A DNA stretch of 64,000 nt from Psychroserpens sp. SPM9 (lineage in GTDB: Bacteria; Bacteroidota; Bacteroidia; Flavobacteriales; Flavobacteriaceae), in assembly GCF_025153525.1 (NCBI RefSeq), contig NZ_JANZNR010000003.1:372001-436000 (forward strand). The letters are read 5' to 3'. The position numbers were made by a program, and so were the translations under genes. How positions within the stretch are numbered: position 1 is the stretch's first letter; each line of letters starts with the position of its first letter. Positions 1 through 64,000 of the stretch are shown in pieces. The notes under the pieces are model-generated. The model made no database searches and was not told where the DNA came from. It saw nothing but the letters and a program-made list of their open reading frames with translations.

Positions 1-435
1 ACCATTACGTCCGGTTTTGTCCATGTATGTCGGGCCAATACCTTTAAGTGTAGAGCCAATTTTGGCTTTACCTTTTGCGGTTTCAGAAGCTGCATCTAGT
101 AAACGATGCGTTGGAAGAATGACATGCGCCTTTCTAGAAATAATTAATTTTGATTTATAGTCTAAATTGAACTGGTCTAAACCATCTAATTCTTGTACAA
201 AAACAACAGGATCGATAACAACACCGTTGCCAATGACATTTATAGAGTCGTCGTGAAAAATCCCAGAAGGAATGGTTCGCAATACGTGTTTAATACCATC
301 AAATTCTAAGGTATGACCAGCATTTGGGCCACCTTGAAAACGTGCAATAATATTGTATTTGGAAGTGAGTACATCAACAATTTTTCCTTTGCCTTCGTCG
401 CCCCATTGTAATCCTAGTAGTAAATCTACTGCCAT
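1..435 (-). CDS. purA: Adenylosuccinate synthetase, N-terminal part (cut by window edge)
   Basis: This enzyme condenses IMP and aspartate, using GTP, into adenylosuccinate, the first committed step of AMP synthesis in the cytoplasm. The 145 visible codons begin at an ATG (433-435) and run off the left edge. Translating the reverse strand gives the family's N-terminal signature: the GLQWGDEGKGK loop with the catalytic Asp at residue 13, and GGPNAGHT with the catalytic His at residue 41, both at the positions known from E. coli PurA. The gene lies 9 bases downstream of the Fur-family gene and is probably cotranscribed with it. The identification is secure; only completeness cannot be judged. 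Confidence 0.96.
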   Translation of the reverse strand, partial: MAVDLLLGLQWGDEGKGKIVDVLTSKYNIIARFQGGPNAGHTLEFDGIKHVLRTIPSGIFHDDSINVIGNGVVIDPVVFVQELDGLDQFNLDYKSKLIISRKAHVILPTHRLLDAASETAKGKAKIGSTLKGIGPTYMDKTGRNG

Positions 436-444
436 TGTGTAAAA

Positions 445-900
445 TTAATTAGTTGGTTTATTTTTTGTTCCGTAGAAATAAAGTGAATGATTTGATATGG
501 AAATATCAAAAACTTCTTCGATTGTTTTTTTTATAGATTGAATTCGTGGATCACAAAACTCGATAACTTCACCAGTATCTGTCATAATCACGTGATCGTG
601 TTGTTTGTCGAAATACGATTTTTCATAATGGGCCTGGTTTTGACCAAATTGGTGTTTACGTACCAGAGCACATTCCATTAAAATTTCAATCGTATTGTAA
701 AGTGTAGCACGACTTACACGATAGTTTTTATTTTTCATTTTGATATATAAGGATTCAATATCAAAGTGTTCTTCACTATCATAAATCTCCTGAAGTATAG
801 CATAGCGTTCAGGGGTTTTTCGGTGACCTTTTTCTTCAAGAAATTTTGTAAAAACGTTTTTTACAATTTCCTGATTTGTCTGTTCGGTTTTATTACTCAT
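445..900 (-). CDS. Fur-family transcriptional regulator
   Basis: A 151-residue Fur/PerR-type metal-dependent repressor. An N-terminal winged helix (about residues 15-85, with the [12 protein letters not shown] recognition region) is followed by a dimerisation domain carrying the HDHVIM metal-site motif near residue 100. The paired CxxC motifs for structural zinc found in many Fur proteins are absent. I start at ATG 898-900 rather than the TTG two codons upstream, because a TAAATTTG -7 element at 911-918 puts transcription initiation only a few bases before this ATG. The gene precedes purA. Whether it senses iron, peroxide or zinc cannot be read from the sequence. Confidence 0.9.
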
Positions 901-910
901 AATCAAGCCA

Positions 911-918
911 CAAATTTA
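911..918 (-). promoter_or_regulatory. Bacteroidota -7 promoter element for fur-like gene and purA
   Basis: Read on the minus strand this is TAAATTTG, an exact match to the Bacteroidota -7 consensus TAnnTTTG. It lies in the 34-bp gap between the relA/spoT stop and the Fur-family ATG. A good -33 TTTG is not evident, so the call rests on the -7 element and position. It implies a very short leader for the regulator. Confidence 0.45.
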
Positions 919-934
919 CATAATTTATTTTGTA

Positions 935-3139
935 TTAAACCCTAGTCACCTTATCTATTCCATTAATTTTTTTGAGATTATCTATGAGCTTTTTTAACAT
1001 CGTATTGTTGGGTACTATCACATTAATTTTACCACTAAAGACGCCATCATCGGTTTCAAAACTAATACTTTTCATATTCACATGCATGTTTGATGAAATC
1101 ACCTGAGTAATGTTATTGACCAATCCTAGGTTATCAATACCCGACAGTTTAATTTGAGTCGCAAACTCTTGTTGAGTCGAGTCAATCCATTTGGCTTGCA
1201 TGATGCGGTAGGCATAATTGGATTGCATACTGAGGGCATTCGGACAATTTTTTTTATGAACCTTGATACCATCATTAATTGTTAAAAATCCAAAAACAGG
1301 ATCACCAGGAATTGGGTTACAGCAGGAGGAAAGCTTATAATCTAGCTTTTCTTCTTCTTTCCCGAAGACCAGCTGATCATATTTTGAAGTAATTTCATCT
1401 TTATCAATATCTGGCGGAACGGTTGGTTTACGAATTTTACTTTTAATATAGCTCATAAACACATTACTTCGAGAGGAAGCGTATTCTTTGAGCATAGTAT
1501 TGTCAATGGTTCCAATGCCAACACGATAGAAAAGATCCAGACTGGTTTTCAATTTAAAATGGTTAACCATTTCATTGATTGATTTTTCATCTAGTGAAAT
1601 TTTAAGCTGCTTCAATTTACGTCTGAGGATTTCTTTTCCTTCTTCAGCAAGATCTTTTTTCTCGGCTTTAAGTGATGATTTTATTTTACTTCGCGCTCTG
1701 GCTGTGGTAGCATAATCTAACCAGTTGCGATTAGGTTTTATGGTTTCGGAAGTGAGAATTTCTACTTGATCACCGCTTTGTAACTCATGACTTAAAGGCA
1801 CAAGTTTACCATTGACTTTGGCACCTTTGGTTTTCATGCCTACTTCGGTATGTACACTAAAGGCAAAATCTAAAGGTGTTGCACCTTTAGGTAAAGATTT
1901 TAAATCCCCTTTTGGAGAGAATACAAAAATTTCTTTAGAGTAGAGGTTGAGTTTAAACTGTTCAACAAAATCTACAGCATTAGTTTCGTTACTTTCAAGT
2001 GCCTCCTGAAGTTTGTCAATCCACGTATCTAAAGCATCTTCACTATTCCCTTGTTTGTATTTATAATGTGCTGCATAGCCTTTTTCGGCAATTTCATTCA
2101 TACGCTCACTACGGATTTGTACTTCAACAAACCGACTTTTCGGGCCCATAACTGTGATGTGTAAGGCTTCATAACCAGTTGACTTTGGCGATGAAATCCA
2201 GTCGCGTAATCGGGTTGGGTTGGGAACAAAGTGATCGGTTACAATGGAATATATTTTCCAGGCTAGGAATTTCTCATTTTTTAAATCCGATTTATAAATG
2301 ATACGTACGGCAAACTTGTCGTAAACTTCTTCAAATTCAACACCTTGATTGACAATTTTTCTTCGGATGGAATAGATGGATTTTGGACGTCCTTTGATTT
2401 CGTAGTTTAAGCCTTCGGCATCAAGAGAATCTACAATCACCTTTGAAAACTCTTTGATATACTGATCTTGTTTTTCTTTGGTTTCTTGCATTTTTTCCAG
2501 AATGTCGTTGTACACATCTGGTTCGGTGTATTTGAGTCCGAGATCCTCAAGCTCTGTTTTAATATTATAGAGTCCAATTCTATGGGCTAAAGGCGCATAG
2601 ATGTATAAGGTTTCCGAAGCGATTTTTTCCTGTTTATCGCGACGCATAGAATCCATGGTTTGCATGTTGTGAAGACGATCGGCAATTTTGATAATAATAA
2701 CACGAACATCATCATTAAGCGTTAGCAGCATTTTTCGGAAATTCTCAGCTTGTGTAGAAACATCGGTATCTTTACTAAGCGATGATATTTTTGTAAGCCC
2801 ATCTACAATGCGCGCAACGGTTTCACCAAAAAGGCGTTCGATATCATCTTTGGTGTAATTGGGATTATCTTCTACAACATCATGAAGCAAGGCTGCAGCA
2901 ATACAAGTTGCATCTAAACCAATCTCGCTGGCTACAATTTTGGCTACAGCAATGGGATGGAAAATATAGGCTTCTCCAGATTTTCTACGTTGATCTTTAT
3001 GTGCGTCAAGCGCAACTTCAAAAGCCTCACGAATGAGTTTTTTATCTTCTTTGGTAAGTGTTTGATAACTTACTTTGAGGAGCTCTTTGTAGGCTTTGGC
3101 AATCTCTGCATTTTCTTTTTCTATCGCTTCTTCAGTCAT
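935..3139 (-). CDS. RelA/SpoT-type (p)ppGpp synthetase/hydrolase
   Basis: A 734-residue long RSH enzyme that makes and degrades the stringent-response alarmone (p)ppGpp. Domain order: an HD hydrolase domain with His61 and the HDVVED motif (86-91) intact, so hydrolase activity is expected; a synthetase domain (about 240-370) with RPKSIYSIRRK and EVQIRSERMNEIAEKGYAAH; a TGS domain (about 400-465); and a C-terminal ACT domain (about 660-734). Length and order match bifunctional Rel/SpoT proteins. The start is the ATG at 3137-3139. It is followed at 34 bp by the fur-like gene, which has its own -7 element. Confidence 0.95.
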   Translation of the reverse strand: MTEEAIEKENAEIAKAYKELLKVSYQTLTKEDKKLIREAFEVALDAHKDQRRKSGEAYIFHPIAVAKIVASEIGLDATCIAAALLHDVVEDNPNYTKDDIERLFGETVARIVDGLTKISSLSKDTDVSTQAENFRKMLLTLNDDVRVIIIKIADRLHNMQTMDSMRRDKQEKIASETLYIYAPLAHRIGLYNIKTELEDLGLKYTEPDVYNDILEKMQETKEKQDQYIKEFSKVIVDSLDAEGLNYEIKGRPKSIYSIRRKIVNQGVEFEEVYDKFAVRIIYKSDLKNEKFLAWKIYSIVTDHFVPNPTRLRDWISSPKSTGYEALHITVMGPKSRFVEVQIRSERMNEIAEKGYAAHYKYKQGNSEDALDTWIDKLQEALESNETNAVDFVEQFKLNLYSKEIFVFSPKGDLKSLPKGATPLDFAFSVHTEVGMKTKGAKVNGKLVPLSHELQSGDQVEILTSETIKPNRNWLDYATTARARSKIKSSLKAEKKDLAEEGKEILRRKLKQLKISLDEKSINEMVNHFKLKTSLDLFYRVGIGTIDNTMLKEYASSRSNVFMSYIKSKIRKPTVPPDIDKDEITSKYDQLVFGKEEEKLDYKLSSCCNPIPGDPVFGFLTINDGIKVHKKNCPNALSMQSNYAYRIMQAKWIDSTQQEFATQIKLSGIDNLGLVNNITQVISSNMHVNMKSISFETDDGVFSGKINVIVPNNTMLKKLIDNLKKINGIDKVTRV

Positions 3140-3199
3140 AGAACTAAAGTATGAATAAGAAATGTAATGTGCAACGGCTTTTTTGGGTTTGTTTACGTA

Positions 3200-3352
3200 T
3201 TATTTAATTAAATTCGTTTCAATCGATGTATCCCATTTTAATTGTACTTTTCGATTTCGACTGTGATTGGTTTCATTATCATAAGCATCTTGCATACTGT
3301 CGCGAATTGTTACCCAATAATCTATAATGGCATGAATGTCTTTTCGTTTCAT
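3200..3352 (-). CDS. Small hypothetical ORF, 50 residues
   Basis: Fifty codons from ATG 3350-3352 to TAA 3200-3202, between the lipoprotein gene and relA/spoT and on the same strand. The product begins MKRKDIHAIIDYWVTIRDSM, is charged and probably helical, and has no signal peptide. I recognise no family. The same frame stays open for about 20 codons upstream of the ATG with protein-like composition but no standard start codon before a stop, so this may be the tail of a decayed gene rather than a complete small gene. Confidence 0.3.
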   Translation of the reverse strand: MKRKDIHAIIDYWVTIRDSMQDAYDNETNHSRNRKVQLKWDTSIETNLIK

Positions 3353-3417
3353 ATCGTTTTTGAGTGCTAAGCTATTGGAGTCAGTTGTGTTTTGAAATTT
3401 ATAGACAGCAGTTGTTT

Positions 3418-4056
3418 TTATTTTTTCTGCTTAGGCCTTTTAAATTTTGAATTTTTAAAGGCTGATAACATTTCAGTTTTAAAGGCTTCGTTATTATAAT
3501 TGATATTCACTCCAAAATCAAATCCGTTAATCCATCGTGAGTACATCATTTGATTTAGAATGATGTTTCCTTTTGTATCATAAACTGTAAAGGTATAAAC
3601 CTTAAAATCTAAGCCATCAATAGTTTCTGTTGTAATGTCTGAAGATGTAACGGCAATACCTTGTTGGTAAAAAGCATCTTCGAGTAGTTCTTTTAGTGCT
3701 ATGTTATTTTCTTCCCATTCGCCTTCATATTGAATTTCAAAAGGTTCTGAAGTCGATTGAAACATATTAAACAGGTTCTTTTTAAAGCTTAACAAGTTTC
3801 TAATTTGACTCGCATCGATACTGTCTTCCAACATGGGTTCTAAAATAGCTTCGCCCTTTTTCTGAAAAGCATCCGTTTCTTCCATCGTAACAATATCCCA
3901 GCCTTTTGGGATTTCCATTTCCCATCCAATCTCATGGCTTGTATAGGTGTTGCTTTCAATTTTGCCTTCATCAATTTGATGATTAGGATCAATTTTTTTA
4001 CAGGCAAAAACTGATAAAATTGTTAGCGTAATGAGTAGTTTGTGTTTAAGAGTCAT
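3418..4056 (-). CDS. Lipoprotein with PsbP/DUF1795-like domain
   Basis: A 212-residue predicted lipoprotein. The signal peptide ends in a lipobox (SVFAC, Cys near residue 19) followed by a charged tail. The mature part contains the pattern 'EIGWEMEIPKGWDIV', which resembles the start of PsbP-like and DUF1795-like domains; this is a similarity judged by eye only. The ATG overlaps the end of the M48 protease gene by 11 bases, so the two are translationally coupled. The function is unknown; a role at the envelope with the upstream protease is inference. Confidence 0.75.
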   Translation of the reverse strand: MTLKHKLLITLTILSVFACKKIDPNHQIDEGKIESNTYTSHEIGWEMEIPKGWDIVTMEETDAFQKKGEAILEPMLEDSIDASQIRNLLSFKKNLFNMFQSTSEPFEIQYEGEWEENNIALKELLEDAFYQQGIAVTSSDITTETIDGLDFKVYTFTVYDTKGNIILNQMMYSRWINGFDFGVNINYNNEAFKTEMLSAFKNSKFKRPKQKK

Positions 4057-5296
4057 ACGATGTTTTTGCTTTTAAGTTTTTTACACGTTCCAATAAGGTA
4101 GGATGCGAATAATGCGCGAATACATAAGAGGAGTGAGGTGTTAGATTACTCAAACTATTTTTAGATAACTTTTTAAGAGACTTTATTAATGGTTCGGCTT
4201 TGTAAGTGTGTTTTGCATAATCATCGGCTTGGTATTCAAACTTTCGGGAGAAGTAATTCATCACCAAACTTGTGAGTTCAGAAATCGGTGAATATAGGAG
4301 TCCGAAAGCAATCAGTCCCACATGAAAACTAGGTTGTTCGACGCCTAAGGCGTTTGATAGTAGCGGATTGGAAATAAAAATCGATAAAATATAAAAGGTT
4401 AAACCAGTGAGCAGTATAGAGGCAATGAGGTTGAAAATTATGTGTTTCTTTTTGTAATGACCAACTTCGTGTGCGAGCACAGCCACAATTTCTTCTTCGT
4501 CCAAGTCTTTGACCAAGGTGTCAAATAAAGTTACTCGTTTTTCACTGCCAAATCCTGAAAAATAAGCATTTGCTTTTGTGCTGCGTTTGGAGCCGTCGAT
4601 GATAAAAATTTTATCCAGATTAAATCCCACTGAATTGGCATATTCTGAAATTTTATCCCGTAAACTACCCGCTTCTAAAGGCGTTTGTTTATTAAATAAT
4701 GGCACGATGAGTTTAGCGTAAAACATATTCATAAAAATCGTAAACAGTGTTACAATTCCCCAAGCATAAAGCCAGAACAGGTCTTGGGTTTGCTGGTAAA
4801 ACCAAATAATGAGAGCTAAGATGCCACCACCAATTACAGCCATCATTAGTAGCCCTTTAATCTTGTCTAAGATGAAAGTTTTTTTTGTCGTGTTATTGAA
4901 CCCAAATTGAGCTTCAATGACAAAGGTTTTGTAGTAGCTAAACGGTGTAGAAATAAGATCACTGCCAAGCATAATAATTCCGAAGAAAATCAAAGCAATA
5001 ACAATCGAGTTCGAACTGTATTGTCTTGCAATAGTGTCTACAAATTCAAAGCCGTCAAACCATAAAAAACCAAGCGTCAACAAGATTGAAAAAAGCGAAC
5101 TCCAGATACCAAATTTATAGTTTGTCTGTTTATAAGCCTGAGATTTTTTGTATTCCGCTTCGTCGTATACATCTTCTAATTCGCTAGGAATAGGGTCGTT
5201 ATAATGTTTGGCATTGAGGTGATCTAAAATTTTATCAATTAAAAAACTGATAATAATGATGCTTATAATGATATAAAAGAGCGTCGTTGCTGTCAT
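4046..5296 (-). CDS. M48-family integral membrane zinc metallopeptidase (Ste24/CAAX protease type)
   Basis: A 416-residue membrane protease of the Ste24/HtpX superfamily. The zinc motif HEVGH is at residues 276-280, with a likely third ligand Glu in EYQADDYA near residue 353. Several hydrophobic segments surround it (about 1-20, 65-80, 97-115, 150-168, 175-200, 285-330). Substrates in bacteria are usually membrane or secreted proteins rather than prenylated ones. I start at the ATG 5294-5296 (MTATTLFYII). An in-frame extension to 5362 would lie inside the upstream methyltransferase gene, which ends at 5301, 4 bases before this start. Confidence 0.92.
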   Translation of the reverse strand: MTATTLFYIIISIIIISFLIDKILDHLNAKHYNDPIPSELEDVYDEAEYKKSQAYKQTNYKFGIWSSLFSILLTLGFLWFDGFEFVDTIARQYSSNSIVIALIFFGIIMLGSDLISTPFSYYKTFVIEAQFGFNNTTKKTFILDKIKGLLMMAVIGGGILALIIWFYQQTQDLFWLYAWGIVTLFTIFMNMFYAKLIVPLFNKQTPLEAGSLRDKISEYANSVGFNLDKIFIIDGSKRSTKANAYFSGFGSEKRVTLFDTLVKDLDEEEIVAVLAHEVGHYKKKHIIFNLIASILLTGLTFYILSIFISNPLLSNALGVEQPSFHVGLIAFGLLYSPISELTSLVMNYFSRKFEYQADDYAKHTYKAEPLIKSLKKLSKNSLSNLTPHSSYVFAHYSHPTLLERVKNLKAKTSYDS

Positions 5297-5300
5297 AAAA

Positions 5301-6101
5301 TTAATTAAATTGTCGTTGTCGTTTGGCTTCAAAAACCAGAATACCTGCAGCCACCGAAACATTCATGCTGTCAATTTCGCCTTGCATAGGAATAATAATA
5401 TTTTGAGTTGAATGTTCAAGCCAGTCATCACTTAAACCCGTTGCTTCTGTCCCAACGACTATAGCTGTTGGCTGTGTATAATCCTGAGTGTGATACCCAA
5501 CCGAAGCTTGTAAAGCGGCACAGTAAATAGAAATGTGGTGTTGCTTTAAAAAGGCGATAATATCTTGGGTAGTACCAATGGCAATCTGATTTGTAAATAC
5601 GCAACCTACACTTGACCTAATGATATTAGGATTGTATAAATCACTTTTGGGGTTGGCAATGATGACTGCATCTACGTTGGCAGCATCGGCAGTACGAAGT
5701 AAAGCACCAATATTTCCAGGCTTTTCTGGCGCTTCTGCGATGAGAATTAAAGGGTTTTTCTTCGGAAATGTTAATCGGTTCAATTCATGTGGTTTGGTTT
5801 CAGCGATAGCAATAATACCTTCAGTAGTATGACGGTGTGCTAATTTCTGAAAGACCTCTTTTGAGATGGTAATGCGTTCAATTTCCGAAGTAATGATTTG
5901 AGAAAGAGTTGTTTCTGAAATCAATTCAGGATAATATAAAATGGTATGAATCTGGTAATTGGCTTTTGTGGCGAGCATCAATTCGCGTTGCCCTTCAATG
6001 ATGAAACGTTTTGCTTTTTTACGTTCTCGGGATTTTTCTTTTAAAACAAGAATCTGTTTTACTAATTGATTTTGTGTACTTGTAATCGCCTTGTGATGCA
6101 T
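5301..6101 (-). CDS. TrmH/SpoU-family RNA 2'-O-ribose methyltransferase
   Basis: A 266-residue SPOUT methyltransferase that transfers a methyl group from SAM to a ribose 2'-OH of rRNA or tRNA. It has an N-terminal substrate-binding domain (about 1-100, beginning with the typical STQNQLVKQI) and a knotted SpoU domain with motif 1 (PGNIGALLRTADAANVDAV), motif 2 (AIVVGTEATGLSD) and motif 3 (IPMQGEIDSMNVSVAAGI). The architecture is that of RlmB-like or TsnR-like proteins; the exact target base cannot be assigned. It is first in an operon with the M48 protease and a lipoprotein and has a good promoter upstream. Confidence 0.92.
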   Translation of the reverse strand: MHHKAITSTQNQLVKQILVLKEKSRERKKAKRFIIEGQRELMLATKANYQIHTILYYPELISETTLSQIITSEIERITISKEVFQKLAHRHTTEGIIAIAETKPHELNRLTFPKKNPLILIAEAPEKPGNIGALLRTADAANVDAVIIANPKSDLYNPNIIRSSVGCVFTNQIAIGTTQDIIAFLKQHHISIYCAALQASVGYHTQDYTQPTAIVVGTEATGLSDDWLEHSTQNIIIPMQGEIDSMNVSVAAGILVFEAKRQRQFN

Positions 6102-6133
6102 TAGCTGAATTATTCGATATCATTGAGTGGTTA

Positions 6134-6163
6134 CAAATTTACAGTAAAACACCTTTTGAACAA
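6134..6163 (-). promoter_or_regulatory. Promoter of the SpoU methyltransferase - M48 protease operon
   Basis: On the minus strand a TTG (-33 type) at 6161-6163 is followed after 19 bases by TAAATTTG (6134-6141), a full match to the Bacteroidota -7 consensus. It ends 32 bases upstream of the methyltransferase ATG. Confidence 0.6.
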
Positions 6164-6281
6164 GATATAAATTGTATTTTGAAAACCAATAGTAGGAATT
6201 TTTAAACGTTGCATGTTATATAAGCGTATCCATTTCTTATGATCTTACCTACTAGTATACACTAACTAAACCAATCATTCT

Positions 6282-9200
6282 ATGAAAAAATTTTTACTCT
6301 TATCATGTTTGACTTTTTCTCTGTTTTGTTCTTCACAAACGGTTATAAATATGCAAAATGGCAATTTTGCAGCATGTGAAGCCACTTTTGCAGATTCTGG
6401 TCAAAATTCAGCTTATGGAAATAACGAAAATTTTACAATGACTATATGTCCTGAAATCGAAGGAAGTTTTATCAGGTTGAATTTTAATGGATTTTTAACC
6501 GAGTTTGGCGAAGATGTATTAACCATCTATAATGGAGATTCTACTGATGCTCCAATTCATGGTGTGTATTCCGGAGGAAACAGTCCTGTTTTAGTGAATG
6601 CTTATAATCCATCAGGTTGTTTGACCTTTAACTTTGTTAGTAATGGCGATGAGACATTTATTGGATGGAATGCCGATATCACTTGTGTGCCAACGTTTAT
6701 AATGAATCAACCTACCGATTATGAACTGTGTGGTTTTAATAATGAAACTGTAGCTAATTTTGATTTAGAATCTAAAACTCCTGAAATCTTAGGCAACCTT
6801 AACCCAAACGACTATACCGTTACTTATTTTCTTGATAATACTTCGGCTGAATCAAATGAAAACCCTTTAGCTAGTCCGTTTGTAAATTTTACAAATCCTC
6901 AAACGATTTATGCAAGAGTCACAGAAAACGCTACGGGAAATTATAATATAGCCTTTTTCTCATTGATTGTAAATGGCGTAGATGTCGAAGGAGTACAAAT
7001 TGAAACATTTAGTTGTGGCGATGGCAATGAAGCAGGGATTTCTACTTTCGATTTAACTCAATTTGATGAAGAATTAGCTAATGGAAATCCAAATTTATCG
7101 GTATTTTATTTTCTGAATTATGAAGACGCCATAAATAATACGAATGTAATTACAAATCCGGAAGCCTACACAAATACAGTTCCCTATGAAGAAACAATTA
7201 TTCCTAGAATTGTAGATAATACAACAGGTTGTTTTTTTGTTAGTGGTAATACAGCCTTACATCTTTATGTAGACGAAATTGCAGAATTAAATCCGCCTAC
7301 ACCTCTAGAGGTTTGTGATGATGATAGCGATGGCATTGCGTCATTTAACTTAGATAGTAAAACCGATGAAATTCTTGGTGGAAATCAAAATCCGTCACTC
7401 ATAGTTACTTACCACGAAACACTCGTTGATGCTGAAAACGGAATTAATCCAATAGCGAGCCCTTATACTAATATTGTACAGTCTTTTCAAACGGTTTTTG
7501 TGAGAGTGGAGTCTAATTTTGGAAATTGTATTCAAACCACGACATTAGATTTAATTGTTACTACTGATTGTTTAGCGGTGTTACCTGCAACCATTACGTT
7601 TTGTACTGATGATCCTAATTTTGTAGGCGTTTTTGATTTAACATCACAAAATACACAAATAGTCAATGGTCAAGATGTTTCAGGATATGACTTTACTTAT
7701 TACCTATCGGAAACAAATGCTATCAGCCAAAATAATCCAATTGCGAATCCAACAGCTTACCAAAGTAATATCGATACACTTGTTATTTATGTAAGGGTAG
7801 TAGATTTAGCTACAGATAATTCGGCGATTACAACCTTGACTATTGATGGTAACTTAAATCCTTTAATTGCATATAATGGACCGACTACGATTTGTGACGG
7901 ACAAGAAGTAGTTTTAACACCCTTTGTGTCTGGAGGAAGTGGGCAATATAACTATTTATGGTCTACAGGTTCAACAGAACCAGATCTTATTGTTTTTAAT
8001 GGTGGCACCTATACTGTTGATGTTATTGATGCCTTCACCAATTGTACATCGTCACTCACCATAGAAGTTACTGAAGGATCGATTCAAACAATTACAGATC
8101 CTGAAAATATATCCAGTTGTGAAGCAATTTCAGAGTTTGATCTTACCATTGTAATTCCTGAAATTGAAGTGCAATTAAATGGTCAAGCAGCTAATATTAC
8201 CTTTTATAATTTACTAAATGATGCCTATAATGATGTCAATCAGATTACAAACCCTACGGCTTATCAGATTAATGGGTTTATAGAAACCATTTACGTGCGT
8301 GTTGAAAACCAAGATAATGGTTGCTTTACGGTTGTAGATTTTAGTATCTCTTCAGAAAATTGCCCTATAGAAGTTTCCTGTGGTGAAACTCCTGTAAATA
8401 CATCGTTTTGTTATGTTAACAATGAGGCTACTCAATACACTTATGAAAGTTCAGACAGTTCACCTTTACAGGTCACCTTTAATGCAGGGCAGGTAGAAGT
8501 AGGTTATGATGCGTTATTGGTATTAGATTCAGATGGCACTAATTTGAATCCCGTAGAGACTCAATATGGCAACAATGGAGATCTCACCGGACTTAGCTTT
8601 ACGTCTTCAGGAAACAGTATCACAATTTTAGTAACATCAGATGATAGTATCTCTTGTAATAACCAAAACTATACACCAATAGATTTTGATGTCATCTGTT
8701 TAGATACTGATGCAGTACCAAGCTGCAATGCAGTACTCGAGTCGCCAACTAATAGCGAAATTGATGTTGTAGAACATACCGATTTGGTTTGGGCAGCAGC
8801 TTCTGGTATTGTAAATGGTTATAAAGTATCTGTCGGAATTACATCTGGAGGCACAGAAATTTTAGACCACTTAGATGTAGGAAATGTGCTTACTCACGAT
8901 CTGGGAATCTTAGATTATCAAGTCACTTATTTTGTGACCATTACACCTTATAATGATAATGGTGATGCCGAAGACTGTATAGAAGAAAGCTTTACTATTA
9001 GAGCTAATCCTAATCAAGTTGTAGATTGTGGTGATGGTCCTATCAACACAATGTATTGTTATGCTAATGATGATACAAGCGAATTTAATTTTGAGAGTAG
9101 TAACGGACAAGCATTAACTCTCGTCTTTAATTCGGGAACTACTGAGGTTAATTATGATGAGGTTAGCATACTCGATTCTGACGGAACCGTATTAAACCCA

Positions 9201-10748
9201 ACGCTGCCTTACGGTAATGATGGTGATTTTAGTGGATTAACTTTTACGTCTACAGGAAATAGGATTTCTGTTGTATTAAATTCTGACGAATCTTTAAGTT
9301 GTGATGTAGGAAGTAATTGTTGTACCGAACCCTTTGATTTTGATGTCTATTGTGCTACTTCTATAGGGACCTTAGATGTTAATGCCTTTGTCGACACGAA
9401 TGCGAATTCTATTTTTGATGCTAACGAGATTAACTTTTCTAATGGCTATTTTACCTATGAAGTTAATGGTGATGGTATTGTAAATACAGTGAATTCTTCA
9501 ACGGGAAACTTTCAGATTATTACTTCTGAAACAGATACTTATGAGATTAGCTTTAACCTCTATGAAGAATCTGCTGGCTGTTATGATGTTACCTCAAGTA
9601 CATTCAGCAACATCAATGTATCTAATGGAAGTACACTCACAGTAGATTTCCCTGTAGTTGAGCAACAAAACTGTGAAGATTTAGCCGTGTATTTAATTAA
9701 TGGTTGGATTCCTCCAAGACCTGGTTTTACGCATGAAAACACACTTGTTCTTGAAAATTTAGGGTTTTCAACGATTGCATCAGGTACCGTCGAATTCACT
9801 CATGATCCACTTTTGGTTTTCGAAAACGTAACCAACGTTAATCCTAATTATACCATAACAATCACAGCCACCGGATTTACAGTAGATTTTGTTAATATGC
9901 AGCCTGGAGCTGTTGAAACACTCTACATTTCATTAAGTTGTCCTGTCGCTGTCGAACTCGGAGACATTGTTACAAACACAGCAAGCTATACAACAGATGG
10001 TAACGATTTAGTTCCGGTAAATAATGATACTACCTTATCCGAAATTGTTGTTGGCTCATGGGATCCTAATGATAAAATGGAAGCACACGGACCACGAATT
10101 GTCTATGATGATTTTGTGGTATCTGATGAATATTTGTACTATACGATTCGTTTCCAAAACTTAGGAACGTTTCCTGCTACTTATGTGCGTATTGAAGATA
10201 TGCTCAACGAACAATTAGATGAAACAACTTTCCAGATGTTGCGTGCTAGCCACGATTATGTAGTCACGAGAACCGATTCGAGTTTAGAATGGTTTTTTGA
10301 CAATATTAATTTACCTGCCGAACAGGATGATGCTGAGGGTAGCCATGGATTTGTCTATTTTAAAATTAAGCCTAAAGCAGGTTATGCAATAGATGATATT
10401 ATTCCAAATACGGCTGCGATTTTCTTTGATTTTAATACACCTGTTATTACCAATAGATTTGACAGCCAATTTGTAGCCGAAAGTTTATCGGTTTCCGATT
10501 TAGATTTAAATACTTTTGAATTATTTCCAAATCCGACAAATGCTCTGGTGACTATCAGACTCCATGCTAATAGTTACGGAAAGCTAAGTGTTCACCTCAC
10601 AGACATTCAAGGCAAACAAATATTAGAAACCCAAATTTCTAACGCAAATCAGATGACTATGGATGTATCAGATTTACAAAGCGGATTATACTTTGTGACA
10701 TTGAGCACCAAAGGTCAAACTGTAGTTAAAAAACTGATTATAGAATAG
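6282..10748 (+). CDS. Giant multidomain secreted protein with T9SS C-terminal sorting domain
   Basis: A 1488-residue surface or secreted protein. It has a signal peptide (about 1-19), then a CUB-like N-terminal domain (about 20-137). Five related modules of roughly 90 residues follow (starting near 144, 237, 337, 436 and 604), each with a Cys near the start, an 'FDL' strand and a 'P-A/Y-Y...VYVRV' ending. Between them is an Ig/PKD-like segment (about 529-600). Two more CUB-like domains start near 698 and 914, with an Fn3-like segment near 813. A conserved block follows (GSWDPNDKMEAHG near 1260), and the last 75 residues are a Por-type sorting domain (ELFPNPTN ... LQSGLYFV ... KKLIIE). Many acidic DxDxDG-like stretches suggest calcium binding. 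A terminator follows. The biological role (adhesion or polymer binding) is inference. Confidence 0.88.
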   Translation: MKKFLLLSCLTFSLFCSSQTVINMQNGNFAACEATFADSGQNSAYGNNENFTMTICPEIEGSFIRLNFNGFLTEFGEDVLTIYNGDSTDAPIHGVYSGGNSPVLVNAYNPSGCLTFNFVSNGDETFIGWNADITCVPTFIMNQPTDYELCGFNNETVANFDLESKTPEILGNLNPNDYTVTYFLDNTSAESNENPLASPFVNFTNPQTIYARVTENATGNYNIAFFSLIVNGVDVEGVQIETFSCGDGNEAGISTFDLTQFDEELANGNPNLSVFYFLNYEDAINNTNVITNPEAYTNTVPYEETIIPRIVDNTTGCFFVSGNTALHLYVDEIAELNPPTPLEVCDDDSDGIASFNLDSKTDEILGGNQNPSLIVTYHETLVDAENGINPIASPYTNIVQSFQTVFVRVESNFGNCIQTTTLDLIVTTDCLAVLPATITFCTDDPNFVGVFDLTSQNTQIVNGQDVSGYDFTYYLSETNAISQNNPIANPTAYQSNIDTLVIYVRVVDLATDNSAITTLTIDGNLNPLIAYNGPTTICDGQEVVLTPFVSGGSGQYNYLWSTGSTEPDLIVFNGGTYTVDVIDAFTNCTSSLTIEVTEGSIQTITDPENISSCEAISEFDLTIVIPEIEVQLNGQAANITFYNLLNDAYNDVNQITNPTAYQINGFIETIYVRVENQDNGCFTVVDFSISSENCPIEVSCGETPVNTSFCYVNNEATQYTYESSDSSPLQVTFNAGQVEVGYDALLVLDSDGTNLNPVETQYGNNGDLTGLSFTSSGNSITILVTSDDSISCNNQNYTPIDFDVICLDTDAVPSCNAVLESPTNSEIDVVEHTDLVWAAASGIVNGYKVSVGITSGGTEILDHLDVGNVLTHDLGILDYQVTYFVTITPYNDNGDAEDCIEESFTIRANPNQVVDCGDGPINTMYCYANDDTSEFNFESSNGQALTLVFNSGTTEVNYDEVSILDSDGTVLNPTLPYGNDGDFSGLTFTSTGNRISVVLNSDESLSCDVGSNCCTEPFDFDVYCATSIGTLDVNAFVDTNANSIFDANEINFSNGYFTYEVNGDGIVNTVNSSTGNFQIITSETDTYEISFNLYEESAGCYDVTSSTFSNINVSNGSTLTVDFPVVEQQNCEDLAVYLINGWIPPRPGFTHENTLVLENLGFSTIASGTVEFTHDPLLVFENVTNVNPNYTITITATGFTVDFVNMQPGAVETLYISLSCPVAVELGDIVTNTASYTTDGNDLVPVNNDTTLSEIVVGSWDPNDKMEAHGPRIVYDDFVVSDEYLYYTIRFQNLGTFPATYVRIEDMLNEQLDETTFQMLRASHDYVVTRTDSSLEWFFDNINLPAEQDDAEGSHGFVYFKIKPKAGYAIDDIIPNTAAIFFDFNTPVITNRFDSQFVAESLSVSDLDLNTFELFPNPTNALVTIRLHANSYGKLSVHLTDIQGKQILETQISNANQMTMDVSDLQSGLYFVTLSTKGQTVVKKLIIE

Positions 10749-10774
10749 GTCCAAATCGAAATATTTAGTTGAAG

Positions 10775-10802
10775 AACCTCAGTGTATGCTGAGGTTTTTT
10801 TT
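10775..10802 (+). terminator. Rho-independent terminator after the first T9SS gene
   Basis: Inverted repeat AACCTCAG (10775-10782) / CTGAGGTT (10789-10796) with a 6-base loop and a run of T to 10802, about 25 bases after the stop codon. It separates the two tandem paralogues into independent transcripts. Confidence 0.9.
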
Positions 10803-10862
10803 ATTCTGAAAAGATTGCTAGACTTAGGGATTTTCGAATTCAATCCTAAATAATAAATTTCT

Positions 10863-10870
10863 TACATTTG
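10863..10870 (+). promoter_or_regulatory. -7 promoter element for the second T9SS gene
   Basis: TACATTTG matches the Bacteroidota -7 consensus exactly and lies 16 bases upstream of the ATG at 10887, downstream of the terminator of the preceding gene. No clear TTTG is found at the -33 spacing. Confidence 0.5.
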
Positions 10871-10886
10871 TTAGAAACCAACCATT

Positions 10887-13800
10887 ATGAAACATAAACT
10901 ACTCGTCCTTTTCTTTTTCGGATTATTACTTATGCAAGCACAAACACCTGTAGATTGTGCTTCTGGGTTTATTAGCGACACCTATTGCTATGGCGATGAC
11001 GAATCAACAGAATTCATTTATACAAGTACAGATGGTTCGCCATTACAGCTTACCTTTAATACTGGAGAAATAGAAGGCGAGCCTTATGACTATTTAATTG
11101 TAAGAGACACTGATGGTACTCAACTGTACAATGGTGAAGGAAATAATGGTGTGTTAAACGGACTGGTTTTTGAATCAACAGGTGATACGATTTCTTTTCA
11201 AATTATTTCAGATGGCTCAATTAGTTGTACCTCAGGTGATTTTCCAGATGAGATCGGGTTTACAGTAGCGTGTTTAACTTCATGCGCTAGTCCGCAAGCC
11301 AATTTCACAGTCATAAACGATTGTGATAATGGCGACCAGTTTTTAATCGATGTTGAGGTTAATAGCCTTGGCGATGCAAGTTCGGTGACTTTGTCAAATA
11401 ATATTGATGCGACAACTGTAGCAATTTCATCAATTGGAACATATCAAATAGGACCATTTCCTTTTGCCGTCGAAGTGGTTGCTACACTTCAAAGTGATCA
11501 AGACGGAAATTGCTTTGCTCTTAGCGACTCTATCGAAGTAGTAACCTGTCCGCCAGATAATAATGCTCCATGTTATGCTACAGATATTACAGGCTTCCAA
11601 GAAGGCTGTGATTTATTTACGTCTGCGACGATGTATGGCTCTACAAATTCTAATGTGGTTTTACCCGATTGTATAAATCAAGTCTATGGCGATGTATGGT
11701 ATCAATTTACTGCATTTAACGAGTCCTTATATGTCTCTCTTCTAAATTATGGGGATGGGATTTACCGATTTAACCAAACCATATATGAAGGGACTTGTGA
11801 TAATCTAACCGAAATAGCATGTGAAACAAATCCGCAGGTATACTTATCAAATTTGACGATTGGAAACACCTATTTTATAAGAGTTTATTACACTGTTAAT
11901 TGGTCTGAAACGTCAACCTTTGATATTTGTATTGATAGTGCGCCATCAAATACGGTTTGTGATGCTGCTGTTCCTTTTTGTTCAGGTGATGGTGTACTCA
12001 CGACTCAAAATGTAGTAGGTGTAGATGGAATGAACGGTGTAGCATGTTTGGATTCTGCACCAAACCCTAGCTGGAGTATTATTAAAATTGATGAACCAGG
12101 ACTGATTGAAGTCGAAATAGCTCAAGGCAATGATAGTTTTGATATGGATGTCGATTTCGTATTATGGGGACCTTTCGAATCGGCAGAAGAAGGCTGTTCG
12201 CTTTTTGATATAGGTTGTCCAACTCCAGGAGATTGCCCCAATAACACTATAGATCAAGGGTTTTATCCTTCAGGAAATATCATTGATTGTAGCTACTCTC
12301 CAAATTCAATAGAAAATTTCACCATAGCCAATGCTCAAGAAGGTGAAATCTATTTACTTCTAGTCACAAACTTTTCGGGTTTTGAAGGCAACATTACGAT
12401 AACACAAACCAATCTTGGAGATAATGATGCCGGCAGTATCTCATCAAACTATGAGGTAGATTTAGGAGAAGATTTGATTGTTTGTGATACCGAAAATTCG
12501 GTGCTTTTAGAAGCTGTTGTTGATTATGCCGATACTTATGATTGGTATAGAGACGGATTTATTATAGCTTCAGGTGGAGAGCGTACGTTTGTAGCAACAC
12601 AATCTGGCGTGTACAGTGTGATTACCTATAATGAAAATTGCGACTCTGTGTCCATAGATGATGTTTTAGTTTCTTTTGTAACGTGTGAGAATTTGGGGCT
12701 TATTGAAGTTTCAGCGTTTTACGATGTTAACGAAAACGGGATTAAAGATGCTAATGAAATTAACTTTACAAATGGATATTTTACTTACGAACTTAATGAT
12801 GACACTGTGCTAAATTCAGTAAGTTCATCGACTGGAAACTTTACAATTATTTCAGATGAGGATACCAATACCTACGACATCAATTACTATTTGTATTCAG
12901 AATATGACGACTGCTACACAATTACGTCCAGTATGTTTGAAGATGTTTCAGTATTAATTGGTGAAACGATGACAGTAGAATTTCCTATTGTAAATCAGCA
13001 GCAATGTGAAGATATTGGCGTGCTTTTAATTAATTCAGAATCACCAAGACCTGGATTTGTACATACCAATTATTTAGTCATTAGCAATTTAGGGCAAACG
13101 TCAACTTCTGGAACTGTAGACTTCGTTTTAGACCCGAATTTGACAATAGAGTCTGTGAATACCAATCCTAATTACACTATTAATGTATCGGCAACTGGCT
13201 TTACTTTAGATTTTACCAACTTACCAATAGGTGAAAGTTATACGGCTACCATTGCCTTATTAACGCCAGCTAATGTTGAATTGGGAGAATTAGTAACCAA
13301 TACTGCAACCTATACAACCACAGTTAATGATGCTGTAAATGATAATAATTCATCGTCAATTACTGAAGAAGTTATAGGCTCCTATGACCCTAACGATAAA
13401 ATGGAATCCCACGGAAGATCTATAGATTATAACAGTTTTATAAGTTCTGATGAATTCTTGTATTACACCATCAGATTTCAAAATATAGGAACTGCTGAAG
13501 CTATTAATATAAGAATAGAAGACCTTATTGATACACAACTCGATGAGACCACATTTCAAATGCTGCGTTCGAGTCACGATTATATAGTTACCAGAACCGA
13601 AAATAACTTAGAGTGGTATTTTGAGGGTATTAATTTACCTGCAGAACAGAATGATGCCGAAGGTAGTCAAGGATTTGTATACTTTAAGATAAAACCGAAG
13701 GCAGGCTACGCCATTGGAGATGTCATTACAAATACTGCATCTATCTTTTTTGATTTTAATGCAGCAATAGTCACTAATACATTTGAAAGTGAGTTTGTTG

Positions 13801-14072
13801 AAGAAAACCTTTCGGTTTCTGAATCTAGTGTTCGTTTATTTGATATGTTTCCAAATCCTGCAAATGATAAAGTGACGATTCAGCTGAATGCTTCCAATTT
13901 TGAAACGGCTATTATTCATGTGACCGACATACAAGGAAAGCGTATTATAGAAACGCAAAGCTCTGAAGCAAATTTAATCGATCTTGATGTATCAGATTTA
14001 CAAAACGGACTGTACTTTGTGCGTGTAAAATCGGAAGGAAAAACTGCTGTCAAAAAACTGATAATAGAATAG
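10887..14072 (+). CDS. Secreted CUB-like protein with T9SS C-terminal sorting domain (paralogue of upstream gene)
   Basis: A 1061-residue secreted protein with a signal peptide (about 1-19). An N-terminal CUB-like domain (about 20-125) resembles the second and third CUB-like domains of the upstream protein. A Cys-rich region starts near 227 (APCYATDITGFQEGCD ... GDVWYQFTA). From about residue 605 to the end it aligns domain for domain with the upstream protein: 'DANEINF.NGYFTYE', 'PRPGF.H', 'GS.DPNDKME.HG', 'QLDETTFQMLR.SHDY' and the T9SS tail ending KKLIIE. The C-terminal 450 residues therefore form a shared cell-surface module, while the N-terminal halves differ. It is probably exported and anchored by the type IX system. 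Confidence 0.87.
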   Translation: MKHKLLVLFFFGLLLMQAQTPVDCASGFISDTYCYGDDESTEFIYTSTDGSPLQLTFNTGEIEGEPYDYLIVRDTDGTQLYNGEGNNGVLNGLVFESTGDTISFQIISDGSISCTSGDFPDEIGFTVACLTSCASPQANFTVINDCDNGDQFLIDVEVNSLGDASSVTLSNNIDATTVAISSIGTYQIGPFPFAVEVVATLQSDQDGNCFALSDSIEVVTCPPDNNAPCYATDITGFQEGCDLFTSATMYGSTNSNVVLPDCINQVYGDVWYQFTAFNESLYVSLLNYGDGIYRFNQTIYEGTCDNLTEIACETNPQVYLSNLTIGNTYFIRVYYTVNWSETSTFDICIDSAPSNTVCDAAVPFCSGDGVLTTQNVVGVDGMNGVACLDSAPNPSWSIIKIDEPGLIEVEIAQGNDSFDMDVDFVLWGPFESAEEGCSLFDIGCPTPGDCPNNTIDQGFYPSGNIIDCSYSPNSIENFTIANAQEGEIYLLLVTNFSGFEGNITITQTNLGDNDAGSISSNYEVDLGEDLIVCDTENSVLLEAVVDYADTYDWYRDGFIIASGGERTFVATQSGVYSVITYNENCDSVSIDDVLVSFVTCENLGLIEVSAFYDVNENGIKDANEINFTNGYFTYELNDDTVLNSVSSSTGNFTIISDEDTNTYDINYYLYSEYDDCYTITSSMFEDVSVLIGETMTVEFPIVNQQQCEDIGVLLINSESPRPGFVHTNYLVISNLGQTSTSGTVDFVLDPNLTIESVNTNPNYTINVSATGFTLDFTNLPIGESYTATIALLTPANVELGELVTNTATYTTTVNDAVNDNNSSSITEEVIGSYDPNDKMESHGRSIDYNSFISSDEFLYYTIRFQNIGTAEAINIRIEDLIDTQLDETTFQMLRSSHDYIVTRTENNLEWYFEGINLPAEQNDAEGSQGFVYFKIKPKAGYAIGDVITNTASIFFDFNAAIVTNTFESEFVEENLSVSESSVRLFDMFPNPANDKVTIQLNASNFETAIIHVTDIQGKRIIETQSSEANLIDLDVSDLQNGLYFVRVKSEGKTAVKKLIIE

Positions 14073-14162
14073 GCAATTTTATGAAATAACATAGAGTTTC
14101 AGAATTTTGTAAGCTATATATCTATTAGTCGTCTAAGCCAAATATGCATTAAAAACTGTGAC

Positions 14163-14966
14163 ATGAAAACTAAAATTTTAACCTTATTAACCTTAATTAT
14201 TTTATCATCTTGTAAAGATGAAAAAACGACTCAAACTGTAGATTCAATCGACTATTCAGTAGAAGATTTGGATGTCACAACGAGTCTTTACCCAGACCAT
14301 ATATCCAACGTTTTTGAAGCTCATGGTGGTTTAGACGCATGGCAAAAAATGAAGACATTAAAGTTTACGATGACCAAAGAATCTGGGAAAGAAATTACCA
14401 CAACAGATTTGCACAATCGCTATTCAGTTATCGAAATGCCAAAGCATACATTAGGCTTTGATGGCGAGAATGTATGGTTAAGAAGCGACGCAGGCGAGAC
14501 ATACGAAGGTAAACCTAGATTCTATTATAACTTGATGTTCTATTTTTATGCTATGCCTTTTGTATTAGCAGATGATGGTATTATTTATGAAGATATCGAA
14601 CCTTTGGTATTTGAAGGGAAATCATATCCAGGAATTAAAATCTCTTACGAAAGTGGTGTGGGAGAATCACCAGATGATGAATATCTTTTGTACTATGATT
14701 CTGATAAAAATCAAATGGCTTGGTTAGGTTATACGGTTACTTATTTCAGTAAGGAAAAAAGTAAAACATATAGCTTTATTAACTATTCAAACTGGCAGAA
14801 CGTCAACGGATTAATACTTCCTAGGCAATTAACCTGGTATCATACTAAAAATAACAAACCGACAACAATACGTAATGAGGTAGAATTCACCGATATAGTC
14901 TTAACAGAGAGTAGGAAAGAAGCTTCAGCATACGCGAAACCTGAAAATGCAGAATATATCAAATAG
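14163..14966 (+). CDS. Lipoprotein of a Bacteroidota DUF family (DUF6503-like)
   Basis: A 267-residue predicted lipoprotein with a short signal peptide and lipobox LSSC (Cys near residue 17). The mature protein contains 'VFEAHGGLDAWQKMKTLKF', a pattern I associate with DUF6503-type proteins in flavobacteria that share the LolA-like antiparallel beta fold; the family assignment is from memory and tentative. No catalytic motif is visible. It lies 90 bases after the second T9SS gene and ends in a strong bidirectional terminator. Its function is unknown; lipid or lipoprotein handling is one possibility. Confidence 0.75.
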   Translation: MKTKILTLLTLIILSSCKDEKTTQTVDSIDYSVEDLDVTTSLYPDHISNVFEAHGGLDAWQKMKTLKFTMTKESGKEITTTDLHNRYSVIEMPKHTLGFDGENVWLRSDAGETYEGKPRFYYNLMFYFYAMPFVLADDGIIYEDIEPLVFEGKSYPGIKISYESGVGESPDDEYLLYYDSDKNQMAWLGYTVTYFSKEKSKTYSFINYSNWQNVNGLILPRQLTWYHTKNNKPTTIRNEVEFTDIVLTESRKEASAYAKPENAEYIK

Positions 14967-14980
14967 GAGTTTCCATTAGA

Positions 14981-15020
14981 TAAAAAAAGACCTGTTATAA
15001 ATTTAACAGGTCTTTTTTTA
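14981..15020. terminator. Bidirectional rho-independent terminator
   Basis: A perfect 17-base inverted repeat (14981-14997 and 15004-15020) around a 6-base loop, with A-run and T-run flanks. It lies between convergent genes (the lipoprotein on plus, the amidohydrolase on minus) and can stop transcription in both directions. Confidence 0.92.
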
Positions 15021-15037
15021 TGGCATTAAAATGTATT

Positions 15038-16348
15038 TTAATCGGGTGAGCTTAATTTTTCAGAATACCGTCGCCATAATTCGGTTTGATGTGTTTCTAA
15101 ACTCAGTTCACGACCATCAATAAATGCATGTGTAATGATGTTGGTCCGCATATCAAGCGCATCACCTTCACTAATAAATAAAGTAGCGCTTTTACCAACT
15201 TCTAATGAGCCGTAATCGTTATCAATACCCAAAATCTTAGCAGGATTTAATGTGATGAGCTGTAAGGCTTGCTCTTTTGTTAATCCGTGAGCTACTGTCG
15301 TTCCTGCATAAAATGGAAGGTTACGTGAATTCATTCGCTCCATTTGTCCGCTGGTTTCCAAAGCCACAATAATCCCTTTATCGGTTAGGAGTTTTGCTAA
15401 TTTAAAAGGCATATCATAATCGTCATCGGTTTGATTCGGTCTGGAATGTATACGCTGTAACAGTACAGCAATATTATTCTTCTTTAGTAAATCGGTAACT
15501 TTATGTGCTTCATAACCACCAACCACAACGGTTGATTTGACACCGTGTTCGTTTACAAAATTAACAGCATCTGTAATTCCTTTTTCATCGTCTACATTAA
15601 TATATAAGGTTTTAGAGCCATCAAACAAGCCATTTGTTGCTTCATAAGGTAAATGTTTCGAAGATTTATCACCAGCCATATAGGTTTTTGTAGCCTTGAA
15701 AAAATCGGCTATTTCAGAAACTTGCTCATCGTAATTTTTATTGATTTTCATACCAGGATCTTCACCTAACCACCAACGACCTCTTGAAAAACTATTAGGC
15801 CAGTTCATGTGTATACCATCATCTTCTTTAATGGCGGCATCTTCCCAGTTCCAAGCATCAAATTGAACAACAGATGAGGTTCCTGAAATACGACCACCAC
15901 GAGGTGTAATTTGACCTAGTAGAACACCATTAGGTCGCATGGATTCTACAATTTTAGACTCGGCGTTATAGGCGATTAAACTTCTAATATGTGGATTCCA
16001 ACTTCCTAATTCGGAATCGTCATCTGTGGCTCTAACAGAACCAATTTCAACTAACCCTAAGGTAGAATTTGGGACAATAAATCCCGGATAAACATGCTTT
16101 CCTTTGGCATCTATAACGGTCATTTTTGAAATATCTACTTTTACAGTAGTACCATCAAGAACTTGAGTTAGCACACCATCTTGAAAAATAATCAAACTAT
16201 TGGTAATGACCTTCCCATTACCAATGTGTGCAGTCGCTCCAGTAATAGCAATAGCTTTACTTTGCTTAGCAGCAGGCGTTTGTTGCGCAAATCCTATTGA
16301 AAAACAAAGAAGTGCGACAAGAATTAATTTTATATTTAATAGTTTCAT
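15038..16348 (-). CDS. Secreted amidohydrolase-fold protein lacking the usual metal motif
   Basis: A 436-residue protein with a cleavable signal peptide (MKLLNIKLILVALLCFSIGFAQ). It has the beta-sandwich and barrel layout of the amidohydrolase superfamily, and the C-terminal signature 'LITLNPAKILGIDNDYGSLEVGKSATLFI' is clear. The HxH metal pair that normally follows 'GxxxPGFID' is absent: the equivalent segment reads YPGFIVPNSTLGLVEIG. It may be a pseudoenzyme or a partner subunit of the larger neighbour. I start at ATG 16346-16348, 10 bases after the upstream stop; an ATG at 16372 would lie inside the upstream gene. Confidence 0.85.
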   Translation of the reverse strand: MKLLNIKLILVALLCFSIGFAQQTPAAKQSKAIAITGATAHIGNGKVITNSLIIFQDGVLTQVLDGTTVKVDISKMTVIDAKGKHVYPGFIVPNSTLGLVEIGSVRATDDDSELGSWNPHIRSLIAYNAESKIVESMRPNGVLLGQITPRGGRISGTSSVVQFDAWNWEDAAIKEDDGIHMNWPNSFSRGRWWLGEDPGMKINKNYDEQVSEIADFFKATKTYMAGDKSSKHLPYEATNGLFDGSKTLYINVDDEKGITDAVNFVNEHGVKSTVVVGGYEAHKVTDLLKKNNIAVLLQRIHSRPNQTDDDYDMPFKLAKLLTDKGIIVALETSGQMERMNSRNLPFYAGTTVAHGLTKEQALQLITLNPAKILGIDNDYGSLEVGKSATLFISEGDALDMRTNIITHAFIDGRELSLETHQTELWRRYSEKLSSPD

Positions 16349-16358
16349 AATTGCTGGT

Positions 16359-19334
16359 TTAGTGTTGTACATGGTCTAAATAATCACAGTGCATTTGATC
16401 TTTCTCCTTTGTCTTGATAGGCTGTGTTTTTAGACCTTTATTTTTAGCTTGCATCATCTCATTAATCAATTCGCTTTTTTCTTTTTTGATTTGAGCACGA
16501 AGCAATTCATCACGTTTGATATCAAAATAGGTCACACCTTCAATAACTGTTTTTTCAGCTTTAGCATAAACTGATAAGGGATGGTCAGACCATAATACCA
16601 AATCGGCATCTTTACCAACTTTAATACTTCCAACACGATCATCAATATGTAAGAGTTTTGCCGGATTTAAGGTGACAAATTTCCAAGCGTCTTCTTCGCT
16701 AATGCCACCATATTTAACTGATTTTGCAGCTTCTTGATTTAAACGACGCGACATTTCACCATCATCACTGTTAATAGCGACAACAACACCTGCATTGTGC
16801 ATAATTGCAGCATTATATGGAATGGCATCATTAACTTCATATTTGTAGGCCCACCAGTCACTAAAAGTGGAACCACCAACACCATGAGCTTTCATTTTAT
16901 CAGCAACTTTATAACCTTCTAAAATATGGGTGAATGTATTGATATTGAAATCAAATTTTTCGGCCACTTTCATAAGCATATTGATTTCACTTTGCACATA
17001 GGAGTGACACGAAATAAAACGTTCCTTATTTAAAATTTCAGCGAGTACTTCCAGTTCAATGTCTTTACGGTAAGGTTTGCCACTTTTCTTTAAAGCATCA
17101 TAAGCCTTGGCACGTGTAAAATAATCGATATACAATTGTTCAACTCCCATTCTGGTTTGTGGAAATCTTGCAAAGCTATTCCAGTTTGATTGTTTAACAT
17201 TTTCACCTAAGGCAAATTTGATAAACTTTGGTGCATTGTCTAAAATTAAGTTGTCAGCAGATTCTCCCCATTTAAGTTTGATAATTGCCGAACGCCCTCC
17301 AATTGGATTAGCCGAACCATGTAAGATTTGAATTGTAGTAACACCACCAGCCAGGTTTCTGTAAATATCAATGTCTTCGTCATCTATCACGTCTTCAATA
17401 GAGACTTCGGCCGAAGAGTTTTGGCCACCTTCATTAATGGAGGCTGCAGCAATATGAGAATGTTCGTCAATAACACCAGAGGTTAGGTGCTTTCCGGTAG
17501 CATCAATAATTGTAGCGTTTCCGTCGGATAAGTTTTGACCTATTTTGGCTATTTTTCCGTTTTTCACCAGGACATCTGTGTTTTCCAGAATACCATCAGC
17601 TTCGTTTGTCCACACCGTAGCATTTTTAAATAATAATGTTTCCGCTTGTGGAAGTTCGGCAAAACCGTATGCCATATTAGGATAAGTAACAGGAACCGTT
17701 TCCTTTGGAGGCTTAGCTTCTGTGGCTTTCTTATCTTCGGAAGTGGTTTCGGTTTTCTCTAGTTTTTTCGCATAAAAGGTCATTTCATTTCCGTCAGGAA
17801 AGATGGCTTTTCCGTTAAGTGCATCGGCAGTTGTAACATGAGCTACTAATCTGATAAAAGCTTGCTTTGTCGAATCTTCCGTCGTCATTGAAATGTTAAC
17901 CCAATCATCTGAATAATCTATTTTGGAACCGCGTTTCTTTCCGTTGCTGGTAATTTCAGATTTCAGCTTACTTAATTTACCACTTAAAGTCATTTTATAA
18001 GGATCACCTGCAAGTTTAAATTCATAATCCCCTTTGATATCTTTAACACTCATATCATCCAGAACTGTTTTTTGTCCTTGAACCCAGTTTTCATATAAGG
18101 TGGTTTTGCTATCAAAAATATCTCCAGATGTAATTAAAAAATTAGCATACGCGCCTTTTTGAAGTGAACCTATTTCTGAAGATTTACCAAGAATTTGTGC
18201 AGGAATGGTTGTCAATGCTTCGAGTGCTTTCTCTTTGGAGAGACCGTAATCAATAGCTTTTATGACATTAGATAAAAAGGCTTTAGGTGATTTTAAATCA
18301 TGAGTTGTAAATGCAAATCTTACGCCATTTTCAGCTAATATTTTAGGATTAGAAGGCTCTTGATTCCAGGCTTTCATATCGCTTAATGCTAACGAACGGC
18401 TTAAAAATGCATTTTCGACATCATAAGCATCTTTAAAGTTCACAGGAATAATATATGTGGCATTGGTCGCTTTTATAGTGTTAATGCGCTCATATTCGTC
18501 GCCTCCGCCAAGAATAACATATTGAATGCCAAAAGCATCTCCAACTTTATCGGCTCTTAAGGCATTAGCTCTGCTGCCAGCTGCAAAAATTTGAACTAAG
18601 CCTTTATTATTGTTTAAGGCTTCTAATGATAAGTCTTTAGTGTCACTATTACCAGCTGCATACCATTTGGCATCATTATACATTTGGCGTAAAAGCGCCA
18701 TACTTCCCATAATAGAACCAGGATATGATTGTCGGGATGTGGCACTCTTGCTAAAAGATAAATATTGAGCAGAATGAGCGTCTAAAATACGTTTGGCATT
18801 ACCGCCATCGGTACTTAAAGCCACTAAGGCTCCGCTTCCTCTAATGATACCGTCTTCAATATGTGTATTGACAACACCAAATCCGGCGTTTATTAAGTCT
18901 TTAGCAGCTTTAGCATCATAGTTAAACTGATCAATAGCCTTGTTACTTGGCATAACATGATCATTCCAATAATACCCAGTGCGGCTTGGACCATATTGCG
19001 GACCGTTTCCACCTCTTGAGCGTTCAGGTTTTTTTACTCCAAAATTTGAGAACGCATCAATAAATGAAGGATAAATACTTTTTCCTTTTAAATCAATGAT
19101 GCTTGAATTCTTCGGAAGGCTGACTTGTTTGCCTGAAGCGACAACTTTGCCATCTTTAATCAGTAAAATACCATTCTCAATAACTTGCGTTGGCGTTACA
19201 TAGATTTTAGCATTTATAAAGGCCTGATAATTTGTGTTTGTGGTTTTGACACCATCGTTTTTGGGGAAATAGTCTTGTGCAAATAATGCAAAACTGCAAA
19301 AGCAGAGAGCAATTGCATACTTGATTTTATTCAT
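16359..19334 (-). CDS. Secreted double amidohydrolase-domain protein
   Basis: A 991-residue protein with an N-terminal signal peptide and two amidohydrolase-superfamily halves. The first half (about 40-430) ends in 'ALTTIPAQILGKSSEIGSLQKG' but, where HxH is expected, reads YPSFIDAFSNFG. The second half (about 570-970) keeps the metal motif GVIDEHSH near residues 621-628 and later His and Asp candidates (ISCHSYV, FTHIL, INSDDGEMSR), so only this half looks catalytic. A linker (about 430-570) contains a beta-rich, Lys/Glu-rich stretch. The substrate is probably a peptide-like or cyclic amide compound in the periplasm; it cannot be named. It is cotranscribed with the smaller homologue downstream. 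Confidence 0.88.
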   Translation of the reverse strand: MNKIKYAIALCFCSFALFAQDYFPKNDGVKTTNTNYQAFINAKIYVTPTQVIENGILLIKDGKVVASGKQVSLPKNSSIIDLKGKSIYPSFIDAFSNFGVKKPERSRGGNGPQYGPSRTGYYWNDHVMPSNKAIDQFNYDAKAAKDLINAGFGVVNTHIEDGIIRGSGALVALSTDGGNAKRILDAHSAQYLSFSKSATSRQSYPGSIMGSMALLRQMYNDAKWYAAGNSDTKDLSLEALNNNKGLVQIFAAGSRANALRADKVGDAFGIQYVILGGGDEYERINTIKATNATYIIPVNFKDAYDVENAFLSRSLALSDMKAWNQEPSNPKILAENGVRFAFTTHDLKSPKAFLSNVIKAIDYGLSKEKALEALTTIPAQILGKSSEIGSLQKGAYANFLITSGDIFDSKTTLYENWVQGQKTVLDDMSVKDIKGDYEFKLAGDPYKMTLSGKLSKLKSEITSNGKKRGSKIDYSDDWVNISMTTEDSTKQAFIRLVAHVTTADALNGKAIFPDGNEMTFYAKKLEKTETTSEDKKATEAKPPKETVPVTYPNMAYGFAELPQAETLLFKNATVWTNEADGILENTDVLVKNGKIAKIGQNLSDGNATIIDATGKHLTSGVIDEHSHIAAASINEGGQNSSAEVSIEDVIDDEDIDIYRNLAGGVTTIQILHGSANPIGGRSAIIKLKWGESADNLILDNAPKFIKFALGENVKQSNWNSFARFPQTRMGVEQLYIDYFTRAKAYDALKKSGKPYRKDIELEVLAEILNKERFISCHSYVQSEINMLMKVAEKFDFNINTFTHILEGYKVADKMKAHGVGGSTFSDWWAYKYEVNDAIPYNAAIMHNAGVVVAINSDDGEMSRRLNQEAAKSVKYGGISEEDAWKFVTLNPAKLLHIDDRVGSIKVGKDADLVLWSDHPLSVYAKAEKTVIEGVTYFDIKRDELLRAQIKKEKSELINEMMQAKNKGLKTQPIKTKEKDQMHCDYLDHVQH

Positions 19335-19413
19335 ATAAAGTGGTTGATGATTAATTCCTTCTAAAGATAAAAATTAACAATTTAAGAATGTTAAAAATTT
19401 CAACTTTTAACAA

Positions 19414-20484
19414 TTAATCCATTGGATTTGCTTTGTAGTAATTAACTAACAGGGCGACTACATAGCTGTAACTCTCCATACCTCCAGCTTGATTGTTTGT
19501 TTTTAAAAAACGATCGTAAGTGTTTTTAAATACAGGCTCTAAGGGATTCTCATAATGGTCCCAAAAATCTCGAACCTCTTGATAATTATAAATCACACCT
19601 TTATTTATTTGTAGAAAAAGGTCTTCGTATATAGCCTCATCACGTCTGTAAATTTCGCCAAGACAATGCCGTAAAGCAAAGGCATAACCGGAATAGTTAA
19701 AATAGATATCTGGATGATGCATCGCAGCCATACTACCAATAAAATTTGCTTCATTTTCTGCGGCATAACCTAATTGATGTGCCACTTCATGGCTTCCAGT
19801 TGTTGGAAATTTATAAGCAGGAATCAAACCATCTACTTGAGCTTCATGGGTAAACGGATTTAAATATCCAGAGAATCCCATATAGGTAAGCGGCACACTA
19901 TATAAAGAACGTTTAATACTTCTGGGTTGATATTCTAGATAGGAAAACTCTTTCGCTAAATTATCATAACCATCAGGAATCATGTGCAAGATCTCATTTT
20001 TAGAATACGGCATAATAACCTTAAACGAATCGGTTTTAGCCAGTTGTAATTGTAAACTGTTGGTTTTAGAAATCAGTTGTTCAGTAAGACTTACTAATTC
20101 TTCAGTTGTATAATCCCGATCAATATTTAGGGTTTCATGAAGCGGTAAACGGTAATAATTAAACGCCCAGAGTAAATGAAACGCAAAATACCCAATGGAG
20201 ACAGCAGCTAAAACATCTAAAACCCAATGTTTGGTGTCTTTAATGAGTCGTTTTCTATTCACTATAAACCAACGAATAATATACAAGCCAAGTAAAGTAT
20301 ATAAAATATCTCCGAAAGAGACAGGCAGCCAGCCAAAGGCATAACGCATCAGTTTTGAAATCCATATATATATCCCTTGACTATAGACGGTTTCTACAAA
20401 TTGCGGATAATTTGCAAGAATTTTCAATAGAATAATCTGCGGAATGATAGATAAGGCAATGACGAGCTTTTTGTGTTTCAGCAT
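19414..20484 (-). CDS. DUF3810 membrane protein with HExxH-type motif
   Basis: A 356-residue protein with about three N-terminal transmembrane segments (about 8-25, 50-70, 88-110) and an extracytoplasmic domain. It carries GSHEVAHQLGYAAENEANF near residue 230, a zinc-protease-like HExxH motif with a downstream Glu pair. This matches DUF3810, a Bacteroidota family; its peptidase activity is predicted from the motif only. It is divergent from pepD and separate from the amidohydrolase pair (79-bp gap). No substrate can be proposed from context. Confidence 0.85.
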   Translation of the reverse strand: MLKHKKLVIALSIIPQIILLKILANYPQFVETVYSQGIYIWISKLMRYAFGWLPVSFGDILYTLLGLYIIRWFIVNRKRLIKDTKHWVLDVLAAVSIGYFAFHLLWAFNYYRLPLHETLNIDRDYTTEELVSLTEQLISKTNSLQLQLAKTDSFKVIMPYSKNEILHMIPDGYDNLAKEFSYLEYQPRSIKRSLYSVPLTYMGFSGYLNPFTHEAQVDGLIPAYKFPTTGSHEVAHQLGYAAENEANFIGSMAAMHHPDIYFNYSGYAFALRHCLGEIYRRDEAIYEDLFLQINKGVIYNYQEVRDFWDHYENPLEPVFKNTYDRFLKTNNQAGGMESYSYVVALLVNYYKANPMD

Positions 20485-20508
20485 GACTCAAAAATACTAA
20501 AAAGAATG

Positions 20509-20516
20509 TACCTTTG
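20509..20516 (+). promoter_or_regulatory. -7 promoter element of pepD
   Basis: TACCTTTG, an exact Bacteroidota -7 match, 20 bases upstream of the pepD ATG at 20537 in the short divergent gap to the DUF3810 gene. No clear -33 partner. Confidence 0.5.
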
Positions 20517-20536
20517 CTAAACTAAAAAAATACAGT

Positions 20537-22000
20537 ATGAACTCAGAAATAAGACAATTAGAACCAACAGAACTTTGGAATAAATTTGCCGATTTAAATG
20601 CCGTTCCGAGACCTTCAAAAAAGGAAGAACGCGTCATTAAATTTATGAAAGATTTCGGTGCTAAATTAGGCTTAGAAACAATAGAAGATGAAGTTGGAAA
20701 TGTGATTATAAAAAAGCCAGCGACCTCAGGAATGGAAGACCGCAAAACGATTGTTATGCAATCGCATTTAGATATGGTTCATCAAAAAAATAATGATACC
20801 ACTTTTGATTTTGATGCCCAGGGAATAGAAATGTATGTTGACGGTGATTGGGTACGAGCCAAAGGAACAACACTGGGAGCCGATAACGGTTTAGGTGTCG
20901 CAACCATCATGGCAGTTTTAGAAAGTGACAGCATTGCTCATCCGGCAATTGAAGCCTTATTTACCATAGATGAAGAAACAGGAATGACAGGAGCAATGGG
21001 CTTAAAAGGCGGTTTGTTAAAGGGAGAGATTCTTTTAAATCTCGATACCGAAGAAGATGATGAAATAGGAGTTGGTTGTGCTGGAGGTGTCGATGTTACT
21101 GCGACCAGAACTTACAATTTAGAAGACACACCAGAAACCAAAATAGGTTACCATTTGATAGTTAAAGGATTGCAAGGTGGGCATTCGGGAATGCAAATTC
21201 ACGAAGGTTTAGGAAATGCCAACAAGATTATGAACCGCTTATTATTTGATGGTTTTGAAAACTTCGGATTGCGTATTTCTGAAATTGATGGTGGTAGTCT
21301 TCGGAATGCTATACCGAGAGAAAGTCAGGCTATAGTAGCGATAGATGCAGTACATGAAGCCTCTTTCTTATCTGAAATCAAGGATCTTGCTACGGAAATA
21401 AAAGCCGAATATAAAACAATGGAACCCGAGATGGTGATTGAAGTTTTAAAAACGGAAACTCCAGAGCAAATTATGGATTTAGGGGTTCAGGAAGGTGTAA
21501 CAAGAGCCATTTATGCAGCCTTAAACGGCGTGTATCGTATGAGTGCTGATATTCCAGATTTGGTTGAAACGTCGAATAATATTGCCCGTGTGATTATAAA
21601 AGATGGTACGATTAAAATTGGTTGTTTAACGCGAAGTTCGGTAGAAAGTTCGAAATGGGATTTAGCAAATATGCTGCGTGCAACATTTGAACTTACAGGC
21701 TGTGAGGTCGAATTTTCTGGTGATTATCCTGGATGGAAACCTAATATGGATTCTGATATATTAAAAGTAATGGTGCCTTTGTATAAAGAATTAAATAATG
21801 GTGAAGAACCACATGTTGCTGCTTGTCATGCCGGCTTGGAATGCGGAATCTTAGGAACTAACTATCCGGAAATGGATATGATAAGTTTCGGACCCAATAT
21901 TAAAGGCGCACATTCTCCAGATGAACGTGCTCAAATTTCATCTGCTCAAAAGTATTGGAACTACGTTCTTGAAATACTAAAACATATTCCGAAGCGATAA
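20537..22000 (+). CDS. pepD: Aminoacyl-histidine dipeptidase (M20 family)
   Basis: A 487-residue cytosolic zinc dipeptidase of the PepD/carnosinase-like group that hydrolyses Xaa-His and related dipeptides. Visible signatures are SHLDMV (His77, Asp79), LGADNGLGVA (bridging Asp near 116), DEETGMTGA (catalytic and ligand Glu near 145-146) and the lid-domain region GLQGGHSGMQIHEG. The C-terminal ligand lies in SFGPNIKGAHSPDER. Length equals that of E. coli PepD. It is a single-gene transcript with a -7 element before it and a terminator after it. Confidence 0.95.
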   Translation: MNSEIRQLEPTELWNKFADLNAVPRPSKKEERVIKFMKDFGAKLGLETIEDEVGNVIIKKPATSGMEDRKTIVMQSHLDMVHQKNNDTTFDFDAQGIEMYVDGDWVRAKGTTLGADNGLGVATIMAVLESDSIAHPAIEALFTIDEETGMTGAMGLKGGLLKGEILLNLDTEEDDEIGVGCAGGVDVTATRTYNLEDTPETKIGYHLIVKGLQGGHSGMQIHEGLGNANKIMNRLLFDGFENFGLRISEIDGGSLRNAIPRESQAIVAIDAVHEASFLSEIKDLATEIKAEYKTMEPEMVIEVLKTETPEQIMDLGVQEGVTRAIYAALNGVYRMSADIPDLVETSNNIARVIIKDGTIKIGCLTRSSVESSKWDLANMLRATFELTGCEVEFSGDYPGWKPNMDSDILKVMVPLYKELNNGEEPHVAACHAGLECGILGTNYPEMDMISFGPNIKGAHSPDERAQISSAQKYWNYVLEILKHIPKR

Positions 22001-22023
22001 ATTTAAGACGTAATTCATTCTAT

Positions 22024-22057
22024 AAAAAAGCCCTAACAAGATGTTAGGGCTTTTTTT
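22024..22057. terminator. Bidirectional terminator between pepD and the isomerase gene
   Basis: Perfect 15-base arms (22024-22038 and 22042-22056) around GCCCTAAC with A and T flanks. It lies between convergent genes. Confidence 0.9.
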
Positions 22058-22073
22058 ATGAGTGTATAATGCG

Positions 22074-23306
22074 TTATTGTTTTTTAACAATCTCAACCAT
22101 TTCTAGAATAAAAGTTAAATCGGTATTTCCAGGAATACCTCTGTTTCCACGTTCACCATAAGCAAGGTGAGATGGTAAATAGAAAAACGCTTTGTCACCA
22201 ACTTTTAAGGTTGATAAAGCCTCTCTAAATCCTGCAATCATGGAGGCATTCGGACTCACATGCATTTTTGAAGGTCCATACATATTGGCATCCATACGTG
22301 CTTGATTAAACATGCCGTAATTTTCGGCTACTTCTACACGATCACTATCAAATAAACGGCCATCTACAAAATAACCTTCGTAATACACACGAACAGAATC
22401 GCCTACTTTTGGCTTTGGTCCTGTACCTTCTTTTAATACGTGTTTTTTAAGTCCGGAAGGTAAGGCTATCGCTTTTGCCGTATAATCGTCTATAAGCGGC
22501 TTTGTCTTTGCAGATGCTGCGGCAATTTTGGCTTCACGTTCTTTTCGTTCTTGCTCAATTTTTGCACGTTTATCATCTTGAATTTGCTTGATTTCGGCCT
22601 CAACATTTGGCAATTCATTTTCGAATACTTTAGCAGCATTAAATGATTTAGCAGACGAACCTTTACGGATGATATTCACTTTTAAAATGTATACATTTTC
22701 TAAAGGCTTATTAGAGCCACGTTGCACAGGTACATTAGAAATTGCATCTTGAACTTCAACCCCTTTAACAAGTTTCCCAAATACCGAATGACAGCTCACG
22801 CCTGGTTGTGCACAGTTTTTTAAGTTGCCTTCATTGTCATAGGCATTCAGACTTGGGTAAGGGACTTCAGTAATAAAAAACTGAGTACCGTTAGTGTTAA
22901 ATCCACCACCATTAGCCATAGATATGACACCGCCTTCATTATGATTTAATGAAGGGTCAAAATCTGCCGTAAACTTATAACCAGCATTTCCAGCACCTGT
23001 TGCCGTATGATCTCCACCTTGAATCATAAATTTATCCATAACTCGGTGAAATGTTAAACTGTCATAAAAAGGTTTTCCTTTAAATTCTTCGGCGACCATT
23101 GGATGCGTACCTTCAGCTAATGCCACGAAATTGGCTACCGTTACAGGCACTTTATCGTAAAATAATTTAGCGATCATCGTATCTTTAGAAGTTACGATTT
23201 CGGCATAAAGCCCATCTTCTAAATCAGGATATTCTTCTTTACACGATGTTACTGTCAATACTAAACAGAGCATTAAAAGTTGTAGTGTTTTACTAATCAA
23301 TTGCAT
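22074..23306 (-). CDS. Lipoprotein peptidyl-prolyl isomerase: cyclophilin-FKBP fusion
   Basis: A 410-residue lipoprotein (lipobox VTSC, Cys near residue 22) that joins two unrelated prolyl isomerase folds. Residues about 30-215 are a cyclophilin domain (FHRVMDKFMIQGGD, GGVISMANGG, GTQFFIT). After a charged coiled-coil linker (about 225-275, KRAKIEQERKEREAKIAAA) comes an FKBP domain (about 285-408, GDSVRVYYEGYFVDGRLFDSD, LAYGERG). Both catalytic cores look intact. It lies 16 bases after the GldI gene, which encodes another FKBP-type lipoprotein. It is likely to assist folding of exported, perhaps T9SS-dependent, proteins at the envelope; that role is inference. Confidence 0.93.
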   Translation of the reverse strand: MQLISKTLQLLMLCLVLTVTSCKEEYPDLEDGLYAEIVTSKDTMIAKLFYDKVPVTVANFVALAEGTHPMVAEEFKGKPFYDSLTFHRVMDKFMIQGGDHTATGAGNAGYKFTADFDPSLNHNEGGVISMANGGGFNTNGTQFFITEVPYPSLNAYDNEGNLKNCAQPGVSCHSVFGKLVKGVEVQDAISNVPVQRGSNKPLENVYILKVNIIRKGSSAKSFNAAKVFENELPNVEAEIKQIQDDKRAKIEQERKEREAKIAAASAKTKPLIDDYTAKAIALPSGLKKHVLKEGTGPKPKVGDSVRVYYEGYFVDGRLFDSDRVEVAENYGMFNQARMDANMYGPSKMHVSPNASMIAGFREALSTLKVGDKAFFYLPSHLAYGERGNRGIPGNTDLTFILEMVEIVKKQ

Positions 23307-23322
23307 AGGTATATAATTAAAT

Positions 23323-23862
23323 TTATTGGTTTTGTTTTATATCATTAATGGTGACTTTGACCATAAGGGGGATGTTAGTGCCAATTTTTCTGTTATCACC
23401 ATAATAGCCATAGGCTTTTTGCGATGGAAATAAAAACGTTACAGATTCAGTAGGCTTCATTAATTTCAGACCTTCACGAAGACCAGTAAAAAGTTCTTCC
23501 TGATCCATTGCATAGGTTTTGGTTCCTAATTCTTCTTCGGAATAGATAACATTGCCGTTGAGATCTTTAATGTTGTAGTCAAAGTTAACCAGATCTCCAA
23601 AGCCAGGTGTGATTGTATCTTTTTCAACTTTAACATGGTAATAATACCAGAAACCGGTTTCGGAAGCTTTATAATCATATTCAGGATTTTGAGCTATGAT
23701 GGCTTCGATACGTTTACGTTCTCGTTCGTTGAGTTTTTTATTACGTTCTGCAGATTCTTTAAAAAATGATCCCGACTTTACACGTTCTGGTTGACGTGCT
23801 TCAGGTGTTTTGCAACTGGAGAAGAGTAGGAGTCCTATTAATATTGTACAGATAATCTTCAT
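23323..23862 (-). CDS. gldI: Gliding-motility-associated peptidyl-prolyl isomerase GldI-like lipoprotein
   Basis: A 179-residue lipoprotein (lipobox FSSC, Cys near residue 18) with a basic helical N-terminal linker (about 30-55) and a single FKBP domain (about 60-176: FGDLVNFDYNIKDLNGNVIYS, QKAYGYYGD). Architecture and length match GldI, a lipoprotein needed for gliding in Flavobacterium johnsoniae and present in most gliding or T9SS-bearing Bacteroidota. The ATG overlaps the stop of the upstream DHH gene by one base, indicating coupling. Confidence 0.85.
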   Translation of the reverse strand: MKIICTILIGLLLFSSCKTPEARQPERVKSGSFFKESAERNKKLNERERKRIEAIIAQNPEYDYKASETGFWYYYHVKVEKDTITPGFGDLVNFDYNIKDLNGNVIYSEEELGTKTYAMDQEELFTGLREGLKLMKPTESVTFLFPSQKAYGYYGDNRKIGTNIPLMVKVTINDIKQNQ

Positions 23863-24878
23863 TAGGCTTTGAGGTCTTGTTTATATTGAGGCAAGATACT
23901 AATAAATTTGTCAATGGTGTCGTTAAGATTTAGGTCACTTTTTCCGCCAGCAGCATTGGTATGACCTCCACCACTAAAATGAGCTCTAGACAATTCATTA
24001 ACCGAAAAATCACCTTTACTACGAAGTGAAATTTTGATGATATTCTCCTGATGGTTTTCTATAAAAATAGCGGCAAAAATAATACCTTCAAGCGACAAAC
24101 CGTAATTGACAAACCCTTCGGTATCTCCCTTTTTAAAATTAAAAGTATTGAGTTCTTCTTGAGATAAGGTAATATAGGCGGTACGGTATTCAGGGATTAC
24201 CTTAAGGTTGCTTAAAGCTCTTCCCAGTAATTGCAAACGCTCATAGCTATTGGTATCCATGATGTGATTATGAATTTCAGAATTATTAGCTCCTTTTTCA
24301 ATAAGCGTTCCAATAATATGATGGGTTGAACTCGTGGTAGATGGAAAGCGAAACGAGCCAGTATCAGTCATAATACCTGCATATAAACAGGTTGCGATAT
24401 CACTATCAATTTTGGATACATCATCCAGCATTTCGATAAAATTAAAGACCATTTCGCAAGTCGAAGACATCGCAACATCAGAATACATGTATTTTGCATA
24501 ATCATCGGGTTGCTGGTGATGATCAATCATAATTTTGATGCCTTTAGAGTTGGCTACTGCGTCCTCCATATCACCAATACGGCTTAGTGAATTGAAATCC
24601 AGAGTAAAAATCAGTTCAGCATTTTTAATAAGTTCATCACTGGCTTCTTTTTGAGTATCATATTTCATAATTGAAGCTTCTCCAGGCATCCATTTTAAAA
24701 AATGAGGATAATCATTGGGTGCAATAACAGTGACGTTGTGATTATACTTTTTTAAATAATGTGCTAAACCTAGTGTAGAGCCTATAGCATCGCCATCGGG
24801 GTTTTTATGTGGAATAATAACTATCGCTTTAGGCGCACTCAATAGAGTTGCAATGCTATTAATGTCGTTTGTATTCAT
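23862..24878 (-). CDS. DHH-family phosphoesterase (NrnA-like)
   Basis: A 338-residue cytosolic DHH/DHHA1 phosphoesterase. The DHH domain shows IIPHKNPDGDAIGS (His24, Asp28, Asp30), FTLDFN near residue 94 and the name-giving IDHHQQPDD near 117; the DHHA1 substrate-binding domain ends with FSGGGHTNAAGG near residue 304. Proteins of this layout (NrnA) degrade short oligoribonucleotides and dephosphorylate pAp; c-di-NMP-derived dinucleotides are also possible. It is first in an operon with gldI and the isomerase fusion, an order I recall as common in flavobacteria. Confidence 0.92.
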   Translation of the reverse strand: MNTNDINSIATLLSAPKAIVIIPHKNPDGDAIGSTLGLAHYLKKYNHNVTVIAPNDYPHFLKWMPGEASIMKYDTQKEASDELIKNAELIFTLDFNSLSRIGDMEDAVANSKGIKIMIDHHQQPDDYAKYMYSDVAMSSTCEMVFNFIEMLDDVSKIDSDIATCLYAGIMTDTGSFRFPSTTSSTHHIIGTLIEKGANNSEIHNHIMDTNSYERLQLLGRALSNLKVIPEYRTAYITLSQEELNTFNFKKGDTEGFVNYGLSLEGIIFAAIFIENHQENIIKISLRSKGDFSVNELSRAHFSGGGHTNAAGGKSDLNLNDTIDKFISILPQYKQDLKA

Positions 24879-24914
24879 AGAGGACGAAGATACAATTTTT
24901 TAATATTGTTAAGT

Positions 24915-24945
24915 ATTGTATTTGTCAACAAATACATTACTTTTG
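24915..24945 (+). promoter_or_regulatory. Promoter of ndk
   Basis: ATTG (24915-24918), a 19-base spacer and TACTTTTG (24938-24945), an exact -7 match, 20 bases before the ndk ATG. Confidence 0.55.
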
Positions 24946-24965
24946 CACAAAATTAAAATAAACAA

Positions 24966-25385
24966 ATGACAACAAATAGAACATTTACCATGCTTAAGCC
25001 AGATTCTGTTGAAAAGGGGAATATTGGTGCAATTTTAGAAAAAATAACAGCTTCAGGTTTTAGAATCGTAGCGATGAAATTAACGCAAATGACGACTCAA
25101 GATGCTCAAGCATTTTATGCAGTTCACAATGAAAGACCTTTCTTTGGCGAATTAGTAGAGTATATGACACGCGGACCAATCGTTGCAGCTATTCTAGAAA
25201 AAGAGAATGCAGTAGAAGATTTTAGAACCTTAATTGGTGCGACTAATCCTGCAGAAGCAGCAGAAGGAACGATTAGAAAATTATATGCAGCATCTATTGG
25301 AGAAAATGCAGTTCACGGAAGTGATAGCGATGAAAATGCAGCGATTGAAGGTGCGTTCCATTTTTCAGGTAGAGAAATGTTTTAA
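24966..25385 (+). CDS. ndk: Nucleoside diphosphate kinase
   Basis: A 139-residue enzyme that equilibrates nucleoside di- and triphosphates through a phosphohistidine. Family hallmarks are present: [13 protein letters not shown] (9-21), the nucleotide-binding GPIVAAILE and GATNPAEA segments, and the active-site NAVHGSDS with the phospho-accepting His at residue 117. Length is standard. It is a single-gene unit with its own promoter and a terminator at 25408. Confidence 0.97.
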
Positions 25386-25407
25386 TTGCAACATTTATAA
25401 GATATTT

Positions 25408-25434
25408 AAAGCACAACTCATTGAGTTGTGCTTT
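25408..25434. terminator. Bidirectional terminator between ndk and the serine hydrolase gene
   Basis: Inverted repeat AAAGCACAACTCA / TGAGTTGTGCTTT (25408-25420 and 25422-25434) with short A and T tracts, between convergent genes. The TGA stop of the minus-strand gene (25418-25420) lies inside the stem. Confidence 0.85.
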
Positions 25435-26947
25435 TTGTTTTAAGTAAACTTTCTAAAGCTATTTTTCCTTTGGTGTAATCTGGGTTTATATCTAGCGTTT
25501 TTTGATAACATTGTATTGCTGCCGTGGTGTCTTTAAGGTTTAAGTTGGCATTACCAAGTAATCGCCAGGCGTAGGTGGATTGATCGTTTAGACTTGTATA
25601 ATAGTCTAAGATTTCTTTGGTTGCTTTCCATTGCTTTCCGTTTTCTAAGATGGCTCCAGTCGTTAAAATCGCATCATCATCAACGTTGTATATATCTGTG
25701 GTATCCTTTTTTAATTCGTTCCATTCTGTAATAGCTCTTGTAATTCCGTGTGCTTTATAGGTTTCAGCAAATTTATATTTAGCCGAAACTTGATAGGTTT
25801 TAGGTGTTTGATTGTATATGATTTCTGAGGCTGCATTAATAATTCTTCCGGTTCTGGCAAAATCGCGATTGGCCATAACAATAATTGATATGTCTTCATT
25901 TGGATAGATATACATTATGGCTTCAAAACCAGTATCAGATCCTGTATGCATAATTATAGGACGTTCTAGATAAGATTGCAAAAACCAGCTCAATCCAATA
26001 GTATTTCCCCAAGGCGTTTCATAGGTAGGCGTTGTTAATAATTTAAAATAAGAATTCTCTATAACATGCTTACCATTTAGAGAGCCTTGATTTGCGTGAA
26101 GCATTCCCCATTGACACATATCTAATAATGTGGTTTGTAAACCAGAACTTGGTAAATAATTTTCAGCATGTGGAAATGGCGTCCATTCCTGTGTTTCTAA
26201 TCCGTAAGAATAAGGAACAGCCCAATGAGGAGGCAATGTGTTTTTAGGTTTAATAAATGTGCTTTGTGTCATTCCTGCGGGCTTTAGAATATGTGTAGTA
26301 ACATAGTCAGCATATGACAATCCGCTAGCTCTACTAATGACTATCCCAAGAATATCAAAAGCAGAATTGCTATAATTAAATTGCGATCCTGGCTCAAAAT
26401 CTAATTCAAAATCTTTAACAAAATCGAGGTTGGCTTCTAAAGGCTTTGGGTTTAACCAGTTATTTTCACTTACATGCCTTGGAATTCCAGAAGTGTGGTT
26501 GAGAATATGTTGAATCGTTATGTGTTTATAAGCCTCGCCTTTCATTTTAAACTCAGGAATATGATCCACAATTTTATCCTCAAGATTCAATTTTTTTTGC
26601 TGAATAAGTTTTACAATAGCAGCTGCAGTAAAAGGTTTTGATACGGATGCAATATGAAACAAAGTGTTGAAATCGGCTTCAGTTTTTTCAGCAATATTTT
26701 CGTAGCCAAAAGTTCGGGCGTAAATAATACGATTTCCTTTTGTGATGCCAATGGCTAAACCTGCGGTGTTATCTGTTAAGCTCCTCAGCGTTTTGACATA
26801 AGGCGTGAGCAAAGAATCAATGCGCTCGCCTTCAGGGCTGACAATGATTGTGGTTATATTGCTGGCAGCTTCATTTGATGTGTTTTGCTGACAACTGCAT
26901 AAGAGGGCTATTAATGCAACACTGAAATAGATATGATTTCGTTTCAT
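25418..26947 (-). CDS. Lipoprotein serine hydrolase, beta-lactamase/D-peptidase fold, with TPR tail
   Basis: A 509-residue lipoprotein (lipobox LCSC, Cys19) of the class C beta-lactamase / DD-peptidase superfamily. The catalytic SxxK is SVSK (Ser101, Lys104), the second motif is YSN near residue 193, and the third is HTG, the equivalent of KTG, in 'MHTGSDTGFEA'. Residues about 420-505 contain TPR-like helices (AWRLLGNANLNLKDTTAAIQ). Members of this group include D-aminopeptidases and esterases, so true beta-lactam hydrolysis should not be assumed. The start overlaps the GntR stop by four bases (ATGA). Confidence 0.88.
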   Translation of the reverse strand: MKRNHIYFSVALIALLCSCQQNTSNEAASNITTIIVSPEGERIDSLLTPYVKTLRSLTDNTAGLAIGITKGNRIIYARTFGYENIAEKTEADFNTLFHIASVSKPFTAAAIVKLIQQKKLNLEDKIVDHIPEFKMKGEAYKHITIQHILNHTSGIPRHVSENNWLNPKPLEANLDFVKDFELDFEPGSQFNYSNSAFDILGIVISRASGLSYADYVTTHILKPAGMTQSTFIKPKNTLPPHWAVPYSYGLETQEWTPFPHAENYLPSSGLQTTLLDMCQWGMLHANQGSLNGKHVIENSYFKLLTTPTYETPWGNTIGLSWFLQSYLERPIIMHTGSDTGFEAIMYIYPNEDISIIVMANRDFARTGRIINAASEIIYNQTPKTYQVSAKYKFAETYKAHGITRAITEWNELKKDTTDIYNVDDDAILTTGAILENGKQWKATKEILDYYTSLNDQSTYAWRLLGNANLNLKDTTAAIQCYQKTLDINPDYTKGKIALESLLKTKSTTQ

Positions 26948-27579
26948 GGTGCTTTAGAATTATAAGTTTTTATAATGGTATCAATAGTAATCATCCAGTT
27001 TTTATGGAGTAATTGAATAGCTTGTTTAGAGTTTCCATTTTTTAGAGCATCAATCATGTCTGCGTGCATCTTAGCTGATGAGTTTATAGGTTGATGACTC
27101 ATAAACTGGTGTTCGTAGATGAATATACGAATGCGGATATCTTCTATTATTTTCTTAAGGAAAGTGTTTGGGTAGTTTTCAATGAGTTTTTGATGAAACT
27201 TCATATCCATCTGAAGCTTGTGCAACGAATGGTTGGATGTTTTAAAACGTTCATTTATGCTGTTGAGTTCTTCTAATTGTTGCTTGGTGAATTCTGATTT
27301 TTTGATGGCTTCACTTTCAAGTAGTGCTATAGTTTCAAATAGTTCTACCGCTTCATTTTCACTGAATTCAGTTACAAAAAAACCACGGTTAGGAATATAA
27401 TTTACGATGCCAATTTCACTTAATTGTGTTAATGCTTCTCTAATAGGAGTGACACTAACCTCCAATTCTTTTGCGATTTGTGGTAGGGAAATTCGAACAC
27501 CTGGAGTGATTTTACCATTAACCATGTGCTCGAGTAGAATTTCTTTAATTTCTTTTCGGAATATATTTTTAACTAACAT
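26944..27579 (-). CDS. GntR-family regulator, FCD (FadR-like) subfamily
   Basis: A 211-residue repressor with an N-terminal winged helix (about 5-70: ISLPQIAKELEVSVTPIREALTQL) and an alpha-helical FCD ligand domain (about 80-205) with metal-site candidates Asp, His and His (KMHADMIDA and others). It is translationally coupled to the serine hydrolase downstream (ATGA overlap), so it probably controls that gene and itself. A perfect palindrome sits between its promoter elements. The ligand cannot be deduced; FCD proteins usually bind small carboxylic acids. Confidence 0.9.
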   Translation of the reverse strand: MLVKNIFRKEIKEILLEHMVNGKITPGVRISLPQIAKELEVSVTPIREALTQLSEIGIVNYIPNRGFFVTEFSENEAVELFETIALLESEAIKKSEFTKQQLEELNSINERFKTSNHSLHKLQMDMKFHQKLIENYPNTFLKKIIEDIRIRIFIYEHQFMSHQPINSSAKMHADMIDALKNGNSKQAIQLLHKNWMITIDTIIKTYNSKAP

Positions 27580-27583
27580 AAAT

Positions 27584-27615
27584 CAAATATAATATATCGT
27601 ATACGATTTAACAAA
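27584..27615 (-). promoter_or_regulatory. Promoter of the gntR - serine hydrolase operon
   Basis: On the minus strand TTTG (27612-27615), a 20-base spacer and TATATTTG (27584-27591). Both elements match the Bacteroidota consensus exactly. The -7 element ends only 4 bases before the ATG (27577-27579), so the transcript is predicted to be leaderless or nearly so. Confidence 0.7.
27596..27607. promoter_or_regulatory. Probable GntR autoregulatory operator
   Basis: ATCGTATACGAT is a perfect 12-base palindrome located between the -33 and -7 elements of the gntR promoter. FadR/VanR-type regulators typically bind sites centred on GTATAC, and this core is present. Binding here would block RNA polymerase, which fits autorepression. 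Confidence 0.65.
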
Positions 27616-27713
27616 TAAAATGATCGAATATTTTGAAGGTAATGATTTAGTTCGTGTGAATGGTACTGACTAAATGCGTAATGTTTTGGGCGATTTGTCC
27701 TAAATTTTAATAG

Positions 27714-28070
27714 TTACTGAGGCTTGACCAAAGTACTACATTGTTTTCCAAGTAAAGCAGCAATCCCAGCTGCTAATCCGCCAACAAGCCCAGTAACCAA
27801 TAATAATACATAAGGGTTTTTACCAAGCGATAGAAGTACAGCAATTTTTTTAGCCAGTGTAAAATCATTAGCATTGCTCACTATAAAAGCATAAACCGTC
27901 CAAAACAAGAAGATAGCTAAAAAGGGGATGAAAAACACCGCACTTTTTTTAAGACTAAAGAATAGGGCAGAGACAAAGCCGGCAACCATGACAGACCACC
28001 AAGGTAAAAATTGAGATAGAATGACAGCAAGTAATATGGTAACGATAAAGTTTATAAAATTAGTTTTCAT
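27714..28070 (-). CDS. Small four-helix membrane protein, unknown function
   Basis: A 118-residue hydrophobic protein with about four predicted transmembrane helices (about 5-22, 25-40, 44-66, 85-110) and few polar residues between them. I recognise no family. Its ATG lies one base after the stop of the penicillin acylase homologue, so it is cotranscribed and probably coupled. No motif indicates transport or catalysis. Confidence 0.7.
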   Translation of the reverse strand: MKTNFINFIVTILLAVILSQFLPWWSVMVAGFVSALFFSLKKSAVFFIPFLAIFLFWTVYAFIVSNANDFTLAKKIAVLLSLGKNPYVLLLVTGLVGGLAAGIAALLGKQCSTLVKPQ

Positions 28071-28071
28071 C

Positions 28072-30486
28072 TTAATGTGTTGGTGTTAGGGTTTGGGTAG
28101 ACATGATTTGATCTGTTGTGGCATCATTTTGCATAAATAATAATTCATGATAATTACCAACTGCCCAATCGTCTATAAAGTTATCATAGTAGGTGCTTCC
28201 TGGGTTTCCTGATTGACCGCCAGGATAAATTCCTAAAGCTTTTGGCGGTGAACTCATTTCAACAATCATTCGCCATGAAGGTCCGTGTGTACTAGAGGTG
28301 GCATTGACAATGTTACGATCACCACCAATAGGTAAGTCAAATCTCGAAAAGGCAGGTAACGCTTGAAGTAAGTGGCCAACACGTGTTGCTTTATAAGCTT
28401 GCCAGTTATAAGTTCCATTTTTAGCTTTCCATTCTGTAAGTGCTTTAGCAGCATCTTTAAATGCTAATAGAAACAAATCTTTAGCTGTTTCTTTTTCTGG
28501 AGTGTCCAAGATATCCATAAACGGATCTGTAGGATGATTTTTAAGAAGATAAATGGCTTGGTAGGCATAAGGCGTTGTTAATACTTCATCTTCAGAATCG
28601 AGTTCATCCCAAATCATAGAATAAAGTTTAGACCACCAGGCTGTCCATACACTAGGGCCAATTTGATCAATATCATTGTTAAAATCCCATGTTTTTACTT
28701 GATTAAAAATCTCTAGTTCTTCCGAAGTTAATGTAGATACATCCATAGATTTTATCATATGCGGAAGTAATTCTGCTGCTTTTAAGTTGTAATTATTATT
28801 GTGCAAATCTTTAAAATCGTTTACACTGAATTTTTCTTTGGATCTGAAAAAATCATTAATCACTCTGTTTCTGTAGATTTCATAACCGTCATTAAACACA
28901 TAAAACGGATAACTTTCATCTACAGGATGTTGATTGGCAGAACTCACAAAGCCGCGTTCTGGATTTTTGACATGCGCATTAAATTCTTGCGGAATAAAAC
29001 TTTGCCAATCGTGCTCAGGGTTTGTTCCATCCATTAAAAACTTACCTTGACCTTTCCATTTATTTGGAAACAAGCCTTGAATCCAGATGGCGATGTCGCC
29101 TTCGGTAGAAGCAAAGACAAAATTTTGAGCTGGTGCAGTATAGCTTTTTAAAGCTTTGACATAATCGTCATAATGTTTTGATTTGTTTAAGGCTAAAAAC
29201 GGACGCTGGTTATTGCCACCCGTTAAACCAATCCACTGCAGCGCATAGCCAGCTTTAGGATTATCACTTTTAAAGGTATGATCATAAGTCACAGGTCCAT
29301 GATGCGTATAAATTACCGAATCTAATACAGTAGCCGCACCTTTTACTTTAATTTCTTCTACACGAACACTGGTGTTTTTCCATTGGTTATCGTGTCTGTA
29401 TTGAGTTCGGGAAGCGTCTTTGAATTCAATTTTATACCAGTCTAACACATCACGTGTGGCATTGGTTTCTCCCCAAGCGATATGGTTATTAAATCCAGAA
29501 ATCACACCCAAAGCACCAGGTAGAGTTGCTCCCATAGCGTTATACTCAGGTGTACTCAACTGCATGACAAACCAAATAGAAGGCAGGTTTAATCCTAAAT
29601 GAGGATCGTTTGCCATGATCGGATTGCCTGTTGTAGATTTTGCTCCAGAAACTGCCCAATTATTACTTCCGTTATCCGGATTTGGTTTTTGGATGGTTTC
29701 TCGAATAGTGTCTAACGGCAATTCACTTTGAGGTGTTTCGGTTCTTTCGACGTCAATATAACTCCAATCGGTTTCTTTCGGAATGATAGGGTCATTCACA
29801 TCAAAGAAATCTGGAAATAGTAAATCAAACCGATCTTTTCCAAATTTGCGCAGTAGATTAGTATATTCTAAATCTTCATCACCACCAGCAAGCATTTTTG
29901 TCATATACATCAGCAATAAGGCTGTTTTTTTGATGGTCCAAGGTTCAGGTTTGTAATCTAATAATTTGTATTCCACAGGAAGGATTTTAGGATTCAAACT
30001 ATTGATATAGCTATTCACTCCATCACGATAGGCTTCAAGGTAGCTTATCAATTCAGGATCTTGTTGCATGACTTCCAGTGCTTTTTCGGCACCATAACCC
30101 ATACCGCGTCTTCGCTCTTGCCGATCATAATTGAGGGCAGATTCGCCAACAATTTCAGATAAACGTCCGGCAGCAGCATGTGTTTGAAATTCCATTTGCC
30201 ATAAGCGATGCTTAGCGGTAATATAACCTTGAGCTTTGTATAAATCTGTGTCGTTTTGTGCAAAGATGTGCGGAATTAATTGTTCATCATAATGAATGGT
30301 TACTGGAGCCAATAAGCCATCAATCGATACGTTGCCGTCTATGATTTCGTCAGTATCATTTTGCCAGACACCTGCTACTGGGTCTAAAAATTTACCGATA
30401 GGAGGAATGCTTCCAAATTTGGTGTTTAATCCATAAAAAGTAACTAAGGTAAGAACCAAAGTGATGATGAACTTAATGTATTTCAT
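28072..30486 (-). CDS. Penicillin acylase-family N-terminal nucleophile hydrolase
   Basis: An 804-residue Ntn hydrolase precursor with an N-terminal membrane or signal segment (about 5-20). The alpha-chain region is followed by the autocleavage site GSNNWAVSG near residue 275, where the released Ser becomes the N-terminal nucleophile, then conserved beta-chain segments such as ANDPHLGLNLPS and HHGPVTYD. The C-terminal motif 'GGDRNIVNATSSTHGPSWRMI' is also typical. The family covers penicillin acylases and acyl-homoserine lactone acylases; the natural substrate cannot be told by eye. It is transcribed with a small membrane protein downstream. Confidence 0.93.
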   Translation of the reverse strand: MKYIKFIITLVLTLVTFYGLNTKFGSIPPIGKFLDPVAGVWQNDTDEIIDGNVSIDGLLAPVTIHYDEQLIPHIFAQNDTDLYKAQGYITAKHRLWQMEFQTHAAAGRLSEIVGESALNYDRQERRRGMGYGAEKALEVMQQDPELISYLEAYRDGVNSYINSLNPKILPVEYKLLDYKPEPWTIKKTALLLMYMTKMLAGGDEDLEYTNLLRKFGKDRFDLLFPDFFDVNDPIIPKETDWSYIDVERTETPQSELPLDTIRETIQKPNPDNGSNNWAVSGAKSTTGNPIMANDPHLGLNLPSIWFVMQLSTPEYNAMGATLPGALGVISGFNNHIAWGETNATRDVLDWYKIEFKDASRTQYRHDNQWKNTSVRVEEIKVKGAATVLDSVIYTHHGPVTYDHTFKSDNPKAGYALQWIGLTGGNNQRPFLALNKSKHYDDYVKALKSYTAPAQNFVFASTEGDIAIWIQGLFPNKWKGQGKFLMDGTNPEHDWQSFIPQEFNAHVKNPERGFVSSANQHPVDESYPFYVFNDGYEIYRNRVINDFFRSKEKFSVNDFKDLHNNNYNLKAAELLPHMIKSMDVSTLTSEELEIFNQVKTWDFNNDIDQIGPSVWTAWWSKLYSMIWDELDSEDEVLTTPYAYQAIYLLKNHPTDPFMDILDTPEKETAKDLFLLAFKDAAKALTEWKAKNGTYNWQAYKATRVGHLLQALPAFSRFDLPIGGDRNIVNATSSTHGPSWRMIVEMSSPPKALGIYPGGQSGNPGSTYYDNFIDDWAVGNYHELLFMQNDATTDQIMSTQTLTPTH

Positions 30487-30602
30487 AGGGTCGAAAATTT
30501 AAAGCTTGAATTTACAGAAATATTTTAGAGATTTTAAAAAAAGCATTGCTTTCAACTCAAATAGTGTGATAATTTCGTTTTCTTTTGTAGCGATAACAAC
30601 TC

Positions 30603-30899
30603 TTACCGCAGAATGAGTTTTTTTACAACCTCTTTTCCAATAGACTCATTGAGCATAGCGATGATTTTTTGTTTTCCGTAACTCAATTCTTCACGAAGCA
30701 CGCTAGAACTTAACGAGACATATAATGTATCTTTATCCAATTTAACATCTGTAGTGTAGTTGTTTACGCCATTTCCCATCATGTTCATCCAGGCTTCTCT
30801 AACATCAACTTTGTCTAAGCCCGACTGTAACTTGTTGGCCTCAACAAATTCTTTTAGAATCTCGCTAATCGGTAAATTATCATTGTGTCGTTTGGCCAT
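30603..30899 (-). CDS. DUF721/DciA-like protein
   Basis: A 98-residue protein with the DUF721 pattern: an N-terminal helix (SEILKEFVEANKLQSGLDKVDVREAW) followed by the KH-like strand 'LYVSLSSSVLREEL'. DUF721 includes DciA, the replicative helicase operator in bacteria that lack DnaC or DnaI. The position in one operon with recF supports a DNA replication role. The ATG overlaps the preceding lipoprotein's stop by one base. Confidence 0.85.
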   Translation of the reverse strand: MAKRHNDNLPISEILKEFVEANKLQSGLDKVDVREAWMNMMGNGVNNYTTDVKLDKDTLYVSLSSSVLREELSYGKQKIIAMLNESIGKEVVKKLILR

Positions 30900-31318
30900 T
30901 AATCTAAATCTATAGGTTCGTAACGTGTATAAATATACACATCTTTATTGGTATTATTTACAATTTTAAGCTGACTTTCGTCGGCGTATAAAACCGTTTC
31001 TTTCCATTGAGCGTAAGGCGTTGTATAATAGATATTAAGACTATCATTTTCTATTTTTAGCTGAAAAGTTTCCACGCTTTTTGATGTTTCGTAGGTACCT
31101 AAAAGGTTCGGTTTTAATTTTCTTCGGAAACCAGAAAGACTGTCGGTAACTTCAATATAATCTATGGTGTCATTATAGGTATAGTCACGTTTTGAGCCAT
31201 TATTTAGTGTAACTTCATCAATTTCCCAATATCCATTTAAATGCGGAATAAAGGTTTCAGGTTGATGAGAGCAACTGAAAATTAAAATTGCAAAACAGAG
31301 CAACACTAATTTTTTCAT
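30899..31318 (-). CDS. Small lipoprotein, lipocalin-like
   Basis: A 139-residue predicted lipoprotein (lipobox IFSC, Cys near residue 16). The mature part begins [21 protein letters not shown] and has alternating strands ([14 protein letters not shown]) resembling the lipocalin-like domains frequent in Bacteroidota. No enzyme motif is seen. It is sandwiched between recF (four-base ATGA overlap) and the DciA-like gene, so it shares their transcript although a functional link is not obvious. Confidence 0.75.
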
Positions 31319-32394
31319 AGTTTAAAAATTTTATATGATTGATGGATTTGCTTTACTACATTTTCGGTGCGTTCGGCATGTGTGTCACTTATGAATAATT
31401 GTCCGAAATCATCATTATCTACCAAACTGATAATTTGTGCCACGCGATTTTCATCCAGCTTATCAAAAATATCATCCAGCAAGAGTAATGGTGTCACACC
31501 ACTTTGCTGTTTTATAAAATCGAATTGTGCTAATTTTAAGGCTATTAAAAAGGATTTTTGCTGACCTTGGCTCCCAAATTTTTTAATAGGATAGGAGGCA
31601 ATCTGAAAGTTGAGATCATCCTTATGTATGCCAACACTGGTGTACTGTAAAGCTTTGTCTTTATTGATGTTTTTAGATAATAAAGTTTGTAAATCATCAT
31701 CAAATAAATCACTTTTATAGGTTAGGTCAACACTTTCATTTTGATTACTTATAGCGTCATATCGCGCTTTGAAAATAGGAATAAAGGTTTCTAAAAATGC
31801 CTTACGCGTTTTAAAAATAGTAGTTCCGTAGGTATGTAGTTGTTCATTATAAACCTCAAGCGTCTGAGCATTAAACGTATTATTTAATGCAAAGTATTTG
31901 AGTAAGGCATTACGTTGTGTGAGGACTTTATTATAGTTTATAAGTGCATTCAAGTACGTTTTGTCGCTTTGCGAAATAACGCTATCGATAAATTTGCGTC
32001 GTGTATCACTACCTTCTATAATCAAATCGCGATCTGCGGGTGAAATAATGACTAAGGGAATAAAGCCAATATGATCGCTAAACTTTTCGTAGGCTTTCCC
32101 ATTGCGTTTAATCATTTTTTTTTGTCCGCGTTTTAAAGACACAATGATTTTTTCGGTTTTTTCGTTTTTATTGAAAATACCATCAACGACAAAAAAATCT
32201 TCATTGTGTTTAATATTTTGGGTTGCAATAGGATTGAAATAGCTTTTTCCGAAGGCTAAATGGTAAATAGCATCTAAAGCATTGGTTTTTCCAACACCAT
32301 TAGAACCTACAAAGCAGTTAATTTTAGTATCGAATTCAAAATCCTGACTTTCAAAATTCTTGTAATTCACTAAGCTTAACGTGTTTAAAATCAT
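31315..32394 (-). CDS. recF: DNA replication and repair protein RecF
   Basis: A 359-residue SMC-like ATPase that helps load RecA at gapped DNA through RecFOR. Walker A is [10 protein letters not shown] (residues 30-39), the ABC signature region is [18 protein letters not shown] near residue 270, and Walker B is [15 protein letters not shown] near 300. Length and motif order are standard. It is first in an operon with the lipoprotein and the DciA-like gene and is divergent from the TPR gene. Confidence 0.96.
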
Positions 32395-32488
32395 AAAATT
32401 AATGGAGATATTACCAATTCTACTTCTATTATTAGAAGCGGAAGTAAAAATAACAAATAATTTACCTTTTAAATCCCAATAAAAATTT

Positions 32489-32496
32489 TATTTTTG
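32489..32496 (+). promoter_or_regulatory. -7 promoter element of the TPR - ribH unit
   Basis: TATTTTTG, matching TAnnTTTG, 19 bases upstream of the TPR gene ATG at 32516 in the divergent gap with recF. The -33 region is weak. Confidence 0.5.
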
Positions 32497-32515
32497 CGGG
32501 CACAAATAGAGAATT

Positions 32516-33292
32516 ATGGCAACATATAAGAAAAGAGGATATAAACCGAAACCGGTTAAGGAAAAAGGTGAAAGCATAGACGTATCAGAACAAGATTCAA
32601 CAACTGCTGAAGTATTTAACACCTTAGATGAAGGTGCTAATAAAGCTGAAGACTTTGTGGCGAGAAACCAAAAAGGGATTTTTATAATCATTGGTTTAGC
32701 CGCTCTAATCGTATTAGGTTATTTAGGTTACGGAAAATTTATTGCTGAGCCTAAAGCTCAAGAAGCGATGAATGAAATGTATACGGCTCAAAAATACTTT
32801 GATGAAGCAGTGAATGCCGCTTCAGGAAAAGATTCTTTATACACTTTGGCACTTAATGGAGGTGAAGGAAAATTTGGAATGGTAGATATTGCAAGTGAAT
32901 ACAGTAGTACTCCTGCTGGAAACTTAGCAAACTACTACGCAGGAATGGCGTATTTAAACACAAAAGACTACACAAATGCAGTGAAGTATTTAGGTGATTT
33001 TAGTACAGATGATGCTGTTTTAGGACCTGTTGCTAAAGGCGGAATGGGTGATGCGTTTGTTCAGTTAGAACAATTACCTGAAGCTTTAGAATATTACGAA
33101 AAGGCTATTGCAGCTTCTACAAATGACTATACAACACCTATGTATTTATTGAAGGCTGCTAATGTGGCTCAAACCTTAGGTCAATCAGATAAAGCTTTAG
33201 GATATTATAAAAGAATCAAAACTGAATTCTCTGATTCTGATCAAGCTAAAAACATCGATACATTTATTGGTAGAGCCGAAGCGAGTAAATAA
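32516..33292 (+). CDS. TPR-repeat protein with one transmembrane helix
   Basis: A 258-residue protein with a charged cytoplasmic N-terminus (1-53), one transmembrane helix (about 54-77, GIFIIIGLAALIVLGYLGYG) and an extracytoplasmic domain with TPR-like repeats (NLANYYAGMAYLNTKDYTNAVKYLG; EALEYYEKAIA; KALGYYKRIKTEF). The layout resembles YfgM-type ancillary proteins that dock on the secretion and folding machinery in proteobacteria; homology is not established here. It lies 14 bases before ribH and is probably cotranscribed. Confidence 0.85.
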   Translation: MATYKKRGYKPKPVKEKGESIDVSEQDSTTAEVFNTLDEGANKAEDFVARNQKGIFIIIGLAALIVLGYLGYGKFIAEPKAQEAMNEMYTAQKYFDEAVNAASGKDSLYTLALNGGEGKFGMVDIASEYSSTPAGNLANYYAGMAYLNTKDYTNAVKYLGDFSTDDAVLGPVAKGGMGDAFVQLEQLPEALEYYEKAIAASTNDYTTPMYLLKAANVAQTLGQSDKALGYYKRIKTEFSDSDQAKNIDTFIGRAEASK

Positions 33293-33306
33293 TTTATTTT
33301 ATACTT

Positions 33307-33792
33307 ATGGCAACTGCAAATCATAATTTATCAAATTACGATAAACGTACAATCCCAAACGCGAAAGACTTTCGGTTTGGGATTGTTGTTTCAGAATGGA
33401 ATGAAACCATAACCAAAGGACTTTCAAAAGGCGCTTATGATGCGTTAATTGATTGTGGAGCTTTACCTGAAAACATCATCGAATGGGATGTTCCAGGAAG
33501 TTTTGAACTCATCTATGGCAGTAAAAAAATGCTGGAACAAAAGGTAGATGCTGTTATCGCTATTGGTTGTGTCATACAAGGAGAAACCAAGCACTTTGAT
33601 TTTGTATGTGAAGGTGTTACGCATGGAATTAAAGAACTCAATCTAAGCTCAGATACTCCTGTTATTTTTTGCCTGCTCACCGATAACACCATGCAACAAT
33701 CCATTGACCGTTCTGGTGGTAAGCACGGAAACAAAGGAACCGAAGCGGCTATTGCTGCTATTAAAATGGCCGACTTAAGGCGTAAGGCTTAA
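33307..33792 (+). CDS. ribH: 6,7-dimethyl-8-ribityllumazine synthase
   Basis: A 161-residue enzyme for the penultimate step of riboflavin synthesis, joining the ribityl-aminouracil and dihydroxybutanone phosphate. Signatures include VSEWNETITKGL, the VPGSFELIYGSKKM loop and IGCVIQGETKHFDFV with the catalytic His at residue 96. The family assembles as 60-mers or pentamers. No other rib gene and no FMN riboswitch are near, so the pathway is dispersed. Confidence 0.96.
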   Translation: MATANHNLSNYDKRTIPNAKDFRFGIVVSEWNETITKGLSKGAYDALIDCGALPENIIEWDVPGSFELIYGSKKMLEQKVDAVIAIGCVIQGETKHFDFVCEGVTHGIKELNLSSDTPVIFCLLTDNTMQQSIDRSGGKHGNKGTEAAIAAIKMADLRRKA

Positions 33793-33922
33793 ATTTTAAG
33801 CTATTAATTTTTATCTGCTTTACGGAGTTGTTCTAAATTTAAAATATTCTTCATTGTAAAAGAAAGCGCTGTTTGTTAACAATTTTTAGCAGATGTAAGG
33901 CTTAATTTCCTTGTAAATTCTG

Positions 33923-33930
33923 TACTTTTG
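33923..33930 (+). promoter_or_regulatory. -7 promoter element for the mini-membrane protein - mutL operon
   Basis: TACTTTTG, an exact -7 match, 22 bases upstream of the TTG start at 33953. It suggests the downstream genes do not depend on ribH transcription. Confidence 0.5.
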
Positions 33931-33952
33931 ATACACTAAGACTAATGACGTT

Positions 33953-34171
33953 TTGAGTTTATTTAAACAGAAAAAACCTAAGCGCTTTAATTATACTCCT
34001 AGACACCTTAAAGACTCTCAAGACGACGAGGATTTTAAAACCCAATGGGAATCTATAAGACAAAAAGGAAAGTATAAAGGTAAGCGAACAATAACTTTGC
34101 CAGTACTTTTGGTTATTTTAGGTATGATAATTGCAATATGGTATATTTTAACTCACTACGAAACATCATAG
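33953..34171 (+). CDS. Mini-membrane protein with N-terminal NYTPR motif
   Basis: A 72-residue protein read from a TTG start (no ATG fits). It has a basic N-terminus with KPKRFNYTPRHLK, a soluble segment containing DFKTQWESIRQKGKYKGK, and one C-terminal transmembrane helix (about 48-66). It is related to the next gene, which has the same layout. Proteins of this type near ribH are sometimes labelled 'riboflavin synthase subunit beta' in databases, which I regard as a naming artefact. Function unknown. Confidence 0.65.
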   Translation: MSLFKQKKPKRFNYTPRHLKDSQDDEDFKTQWESIRQKGKYKGKRTITLPVLLVILGMIIAIWYILTHYETS

Positions 34172-34175
34172 CATT

Positions 34176-34463
34176 ATGGGAATTTTAAGCACAAGGAAAA
34201 ACAAAAAATACAACTACCAACCGCGTTACTACAAAGGTGAAGGCAACCCTTATGAATTAAAGCACAAGTTTGACGATTACAGAGTTACCGTCGGAAATAA
34301 TAAAGGTTTAAAAACGAAACTTAACAATGCTGTTGGAGATTATAAGTATAATGCAGACAAAACTGGCGCTAATCGTCGGGTGCTTATTATTATCGGACTA
34401 TTAATTTTGGTCTTTATGTTTATTATTGATTTCGATTTATCCATATTCTCCCTAAAGCGCTAA
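34176..34463 (+). CDS. Mini-membrane protein with N-terminal NYQPR motif
   Basis: A 95-residue protein four bases after the preceding mini-protein. The N-terminus reads RKNKKYNYQPRYYKGEGNPY, echoing the FNYTPRHLK of its neighbour, and a transmembrane helix lies near residues 68-88. The middle is basic and helical (KLNNAVGDYKYNADK). The stop overlaps the mutL start by one base (TAATG), so it is coupled to mutL. No known function; the tail-anchored layout suggests a membrane adaptor, as inference only. Confidence 0.75.
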   Translation: MGILSTRKNKKYNYQPRYYKGEGNPYELKHKFDDYRVTVGNNKGLKTKLNNAVGDYKYNADKTGANRRVLIIIGLLILVFMFIIDFDLSIFSLKR

Positions 34464-36325
34464 TGGCAGACATTATTCAATTGTTACCCGATCATGTTGC
34501 GAATCAAATTGCAGCAGGTGAAGTTGTACAGCGACCAGCTTCGGTTGTTAAAGAGTTGCTGGAAAACGCTATCGACGCAAATGCCGATACTATAAAACTT
34601 ATTGTTAAAGATGCAGGTAAGACCTTAATTCAGGTTATTGATAACGGTAAAGGCATGAGTACCACCGATGCACGATTGAGTTTTGAACGTCATGCCACCT
34701 CTAAAATACGAACTGCCGAAGATTTATTCAGCCTTAATACCAAAGGGTTTCGAGGTGAAGCATTAGCCAGCATCGCTGCGATTGCTCACGTGGAAATGAA
34801 AACTAAACAAGCGCAAGACGAATTAGGAACACTTCTGGAAATTGAAGGCAGTACTATCAAATCTCAAGAGGTGACTGTGACGCCTAAAGGCACTTCGATT
34901 GCAGTAAAAAACTTATTTTTTAATATTCCAGCGCGACGTAATTTTTTGAAATCTAATAATGTCGAGCTCAAACATATCATTGACGAATTTCATCGTGTGG
35001 CTTTAGCCCATCCAAATATTGCATTTGTAATGTATCACAACGGAAGTGAGAATTTTAATCTTCCCGTGAGTAATTACAGACAACGTGTTGTTAATATTTT
35101 CGGCGGAAAAACGAATGAAAAATTAGTGCCTGTTGAAGAAGAAACCGAAGTCTTAAAAATCTCAGGTTTTGTTGGGAAACCCGAATTTGCGAAACGGACA
35201 AAAAATGAGCAGTTTTTCTTTGTCAATGACCGATTTATTAAAAGTGCCTATCTCAATCATGCGATTAATTCTGCCTATGAAGGCTTGTTAAAAGATGGGA
35301 GTCATCCTAGTTATTTTTTAAATCTAACGGTAGATCCTAAAACCATCGATATTAATATTCATCCGACAAAAACCGAAATAAAATTTGATGATGAGCATAC
35401 ACTGTACGCTATTTTACGTTCTTCTGTTAAGCATAGTTTAGGCCAATTTAATATTGCTCCTGTGTTGGATTTTGAGCGTGACATGAATTTGGATACACCT
35501 TACGATTACAAAAATAAAAATGCGGCAACGCCTCGTGTTGATGTGGATCGTTCTTTTAATCCGTTTCAAGATGAAAGAACCGTTTCAAAAGCTAACGGAT
35601 TTTCATCAAACTCCTATAAAAAAGAACCCGCTGCTCAATGGGAAAGTTTATATGTAGGATTAGAATCTAAAGGCACCAAAACAGACCTGAATTTTAGTGA
35701 AGTTGAATTTGAAAGCGAACCAGAAACCAAATCACTTTTCACAAAAGAAACTTCTGTAGAAACCAATCAGACGACTTATCAGTTTCATAACAAATACATC
35801 ATTAGTACCATAAAATCGGGAATGATGGTTTTAGATCAGCATCGTGCACATCAACGGGTTTTGTATGAAGGATTTTTAAAACACCTTACAGTAAAAGAAG
35901 CGGTGAGTCAGCAATTACTTTTTCCGTTAGTCTTAGAATTTTCTTCCGTAGAAATGGAACACCTTAAAGAGTTAAAGGAGGATTTAGAGCATACAGGTTT
36001 TGTGTTTTCGGCTTTTAGGGCTCATCAGATTGAAATAACAGGCGTACCCATAAATGTTCCTGAAAGCGAAGTATCTATCATTTTAGAGCAATTGTTGAGC
36101 GATGTTGAACAAGAGGTTCCCGATAGTAATTTTAGTGCTACCGATTTATTGGCAAAATCGATGTCGAAGAGTTTAGCCATAAAAACAGGGCAATCACTTA
36201 CACGTCAAGAGCAAGAACATTTGGTTAATAGTTTATTTGCTTGTAAAGAACCATCGGTTTCACCTACTAATCGAACAACATTCATCACCATGAGTGTTGA
36301 TGATTTTGACAAAAAATTTATGTAA
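34463..36325 (+). CDS. mutL: DNA mismatch repair protein MutL
   Basis: A 620-residue mismatch-repair ATPase of the GHKL type. N-terminal motifs are KELLENAIDANA (Glu31, Asn35), DNGKGM (60-65) and TKGFRGEALASI near 92-103; a variable linker (about 335-440) precedes the C-terminal dimerisation domain. In the nicking MutL proteins that domain carries DQHAxxExxxxE; here the segment near residue 458 reads DQHRAHQRVLYE, so the first Glu position is Gln and endonuclease activity is doubtful. It is coupled to the mini-protein upstream and to a rhomboid gene downstream by one-base overlaps. Confidence 0.96.
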   Translation: MADIIQLLPDHVANQIAAGEVVQRPASVVKELLENAIDANADTIKLIVKDAGKTLIQVIDNGKGMSTTDARLSFERHATSKIRTAEDLFSLNTKGFRGEALASIAAIAHVEMKTKQAQDELGTLLEIEGSTIKSQEVTVTPKGTSIAVKNLFFNIPARRNFLKSNNVELKHIIDEFHRVALAHPNIAFVMYHNGSENFNLPVSNYRQRVVNIFGGKTNEKLVPVEEETEVLKISGFVGKPEFAKRTKNEQFFFVNDRFIKSAYLNHAINSAYEGLLKDGSHPSYFLNLTVDPKTIDINIHPTKTEIKFDDEHTLYAILRSSVKHSLGQFNIAPVLDFERDMNLDTPYDYKNKNAATPRVDVDRSFNPFQDERTVSKANGFSSNSYKKEPAAQWESLYVGLESKGTKTDLNFSEVEFESEPETKSLFTKETSVETNQTTYQFHNKYIISTIKSGMMVLDQHRAHQRVLYEGFLKHLTVKEAVSQQLLFPLVLEFSSVEMEHLKELKEDLEHTGFVFSAFRAHQIEITGVPINVPESEVSIILEQLLSDVEQEVPDSNFSATDLLAKSMSKSLAIKTGQSLTRQEQEHLVNSLFACKEPSVSPTNRTTFITMSVDDFDKKFM

Positions 36326-37080
36326 TGTTTAGAATCACAGACACTGTAAAGCATCTTATTATTATAAATGTGATCATTCTCATTGGTGCATTAACTATTG
36401 GCGGTGGTCATTTGTTTTTAGATTGGTTTGCGATTTATTTTCCGCAGAATGACCTATTCAAACCCTGGCAAATTATAACGCATATGTTTATGCATGCTGG
36501 TCCAGATCATCTTATTGGAAACATGTTACTATTGTTCTTTTTTGGAGTAGGTTTAGAATTGGCTATAGGAAAATCTAAATTTCTGTTTTTATATATTTCT
36601 GCCGGATTAGGAGCGACCTTATTGCCAATGATTATTGACTATATTCACTATATTCCTTTAGAGCAAAGTTTGATTAATGATGGATTGACGAAGGTTCAAA
36701 TTAAAACCATGCTAACACAAAATGAAATACTAACGACGGTAACTGAAGCTCAAAAAGTTAAGTTACAGGAATTGTTTGAAATTTTTCATAAACGATCTTT
36801 AGGTGCTTCAGGCGCTGTGATGGGTGTGGTAACGGCTTTTGGATTTTTATTCCCTAACAGAGAATTTATATTGTTATTCCCTCCAATTCCTGTCAAAGTT
36901 AAATATCTGGTTGTTGGAATGGTTGGCGCAGACCTTATCTCGGCATTCTTTATGGGAAGTCCGTTATTAGCAGGAAATAATACAGGATATGTGGCTCATG
37001 TTGGTGGTGCAGCTACCGGATTATTGATGGCTTGGTATTGGAAAAAAAATCAGTTTAATAAAAATCGTTGGGATCGATGA
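36325..37080 (+). CDS. Rhomboid-family intramembrane serine protease
   Basis: A 251-residue six-helix membrane protease. The catalytic dyad is Ser162 in GASGAVMG and His225 in AHVGGAATG; HLIGNMLLLFFFG gives the conserved helix-2 Asn66. Between helices 3 and 4 there is an unusually long, charged insertion (about 105-155). The gene overlaps mutL by one base at its start and the second rhomboid by four bases (ATGA) at its end. Substrates are unknown. Confidence 0.92.
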   Translation: MFRITDTVKHLIIINVIILIGALTIGGGHLFLDWFAIYFPQNDLFKPWQIITHMFMHAGPDHLIGNMLLLFFFGVGLELAIGKSKFLFLYISAGLGATLLPMIIDYIHYIPLEQSLINDGLTKVQIKTMLTQNEILTTVTEAQKVKLQELFEIFHKRSLGASGAVMGVVTAFGFLFPNREFILLFPPIPVKVKYLVVGMVGADLISAFFMGSPLLAGNNTGYVAHVGGAATGLLMAWYWKKNQFNKNRWDR

Positions 37081-37964
37081 GTTTAATTCAAGATCTAAAA
37101 TATAAGTATAAGCTTTGGGCAATTAATGAAAAGTATATGTTCATTAATGTCCTTGTATTTGGTATTATAGCGCTCATTGGAGCGATTTATTTTTTAGCAA
37201 CTAAAGGCAGTTTCAATAATTTTGTAGCGGATTGGTTTGCGCTTCATTCGGATTTTAAGGAGATGGTTTTTAAGCCATGGACGTTCTTTTCCTATTTTTT
37301 CTTGCATTTTGGGTTCATGCACCTCTTTGGAAATATGATTGGCTTGTATTTCTTCGGAAGGGTGTTTTTGACCTTTTTTAATGTCAAACAGTTTGTGAGT
37401 TATTACATTCTTGGTGGTTTATTTGCCGGATTAATTTTTGCTATTTCCTATAATGTATTTCCTGCATTAGTTGATCAAAACACCTATTTAGTAGGGGCTT
37501 CGGCTTCGGTGTTTTCGGTTCTGTTTGGTGCAACTGCAAAAGCGCCTAATTACACTTTCAATTTATTTGGAATGCTTAGAATTCCGCTTTGGGTCATTGC
37601 CGGATTGTACACCTTGTTGTTTTTGTCTTCTATTCCGTTAGGAAATACTGGAGGCGAATTAGCACATTTAGGTGGTGCATTTTTCGGGTATTTTATGACC
37701 TATCAGTTAGAGAAAGGCCGAGATATAAGTAAGAGTTTTCAAAATCTACTGGATTGGTTTAGTCAATTATTTAGTTCTAAAACCTCATTAAAAACGGTTC
37801 ATAAAAGTGGAAAGTCTAAAGTAGCTGGTCATAATAAAGCTGAGTTTAATGAGTTTAATAAGCAGAAGAAAGTCGATTTAATTTTAGATAAAATCAGTAA
37901 AAGCGGTTACGAAAGTTTAACAGAAGAAGAAAAAGCATTCTTATTTAAAGCAGGCAAGGATTAA
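37077..37964 (+). CDS. Second rhomboid-family intramembrane protease with C-terminal cytoplasmic tail
   Basis: A 295-residue rhomboid protein with HLFGNMIGLYFFG (Asn86), the GASAS serine motif (Ser142; the Gly after Ser is Ala) and AHLGGAFFGYF (His197). The last 75 residues are a soluble, lysine-rich tail with 'KKVDLILDKISKSGYESLTEEEKAFLFKAGKD', a form found at the C-terminus of many flavobacterial rhomboids. I use the ATG at 37077, which forms ATGA with the previous stop, over the TTG nine bases upstream. It is a diverged paralogue of the preceding gene. Confidence 0.9.
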   Translation: MSLIQDLKYKYKLWAINEKYMFINVLVFGIIALIGAIYFLATKGSFNNFVADWFALHSDFKEMVFKPWTFFSYFFLHFGFMHLFGNMIGLYFFGRVFLTFFNVKQFVSYYILGGLFAGLIFAISYNVFPALVDQNTYLVGASASVFSVLFGATAKAPNYTFNLFGMLRIPLWVIAGLYTLLFLSSIPLGNTGGELAHLGGAFFGYFMTYQLEKGRDISKSFQNLLDWFSQLFSSKTSLKTVHKSGKSKVAGHNKAEFNEFNKQKKVDLILDKISKSGYESLTEEEKAFLFKAGKD

Positions 37965-37969
37965 GCACT

Positions 37970-38989
37970 ATGCGAAAACTCAAAAGATTTGAGAAACTTA
38001 TATTTGTCATCAATTCGTTGGTTGCTTTTGCGTTGCTCTTATCTTATTTATTACCTTATTTAGAACCTAAAAAATTTGCCTTTCTTTCGGTTTTAAGTTT
38101 AGCAGTTCCGTTTTTAATTATCATCAATATTTTATTCGCTATTTACTGGTTGCTTAAAGTGAAAAAGCAATTATTAGTGTCGCTCGTGGTTTTAATTATT
38201 GGCTATAACTACGTGTTTTCATTGTACAAGTTTTCATCGTCTACAAATATTGATGACAGTAAAAACTTGTCTGTAATGAATTATAATGTCAGACTATTTA
38301 ATGCTTTCGACTGGATTGACGATCCGCAATTAAAACAACATATTTCCAGTTTTATTTCTGAAAAAAAGCCTGATATTTTATGTATGCAGGAGTACAGACC
38401 AGATGAGGACATCAAACTTGAAGGCTACTATAAATATGAAGAACTTTCGGGACAGAAGGTTAAGAATGGCCAAGCGATTTTTACCAGATTTCCTATAATT
38501 AATTCTGGATCGATAGAATTTCCGAAGACCTCTAATAATGCCATATTTGCCGATATTGTTGCGGCAAGAGATACGATTCGGATTTACAATGTGCATTTAC
38601 AATCTTCTGGGATCGATCCAACAGTTGAGAAATTATCTAAAGAGAATTCTGAGAATTTATTCAAACGGGTAAGTACGACGTTTAAAATGCAACAAGCACA
38701 AACAGAATTATTTTTACAGCACAAAAACAAATCACCTTACCCAATGATTATTTGTGGTGACTTTAATAATACTGCTTATTCTTATGTGTATAAAGAAATA
38801 AAGGGAGATTTAAAAGATGCTTTTAAGCAGGCAGGTAATGGTTTCGGACGTACTTTTGATTTTAAGTTTTTCCCTGTGAGAATAGATTTTGTGCTCGTCG
38901 ATGAAGGTTTTGATATCAATGCCTTTAAAACTTTTGACGTGAAATACTCAGACCATTATCCTGTGATGGCAAAAGTAAAACTGAAGTAA
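37970..38989 (+). CDS. Membrane-anchored endonuclease/exonuclease/phosphatase (EEP) family protein
   Basis: A 339-residue protein with three hydrophobic N-terminal segments (about 10-30, 35-60, 65-85) and a C-terminal EEP domain. Visible EEP motifs are MNYNVRLFNAFDW, the metal-ligand Glu in ILCMQEYRPDE, VHLQSS, CGDFNNTAYSY and the final SDHYPVMAKVKLK with catalytic Asp-His. The fold cleaves phosphodiester or phosphomonoester bonds; membrane attachment suggests a lipid or extracellular nucleic acid substrate, but this is open. It lies five bases after the second rhomboid gene, at the end of the mutL operon. Confidence 0.9.
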   Translation: MRKLKRFEKLIFVINSLVAFALLLSYLLPYLEPKKFAFLSVLSLAVPFLIIINILFAIYWLLKVKKQLLVSLVVLIIGYNYVFSLYKFSSSTNIDDSKNLSVMNYNVRLFNAFDWIDDPQLKQHISSFISEKKPDILCMQEYRPDEDIKLEGYYKYEELSGQKVKNGQAIFTRFPIINSGSIEFPKTSNNAIFADIVAARDTIRIYNVHLQSSGIDPTVEKLSKENSENLFKRVSTTFKMQQAQTELFLQHKNKSPYPMIICGDFNNTAYSYVYKEIKGDLKDAFKQAGNGFGRTFDFKFFPVRIDFVLVDEGFDINAFKTFDVKYSDHYPVMAKVKLK

Positions 38990-39014
38990 TATTTCCTATT
39001 AGTAAGGTCTTAAA

Positions 39015-39323
39015 TCACATCATCCAACAATCAACCACATCGGCAAGCATATGAATGAGCAAACCGATTCCTATTAAACGCGTTTTTTTTATAAGGGCTA
39101 ATACAAGGTAAATTCCCATAGCATAATAGGAGTGAAGCGGATGAAAATTAATACTACAACGTGTTGGGTCAAAAATTGGTGTCGCGAGTAAATGATCAAG
39201 GTCAATTATAATTGCCAAAGCCATAATAGTATATGCTTTTAGCCAATTTTTTCTAAAACAAACGAAAGCGATTAGCAAGGGAAAAACAAAATGAATGCCG
39301 TAATGTAAAATGGGCTGTACCAT
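39015..39323 (-). CDS. DUF6122-type small membrane protein
   Basis: A 102-residue hydrophobic protein with about four helices and conserved His/Asp residues in the membrane or at its edge (LHYGIHFVFP, IIDLDHLLATPIFDPTRCSINFHPLHSY, HMLADVVDCW). This pattern resembles metal-dependent YdjM-type hydrolases in miniature and fits the Bacteroidota family DUF6122 as I recall it. It overlaps the WbqC-like gene by one base, at the end of the long parA operon. Function not known. Confidence 0.8.
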   Translation of the reverse strand: MVQPILHYGIHFVFPLLIAFVCFRKNWLKAYTIMALAIIIDLDHLLATPIFDPTRCSINFHPLHSYYAMGIYLVLALIKKTRLIGIGLLIHMLADVVDCWMM

Positions 39324-39943
39324 TAGAGAGTTAGTTGTTGAGACTCTAAGTACATTTCTGTATTTGGGCCTTCATTAAAAAGCAAATCGAGAATGCTTAA
39401 GTTAGATAAAAAGCCGTGTTTATCATCAAACATTTGCGCATAAGGTTTGAAATTTTGCTCAATTTCTTTTCGGCTATTGGCTAAACTTCTGGCATCTAAC
39501 ACATTTTTAGGCGCTAAGTCAAAGTGTTCTGTTGTTGTGTAGGATAAGGGAATTTGTAAGCAGTCAAAAATCACTTCAATACATTTAAAATTGAAATCCA
39601 TAATAGTATCGACTTCCATTTCAAATAACGGCATTAAATCGTCAATATAAAATTCAAAAAAAGGCGATGTGCGATAGGCCGATTCTAAAGACTTGAGGTG
39701 TTGGGTTTGCCAGTTTTCAGTGTTAAAAACGGCAACATTTTGATATAATTGTCTGTTTTTTTGAGAGTAAACAACAGGAATATTTAAATCTAATTTACCA
39801 TTAGCTCCAAAAATAGAGGTGCGATTTCTATAGGTTTGCTTCTGGTAATTATCACAAACTTCAAAAACCAAATCGTCGGCTTGAACCATAGCAACAACAT
39901 GTGCAATGTTAGGGAAATACACAGGATGCAAAAGCGTTGTCAT
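39323..39943 (-). CDS. WbqC-like family protein
   Basis: A 206-residue soluble protein of the WbqC-like family, seen from the N-terminal 'LLHPVYFPNIAHVVAMVQADDLVFEVCDNYQKQTYRNR' pattern with its conserved YFP and aromatic-basic residues and the central WQTQHLKSLESAYRTSPFFEFY. WbqC proteins occur in polysaccharide clusters, but in Bacteroidota the family typically lies beside lepB, as it nearly does here. The biochemical activity is not established. The four-base overlap with the TPR gene indicates coupling. Confidence 0.85.
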   Translation of the reverse strand: MTTLLHPVYFPNIAHVVAMVQADDLVFEVCDNYQKQTYRNRTSIFGANGKLDLNIPVVYSQKNRQLYQNVAVFNTENWQTQHLKSLESAYRTSPFFEFYIDDLMPLFEMEVDTIMDFNFKCIEVIFDCLQIPLSYTTTEHFDLAPKNVLDARSLANSRKEIEQNFKPYAQMFDDKHGFLSNLSILDLLFNEGPNTEMYLESQQLTL

Positions 39944-41175
39944 AAGCCAGAAATAAAGTTGCCAAGCCAGGTATATGCAATAAACATAATACCAACAATG
40001 AGTCCGATAGTTCCAAAAGGTACACCCATTAAGGTTCCTACAAGCGCAATTAAAATCATGAGTGAACCATAGGCAATGTTAACGAGTCTCGGATTTTGTT
40101 TTTCCGAAGAAAAACCTCTCGTAAGCGGTAAAATGGCAGCCAAAAAAGTAAGACTCATCAGTACAAAGCCATCAGCAGCAATCACTAAAGAACACAAGAA
40201 CATGATTAATGATGCCAGTAATAAGCCGAACATGACTTGTCCGGTTAGTTTTTCTCTTTCATCGAGTAGAAATTTACCAAACTTATCAAATAGCAGAAGC
40301 ATATTAGATAAAGGATCCATAATCCAGCTTCCTAAAGCAAACAATAAGTATGCAATGATAAGAGGAATGGCTAAATAAGTCATTCCTGTGGCCGATAATG
40401 CCTTGATGGAAAAGCGATACACCAGATAAATTCCGATGATAAATACCCATTGATTGGCTTGCGATTTGTTACTCATCCAAAACGCATAACGCAAATAGAG
40501 ATTATAAATCTTATTTTTCGATTTTACAGCAGTAAGCATACCACTTCTGGCATATTCCAGGTTGGGATTGAGTTTTAATGCTTCTTTAAAATGCGTTAAT
40601 GCTTTTTGTGTTTTATTATTTTCTAAATAACTCCAGCCTGCATTAGCGTGAGAATAGGCGTTTTCCGGATTATCATTTAATAAATCACTTATAGTATCGA
40701 CAACTTCATCTTTACGATTAAGTTTGGTTAAAGCTGTTGTTCGAGCATTTAAACAAAAGGTACTTTTTGCATTGATTCGCAAGCCTTCATTTGCAAAATC
40801 TAAAGCCTCAGTATATTTTTTCTGATAGAGATAGATGTACGACTTTTGCCCAAAATAGTTTTCGTCGTAAGGGTTGAGTTCTATCGCCTTATTGATACTC
40901 ATTAAAGCTTCTTTATCATCTTCTTTATGAAGGTAAAGCTGTGATAATAAAAAATAGACGTCACCATTATTGGGCTGAACACGTCTCAACTCTAAAGTGA
41001 GATGAAAGGCTTTATCAATCGCATCAGTTTGAAAAAGGCAATTGGCTAATAAGAATTTTGCATAAAAATCATCAGTGTCTTCGGAAATGGCCGACTTAAA
41101 ATAAGGGATGGCCTCTTTGTATCGTCCGATTTCAAAAAGCTGAATTCCTCTTTGCAGATTAGCGCTTTCCATCAT
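39940..41175 (-). CDS. TPR protein with C-terminal polytopic membrane domain
   Basis: A 411-residue protein. The N-terminal half (about 1-235) has about six TPR repeats (RYKEAIPYFKSAISEDTDDFYAKF; EALMSINKAIELNPYDENYF; ALTHFKEALKLNPNLEYA). The C-terminal half (about 250-410) has five or six transmembrane helices. It overlaps by 17 bases the AAA ATPase gene, which also starts with TPR-like helices, so the two probably form one complex with the TPRs as docking surface. I recognise no characterised homologue. Confidence 0.82.
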   Translation of the reverse strand: MMESANLQRGIQLFEIGRYKEAIPYFKSAISEDTDDFYAKFLLANCLFQTDAIDKAFHLTLELRRVQPNNGDVYFLLSQLYLHKEDDKEALMSINKAIELNPYDENYFGQKSYIYLYQKKYTEALDFANEGLRINAKSTFCLNARTTALTKLNRKDEVVDTISDLLNDNPENAYSHANAGWSYLENNKTQKALTHFKEALKLNPNLEYARSGMLTAVKSKNKIYNLYLRYAFWMSNKSQANQWVFIIGIYLVYRFSIKALSATGMTYLAIPLIIAYLLFALGSWIMDPLSNMLLLFDKFGKFLLDEREKLTGQVMFGLLLASLIMFLCSLVIAADGFVLMSLTFLAAILPLTRGFSSEKQNPRLVNIAYGSLMILIALVGTLMGVPFGTIGLIVGIMFIAYTWLGNFISGL

Positions 41176-42481
41176 ATTTCTTGATTTTTAAATAGCTTAA
41201 AATATCATCGTATAAACCAGAATCGTTGGCATAAAGCGCATAATTTTTAGCAGAATTAAACCATTCTTTAGTGGAAGGTTTCATTTTAGAAAATGCTTTG
41301 ATAAGATCTTTAGTCACCAAAGGCTTTGGAATACCATCCTTAAATGATTCCATGAGTTTAGACTCTATGGCAATGTCTATACTGGATTTGATATCGGCTC
41401 CAGAATATTCAGCACTTTTTTTAGCGAGTAAACTTACATCGATGTCTTTAACAGGCTTATCTTTTAGTTGAATTTGAAAAATAGATTTTCTGGCTTCAGC
41501 GTCTGGTGGTGCCACAAAAATGATGCGATCAAAACGACCAGGTCGTCTAAAAGCCGGATCAATATACCAAGGCGCATTGGTGGCTCCTAAAATTAAAATG
41601 CCATCGTTATTAGAATCTATTCCATCTAATTCTGATAAAAACTGATTGATAACGGTACGTCCAGCCGTTTTATTAATATCATTTCTATTGGCTCCTAGCG
41701 CATCGATTTCATCTATAAAAATAACACAAGGCTTATGGTCTCTGGCCGCTTCAAAAATTTCATGGAGGTTCTTTTCAGAATTCCCCAACCACATATCTAA
41801 AATGTCGTTAATACCAACATTGATAAAATTGGCATTGATTTCTCCAGCTGTAGCTCTGGCAATATGGGTTTTTCCGCAACCCGGAGGACCGTATAATAAA
41901 ATACCACCACCTATTTTTTTTCCGTAGGCTTTGTATAAATCTTTATGGAGTAGGGGTTTGATTATTTTTAAATCGATTTCTTCTTTTACCTTTTCCATAC
42001 CACCAACATCAGAAAAATTAACGGTTGGTTTTTTTAGGAATGTGGTCGCATCTTCATCAAAAAAGTCATCGTCATTTGCTGTTGTTGCTATTTTGAATAC
42101 AGATTCAAATTCTGAATTTGAATAGTTAGGATGGTCTTCTAAAATGGACTTGTATACCTCTAAAGCTTCGGCATGATTATTTTGCTTCATGAGGCATTGG
42201 CAATACAATTCTTGATAGGCTATACGGCTGTCATTCTGTTCAAGAAGTTCTTCAAGAATAACTTCGGTTAAATTGTATTTCCCTTGTTCGAAATAACACT
42301 TAGCGAGTAGATATTTATTCTCGCTACTATCATCTTTATCTATAATTTTAACCAGATGAAACTCAGCCTCATCATAGTTAAAATTAGTCATATATATTTT
42401 GGCAACTTGCAGTCTTAGAGGCGTATTTCCGGGGGAAACTTCTAAAGCTTCTAAAAGACTTTCTAAAAGCGAATCGTCCAT
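41159..42481 (-). CDS. AAA+ ATPase with N-terminal TPR-like repeats
   Basis: A 440-residue protein. Residues 1-125 are TPR-like helices (YDEAEFHLVKIIDKDDSSENKYLLAKCYFEQGKYN). Residues about 155-430 are a classical AAA module: Walker A GPPGCGKTH (198-206), a pore-loop-like MWLG near 230, Walker B VIFIDEID (253-260), and the second region of homology RRPGRFDR with arginine fingers. It resembles Cdc48/FtsH/spastin-type AAA domains, not DnaA or Lon. There is no protease domain, so unfolding or remodelling of a membrane-associated target is likely. It is paired with the TPR membrane protein downstream. Confidence 0.88.
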   Translation of the reverse strand: MDDSLLESLLEALEVSPGNTPLRLQVAKIYMTNFNYDEAEFHLVKIIDKDDSSENKYLLAKCYFEQGKYNLTEVILEELLEQNDSRIAYQELYCQCLMKQNNHAEALEVYKSILEDHPNYSNSEFESVFKIATTANDDDFFDEDATTFLKKPTVNFSDVGGMEKVKEEIDLKIIKPLLHKDLYKAYGKKIGGGILLYGPPGCGKTHIARATAGEINANFINVGINDILDMWLGNSEKNLHEIFEAARDHKPCVIFIDEIDALGANRNDINKTAGRTVINQFLSELDGIDSNNDGILILGATNAPWYIDPAFRRPGRFDRIIFVAPPDAEARKSIFQIQLKDKPVKDIDVSLLAKKSAEYSGADIKSSIDIAIESKLMESFKDGIPKPLVTKDLIKAFSKMKPSTKEWFNSAKNYALYANDSGLYDDILSYLKIKKYDGKR

Positions 42482-42499
42482 GATGGTTGTAATTTTAAA

Positions 42500-44080
42500 T
42501 TAGTTGGCTTTTTTCTTTTTTCTCCATTTACTAAAGCCAAACCATGCTGCTAATAAAATTAAAAAAGGAATAAGATAAGAGGTACGTTCTCCATTACCAC
42601 CAACAGTTGTAAACCAGCGTTCCCATCGCGGATTTTTAAGTCCGTCCCAACTCATCCAGATAAATACAGGTTTTCCAACCACATGATTAAAAGGAACAAA
42701 TCCCCAGCCACGAGAATCTACCGAATTATTGCGATTATCTCCCATCATCCAGTAGTAATCATTGTCAAAAGTATAGGTTGCGGAAGCTAGTCCTTCAATA
42801 AGAATTTGATTGCCTTGAGTGGTAACTTTTTTGCCTTCGTATTCAGAAATTAAACGTTTATATAAAGGCAATACTTCTAGGTTTAATTGTATCGTTGCGC
42901 CTTTCTTCGGAATATAAATTGGTCCGAAGTTATCATAATTCCAATTGTATTGTGGGCTATGAGGAAATACTCTTTCATCTCTCACGCCTTTTTCGCTGGC
43001 AGCAGGAGTGATTTTGGCAACATTAGGATGGTTTTTAAAACGCGCTAAAGCTTCATCAGTAATGGCTGAAAAATAATAGGTTTTTCCATCATTAAGAAGC
43101 ACCATCTGATCGGTGATATCATAACGGTTTTTTAATTCGTTAGGATCGAAGGTTCTGTTTTTGGCTTCCACATAGTAACTAAACTGAAGCTTAGCACGAT
43201 CGGGCAATGTGTTTTTTTGTCCGTTAATGTACACCACACCATTTCTAACTTCTAAGGAATCTCCAGGAACACCTACACAGCGTTTAACCAGATTGGTTTT
43301 TTTATCAATAGGCTTATAATAATTTCGATCTGGTGTAAAATCGTTCATATCGAGAAGCGTATCTGCTGGTTGGTTGAATACCACAATGTCGTTGCGATCA
43401 ATAGATTCAAATCCGGGAATCCTCATATAAGGCAATTGCAATTTATTGATCAAAGAAGTTTTTCGTTCTTCAAAATTATCGTTGAAAGCATACGATTTAA
43501 CATTTAATACAGGAATAGTATCATGTACCATAGGTGCAGCCACAGTCGTCATAGGAATACGTGCGCCATAATGAAATTTACTAACGAATAAGAAATCGCC
43601 AACATATAATGATTTTTCAAGCGAAGAACTCGGAATTGTAAACGGTTGAATAAAGTAAGTATGCACAACCGTAGCAGCAACAATAGCGAATAAAATTGAA
43701 CTGGTCCAATCACCAGAGCTTGATTTCGGATTGATATCTCGGTCTTCTACATAGCTAACATCGGTTGCATAGTTTAAGTAGTAATTATAAAACCCAAGAG
43801 TGACAACAGCTAAAAACGTATCTAAATATTCATTTTTCCCAAAGCTTCTAGAGGTTTCTACCCAAACCACAGGTAGCATAATTAAGTTCACAATAGGAAC
43901 AAATAATAGGATAGTCCACCACCAAGGACGTTTAATAATTTTCATCAAAATGATGGCATTATACACAGGAATAAATGCTTCCCATGCTTGTCGTCCTGCT
44001 TTAATATATAGTTTCCATGTTCCTAATCCGTGAACGAATTGGATGATTAGAATAAAAATTAACCACTGTGTAATAGTCAT
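42500..44080 (-). CDS. lepB: Signal peptidase I (long Bacteroidota form)
   Basis: A 526-residue signal peptidase, much longer than the E. coli enzyme (324). It has N-terminal membrane segments (about 5-22, 52-72, 88-104), then a further helix (about 127-145) leading to the catalytic serine in IPSSSLEKSL (Ser153). The general base Lys266 lies in NLVKRCVGVPGD, and MMGDNRNNSVDSRGWGFV is the C-terminal conserved box. A large insertion (about 285-415) separates these boxes, and a final transmembrane helix (about 500-520) ends in a basic tail. It removes signal peptides of exported proteins. Its place in the operon after dapB is, as I recall it, typical of flavobacteria. Confidence 0.94.
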   Translation of the reverse strand: MTITQWLIFILIIQFVHGLGTWKLYIKAGRQAWEAFIPVYNAIILMKIIKRPWWWTILLFVPIVNLIMLPVVWVETSRSFGKNEYLDTFLAVVTLGFYNYYLNYATDVSYVEDRDINPKSSSGDWTSSILFAIVAATVVHTYFIQPFTIPSSSLEKSLYVGDFLFVSKFHYGARIPMTTVAAPMVHDTIPVLNVKSYAFNDNFEERKTSLINKLQLPYMRIPGFESIDRNDIVVFNQPADTLLDMNDFTPDRNYYKPIDKKTNLVKRCVGVPGDSLEVRNGVVYINGQKNTLPDRAKLQFSYYVEAKNRTFDPNELKNRYDITDQMVLLNDGKTYYFSAITDEALARFKNHPNVAKITPAASEKGVRDERVFPHSPQYNWNYDNFGPIYIPKKGATIQLNLEVLPLYKRLISEYEGKKVTTQGNQILIEGLASATYTFDNDYYWMMGDNRNNSVDSRGWGFVPFNHVVGKPVFIWMSWDGLKNPRWERWFTTVGGNGERTSYLIPFLILLAAWFGFSKWRKKKKAN

Positions 44081-44142
44081 AATCCTGATTGGTTTCTTAG
44101 TGAGTTGAAAAGTATTTAAAAACGTTATATACTCTAGGCAAA

Positions 44143-44844
44143 TTAACTAATATTTAAGACATCTTTCATTGTAAATATGCCTTTTTTGTCATGAATAAAT
44201 TCTGCTGCAATAACAGCTCCCAAAGCAAATCCTTTTCTGCTATGTGCTGTATGTTTAATTTGGATACTGTCAACTTCAGAGTTGTAATTAACTTCGTGAG
44301 TTCCAGGCACATTTTCAATACGTTTTGCTAAAATACCAATCTCATTTTGTTTTGGCGCATCTAAGGTCCACTTTTTATAATTGGATCTTTCTATAATAGT
44401 TTCAGCAAGCGTAATGGCCGTTCCACTTGGTGCATCCAGTTTTTCGGTATGATGAATTTCTTCCATTGAAGCCGTATATTCTGGAAGCTTAGCCATCAAT
44501 TTTGCCAAGGTTTTATTCAGCTCAAAAAAGATATTTACCCCTAAACTAAAATTGGACGCATATAAAAAAGACCCATTTTTTTCTTTGCATAAAGCCACCA
44601 TAGATTCATAAGACTCTAACCATCCGGTAGTTCCCGAAATAACAGGCGTATTATGGTTTAAGCATGTAGAAATATTAGCCACAGCCGAGGACGGCAAACT
44701 AAAATCTATAGCAACATCAATCCCTTCCAATGTGTAATTTTCTGTAGCGCTGGATACTTTAAGGGTAATAGTATGACCACGTTGTTTGGCAATAGTTTCG
44801 ATTGCTCTTCCCATTTTTCCGTAGCCCAAAAGTGCGATATTCAT
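44143..44844 (-). CDS. dapB: 4-hydroxy-tetrahydrodipicolinate reductase
   Basis: A 233-residue enzyme of the lysine/diaminopimelate pathway that reduces the DapA product with NAD(P)H. The dinucleotide-binding loop is GYGKMGRAIE near the N-terminus, followed by DFSLPSS, the SGTTGW loop and the catalytic HHTEKLDAPSGTA. It is shorter than the E. coli protein (273), a compact form common in Bacteroidota. It lies three bases downstream of the DUF5683 gene in the parA operon. Confidence 0.95.
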   Translation of the reverse strand: MNIALLGYGKMGRAIETIAKQRGHTITLKVSSATENYTLEGIDVAIDFSLPSSAVANISTCLNHNTPVISGTTGWLESYESMVALCKEKNGSFLYASNFSLGVNIFFELNKTLAKLMAKLPEYTASMEEIHHTEKLDAPSGTAITLAETIIERSNYKKWTLDAPKQNEIGILAKRIENVPGTHEVNYNSEVDSIQIKHTAHSRKGFALGAVIAAEFIHDKKGIFTMKDVLNIS

Positions 44845-44847
44845 AAT

Positions 44848-45444
44848 TTAGAATTTAAAATTCAAAGTGATCCCCAAATCTGTAGTATTTTCCATTTGGT
44901 TGTACTTGACGTGTGGTCTAAAAGACAAGTCTTCATCGACATTAAACTGAAGTAAATGCGCATCTACATTGGCATCAATAATATTTAAGGCATACATACC
45001 AATGGTAATCAACAACGCCAATTCTTTGTTACGCCTCAACTGTTGCTGCGCGCGTATGAGTCCGTCATCAGAAACATTAGGAAAGGGATCACCATCAGAA
45101 CCTTGAGGAAATCCAGCCAAACGTCTTTTATAAGCATCACGATACAAGTCATAATCCTTATCATTTTTGACATAGAGATATGCAGGAATCCCAATCGCAG
45201 CATAAACGAGAGGAATTTTCCAATATTTTTTATTGTAAGCTTGTCCTAAACCCGGAAGTACAGCAGAGTAGAAGGCCGCTTTAGAAGGCGCTAAAACATT
45301 GATAGGTTCACGCTTTGTTTTTATTGAATCCTGGACGACAATTAAATCGGTTTTTACATCTTGAGGTGTTTTATCTTCCTGCGAAAATGAAAAACAACTA
45401 AATACGAGAGTAATGAATAAACTATATACTAATTTATTTGGCAC
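44848..45444 (-). CDS. DUF5683 membrane or outer-envelope protein
   Basis: A 198-residue protein starting at a GTG (45442-45444) that places a proper signal peptide (VPNKLVYSLFITLVFSCFSFSQ) at the N-terminus. A longer reading to 45516 would add a non-signal tail inside parB. The conserved DUF5683 core is 'APSKAAFYSAVLPGLGQAYNKKYWKIPLVYAAIGIPAYLY', a hydrophobic hairpin after the signal; the C-terminus has short beta strands. It overlaps parB by 11 bases. The family is Bacteroidota-specific and of unknown function. Confidence 0.85.
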   Translation of the reverse strand: MPNKLVYSLFITLVFSCFSFSQEDKTPQDVKTDLIVVQDSIKTKREPINVLAPSKAAFYSAVLPGLGQAYNKKYWKIPLVYAAIGIPAYLYVKNDKDYDLYRDAYKRRLAGFPQGSDGDPFPNVSDDGLIRAQQQLRRNKELALLITIGMYALNIIDANVDAHLLQFNVDEDLSFRPHVKYNQMENTTDLGITLNFKF

Positions 45445-46333
45445 GCTGAACGAGTTTTTTAATGCGGTTAAAATCTTCTTCGGAATGAAACGGAATGGTA
45501 ATTTGTCCCTTTCCATTCTTTGCTACTTTAACGGCAATTTTATGGCCAAAGTATTCTGAAAATTCTTTTATGCCTTTTTTAACAAATTTAGGGAGTTCCT
45601 GAGGTTCAGACGTTTTTTTTGCTGAAGGGTTTTGGTAATTTTTAACCAGACTTTCTGTGGCTCTTACCGATAGTTTTTCAGAAATAATCTTCTCATAAAT
45701 ATCCAGCTGTACATTTTGGTCTTCAATATTAATAATCGCACGACCATGACCCATAGAAATAAACCCGTCTCGCATTCCGGTTTGAATGATAGGATCTAAT
45801 TTTAGTAACCGAAGATAATTGGCGATTGTAGAACGCTTTTTTCCAACACGTTCGCTCATTTGCTCTTGAGTGAGGCTAATTTCGTCAATTAAACGTTGGT
45901 AGGATAAGGCAATTTCGATTGGATCTAAATCCTGGCGCTGGATGTTTTCAACCAAAGCCATCTCTAAAGATTCCTGATCATTAGCGATTCTTATATAGGC
46001 AGGAATTGTCGTGAGACCAATTAATTTGGAAGCTCTAAAACGACGTTCACCAGAAACAAGCTGAAACTTATTAAATTCCAGTTTACGAACTGTAATAGGT
46101 TGAATAACGCCTAATTCTTTTATAGAAGACGCTAGCTCGCGTAAAGTTTCTTCGTTAAAATTGGTTCGTGGCTGAAAGGGATTAATTTCGATAGCATCGA
46201 TATCTAATTCAACGATATTACCAATTATAGTATCTGCATTTTTATCTTGAGCAGATTGAATATCATTTGAAGGGTCTTTCAACAATGCCGATAAACCTCT
46301 ACCTAGTGCCTGTTTTTTTGTTGCCTTCGCCAT
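45434..46333 (-). CDS. parB: Chromosome partitioning protein ParB
   Basis: A 299-residue ParB/Spo0J protein. An N-terminal segment with GRGLSALLKD is followed by the CTPase/ParB domain (INPFQPR, GVIQPITVRKL, LVSGERRFRASKLIGL, the classical GERRxRA box) and the helix-turn-helix (LTQEQMSERVGKKRSTIANYLRLLKL), then a C-terminal dimerisation region. It binds parS and works with ParA in origin segregation. No consensus parS was spotted in this window. It overlaps parA by one base. Confidence 0.96.
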   Translation of the reverse strand: MAKATKKQALGRGLSALLKDPSNDIQSAQDKNADTIIGNIVELDIDAIEINPFQPRTNFNEETLRELASSIKELGVIQPITVRKLEFNKFQLVSGERRFRASKLIGLTTIPAYIRIANDQESLEMALVENIQRQDLDPIEIALSYQRLIDEISLTQEQMSERVGKKRSTIANYLRLLKLDPIIQTGMRDGFISMGHGRAIINIEDQNVQLDIYEKIISEKLSVRATESLVKNYQNPSAKKTSEPQELPKFVKKGIKEFSEYFGHKIAVKVAKNGKGQITIPFHSEEDFNRIKKLVQRAK

Positions 46334-47097
46334 TATACATTCTTATTTATAATTTCTTTTGCCAAACTTAAATAATTTGTGGCGCCTTTACTACTAACAT
46401 CATATTTAATAATGCTTTCACCATAACTAGGTGCTTCACCTAATCTTACATTTCGCTGAATAATCGTTTCAAAAACCATATCACTAAAATGCTTTTGGAC
46501 TTCTTCCACAACTTGATTTGATAAGCGTAGACGCTGGTCAAACATTGTGAGTAACATGCCTTCAATATCTAAATCCTTATTGTGGATTTTTTGAACGCTT
46601 TTTACAGTATTTAAAAGTTTTCCTAAGCCTTCTAAAGCAAAGTATTCACATTGAATTGGAATAATAACCGAATCCGAAGCCGTTAGAGCATTAAGTGTTA
46701 GCAAGCCTAAAGAAGGCGCACAATCTATTAAAATATAGTCATAAGCAGACTTAAGATGTGTGATTGCTTTTTTAAGCATATACTCGCGTTCGTCTTTATC
46801 TACAAGTTCAATTTCGATCGCTACAAGGTCTATATGCGCCGGAATGATATCTACGTTTGGCGAATCGGTTTCTATAATCGCTTCTTCGGCTGAAGCTGTA
46901 TGTTCTAATAACTGGTAGGTTCCAATTTCAACTTGTTCGACGTCAATACCAAGACCAGACGTTGCATTAGCTTGTGGATCGGCATCTATAAGTAATACTT
47001 TTTTTTCTAAAACGCCTAAAGATGCAGCTAAGTTCACTGAAGTTGTTGTTTTACCAACACCTCCCTTTTGATTGGCAATTGCAATGATTTTACCCAT
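46333..47097 (-). CDS. parA: Chromosome partitioning ATPase ParA (Soj)
   Basis: A 254-residue Walker-type cytoskeletal ATPase. It has a deviant Walker A, KGGVGKTTTS (11-20), an A' motif VLLIDADPQANATSG and a Walker B region YILIDCAPSLGLLT. It lacks an N-terminal DNA-binding domain, as expected of chromosomal ParA. It is first gene of the long parA-parB-DUF5683-dapB-lepB operon; a possible -7 element TATTTTTG lies at 47121-47128 on the minus strand. Confidence 0.96.
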   Translation of the reverse strand: MGKIIAIANQKGGVGKTTTSVNLAASLGVLEKKVLLIDADPQANATSGLGIDVEQVEIGTYQLLEHTASAEEAIIETDSPNVDIIPAHIDLVAIEIELVDKDEREYMLKKAITHLKSAYDYILIDCAPSLGLLTLNALTASDSVIIPIQCEYFALEGLGKLLNTVKSVQKIHNKDLDIEGMLLTMFDQRLRLSNQVVEEVQKHFSDMVFETIIQRNVRLGEAPSYGESIIKYDVSSKGATNYLSLAKEIINKNV

Positions 47098-47120
47098 TAA
47101 TGATTTGGTTTAATTAAGCT

Positions 47121-47128
47121 CAAAAATA
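47121..47128 (-). promoter_or_regulatory. -7 promoter element of the parAB operon
   Basis: TATTTTTG on the minus strand, matching TAnnTTTG, 23 bases upstream of the parA ATG. There is no convincing -33 box, so confidence is limited. Confidence 0.4.
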
Positions 47129-47177
47129 CGATTTATTATGACTTTATAAAATGTAAGTTGTTAACAGTATTGCACAA

Positions 47178-47205
47178 AAAAAGCAGCCTTTTACCGCTGC
47201 TTTTT
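47178..47205 (-). terminator. Terminator after the M16 peptidase gene
   Basis: Hairpin AAAAAGCAGC (47178-47187) / GCTGCTTTTT (47196-47205), 18 bases downstream of the M16 stop codon in the minus-strand sense. It isolates that gene from parA. Confidence 0.8.
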
Positions 47206-47222
47206 ATGAATGGACTTAAAAT

Positions 47223-50075
47223 CTACTTTTCTTCTGGTAAAAGAATCGCTTTTAAATAGCCATCTTGTAAATATTTTTTGGCAACATTATGAATGTCTTC
47301 AGTAGTTAAAGCATTAATATTTGCCTCATAATTTATCACATTATCAATATCTGATTGGTTGTAATCTGCATTTTTAATTGTAGATAACCAGAAACGGTTT
47401 TGTTCTAATTGTTCTTTACGTGTTAATAATAAGGCCTTTTTCACTTTGTCTAAATCTTTTGCTTCCGGACCGTTATCAATAATTTTTTGAAGTTCGGCAA
47501 TGGCAGCAGCTGCAAGTTTTTCCGCATTTTCAGGTGCACATGGAAAAGAAATACTAAAGTTAAAAGTTCCGTAAGGTATTTTTCTAATCGAACCTCGGGC
47601 TCCAGCACCATAGACACCACCTTCATCTTCTCTTAGTTTTTCAATAAGCTTGATGCTTAAAATTTCACCTAAAGCGTTCATAGCTCTGGCTTCGTTTACA
47701 TCATATTCGGTCTCACCTCTAAAGATAAGGTTGACCTGACTTTTAGGTTCTGAACCTTTGTTATAGATAAATTCTTGCGCACCATATTTTGGTCTAAATG
47801 ATGGTACTTTGTACGCTTCTTTTGCTGCTGTTCCTGGTAATGAAGCGATATAGGTTTCAGCTAGCTCTGCAATTTGACTAGCATCAACATTCCCTACAAA
47901 ATAAAAGTTGAAATCTCCTGCATTTGCAAAACGTTCTTGAAACTTTTCATAAGCTAAATCGTAATTAGCCTTGTCTAAAGCTTCACCATCTGGAAAGCCT
48001 GTATATCTTGGGTTTCCTTCGTTTAAAAATTCACCTAAAGCAATTGAAAATGAAATATTTGGATTTGATAAAATGTTTCCTAAAAATGCTTTTTGTTTAC
48101 TGATATACGACTGAAACGCTTCTGGGTCTTTGTCTAATTTTGTAAAATACAAATGAATCATCTGAAACATGGTCTCCATGTCTTTAGGCGTTGTTGCACC
48201 TCGCATACCTTCATCTAAAGATCCAATATATGGACGAACATTTGCGATTTTACCAGACATAACTTTAGTCATGTCGTTCTTTTTTAAACCGTCAATTCCA
48301 GCTTCAAATAAACCACCATTGGCACTAGCTGTTTCTTTTAAAACATCGTCAGCGTATAACGACGTTCCTCCATAACTAAAGGCTTCAAAAAGAATTTCGT
48401 CATTTTTAAAATCGGTTTTTTTGTAAATAACCTTGGCGCCATTACTAAGTGTTAAGGTTGTTGTTTCATTAATTTGACCTTGATTATTAACTTCAGTGTT
48501 TGTAATGCTACCTTTTGTTGGTTTATTTGGCATTAATTCTGAACGTACCGCTTCATCTTCATAACCTTCAATGTCACTGTTTTTAACACTGTCTAGTAAA
48601 TCAATAACTTCCTTTTCGGTTACTTTTGTGAGTCCTTCTTTTTTCGGACCTGTTAAAACCACCAAACGATTATCGTCGTGCAAGAAATTTTTAATTAGAC
48701 CGTTAACTTCTTCAATTTTGATAGTTGGTAATTGTGCTTCAGCAAATTTATAAGACCATTCTACACTTGGCATCGGACTCTCCTGAAGGAAGTTTTGAAT
48801 GTATGAATTCACTAATCTGCCAGATTCTTGTTTGTCTCTATCTTTGTATGCACGTTCTAATCTTGCTAAATAATCTTTTTTTGCACGTTCCAATTCCGAA
48901 GCATTAAATCCGAAACGCTTTACACGTTCATTTTCTTCTAACAAAGTTTTTAAAGCTTCTAATTGTCCGGTTTCATTGGTTTGTGCTACCGATTGATAAG
49001 CATCTTTGTTTCCAATAATTCCTCCGTGATACGAAAATCCGAAAATAAATGGCGGATTAGGTTTGTTGCTGTATTCACGTAATCTATTATTAATCATTCC
49101 TGTAAAAAGGCTTTCGACCATATTGTCTCTGTAATCTTTTACAGTTCGGGTCTTTTTAGAAGCGCCTTTATCTTTGTAATAAATTTGAACCTGACTTCCG
49201 GTAGCTTCTTCATCCCATTCAATCGCAACGAAAGTACCTTCGTGGTTATCGGATCCAAATTCTTCCCTAGGTTTCGGATTTTCTGGATTTTTTAAACCTG
49301 AAAAGTTTTCTTTAATCTTTTTTTCAAGGGTTTCAACATCTAAATCACCCACAGCGATAACAGCCATTAAATTTGGACGATACCAATCGCTTTGGAAGTT
49401 TCTCAGACTTTCATAACTAAACGTTTCCAGATTTTCTTTGGTTCCGATAGGTAAGCGGTCTGCGTATTTAGAATTATAGGCAATTTTATCAAGATATTTT
49501 GATTGCATTCGGGTTGAAGCGCCAAGACGTGTTCTGTATTCTTCGATAACAACACCACGTTCTTCATCAATATCTTTTTCGGTTAATAAAGCGCCGCCAG
49601 CCCAATCCTGAAGAATTTGAAATCCTTTATCCAGCTTTTCTGGATCGTCACTAGGAATTGGAAGGATATAAACGGTTTGATCAAAACCTGTATAGGCGTT
49701 CAAATCGGCACCAAATTCCACACCAATACTTTGCAGGTAATCTACCAGCTCGTTTTTCTTAAAATTGGTAGTCCCATTAAAGTTCATATGCTCCATGAAG
49801 TGCGCTAAGCCTTTTTGATCATCTGTTTCCAGAATGGAACCGGCTTTTATAGCTAAACGTAATTCTACTTTGTCTTCAGGTTTTCCGTTGTTTTGAATGT
49901 AATAGGTGAGACCGTTACTAAGTACGCCCGTTTTGACATCTGGATTCATTGGAATTTCTTCGGCAGCCGAAATTTCTTTCTTCTCTACAGTGGTTTCTTG
50001 AGCAAAAGAAATGGTAGACATAACGAAGGCCACAACCATGCTAAGCATGAGTTTTGTTGATGGTTTTTGATACAT
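47223..50075 (-). CDS. M16-family zinc metallopeptidase, two-lobed secreted form
   Basis: A 950-residue exported protease with a signal peptide (about 1-26). The inverted zinc motif HFMEH is at residues 92-96 in GLAHFMEHMNFNGT, with the distal Glu in DEERGVVIEEYRTR near 172. The C-terminal half is a second, inactive M16 lobe (PKSQVNLIFRG, EKLREDEGGVYGAGARG). The two-lobe, single-chain architecture is that of pitrilysin/insulinase or PqqL-like enzymes, which degrade peptides within a closed chamber. It is a single-gene unit with a terminator. Confidence 0.95.
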   Translation of the reverse strand: MYQKPSTKLMLSMVVAFVMSTISFAQETTVEKKEISAAEEIPMNPDVKTGVLSNGLTYYIQNNGKPEDKVELRLAIKAGSILETDDQKGLAHFMEHMNFNGTTNFKKNELVDYLQSIGVEFGADLNAYTGFDQTVYILPIPSDDPEKLDKGFQILQDWAGGALLTEKDIDEERGVVIEEYRTRLGASTRMQSKYLDKIAYNSKYADRLPIGTKENLETFSYESLRNFQSDWYRPNLMAVIAVGDLDVETLEKKIKENFSGLKNPENPKPREEFGSDNHEGTFVAIEWDEEATGSQVQIYYKDKGASKKTRTVKDYRDNMVESLFTGMINNRLREYSNKPNPPFIFGFSYHGGIIGNKDAYQSVAQTNETGQLEALKTLLEENERVKRFGFNASELERAKKDYLARLERAYKDRDKQESGRLVNSYIQNFLQESPMPSVEWSYKFAEAQLPTIKIEEVNGLIKNFLHDDNRLVVLTGPKKEGLTKVTEKEVIDLLDSVKNSDIEGYEDEAVRSELMPNKPTKGSITNTEVNNQGQINETTTLTLSNGAKVIYKKTDFKNDEILFEAFSYGGTSLYADDVLKETASANGGLFEAGIDGLKKNDMTKVMSGKIANVRPYIGSLDEGMRGATTPKDMETMFQMIHLYFTKLDKDPEAFQSYISKQKAFLGNILSNPNISFSIALGEFLNEGNPRYTGFPDGEALDKANYDLAYEKFQERFANAGDFNFYFVGNVDASQIAELAETYIASLPGTAAKEAYKVPSFRPKYGAQEFIYNKGSEPKSQVNLIFRGETEYDVNEARAMNALGEILSIKLIEKLREDEGGVYGAGARGSIRKIPYGTFNFSISFPCAPENAEKLAAAAIAELQKIIDNGPEAKDLDKVKKALLLTRKEQLEQNRFWLSTIKNADYNQSDIDNVINYEANINALTTEDIHNVAKKYLQDGYLKAILLPEEK

Positions 50076-50249
50076 GTTTTTGAGTTTAATTGTTTTAATG
50101 ATAAATATAACTAAGTTTTTAGTTGAAAAGAAATAGATTGTACTATTTTTCTTATTAATCTTCCGAAGATAAAAAACAAGTTATTGATTTAAAGAAGTTT
50201 AACAAGTTTTAACGCTTTAAACTGTGTAGAGGTGTAGTGATGTGAGTGT

Positions 50250-50636
50250 TTATTTTTTTACAGATTTAAACACGAGTTTTTGCTTGGATGTGTTTCTGGA
50301 AAGCGTGATTTGTTTCGACTGAAGATCATGAATAGTCCATAATGTTTCACCTCTTTTGTTTTTAATACTAATCACATTGCTATTGAGTGACCAAGTGCCT
50401 TCTAAGTCTTGTACAAAGCTAAATACGGAAGTAAAATCTTTATTTAATAGCATGGTCGTGCCTTCTAAGAAGGACAGCATTTCTTTTAATTCTTCCTCAG
50501 TTCTATCGGGATTGATAATGTCTACAAGTTCCCATTTTTTGGAAAGATTGTCGGTATTAATTTCTAAAGTCTCTTGTGCTTCTGTTGTATACAGACCTAA
50601 GAAGAAAATGATTAATAAGTACATGGATTTATTCAT
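50250..50636 (-). CDS. Small exported protein, lipocalin-like, unknown function
   Basis: A 128-residue protein with a signal peptide ([21 protein letters not shown]) and a beta-rich mature part ([51 protein letters not shown]) resembling the small lipocalin-like domains of Bacteroidota. The start overlaps the end of the methylmalonyl-CoA mutase large-subunit gene by eight bases, making it the last gene of that operon. No catalytic motif is seen. Confidence 0.75.
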
Positions 50637-52752
50637 CGATAAGAATTTCTAAAATTTTAATAGCAGCATCGCTGATTTTTGTTCCTGGACCAAAAACGGC
50701 CACAGCACCAGCATCAAATAAATACTGATAATCTTGCTTCGGAATTACGCCTCCTACGATGACCATAATATCATCGCGACCATATTTTTTAAGTTCTTCT
50801 ATTACTTGAGGTACAAGTGTCTTATGTCCTGCAGCTAAGGATGATACACCTAAAATGTGAACATCATTTTCAACCGCTTGCTTAGCGGCTTCTTTTGGGG
50901 TTTGAAATAACGGACCAATATCCACATCAAAGCCAACATCGGCATAACCTGTAGCAACAACTTTTGCACCACGATCATGACCATCTTGTCCCATTTTGGC
51001 TATCATAATTCGAGGTCGGCGACCATCTTGCTCAGCAAATTTATCGGCTAAGGCTCTAGCTTTTTTAAAGCTTTCATCATCTTTTATTTCTTTACTATAC
51101 ACGCCAGAAAATGATTTTATTTGTGCTTTGTAACGCCCGAATGCAACTTCTAAAGCATCACTAATTTCTCCTAAAGTAGCACGTTCTCGTGCTGCATCTA
51201 CTGCTAAAGCTAATAAATTATCGTCACCTGAACGTGCTGCTTTGGTTAATTTTGAAAGTGCGTCTGTTACCGCCTGTGAGTTTCTTGTCGATTTAATCTG
51301 CTCCAAACGTTTAATTTGTCCGTTTCTCACCGTTTGATTATCAACTTCTAAGGTTGTGATAGGATCTTCTTCTTCTAAGCGGTACTTGTTAACGCCAACG
51401 ATAATATCTTGACCAGAATCGATACGCGCTTGTTTACGCGCAGCTGCTTCTTCAATTCTCAGTTTGGGAATACCTGCTTCAATAGCTTTGGTCATACCGC
51501 CTAAAGTTTCAACTTCTTCGATTAATGTCCAAGCTTTTTGAGCAATATCATGTGTTAGTTTCTCTACATAAAAGCTTCCTGCCCAAGGGTCAACTGTTTT
51601 TGTGATTCCTGTTTCTTCTTGCAGAAATAATTGGGTGTTTCTTGCAATACGTGCAGAGAAATCGGTAGGAAGTGCAATCGCCTCATCAAGTGCATTGGTG
51701 TGCAAACTTTGAGTGCCTCCAAAGGCAGCCGCAGCAGCTTCAATGGTTGTACGCGCTACATTATTAAATGGATCTTGCTCTGTTAAACTCCATCCCGAAG
51801 TTTGGCAATGGGTTCGTAATGCTAAGGATTTCGGGTTTTTAGGTTGAAATTGACTTACGAGTTTTGCCCATAACATTCGGGCAGCTCGCATTTTGGCGAT
51901 TTCCATAAAATGATTCATACCAATGGCCCAAAAGAATGATAATCTAGGCGCGAAAGTATCAATATCCATTCCGGCTTCGAGCCCCTTTTTAATGTATTCT
52001 AATCCGTCAGCTAAGGTGTAAGCCAATTCAATATCACAAGTAGCTCCAGCTTCCTGCATATGATAACCTGATATGCTAATGCTGTTAAATTTTGGCATAT
52101 ACTGACTCGTATATTCAAAGATATCAGAAATGATTTTCATTGAAGGTGTTGGCGGATAGATATAAGTATTTCTCACCATAAACTCTTTCAGAATATCATT
52201 TTGAATGGTTCCTGCTAATTGTTCAGGAGCGACGCCTTGTTCTTCCGCAGCAACAATATAAAAGGCCATAATAGGTAAAACAGCACCATTCATGGTCATT
52301 GACACCGACATTTTATCAAGAGGAATCTGGTCGAAAAGAATTTTCATGTCTTCAACCGAATCGATAGCAACACCTGCTTTACCAACGTCGCCTACCACAC
52401 GTTCATGATCGGAATCATAGCCTCTATGTGTGGCTAAATCGAAGGCTACAGACAATCCTTTTTGTCCGGCAGCGAGATTTCTTCTGTAAAATGCATTACT
52501 GTCTTCCGCAGTTGAAAATCCAGCATATTGACGAACGGTCCATGGTCTACGAACATACATGGTTGAGTAGGGGCCTCTGAGATGAGGCGCAATACCAGCC
52601 ACAAAATTTAAATGCTCAATATTATCTAAGTCATTAGCAGAATAAGTTGATTTCACGTCTATGCCTTCCGCAGTAAGAAAGGAGTTCTTAGCTTTAGGTT
52701 TTTGATTGTCACCTTCGGACTTTAATGTTATATGTTGAAGATTTTTTCGCAT
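50629..52752 (-). CDS. Methylmalonyl-CoA mutase large (catalytic) subunit
   Basis: A 707-residue adenosylcobalamin enzyme that interconverts methylmalonyl-CoA and succinyl-CoA. The TIM-barrel domain has the family segments [25 protein letters not shown] and [20 protein letters not shown]. The C-terminal B12 domain carries the cobalt-ligand motif DGHDRG near residue 589 and [14 protein letters not shown]. Length is typical of the catalytic chain. The small-subunit gene lies two lipoprotein genes upstream in the same operon. The B12 supply genes are not in the window. Confidence 0.96.
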
Positions 52753-53363
52753 TATTTCACGACTATTTTTTCAATGAATGAATTATAGTTTTTGTTGGTA
52801 TTTGAAAAGATATTAATGGCAAAGGATTTGTAATTTGATGAAATAAAATACATCGTGTTAAAGCTATCTATGGCATTAGCATCGGTCATTTTATAAGCTG
52901 CTTTAAAGACTTTAGTTAAGGTGGTTCCAGAATAGCCTGCATTCAACTTTTCGCAATTCATGTTTAATAAGTCGGCATAAGCACTACAAGAACTAGATAA
53001 CAAGCCTAGTAATTGAGCAGATTCTTGCTTAGAAAAGGGCACAAAATCCATCATTTTCACGCTAATTAAGGTTGAAGAGGCAATATCTCTAAAATAATAG
53101 ATGTTTCCTTTGCTAAATTTTAAATAGTTGAAACGCGCTCTTTCAATGCGTCTTTCTTCAGAATTAGGGATTATATCAATCAACTCATCGTATTCTTTTT
53201 CAGAAAATTTCTGAAAATACACGGGAAGAAATATCTTGATATTGTCTTCTCCTAATTCAAAATAGTCACCAGGCACATCATTACGTTTCGTGTCTTTGGA
53301 CGCCTCTTGACAGGCAAAAAGCACCATACATAATAAAGTTATGATATACCAGTATTGCTTCAT
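52752..53363 (-). CDS. Lipoprotein within the mutase operon
   Basis: A 203-residue predicted lipoprotein (lipobox LFAC, Cys near residue 18). The mature part is mixed helix and strand, starts with a charged linker, and has conserved-looking cysteines ([18 protein letters not shown]). I recognise no family. It overlaps the large-subunit gene by one base and follows another lipoprotein by three bases, so it is strictly cotranscribed with the mutase although it must act outside the cytoplasm. Confidence 0.7.
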
Positions 53364-53366
53364 GAA

Positions 53367-54011
53367 TTAGTGGTTGTGACCTGCGTGAGGATCGTGTGCT
53401 TCTTCTTGTTTCGCTTCAGTTTTTGGAACTTCCTGGCTAAAGTCCATATCGTAAATTCTAGAGTAGTACAAATCTAAAGCAACATATAATGCCAGATTTT
53501 TATCGTCCTTCATTCCAAAAGTTTTACGTCTTAACTGATCGCCAAACATACGTAAGCTCATGCTATTAGTGTCAATCAACGCATTAAAGGTTTTACGTAA
53601 AGGTTCGTCTTTTATTTTTGGGCCAATACATTTAAAAATAGGATGGCTAAAGTTGGTTTTGCTTCCATCAGGATTTGTAGTCCATAAATTCTTGTCTTGT
53701 TTTAAGGCTTCTAATACTTTTTTAGAATGTTCAGACACCATGGTTCTGTAGTCTACTTTATAAGAAACGGCCTGACTTACGAACAGACTATAAGCACGAG
53801 AAAGAATAGGTTTATCTGGAGTGTAGAAATTGCCTAAGTCTTCTTCAAATGATTGCACAGCTTCCTGAAAAAGCGCAGTATCCATACCTTCACAATCGAT
53901 TAATTTTTCAACACTAGGATATTTATAGTCAAAAGCTACGTTTTGAGGTTTATCGTCTTTACAATTAAAAAGACATAGACATACTACTAGAAGTGTAAGT
54001 TTTAATTTCAT
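53367..54011 (-). CDS. Lipoprotein with His-rich C-terminus, within the mutase operon
   Basis: A 214-residue predicted lipoprotein (lipobox LFNC, Cys near residue 17). It is mostly helical, with two further cysteines (IDCEGMD, FKCIGPK). The protein ends in HDPHAGHNH, a short metal-binding-like tail after a Glu/Lys-rich linker. It starts 11 bases after the small mutase subunit. The family is not recognised; metal or cofactor binding in the periplasm is suggested only by the tail. Confidence 0.7.
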   Translation of the reverse strand: MKLKLTLLVVCLCLFNCKDDKPQNVAFDYKYPSVEKLIDCEGMDTALFQEAVQSFEEDLGNFYTPDKPILSRAYSLFVSQAVSYKVDYRTMVSEHSKKVLEALKQDKNLWTTNPDGSKTNFSHPIFKCIGPKIKDEPLRKTFNALIDTNSMSLRMFGDQLRRKTFGMKDDKNLALYVALDLYYSRIYDMDFSQEVPKTEAKQEEAHDPHAGHNH

Positions 54012-54022
54012 AATTGATGATT

Positions 54023-55384
54023 TTATTCGTTTTTAAGTCGTTCTTGTTCTACGGTTTCTGCTAAGCGTTTTTCAATAATAGGCTCGATCAATGTTTTTAC
54101 TGGATTGGTTTTAACAAAAGGATACAATTCTAAATCAGCTTTCATTTTATCTTGCAGATTAGGGTGTTTATTAGTACCTAGCAAAACATGGTCTCCGGTA
54201 TCAAACAGCGCCTGTTCTTTGGCAGCACTTTCTTTGATTTTCTTTTGAATGGTTCCAGCCTTGAGTTGGGCAAGGAAGCCACCATTACTTTCAATATCTT
54301 TAAATAATTCTAAAGCTTTTTCGCTCAATTGGGTGGTTAATGATTCAATATAGTAGGCACCATCTGAGGCGTTATTGACTTTATCAAAATAGCTTTCATT
54401 TTTTAAAACCAATAACTGGTTACGTGCGATACGCGTTCCAAATTCATTGACTTTGTGATAAACAGCATCATAGGGTAAATTAGTGATTAGAGATGCGCCA
54501 CCTAAAATAGCACTCATGCATTCGGTAGTTGTGCGAAGCATGTTGGTGTTGTAATCGTAAATGGTTTTGTTACGTTTAGTAGGTGTGACATGAATATCGC
54601 AAGTTGTATTTATATTGTACGCTGAAGCCAAGGTTTTATAAAGTAAACGTAAGGCTCTGAGTTTGGCAATTTCAAAAAAATAATTGGTGCCAACCGAGCA
54701 ATTGAAAATGACGTTTAGATCTTGTTTTTGAGCGGCATTGCGTTCAGAATCAAAATGATTAAAATATTCGTTTAGATGTGCAACAGCATAAGCAAGTTGC
54801 TGAATCATATTAGCTCCAGCATTCTGATAGAGACTTACATCAATACAAAGTGTATTGGTATGTTTTACAATGCTCTCAAACTGTTTATGGTCTTCATTTA
54901 AGTTGTGGTACCAATTTCCTGTTCTCGCCAGATGACCAACGATATCCGTATGAATTGTAATTTGTTTTTTTGAAGGTATGGTTTTTACATATTCAGATGA
55001 AAGAAATTGTAAGTTGAAATGCATTGGAGTAGAAGTGACGTCTATATCTTTTAAGAGGTCGCTTACCGAAATGTTATCATTTGGAATGATAAACTCAATG
55101 GCTTCAACACCTTTTGAAATAGCATCTATAGCAGTAGCATTGGATTTTTCGGTATTAGAAACGAATATTGATTGGCAAATTTTGAAAGCACTTGCTTTGG
55201 TTTCAGAAATTGTAGGTAATGCTTCAAATTCGTCGGCATGATAAAAAGGTTTCACGTCAATACCTTCTAGCGTATGCCATATTAAAGTATCGTTATAATC
55301 GGCACCTTTTAAATCGGCTTGTATTTTTTGTTTCCATTGTTTAGAAGAGACCTCAGGAAAATCGCTAAATAATTTTTCACTCAT
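54023..55384 (-). CDS. Methylmalonyl-CoA mutase small subunit
   Basis: A 453-residue homologue of the mutase TIM-barrel domain (WKQKIQADLKGADYNDTLIWHTLEGIDVKPFY; ARNQLLVLKNESYFDKVNNASDGAYYIESLT). The whole C-terminal B12-binding domain is missing compared with the roughly 620-residue small subunits of propionibacteria, and the catalytic residues of the large subunit are not conserved, so the role is structural. It overlaps the DivIC-like gene by eight bases. Confidence 0.92.
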   Translation of the reverse strand: MSEKLFSDFPEVSSKQWKQKIQADLKGADYNDTLIWHTLEGIDVKPFYHADEFEALPTISETKASAFKICQSIFVSNTEKSNATAIDAISKGVEAIEFIIPNDNISVSDLLKDIDVTSTPMHFNLQFLSSEYVKTIPSKKQITIHTDIVGHLARTGNWYHNLNEDHKQFESIVKHTNTLCIDVSLYQNAGANMIQQLAYAVAHLNEYFNHFDSERNAAQKQDLNVIFNCSVGTNYFFEIAKLRALRLLYKTLASAYNINTTCDIHVTPTKRNKTIYDYNTNMLRTTTECMSAILGGASLITNLPYDAVYHKVNEFGTRIARNQLLVLKNESYFDKVNNASDGAYYIESLTTQLSEKALELFKDIESNGGFLAQLKAGTIQKKIKESAAKEQALFDTGDHVLLGTNKHPNLQDKMKADLELYPFVKTNPVKTLIEPIIEKRLAETVEQERLKNE

Positions 55385-55682
55385 CGGTTTTTTCTAGTTT
55401 TAAGCTGTCTTCATATTCAATAATGTAAATATCTTCATCATCTTTCTTCATATAGTATTTCTCTCGTGCGAGTTTCTCGACACCTTCATCGGTGCTTAAT
55501 TCTTTGATGGCTTTTTTGTCTTTTTCGATTTCGTTTCGGTAATAAGCCTTTTCATCTTCTAAATCGGAAATATCGTTATTCAATTCATTGTGAATTAATA
55601 AGGAATTAGAATCAATAAAGAGCATCCATACCGCAAACACGATAAAGACAATTACAAATATGTTTTTTAAATATTTAAGCAT
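55377..55682 (-). CDS. DivIC/FtsB-like septum formation initiator
   Basis: A 101-residue single-pass membrane protein with an N-terminal transmembrane helix (about 6-25), a coiled coil (about 30-65, NDISDLEDEKAYYRNEIEKD) and the C-terminal signature LAREKYYMKKDDEDIYII, characteristic of DivIC/FtsB. It belongs to the FtsQLB-type complex that activates septal peptidoglycan synthesis. It is placed between udk and the mutase with overlaps of one and eight bases; the company is probably historical rather than functional. Confidence 0.9.
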   Translation of the reverse strand: MLKYLKNIFVIVFIVFAVWMLFIDSNSLLIHNELNNDISDLEDEKAYYRNEIEKDKKAIKELSTDEGVEKLAREKYYMKKDDEDIYIIEYEDSLKLEKTDE

Positions 55683-56290
55683 TAGTTTAACTTTTCGTTG
55701 ATAATAGTTTTTACTATATCAACTGCAACAGTGTTGTATTTGTTGTTTGGTATTATAATATCTGCATATTCTTTCATAGGTTCAATGAACTGCTGATGCA
55801 TAGGTTTCAGGGTGTTTTGATATCTGGTTAAAACTTCGTCAATATCGCGACCACGTTCAGAAATATCACGTTTTAATCGTCTTATTAAACGTTCATCACT
55901 ATCGGCATGGACAAAGATTTTAATATCAAATAATTTTCTTAATTCAGGATTGGTTAAAATTAAAATCCCTTCAACAATCATTACTTTTCTCGGCTTTGTA
56001 TTGATGGTGTCTCCAGTACGATTATGTTTTACAAATGAATACACAGGTTGGTCTACCGCGTTACCTTTGCGTAGTTCCCGAAGGTGTTTTTCTAATAGTT
56101 CAAAGTCGATAGACCTTGGATGATCAAAATTAATTTTCACACGTTCTTCATAGCTCAAATGTGTGGTGTCCATATAATAGGAGTCTTGTGAAATCACGCC
56201 AACTTCTCCTTCGGGTAATTCGTTTAGTATTTGATTAACTACAGTTGTTTTACCACAACCTGTTCCGCCTGCGATTCCTATTATAAGCAT
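55682..56290 (-). CDS. udk: Uridine kinase
   Basis: A 202-residue P-loop kinase that phosphorylates uridine and cytidine for pyrimidine salvage. Walker A is GIAGGTGCGKTTVV (5-18), followed by the substrate segments SQDSYYMD, NFDHPRSIDFELL and VEGILIL, and the lid RLIRRLKRDISERGRD. Length is typical. It is first gene of the operon leading to the mutase subunits. Confidence 0.95.
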   Translation of the reverse strand: MLIIGIAGGTGCGKTTVVNQILNELPEGEVGVISQDSYYMDTTHLSYEERVKINFDHPRSIDFELLEKHLRELRKGNAVDQPVYSFVKHNRTGDTINTKPRKVMIVEGILILTNPELRKLFDIKIFVHADSDERLIRRLKRDISERGRDIDEVLTRYQNTLKPMHQQFIEPMKEYADIIIPNNKYNTVAVDIVKTIINEKLN

Positions 56291-56340
56291 AAATTAAGAC
56301 TGAATTTTTGATGAACAAATTTAATAATTATGAAAGAAAA

Positions 56341-56796
56341 TCACTCCTCAATTTTTGAAACTTCTTCGGGAGTTATCAACTTATCATTAGTATTGCCCCA
56401 ACTGTTGGTGATATAGTTCATTACATCAGCAACTTCGGCATCTTCGAGTCCTAGAGGCGTCATTGTTCCATTGTATTTTACGCCATTAACTGTGATTTCA
56501 CCAGATTGGCCGTATTTGATAGATTTTATGCTTTCTATTCGGTTATTCATTAGGTAATCAGATTTTGCTAAAGGCGGAAATGCTTTTGGAACACCTTTAC
56601 CGTTAGGTAAATGACAACTCACGCAGAAATTGGTATAGACGTCTTTACCACGTTTCATGCTTTCAGTTAATTTAGGATCTTTTTGAATCTTATTATTTGT
56701 AGGATTACTTACTTCGGAAAGAGTTTTGTTTTTTTCTGAAGAATTACAAGATACAAGTAACGCAACAGCTACCATTGTGACTATTTTTAGTTTCAT
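56341..56796 (-). CDS. Lipoprotein class I cytochrome c
   Basis: A 151-residue lipoprotein (lipobox LVSC, Cys near residue 17) with a linker and one cytochrome c domain. The haem attachment motif is FCVSCH (Cys58, Cys61, His62), and the likely sixth ligand is Met in YNGTMTPLG near residue 112. It is translationally coupled (ATGA) to the sugar dehydrogenase upstream and is the obvious electron acceptor for it. Confidence 0.92.
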   Translation of the reverse strand: MKLKIVTMVAVALLVSCNSSEKNKTLSEVSNPTNNKIQKDPKLTESMKRGKDVYTNFCVSCHLPNGKGVPKAFPPLAKSDYLMNNRIESIKSIKYGQSGEITVNGVKYNGTMTPLGLEDAEVADVMNYITNSWGNTNDKLITPEEVSKIEE

Positions 56797-57899
56797 TTTG
56801 TTTTGATGAGTTTAACGATTCCTAAATTTTCAATACCAACATAGATGAAGCCATCTGGACCTTGATTGACAGAACGCACGCGTCCTAAACCGTCCAAAAG
56901 ACGCTCTTCTTTGACGACTTTTCCATCTTTGATATAACAATTGTCTAAGTACTGAAATTTAAGTGAGCCTACCAAAAGATTGCCTTTCCAGCCTTTGTAT
57001 TTATCGCTAGAAATAAATTCCATTCCGCTAGGTGCAATTGATGGTACCCAGTAGTGGAGCGGTTGTTCCATTCCGGCACGTGCGGTTTCATCTGTGATTT
57101 TAGTCCCTATATAATTGACACCATAAGTAATTATTGGCCAACCATAATTTTTTCCCGATTGGATAATATTGATTTCATCGCCACCTTTCGGGCCATGTTC
57201 ATGCGTCCATATGGCTCGTGTTTCAGGATGAATTACCATACCTTGCGGATTACGATGTCCGTAAGAATAAATCGCTGTCTTAGCATTTTTACTGTTTATA
57301 AACGGATTGTCATTGGGAATAGAGCCATCAGCATTGAGGCGATAAACTTTGCCACCATCACGTGTAATATCTTGCGGATTTTCATCACGATTGCCGCGTT
57401 CACCAATAGTAAAGTATAAATAACCTGCATCATCAAAAACGATACGGGATCCAAAATGCTGACCTCTCGCGGTATTTGGCGTCGCTTTATAAAGAACTTC
57501 TTTGTCTGTAAGCATATTGTTTTTGAGTTTTGCCCTCATCAACGCAGTGTGACCGCCTTTTTCTTCGCCTTCAGATGAGGCGTAAGTGAGATAAATCCAT
57601 CCGTTAGCTTTATAGTTGGGATGCAGTTTAATATCAAGCAAGCCCCCTTGGCCACGATTGTAAACTTCTGGAACCCCTTCGATTAGTGTTTTTTGTCCAT
57701 TTTTAAAATGAATGATCTCACCAGATTTCTCGTTGATTAACATGGAGCCGTCAGGCAAAAAAGTAAACGCCCAAGGATTCGAAAGATCAGAAACGACGAG
57801 TTCGTAAGTGTGTTCATTATTGACAGGGTTTTTATCCTGAGCACAGGCACAAACACTGAGCAAACAAATAAAAAATACAGAAAGTCTTATAAATTTCAT
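56793..57899 (-). CDS. PQQ-dependent aldose sugar dehydrogenase-like lipoprotein
   Basis: A 368-residue six-bladed beta-propeller of the soluble glucose/aldose sugar dehydrogenase (GSDH) family. The N-terminus has a lipoprotein-type signal (SVCAC). Family segments include NPWAFTFLPDGSMLINEKSG, GQGGLLDIKLHPNY, GQHFGSRIVFDDAGYLYFTIGERG, YGHRNPQGMV, EHGPKGGDEIN, YGWP and YWVPSIAPSGMEF, covering the PQQ and calcium-binding loops. It is predicted to oxidise aldoses in the periplasm and pass electrons to the coupled cytochrome c. No pqq biosynthesis genes are in the window. Confidence 0.93.
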   Translation of the reverse strand: MKFIRLSVFFICLLSVCACAQDKNPVNNEHTYELVVSDLSNPWAFTFLPDGSMLINEKSGEIIHFKNGQKTLIEGVPEVYNRGQGGLLDIKLHPNYKANGWIYLTYASSEGEEKGGHTALMRAKLKNNMLTDKEVLYKATPNTARGQHFGSRIVFDDAGYLYFTIGERGNRDENPQDITRDGGKVYRLNADGSIPNDNPFINSKNAKTAIYSYGHRNPQGMVIHPETRAIWTHEHGPKGGDEINIIQSGKNYGWPIITYGVNYIGTKITDETARAGMEQPLHYWVPSIAPSGMEFISSDKYKGWKGNLLVGSLKFQYLDNCYIKDGKVVKEERLLDGLGRVRSVNQGPDGFIYVGIENLGIVKLIKTK

Positions 57900-57959
57900 G
57901 AAAAATTAATTTAAGCTTAAATTTAATAATAAAAGTTATCAATTTTTAAAGAAAAGGTA

Positions 57960-57967
57960 TATATTTG
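57960..57967 (+). promoter_or_regulatory. -7 promoter element of the tRNA operon
   Basis: TATATTTG, an exact TAnnTTTG match, 59 bases upstream of the tRNA-Pro 5' end. A second match, TAATTTTG, lies at 57993-58000. Neither has a clear -33 box, so which one is used is uncertain. Confidence 0.4.
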
Positions 57968-58026
57968 CACCTCGAAATTTTAGAGAAATTATTAATTTTG
58001 TAACTCTAAAAATAGATAACCATTTT

Positions 58027-58101
58027 CGGGGTGTAGCGTAGCCCGGTTATCGCGCCGCGTTTGGGACGCGGAGGTCGCAGGTTCGAATCCTGCCACCCCG
58101 A
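58027..58101 (+). tRNA. tRNA-Pro (anticodon TGG)
   Basis: A 75-base cloverleaf. The acceptor CGGGGTG (58027-58033) pairs with CACCCCG (58094-58100), with discriminator A. The anticodon stem CCGCG / CGCGG encloses the seven-base loop TTTGGGA, giving anticodon TGG. The T arm contains GGTTCGAATCC. CCA is not encoded. It is followed after nine bases by tRNA-Arg. Confidence 0.96.
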
Positions 58102-58110
58102 CTTTATTGA

Positions 58111-58184
58111 GGGCTCTTAGCTCAGCTGGATAGAGCACCTCCCTTCTAAGGAGGCGGTCGAAGGTTCGAATCCTTCAGGGCTCA
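58111..58184 (+). tRNA. tRNA-Arg (anticodon TCT)
   Basis: A 74-base cloverleaf. The acceptor GGGCTCT pairs with AGGGCTC including two G-U pairs. The anticodon stem CCTCC / GGAGG encloses CTTCTAA, anticodon TCT (reads AGA/AGG). The T arm is GAAGGTTCGAATCCTTC; the discriminator is A and CCA is not encoded. Its 3' 30 bases (58155-58184) are the beginning of the 359-bp repeat that follows. Confidence 0.95.
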
Positions 58185-58187
58185 CAG

Positions 58188-58215
58188 AATCCCTTTCATT
58201 TATTTGGAAGGGATT
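58188..58215 (+). terminator. Hairpin terminator after tRNA-Arg (repeated in each cassette)
   Basis: Stem AATCCCTTTC (58188-58197) / GGAAGGGATT (58206-58215), one G-U pair, eight-base loop, followed by a T-rich tract. Identical hairpins lie at 58547-58574 and 58906-58933. The first would end the tRNA transcript before the nuclease gene. Confidence 0.75.
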
Positions 58216-58242
58216 TCTTATTTTAATTTGACATGATAACTG

Positions 58243-58491
58243 ATGTGTTTTACTTATATATTGTATTCTGAGTCTATAGATCGTTACTACGTTGGCTATA
58301 CTTGTGACGATTTAGAAGAAAGGTTACGCAAACATAATACTAATCATAAAGGGTATACAGGTCAAACTAATGATTGGCGAATAGTCTATAAAGAATCATA
58401 CAATAGTAAAAGCGAAGCTTATGCAAGAGAGCGTTTTATAAAGCAAAAAAAGTCACGACATTTTATAGAACGTCTCATTGCCGACACATAG
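58243..58491 (+). CDS. GIY-YIG nuclease-domain protein, copy 1
   Basis: An 82-residue protein consisting only of a GIY-YIG nuclease domain: YILYSESIDRYYVGYT holds the GIY/YIG equivalents (YIL and YVG), LEERLRKHN the catalytic Arg, and SEAYARERFIKQ the metal-binding Glu. This is the size of the UPF0213/Slx1-type single-domain group. The TAG stop falls in TAGAGCA, which matches the D-arm 3' strand of tRNA-Arg (58131-58137). There is no fused DNA-binding domain. The target is unknown; the setting suggests tRNA-gene DNA. Confidence 0.88.
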   Translation: MCFTYILYSESIDRYYVGYTCDDLEERLRKHNTNHKGYTGQTNDWRIVYKESYNSKSEAYARERFIKQKKSRHFIERLIADT

Positions 58492-58543
58492 AGCATTCCG
58501 CATTTAAGCGGAACGGTCGAAGGTTCGAATCCTTCAGGGCTCA
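58489..58543 (+). pseudogene. 5'-truncated tRNA-like sequence, copy 1
   Basis: From TAGAGCA onward it follows the tRNA-Arg layout: a perfectly paired arm TTCCGC / GCGGAA (58496-58501, 58508-58513) with loop ATTTAA where the anticodon arm should be, then 30 bases identical to the tRNA-Arg variable loop, T arm and 3' acceptor strand. The 5' acceptor strand and most of the D arm are replaced by nuclease coding sequence, so no cloverleaf can form. Confidence 0.8.
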
Positions 58544-58601
58544 CAGAATCCCTTTCATTTATTTGGAAGGGATTTCTTGTTTTAATATGACATGATAACT
58601 G

Positions 58602-58850
58602 ATGTGTTTTACTTATATATTGTATTCTGAGTCTATAGATCGTTACTACGTTGGCTATACTTGTGACGAGTTAGAAGAAAGGTTACGTAAACATAATACT
58701 AATCATAAAGGGTATACAGGTCAAACTAATGATTGGCGAATAGTCTATAAAGAATCATACAATAGTAAAAGCGAAGCTTATGCAAGAGAGCGTTTTATAA
58801 AGCAAAAAAAGTCACGACATTTTATAGAACGTCTCATTGCCGACACATAG
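58602..58850 (+). CDS. GIY-YIG nuclease-domain protein, copy 2
   Basis: An 82-residue near-duplicate of the preceding nuclease, with one amino acid change (Asp to Glu in CD(D/E)LEER) and one silent change (CGC to CGT). All catalytic positions (YIL/YVG, Arg of LEERLRKHN, Glu of SEAYARER) are intact, so both copies may be functional. The TAG stop again overlaps the D-arm remnant of the following tRNA-like copy. It is preceded by the second terminator hairpin (58547-58574). Confidence 0.88.
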   Translation: MCFTYILYSESIDRYYVGYTCDELEERLRKHNTNHKGYTGQTNDWRIVYKESYNSKSEAYARERFIKQKKSRHFIERLIADT

Positions 58851-58902
58851 AGCATTCCGCATTTAAGCGGAACGGTCGAAGGTTCGAATCCTTCAGGGCT
58901 CA
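58848..58902 (+). pseudogene. 5'-truncated tRNA-like sequence, copy 2
   Basis: Identical over its 55 bases to the copy at 58489, displaced by exactly 359 bases. It has the same TTCCGC / GCGGAA arm and tRNA-Arg 3' part. Confidence 0.8.
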
Positions 58903-58960
58903 CAGAATCCCTTTCATTTATTTGGAAGGGATTTCTTGTTTTAATTTGACATGATAACTG

Positions 58961-59008
58961 ATGTGTTTTACTTATATATTGTATTCTGAGTCTATAGATC
59001 GTTTTTGA
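58961..59008 (+). pseudogene. GIY-YIG nuclease gene, copy 3, truncated after 14 codons
   Basis: The first 14 codons match copies 1 and 2 exactly (MCFTYILYSESIDR). The sequence then diverges at 59004 and a TGA follows one codon later. The downstream DNA is AT-rich and non-coding, so the array ends here by deletion or incomplete duplication. Confidence 0.85.
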
Positions 59009-59163
59009 TGTTTTATTCAAATAAACTCATAGTTTTATTTCCAAATCTTGCAAACTAGTATAGAAATTCTTGTTTTTCAGTAAATTAGTGTTGTATTTCA
59101 TCGGTTTTCTGAATCTTAACTTGCATTACATCGAGTATTTTGGTCACTTAATCGATATTTTTG

Positions 59164-59194
59164 TTTGAAATCATAGAATTTAGACGTACCTTTG
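59164..59194 (+). promoter_or_regulatory. Promoter of the small lipoprotein gene
   Basis: TTTG (59164-59167), a 19-base spacer and TACCTTTG (59187-59194): both boxes match the Bacteroidota consensus exactly. It lies 27 bases upstream of the ATG at 59222. The region 59004-59163 before it holds no recognisable gene. Confidence 0.75.
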
Positions 59195-59221
59195 ACCTAT
59201 ATTTCATTAAACCCCAAATCG

Positions 59222-59647
59222 ATGAAAAACCTACTTAAAAACACAATTGCGTGTGTAATTGTTATGACTTCATGTTTTAATTGTTCAGTTGAATCAATTG
59301 AAAACGACCAATTAGAAGCCTCTATGTTAGAGAGCTCTGCACTTCAGTTAGACCCTTGCAGTAATCAAGATCCACAAGCCAGAATCACTAATAACGGGAC
59401 TGTTCCTGTGACTTTAGAAATTGCAACTATTGATGGTACGATACTACATACTGTTGTAGATTTAGCTCCTGGAAGTGTGTCTGGATATTTGACTTTTGCT
59501 TCTGATGATATTATTTTCAATGTATCAAAGAATACTACTGGAATTACTGATGAAAAAGTGACCCATACTATGGAGCAGTGTATGAGTTTTGATATGGAAG
59601 TGGATACAGACAATTATTTAATTGACACTGTGCCTGTAAGCCTTTAA
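59222..59647 (+). CDS. Small exported or lipoprotein, unknown function
   Basis: A 141-residue protein. I start at ATG 59222 (MKNLLKNTIACVIVMTSC), downstream of the promoter; the ATG at 59192 would lie inside the -7 element. The signal ends near MTSC or CFNC, a plausible but imperfect lipobox. The mature part is acidic with Ig-like strands (ARITNNGTVPVTLEIATIDGTILHTVVDLAPG) and two cysteines (LDPCSNQ, MEQCMSF) that may form a disulfide. The family is not recognised. It converges with the methyltransferase gene with a four-base overlap. Confidence 0.7.
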   Translation: MKNLLKNTIACVIVMTSCFNCSVESIENDQLEASMLESSALQLDPCSNQDPQARITNNGTVPVTLEIATIDGTILHTVVDLAPGSVSGYLTFASDDIIFNVSKNTTGITDEKVTHTMEQCMSFDMEVDTDNYLIDTVPVSL

Positions 59648-60825
59648 TTGAGCTTGGAGCAAACAATTAGTATTTTTTCGTTACAATGATTTGTGGTGAA
59701 AAATAGATATTCCTTACCGCCATCTTTAATGCGATATTTTTTTCGAAGGTTCTGAACAGATTCTGGAAAATTTCTTATCGTCATATTAGCCTTAGTAATT
59801 TTAAGGGCTTTTAGATTTTTTTTATTGTAATCTATAATGGATTCAATTTTAAATGTGCGACCAGGAAAATCAATTAATTTACTGCTGGTGTATAAGTGGG
59901 AGTGTTGATGCAGCTTGATAAGATTCAGTTGTTCAGCTAAAATATTAAATCCTCCCGATTTTAAAATAGCCGAATTAGGTTCGTAAAGATAGTTTTGAGG
60001 ATCGTCAAATGTCACTATGGCTTTAGATTCATCTTCTAATTTATACGAGAACTCATCTTTATCGCCTTCAATAATATTAACGGTTTTGATAGTTATTTCA
60101 CTATTAAAACCGTTTTCTATAATCCATAAAAGCTCTTTTACTTCATTTTTAATTGCAATGATATGGATTTCTTTAACGTGTTTTAATTCACTAATGCCAA
60201 CAGAAAGGTCTAATAAAGGTGATGTTTTAATTGCAATATTTTTAGATACTTTCAATAAGTCATCTAAATGATTTGGAACATTAGGCTCACAATCCTTTAA
60301 GAAAAACACTTTTCCTTTTTGATCATGTCTTCTTGAGGGATCTATATAAATCCAATCATAATCTTGTTTCGTAGAAGTGATATAATCGATACCATCATCG
60401 GCAATCATTTGTATGTTTTCAACGCCTAACTTGGTGTTGTTGTGGGTTACTATTTGCGATAATTCAGTATTTATTTCACAATGAGTCACGTTTTTAAATA
60501 CTTTTGAAAAGTAGTAGGAGTCTACTCCAAAACCTCCAGTAACATCAATAATTGAAGTGCCTTTAAGTAATTCGGATTTGTATAAGGCGGCAATTTCAGA
60601 AGATGTTTGCTCAATATTTAGTTTATTAGGATAGTAAATACCTTCCGTCAAAAACCAGGTAGGTAATTTGGTCTTGCATTTTGCTTTGGCTTCAATTTGT
60701 GCTACAATGTCTGAAGTACTCACATCTTCAAAAGTTGTGCCTTTGAGTAGAATTTTTGAGATATCAGACTTAAGATTAAGGCCAATAAATGCTTGGATAT
60801 CGCTATTTAAAAGTTTGGTATTCAA
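59644..60825 (-). CDS. Class I SAM-dependent methyltransferase with THUMP-like C-terminal domain
   Basis: A 393-residue protein. The central Rossmann methyltransferase has motif I IIDVTGGFGVDSYYFS near residue 98, motif II THCEINTELS, and an unusual catalytic-region motif YIDPSRRHDQKGK near 160. A C-terminal THUMP-like region ends in RNFPESVQNLRKKYRIKDGGKEYLFFTT. It is probably an RNA-modifying enzyme in the cytoplasm; the target is unknown. The only fitting start is TTG 60823-60825, seven bases after the AI-2E-family gene, suggesting coupling. Confidence 0.85.
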   Translation of the reverse strand: MNTKLLNSDIQAFIGLNLKSDISKILLKGTTFEDVSTSDIVAQIEAKAKCKTKLPTWFLTEGIYYPNKLNIEQTSSEIAALYKSELLKGTSIIDVTGGFGVDSYYFSKVFKNVTHCEINTELSQIVTHNNTKLGVENIQMIADDGIDYITSTKQDYDWIYIDPSRRHDQKGKVFFLKDCEPNVPNHLDDLLKVSKNIAIKTSPLLDLSVGISELKHVKEIHIIAIKNEVKELLWIIENGFNSEITIKTVNIIEGDKDEFSYKLEDESKAIVTFDDPQNYLYEPNSAILKSGGFNILAEQLNLIKLHQHSHLYTSSKLIDFPGRTFKIESIIDYNKKNLKALKITKANMTIRNFPESVQNLRKKYRIKDGGKEYLFFTTNHCNEKILIVCSKLN

Positions 60826-60832
60826 TTGTAGA

Positions 60833-61921
60833 TTACAACCCTTGAGTTAATTTTTTTACCATTTTATTATCAGATAAAAATTCTTTCAAAATCACCTTTA
60901 TAGCTGTGTATGCTGGTACAGCGACAACCATCCCTACGACACCAAAAAGCAAACCAGCGATGATTATTACTAGGAAAATCTCTAATGGATGCGATTTTAC
61001 ACTTTTTGAAAAGATATAGGGCTGACTGAAAAAATTGTCCACTAGTTGCGCAACAACAATAATGATACATGTGTAAAGCATTTTTGGTAAAGCTACATCA
61101 CTAAAGCTATCTCCTAAATTATTGGTCATAACTAATAGAAGCATTAGAAACCCGCCAATCAACGGACCTATATACGGAATTAAATTAATAAGCGCGCATA
61201 AAAAGGCAATCACAACAGCGTTCTTCACACCAATAATTAAGAGTCCGATAGTATAAATAACAAACAGAATCAAGATTTGAAAAAAGAGACCTACAAAATA
61301 ACGCGACAGTAAATCTGAAATTTTTGTAAAGGAGCGTTTAGTGTTGGATTCTTTATCATTAGGAACAAAAGTCAAAATACCTTGTTGAAATAAATTGCTG
61401 TCTTTTAAAAAGAAAAATGCAATAAAGAGCACAGACATGAGTCCGATACTAAAGCTTCCAAAGCCTGAGACAATACTATTTAAAAAGTTAGGAATCACAC
61501 TATAATCCAGATTCGTAAGAATTTTAGATTCTTTAATTGCTTTTTCGGCGTCGATATGATTAAGTTCGAGATAAGCAATACTCGATCGGTAAAGTTCTTC
61601 AATTTTTTCTTGTAAAGCAGCTATGTCTAGTAGTGATAAGTTTTGGCCTTGTTCAACGAGTAATGGGATCAATAGACTTACAATACCAACAAAAACACCA
61701 ATAAGAAATAGCATTGTTGTAATAACAGCCAAGGTGTTTTTAAACTTTAAACGTCGTCTCAAAAAGATAACGATTGGTCTTCCAATGAGTGAGATTACGG
61801 CAGCAATTAGAAGGTAAACAATGACCGATTGAATTTTATAAAGAAAATATAATACTAGAGCAATAGCCACAATAATACCGATAGCTCTGAGTATTCCGTT
61901 GGCAATAGTTTTTGAGTTCAT
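60833..61921 (-). CDS. AI-2E-family (TqsA/PerM-like) transporter
   Basis: A 362-residue membrane protein with about seven to eight transmembrane segments: N-terminal pairs at about 12-45 and 60-88, a soluble region (about 90-145), then C-terminal helices including the conserved PYIGPLIGGFLMLLLV near 250 and DNFFSQPYIFSKSVKSHPLEIFLVIIIAGLLFGVVGMVVAVP near 290-335. The family name reflects AI-2 export in E. coli; several members are antiporters instead, so the substrate is open. Confidence 0.92.
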   Translation of the reverse strand: MNSKTIANGILRAIGIIVAIALVLYFLYKIQSVIVYLLIAAVISLIGRPIVIFLRRRLKFKNTLAVITTMLFLIGVFVGIVSLLIPLLVEQGQNLSLLDIAALQEKIEELYRSSIAYLELNHIDAEKAIKESKILTNLDYSVIPNFLNSIVSGFGSFSIGLMSVLFIAFFFLKDSNLFQQGILTFVPNDKESNTKRSFTKISDLLSRYFVGLFFQILILFVIYTIGLLIIGVKNAVVIAFLCALINLIPYIGPLIGGFLMLLLVMTNNLGDSFSDVALPKMLYTCIIIVVAQLVDNFFSQPYIFSKSVKSHPLEIFLVIIIAGLLFGVVGMVVAVPAYTAIKVILKEFLSDNKMVKKLTQGL

Positions 61922-61959
61922 TAGATTGATTTTACTTTATTAATATATAAAGACTTTAC

Positions 61960-62466
61960 TTAATTTGATTTAAGTTGCTTCGTTATTTCATATAAAGTGA
62001 TGCTTGTCGCCTGTACAACATTCATACTGCTATTTTGTCCGTACATATCGATATGAATCACCGCGTCTGAAGACTTTAAAACCTCTTGTGAAACCCCAAA
62101 ATTTTCATCGCCAATGACTAATGCAATTGGTGTGTTCTTCGGAAAGGTGTAATGGGTTAAAGCAGTACTTTGGGTTGTGATCTCTAAGGATACTATATAA
62201 AAACCTTTGCGCTTCAATTCTGAAATGACATCATTAATCTCTGTTTCAACTGAATGTTTTACAGCTTTCTCTGTTGCTCGAGACGTTTTAGTCATCTTTC
62301 GTCCTAAAGGAATTTGTGCACCACAAAAAATTAATTCTGTAATACCAAAAGCATCAGCAGTTCTAAACAAACTTCCAATGTTTGGCGCATTTGTGACATT
62401 CTCACAAACCAGAGTAATGGGAAATGTGTGTTTTTCAAAATGAGTCGAGTAGTGGTCGAGTTGCAT
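61960..62466 (-). CDS. Short SpoU-family RNA methyltransferase
   Basis: A 168-residue protein made only of the SpoU knot domain. Motif 1 is APNIGSLFRTADAFGITELIFCG, motif 2 IALVIGDENFGVSQEVL, and motif 3 HIDMYGQNSSMNVVQATSI. The length and the 'KTSRATEKAVKH' segment are like TrmH tRNA Gm18 methyltransferases and TrmL-like enzymes, but it lacks the extensions of classical TrmH, so the target is not assigned. It lies three bases after the lipoprotein gene. The window contains a second, longer SpoU enzyme at 5301. Confidence 0.9.
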   Translation of the reverse strand: MQLDHYSTHFEKHTFPITLVCENVTNAPNIGSLFRTADAFGITELIFCGAQIPLGRKMTKTSRATEKAVKHSVETEINDVISELKRKGFYIVSLEITTQSTALTHYTFPKNTPIALVIGDENFGVSQEVLKSSDAVIHIDMYGQNSSMNVVQATSITLYEITKQLKSN

Positions 62467-62469
62467 AAT

Positions 62470-63024
62470 TCAATCTAGTTGTATAGAATTTAATAAGGTT
62501 TTTATTTTCTCAGGAGGACTAAATATGTATATACCCGTTTCTTCTCTTGGGTAAGATAACTGAATGATATATGTGATGGCACCAGTGCGTTTTAGTAGGA
62601 CTTCATGAAGCATATACTGGTCATCAACAAAAATCAGAAAGTTTAACTGATGAAAGCTTTGGCCATTTATTTCTGTATTGCGTTCCTGGTAAAAAGAATT
62701 AAATTCATGTGTGTCTAACACCATTTGTTTCACAGCCTCATAATAAACGCTGTTAGATAGGTTATCTTGAGAGGTGTCTTTAGTGATTTTTAGAACAAAA
62801 GAAGCTTTGTCAGTGTCGTCTATTAATGAGAATAAAACCTTGTCTTTAAGGTTGTAAACGGGTTGAATCACGCGCCATTGCTGACTGTTGTATCTTATGC
62901 TGAATGGATGCTGTTTTGCCTCAAAACCTTTGATGTTACTTGAATTTTTACAAGAACAACTTATTAAAAACCCGATAAGAATTAGGTGTTTTGAAATGGT
63001 ATTGATTTTAGTTTTCAAAAGCAT
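62470..63024 (-). CDS. Lipoprotein, unknown function
   Basis: A 184-residue predicted lipoprotein with a lipobox near ISCSC (Cys near residue 23-25). The mature domain (HPFSIRYNSQQWRVIQPVYNLKDKVLFSLID ... LLKRTGAITYIIQLSYPREE) has a PsbP-like or DUF1795-like strand pattern similar to the lipoprotein at 3418. The start overlaps the DUF4159 gene by 17 bases. Function unknown. Confidence 0.7.
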   Translation of the reverse strand: MLLKTKINTISKHLILIGFLISCSCKNSSNIKGFEAKQHPFSIRYNSQQWRVIQPVYNLKDKVLFSLIDDTDKASFVLKITKDTSQDNLSNSVYYEAVKQMVLDTHEFNSFYQERNTEINGQSFHQLNFLIFVDDQYMLHEVLLKRTGAITYIIQLSYPREETGIYIFSPPEKIKTLLNSIQLD

Positions 63025-63679
63025 ATTTCACAATATTAGCGCCCATTTTAAGTGCTTTTTCTCTAACATCTTCTGGGTCATTGTGAACTTCTGAATCTTC
63101 CCATCCGTCTCCTAAATCACTTTCAAAAGTAAATAATAGCACCAGTCGGTTTTTGTGAAAGATTCCTAGAGCTTGCGGACGTTTACCATCGTGTTCATGG
63201 ATTTTAGGCAAACCATCAGTGAATTTGTACGCCGTACTAAAAATTGGGTGTGTTTTGGGTAATTCTACCAGTTCCAGATTAGGAAATACTTTTTTAAGCT
63301 CTTTTCTAATATAAGGTTCCATACCATAATTGTCATCAATATGTAGAAATCCGCCAGAAAGTAGATATTTTCTTAGGTTATCAGCATCTTCATCCGAAAA
63401 AAATACATTCCCATGACCTGTCATATGCAGTAACGGAAATTGAAAAATATCGATGCTACCAACTTCGACGACCTGAGGTTTTGTGTTCATTTTTGTTTTA
63501 ATATGGTCATTACAATATTCGATTAAATTAGGTAAAGCAGTAGGGTTGCTGTACCAATCACCACCACCTTTGTATTTAAGCATTGCTAAGTCTTGAGCTA
63601 ATGCTACAGAGCTTATTAAGCTTATCACAAGTGTGCATGTTATTGTAAGATTCTTAAAGTGTTTTGAACTAATCCTCAT
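63008..63679 (-). CDS. DUF4159 family exported protein
   Basis: A 223-residue exported protein with signal peptide MRISSKHFKNLTITCTLVISLISSVALAQ. It is followed by the DUF4159 core, a class I glutamine-amidotransferase-like fold: LKYKGGGDWYSNPTALPNLI, LHMTGHGNVFFSDEDADNLRKYLLSGGFLHIDDNYG and the C-terminal DLGDGWEDSEVHNDPEDVREKALKMG. I start at ATG 63677-63679 because a TATTTTTG -7 element (63685-63692, minus strand) would exclude the earlier ATG at 63715. The biochemical role is not known. Confidence 0.88.
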   Translation of the reverse strand: MRISSKHFKNLTITCTLVISLISSVALAQDLAMLKYKGGGDWYSNPTALPNLIEYCNDHIKTKMNTKPQVVEVGSIDIFQFPLLHMTGHGNVFFSDEDADNLRKYLLSGGFLHIDDNYGMEPYIRKELKKVFPNLELVELPKTHPIFSTAYKFTDGLPKIHEHDGKRPQALGIFHKNRLVLLFTFESDLGDGWEDSEVHNDPEDVREKALKMGANIVKYAFEN

Positions 63680-63906
63680 AAGTTCAAAAATAAAAAAAAT
63701 AGAGTTATGAAACATATCCTTTTAACGTTATTTATGACCTTATTATTTTTTTCTTCGGAAAAAAGAAAGTGCTAGATCAATAATTATGATGCTTACATTT
63801 CTTTCGTATTGAGGCTGTTCTGATAGTTTACGGACTAATAATCTTATAAAGTATAATCATTCAAAATACTGATTGTAAATGCTTTAATTTTTATCAATTA
63901 AACTTA

Positions 63907-64000
63907 TTATTCATTTATATACGATACAGAATGACAAGCGACAATGGCAGCAGTTTCCGTGCGTAATCGTGTATTACCCAGGGTTACTGGAATGAATTGT
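63907..64000 (-). CDS. rsmE: 16S rRNA m3U1498 methyltransferase RsmE, C-terminal end (cut by window edge)
   Basis: The last 30 codons of a minus-strand gene entering from the right edge. The peptide contains LGNTRLRTETAAIVACHSV, the C-terminal signature of RsmE (a SPOUT enzyme that methylates N3 of U1498 in 16S rRNA), and ends with TAA at 63907-63909. Only this tail is visible. The 63776-63906 gap to the left holds no convincing gene. Confidence 0.85.
   Translation of the reverse strand, partial: QFIPVTLGNTRLRTETAAIVACHSVSYINE

Follow-up and report, generated by a model that had tools for sequence, protein, structure and literature searches.

Our results suggest that the small GIY-YIG gene found beside tRNA-Arg(TCT) in Psychroserpens sp. 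SPM9 is probably a minimal, recombinase-free mobile element, which operates in the manner of a free-standing GIY-YIG homing endonuclease gene and resides in tRNA genes. The window, that is, the whole stretch of DNA analysed, comprises 64,000 nt (bases 372001-436000 of its contig) of the 3.8-Mb SPM9 genome. Coordinates given below are window positions, and features lie on the plus strand unless stated otherwise.

In the window, tRNA-Pro(TGG) (58027..58102), a neighbour that lies outside the repeat unit, is followed by an intact tRNA-Arg(TCT) (58111..58185), which is the resident gene and presumed target; both were called by ARAGORN and by Rfam (RF00005). The first copy of a terminator-like hairpin (AATCCC..GGGATT and a T run), located in the sequence at 58188..58220, lies 3' of the intact tRNA-Arg. 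Repeat unit 1 (58155..58513; 359 nt) starts inside this tRNA gene and comprises tRNA positions 45-75, the terminator, a GIY-YIG gene encoding 82 aa (copy 1, 58243..58491; ORF, Pfam PF01541), a displaced piece of tRNA-Arg that overlaps the stop codon of the gene (positions 20-27, ATAGAGCA; 58488..58495) and a palindrome, TTCCGCATTTAAGCGGAA, in the place of the anticodon arm (first copy, 58496..58513; no strand). Next comes an exact match to tRNA-Arg positions 45-75, the first copy of the displaced 3' half (58514..58544), with which repeat unit 2 begins (58514..58872; 359 nt). This unit contains the second copies of the gene (58602..58850; 82 aa, one residue changed compared to copy 1), of the 20-27 piece (58847..58854) and of the palindrome (58855..58872; no strand), and is followed by the second displaced 3' half (45-75; 58873..58903), the start of a truncated third unit of 131 nt (58873..59003) that stops about 15 codons into the GIY-YIG gene. 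The tRNA remnant thus reads, in order, tRNA-Arg 20-27, palindrome and an exact 45-75. Units 1 and 2 show 4 differences over 359 nt, and the truncated third unit shows 1 difference from unit 1 or unit 2.

This anatomy confirms the initial annotation, which had described a tRNA-linked 359-bp unit present twice in full and once truncated. It had also described a tRNA-like remnant composed of D-arm and anticodon-arm parts. The D-side piece is there, as tRNA-Arg 20-27; the supposed anticodon-arm remnant is instead the palindrome, which does not stem from tRNA-Arg. The pattern TTCCGCN0-12GCGGAA occurs at 5 places in the SPM9 genome, 2 of them in the tRNA-Arg array. The GIY-YIG ORF is the single plausible gene of the 359-nt unit, and ORF inspection revealed no integrase gene inside it, in agreement with the proposal of a minimal recombinase-free unit that sits at tRNA genes and leaves an intact tRNA. 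The SPM9 genome carries one further, divergent GIY-YIG homologue, at tRNA-Met, and this locus has the mirror form: tRNA-Met 1-22, a 30-nt palindrome, the GIY-YIG gene and an intact tRNA-Met.

The same kind of locus recurs well beyond SPM9. The window protein was matched (E 1e-3) in at least 79 of the 149 genomes of the host's family, where direct arrays are frequent. The family loci were collected with one query and comprise 32 loci and 80 further stretches among the matches listed (matches left out include G085:C26, G120:C2, G083:C10, G138:C47 and G071). A first tree comprised 129 near-full domains. For 58 of these a tRNA was located no more than 150 nt away, the domain following it in 31 cases and preceding it in 27, and always on its strand. 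A profile built from 29 linked sequences matched 197 of 296 genomes in a sample of the phylum; among the 49 loci of this set, which consists of the best profile matches and includes places already seen (L228 is the place of L064, and L230 is L246), 46 had a same-strand tRNA within 1 kb and 3 did not. Moreover, a search of 84,980 species genomes with the window protein gave 45 loci, in hosts that include Oceanihabitans, Xanthomarina, Psychroserpens, Mariniflexile, Bizionia, Winogradskyella, Chryseobacterium, Pedobacter and Mucilaginibacter, among others. A same-strand tRNA lay within 600 nt at 36 of these loci (upstream of the gene in 33 and downstream in 3), and none at the remaining 9.

We then pooled the loci, taking one gene per locus and omitting tRNA-SeC, stop and unknown-type calls. 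Of the 206 loci scanned, 184 were retained after removal of 17 that lacked a full GIY domain and 5 whose domain sequence was a repeat. A tRNA lay within 400 nt at 140 of the 184, and the strand was shared in 140/140, which refutes a random placement of the homologues with respect to tRNA genes. The gene stands after the tRNA in 99 of the linked loci and before it in 41, and these loci span 13 isotypes and 21 anticodons; note that some of the pooled tRNA calls may be hairpin copies (e.g. L236, L319). Of the 44 unlinked homologues, 23 form the control clade, a related Bacteroidota clade with the C-terminus NPxWxDLS that was defined by this motif after the first tree had displayed it as unlinked; none of its members (0/23) has a tRNA within 400 nt, and one lies 487 nt from a tRNA-His. 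The other 21 count against the element reading, 8 of them being at most 500 nt away from where the available sequence ends and 13 farther in. The recurrence in Bacteroidota that the initial annotation had mentioned is borne out: a similar anatomy is present at many loci, beyond chance.

The initial annotation had suggested looking past the gene for a fragment that matches the neighbouring tRNA. Such a cognate fragment was found there in 113/139 loci, and on the opposite strand in 1/139. In 102/139 no tRNA of a different isotype from the set fits the fragment as well as the cognate one does, and 26/139 loci have no cognate fragment at that score. With the same score, a cognate match was also found on the other side of the tRNA in 48/139 (40/98 and 8/41), a control that cannot separate neighbouring tRNA genes and upstream hairpin copies, since these were left unmasked. 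The loci come in two mirror arrangements, tRNA-GIY-3' half and 5' half-GIY-tRNA, and in each the break falls in the region of the anticodon arm. Retention by tRNA region was scored in 103 remnants of tRNAs of 73-78 nt. In the 3' form (n=75), retention was 0.92 for the T arm, 0.88 for the 3' side of the acceptor, 0.53 for the anticodon arm, 0.43 for the D arm and 0.07 for the 5' side of the acceptor. In the 5' form (n=28) it was 0.86 for the 5' side of the acceptor, 0.90 for the D arm, 0.46 for the anticodon arm and 0.13 for the T arm. This complementary retention indicates that the outer ends of the loci are mostly genuine tRNA ends, which is expected if a resident tRNA had been split near the anticodon arm and material inserted.

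Tandem arrays, also reported initially, are common: at least 2 gene copies, partial ones included, are present in 46/140 linked loci, and full copies are spaced by 303-652 nt (median 350, 56 spacings). It could be argued that tandem duplication is all there is, with slippage or unequal crossing over carrying along an immobile GIY-YIG gene that happens to sit at the side of a tRNA, the fragments being decaying duplicates. The near identity of the array copies (7 arrays compared over about 220 nt, with 0-9 nt differences) is what such a process would give, and several contigs start or stop at these loci. We nevertheless consider this explanation quite unlikely. It does not explain why one gene family sits at 21 anticodons, why single-copy loci have a cognate half beyond the gene, or why mirror forms exist; nor does it account for the empty orthologous sites and the differing T-stem alleles within one locus that we describe now.

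At the window site, a neighbouring marker gene is present in 23/23 members of the genus. A full gene lies 3' of tRNA-Arg in 3 of them (SPM9, L118 and L119) and a decayed one in L122; tRNA-Arg(TCT) is present without the gene in 11/23 (L117, L120, L123-L129, L135 and L136), and the remaining 8/23 are cut by a contig end or have no tRNA-Arg. For a tRNA-Ala site in genus g127 (probably Flavobacterium), 30 loci were returned, of which 9 are occupied (with a broken gene in L314 and L335) and 21 are empty. Thus, the empty sites foreseen in relatives do exist in other species, at both tRNA genes, and the gene is not a conserved single-copy syntenic gene, since orthologous sites are either occupied or empty. 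Note that these comparisons are between species and not between strains, and that patchy occupancy alone could also be produced by vertical inheritance and loss.

The tRNA-Ala site is informative in two further respects. First, upstream of tRNA-Ala there are 1-3 tandem tRNA-Ala copies in which a TCCCGA..TCGGGA hairpin takes the place of the anticodon arm. Such upstream copies are present in 8/9 occupied versus 3/21 empty loci (Fisher p 2e-4; the empty locus L322 reads N). The CTTGCC allele of the tRNA-Ala anticodon arm occurs in 7/9 occupied and 11/21 empty loci, from which we claim no link with occupancy. Second, two T-stem alleles, with a C-G or a T-A pair, exist among the empty loci. Of the 5 readable occupied loci, 3 (L319, L323 and L327) combine one allele in the intact tRNA-Ala with the other in the displaced 3' half, and 2 (L310 and L316) have a single allele in both pieces. 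L314, L335, L338 and L339 are not cleanly readable, L335 resembling agreement and L339 a decayed other allele. Taken together, the leftmost hairpin copy and the rightmost half of L323 make up the commonest empty-locus haplotype, and the intact tRNA between them is of another haplotype. This pattern agrees with what is predicted for insertion by an element that brings its own tRNA, although the allele differences, few in number, could stem from gene conversion. At the window site all tRNA-Arg copies are identical over the half compared, so the allele test is uninformative there.

We propose the following mechanism for the element. The small nuclease would break one particular tRNA gene in the anticodon-arm region, and homologous repair from an occupied allele would bring in the gene and, with it, a copy of the tRNA half that is missing. 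One intact tRNA would thus be rebuilt, while the resident's other half would be moved to the far side of the gene, where its anticodon arm, often interrupted or replaced by a palindrome, would make it neither a target nor a tRNA any longer. Which half is rebuilt would decide the outcome, either tRNA-GIY-3' half or 5' half-GIY-tRNA. The target kept in the intact tRNA may then allow more breaks and unequal repair, giving tandem arrays, and later decay or loss of the gene would leave hairpin-bearing tRNA copies behind. One point counts against this reading: the nuclease would be expected to go on cutting the intact tRNA next to its gene, and there is no sign of immunity. If the proposal is true, this would be a single-gene selfish element that is widespread in a phylum, lives in essential genes, repairs the damage it causes and exists in two mirror forms. 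The earlier reading of a mobile element carrying a tRNA end was, on this evidence, largely right though incomplete and partly supported; it had not foreseen the 5' mirror form, the palindrome, the hairpin-bearing tRNA copies without a gene or the GIY lineages that follow tRNA identity.

These lineages were examined in a tree of 184 domains (73 columns, with many forks unresolved). The tRNA label changes 42 times over 140 tips, compared to a mean of 98 and a minimum of 92 in 200 shuffles, so it is chiefly by target that the lineages divide. The host family changes 28 times over the 108 tips that have a family code, 75 of which are from one family (shuffle mean 32, minimum 30), which is slight clustering; on the same 108 tips the tRNA identity changes 38 times versus a shuffled mean of 82. 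The 3' or 5' form changes 16 times (shuffle mean 36), and hence both forms are possible within one target lineage.

Palindromes are the second recurrent feature of the remnants. The commonest, TCCCGA..TCGGGA, is present in 47/139 remnant windows, 41 of them of the 3' form, where it tends to stand in for the anticodon arm. CCTGCC..GGCAGG, the next most frequent, is present in 13/139, and at several 5'-form loci it comes directly after tRNA position 22. Taken together, eight motifs occur in 87/139 remnant windows versus 23/139 control windows, taken from the tRNA's other side; the motifs were taken from the same data in which they were tested, and the matches on the other side include upstream hairpin-tRNA copies. 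In an unbiased deletion test, an interrupting segment was found in 82/118 fragments, 42 of the 82 having a stem of 5 or more; on average 26% of window segments of the same length score as high as the segment found, and the palindrome signal is therefore weaker than the eye suggests. A hairpin lies within 35 nt of the remnant in 70/75 and 24/28 cases, compared to 15/75 and 20/28 in the control; since terminators occur on both sides this control is a bad one, and the eight-motif comparison was used instead.

The palindromes suggest another explanation, in which the GIY-YIG protein mobilises REP-like palindromes, the anticodon arms of tRNAs, being hairpins, are favoured sites, and a gene with its tRNA halves is an autonomous copy. 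This idea, which we regard as unlikely, draws on the eight-motif result and on palindrome counts, which are higher where the genome contains a match to the window protein: the median count of TCCCGA..TCGGGA is 9 in 30 genomes with a match versus 1 in 15 without (p 1e-5), that of CCTGCC..GGCAGG is 2 versus 0 (p 2e-5), and the CCTGCC palindrome is present in 25/30 versus 4/15 genomes. However, these genomes were hand-picked and unmatched by phylogeny, and at least one in the group without, G032, has profile matches. The idea also fits the existence of hairpin-bearing tRNA fragments without a gene, which some of the dispersed palindromes are (at tRNA-Trp, tRNA-Ala, tRNA-Pro and tRNA-Asp); in SPM9, one such palindrome lies within a tRNA-Trp 5' fragment just upstream of the intact tRNA-Trp beside tuf, with no GIY-YIG gene there. 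Against it, most of the dispersed copies examined have no tRNA or GIY gene beside them, an observation that counts against the element reading as well, and the GIY lineages track tRNA identity. The pattern CCTGCCTN0-20AGGCAGG occurs at two places in the SPM9 genome, both within tRNA 5' fragments. This is in line with mobilisation into tRNAs, and it speaks against the palindrome as the mere insertion of a very common repeat. Being dispersed in other genomes, the pattern is neither purely element-bound nor random.

The hairpin-bearing copies could also be read as working tRNA-like RNAs, decoys or antitoxins, for which the GIY-YIG protein would be the effector. The tandem hairpin-tRNA copies indeed retain the 5' side of the acceptor, the D arm and a hairpin at the anticodon position. 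However, the part of the copy closest to the intact tRNA varies or decays (by eye), Rfam, searched up to E 1, called no tRNA among the remnants of the window, and it is the outer half that is mostly retained, matching the insertion prediction. An RNA-based system is thus, in our opinion, highly improbable.

The protein itself contains the enzyme part of a nuclease. Copy 1 matches the Pfam GIY-YIG domain (PF01541) with E 1.3e-14. The catalytic residues of GIY-YIG enzymes are a Tyr, a Tyr-x-Gly, an Arg and a Glu; among 29 linked sequences Y14, G16, R25 and E61 are invariant and Y3 nearly so, placing the family in the GIY-YIG superfamily by both domain and catalytic residues. The predicted fold (mean pLDDT 87) matches UPF0213, the catalytic domain of I-TevI and Slx1 at weak E values (0.06-0.4); sequence profiles match UPF0213, SLX1 and then, weakly, I-TevI and UvrC, in this order, and the nearest solved sequences are 1zg2 (E 2.5e-14) and SLX1 (E 1.2e-6). 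In the 82-aa protein no DNA-binding domain was seen, sequence and predicted fold giving the catalytic domain alone. Homing enzymes such as I-TevI possess an added DNA-binding part; that none is seen here counts against the element reading, and for this reason we did not file the protein as a classical I-TevI/Seg-type enzyme. Searches with the window protein gave no match in 50,697 phage records (tblastn, E 1e-3), no homologue in plasmid records at E 1e-3 and no family in NCBIfam, PADLOC or PHROGs; for one member, L048, PADLOC gave weak matches to the UzuA and PDC-S14 models (best E 1e-4), and a single PHROG of unknown function was matched (E 0.002). The gene sequence is identical in L118 and in L267, an uncultured Psychroserpens.

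The conservation of the protein could reflect a host-domesticated nuclease that maintains, amplifies or corrects tRNA genes, for example adjusting tRNA dose against tRNA-cleaving systems. In favour of this, dN/dS is about 0.11 in 2 of 11 pairs (8 are saturated at synonymous sites and 1 is identical), arrays are recurrent, and the tRNA amplification driven by SegB lets phage T6 escape Septu (PMC13096335). The window array, however, repeats the gene with a tRNA fragment and no full tRNA, presence is patchy within genera, and partial copies are frequent (27/156 HMM matches are not near-full, some because of contig ends). We therefore find domestication very unlikely.

SegB is also the nearest analogue of the element, being likewise a GIY-YIG nuclease tied to tRNA genes and tandem repeats. 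SegB of phages T4/T6 is a free-standing GIY-YIG homing endonuclease of the tRNA region that, in T6, cleaves inside tRNA genes; its active site and the phage recombination genes are required for tandem repeats of tRNA-Tyr and segB (718-bp unit) formed by homologous recombination, and its proximity to tRNAs, which are of many isotypes, exceeds expectation in phages (PMC13096335). Its motif, RAWTSGAAC (PMC13096335), is by its letters the complement of the tRNA T loop and does not fit the anticodon arm, which counts against the element reading. Unlike the elements described here, SegB is phage-borne, and the sections consulted describe no displaced cognate tRNA half or palindrome for it (PMC13096335). 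Judged by the above searches of phage records and PHROGs, in which the window protein had no match, it shows no sequence homology to SegB.

Other systems share one feature or another. A group I intron with a homing endonuclease gene likewise has a nuclease gene targeting the anticodon region of a tRNA gene, but Rfam found no group I intron in window positions 57900-59150 (E up to 1), and tRNA function would be kept by the supplied half, not by splicing. Islands and prophages that integrate at tRNA 3' ends by means of an integrase carry the tRNA end, rebuild their target and leave a displaced fragment; the SPM9 unit similarly bears a tRNA end and leaves a displaced fragment, but it has no integrase, the family breaks the tRNA in the anticodon-arm region, and a 5' mirror form is present. 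The small UPF0213-type GIY-YIG proteins and Slx1 are the nearest in solved sequence and among the first, weak, fold matches, whereas the related NPxWxDLS clade of Bacteroidota lacks the tRNA linkage. RAYT transposases, which are HUH enzymes, mobilise REP palindromes. Here too there are dispersed palindromes, and their counts correlate with the presence of a small nuclease gene, but most of the dispersed copies examined have neither this gene nor a tRNA beside them. The enzyme here is GIY-YIG and not HUH, and many palindrome copies lie in tRNA gene remnants.

By its occupied and empty alleles at fixed sites (tRNA-Arg and tRNA-Ala, between species), the family resembles a free-standing homing element. 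We liken it to the free-standing GIY-YIG homing elements and do not file it as a member, a distinct class being a possibility. Such a single-gene class would be characterised by the splitting of anticodon arms across the Bacteroidota, with either half carried to heal the target, by a palindrome that tags the displaced half and that the nuclease would recognise and could scatter, and by an enzyme of about 80 residues that drives homing, amplification and REP-like palindromes alike; we put this forward tentatively, as possible although doubtful. No description of this GIY-YIG/tRNA family appears among the open-licence literature matches listed, a coverage outside which most subscription papers fall.

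These loci are a natural setting in which to study how a roughly 80-residue nuclease with no DNA-binding domain could be specific for one tRNA gene, how tRNA-gene arrays form and where the REP-like palindromes of Bacteroidota come from. For annotators, such loci are marked by tRNA fragments, several contig ends and a spurious antisense ORF, which in the window lies at 58778-59020.

Tandem copies were also observed at other loci. At locus L088 of genome G123 (3658-12925), a tRNA-Met is followed by five full copies of the GIY-YIG gene, and one partial and one full copy lie approximately 7 kb downstream of this array. Close to a contig end in genome G012 (L377:747-977), three tRNA-Asp-like copies with a hairpin stand in tandem, and no GIY-YIG gene is present beside them. 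Note that a tRNA-Val element resembling those of Bacteroidota was seen on contig L274, labelled as a Streptomyces griseus MAG, which is probably a mislabelled bin.

In the Psychroserpens genome itself, between tuf and tRNA-Trp (L113:2667-2860), a tRNA-Trp 5' fragment encloses a solo CCTGCCTGCCGGCAGGCAGG, in the order positions 1-9, palindrome, positions 10-15. The GIY-YIG gene is absent here, and the palindrome could be the trace left by a lost element. A similar arrangement occurs at a tRNA-Asn in a different genome (L192).

On contig C22 of the same genome (L365:640-1200), a TCCCGA hairpin and several T-arm-like pieces are clustered, and ARAGORN called no tRNA there; the stretch resembles a tRNA-fragment graveyard. 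On contig C38 (L364:1626-1796), three repeats spaced 76 nt apart each contain TCCCGAATCNAGTTCGGGA, with no recognisable tRNA origin. Finally, an 80-aa antisense ORF overlies the tRNA remnant in the window (58778-59020, minus strand); it contains SPEGFEPST, a spurious translation, of a known type, of the complement of a tRNA T arm.
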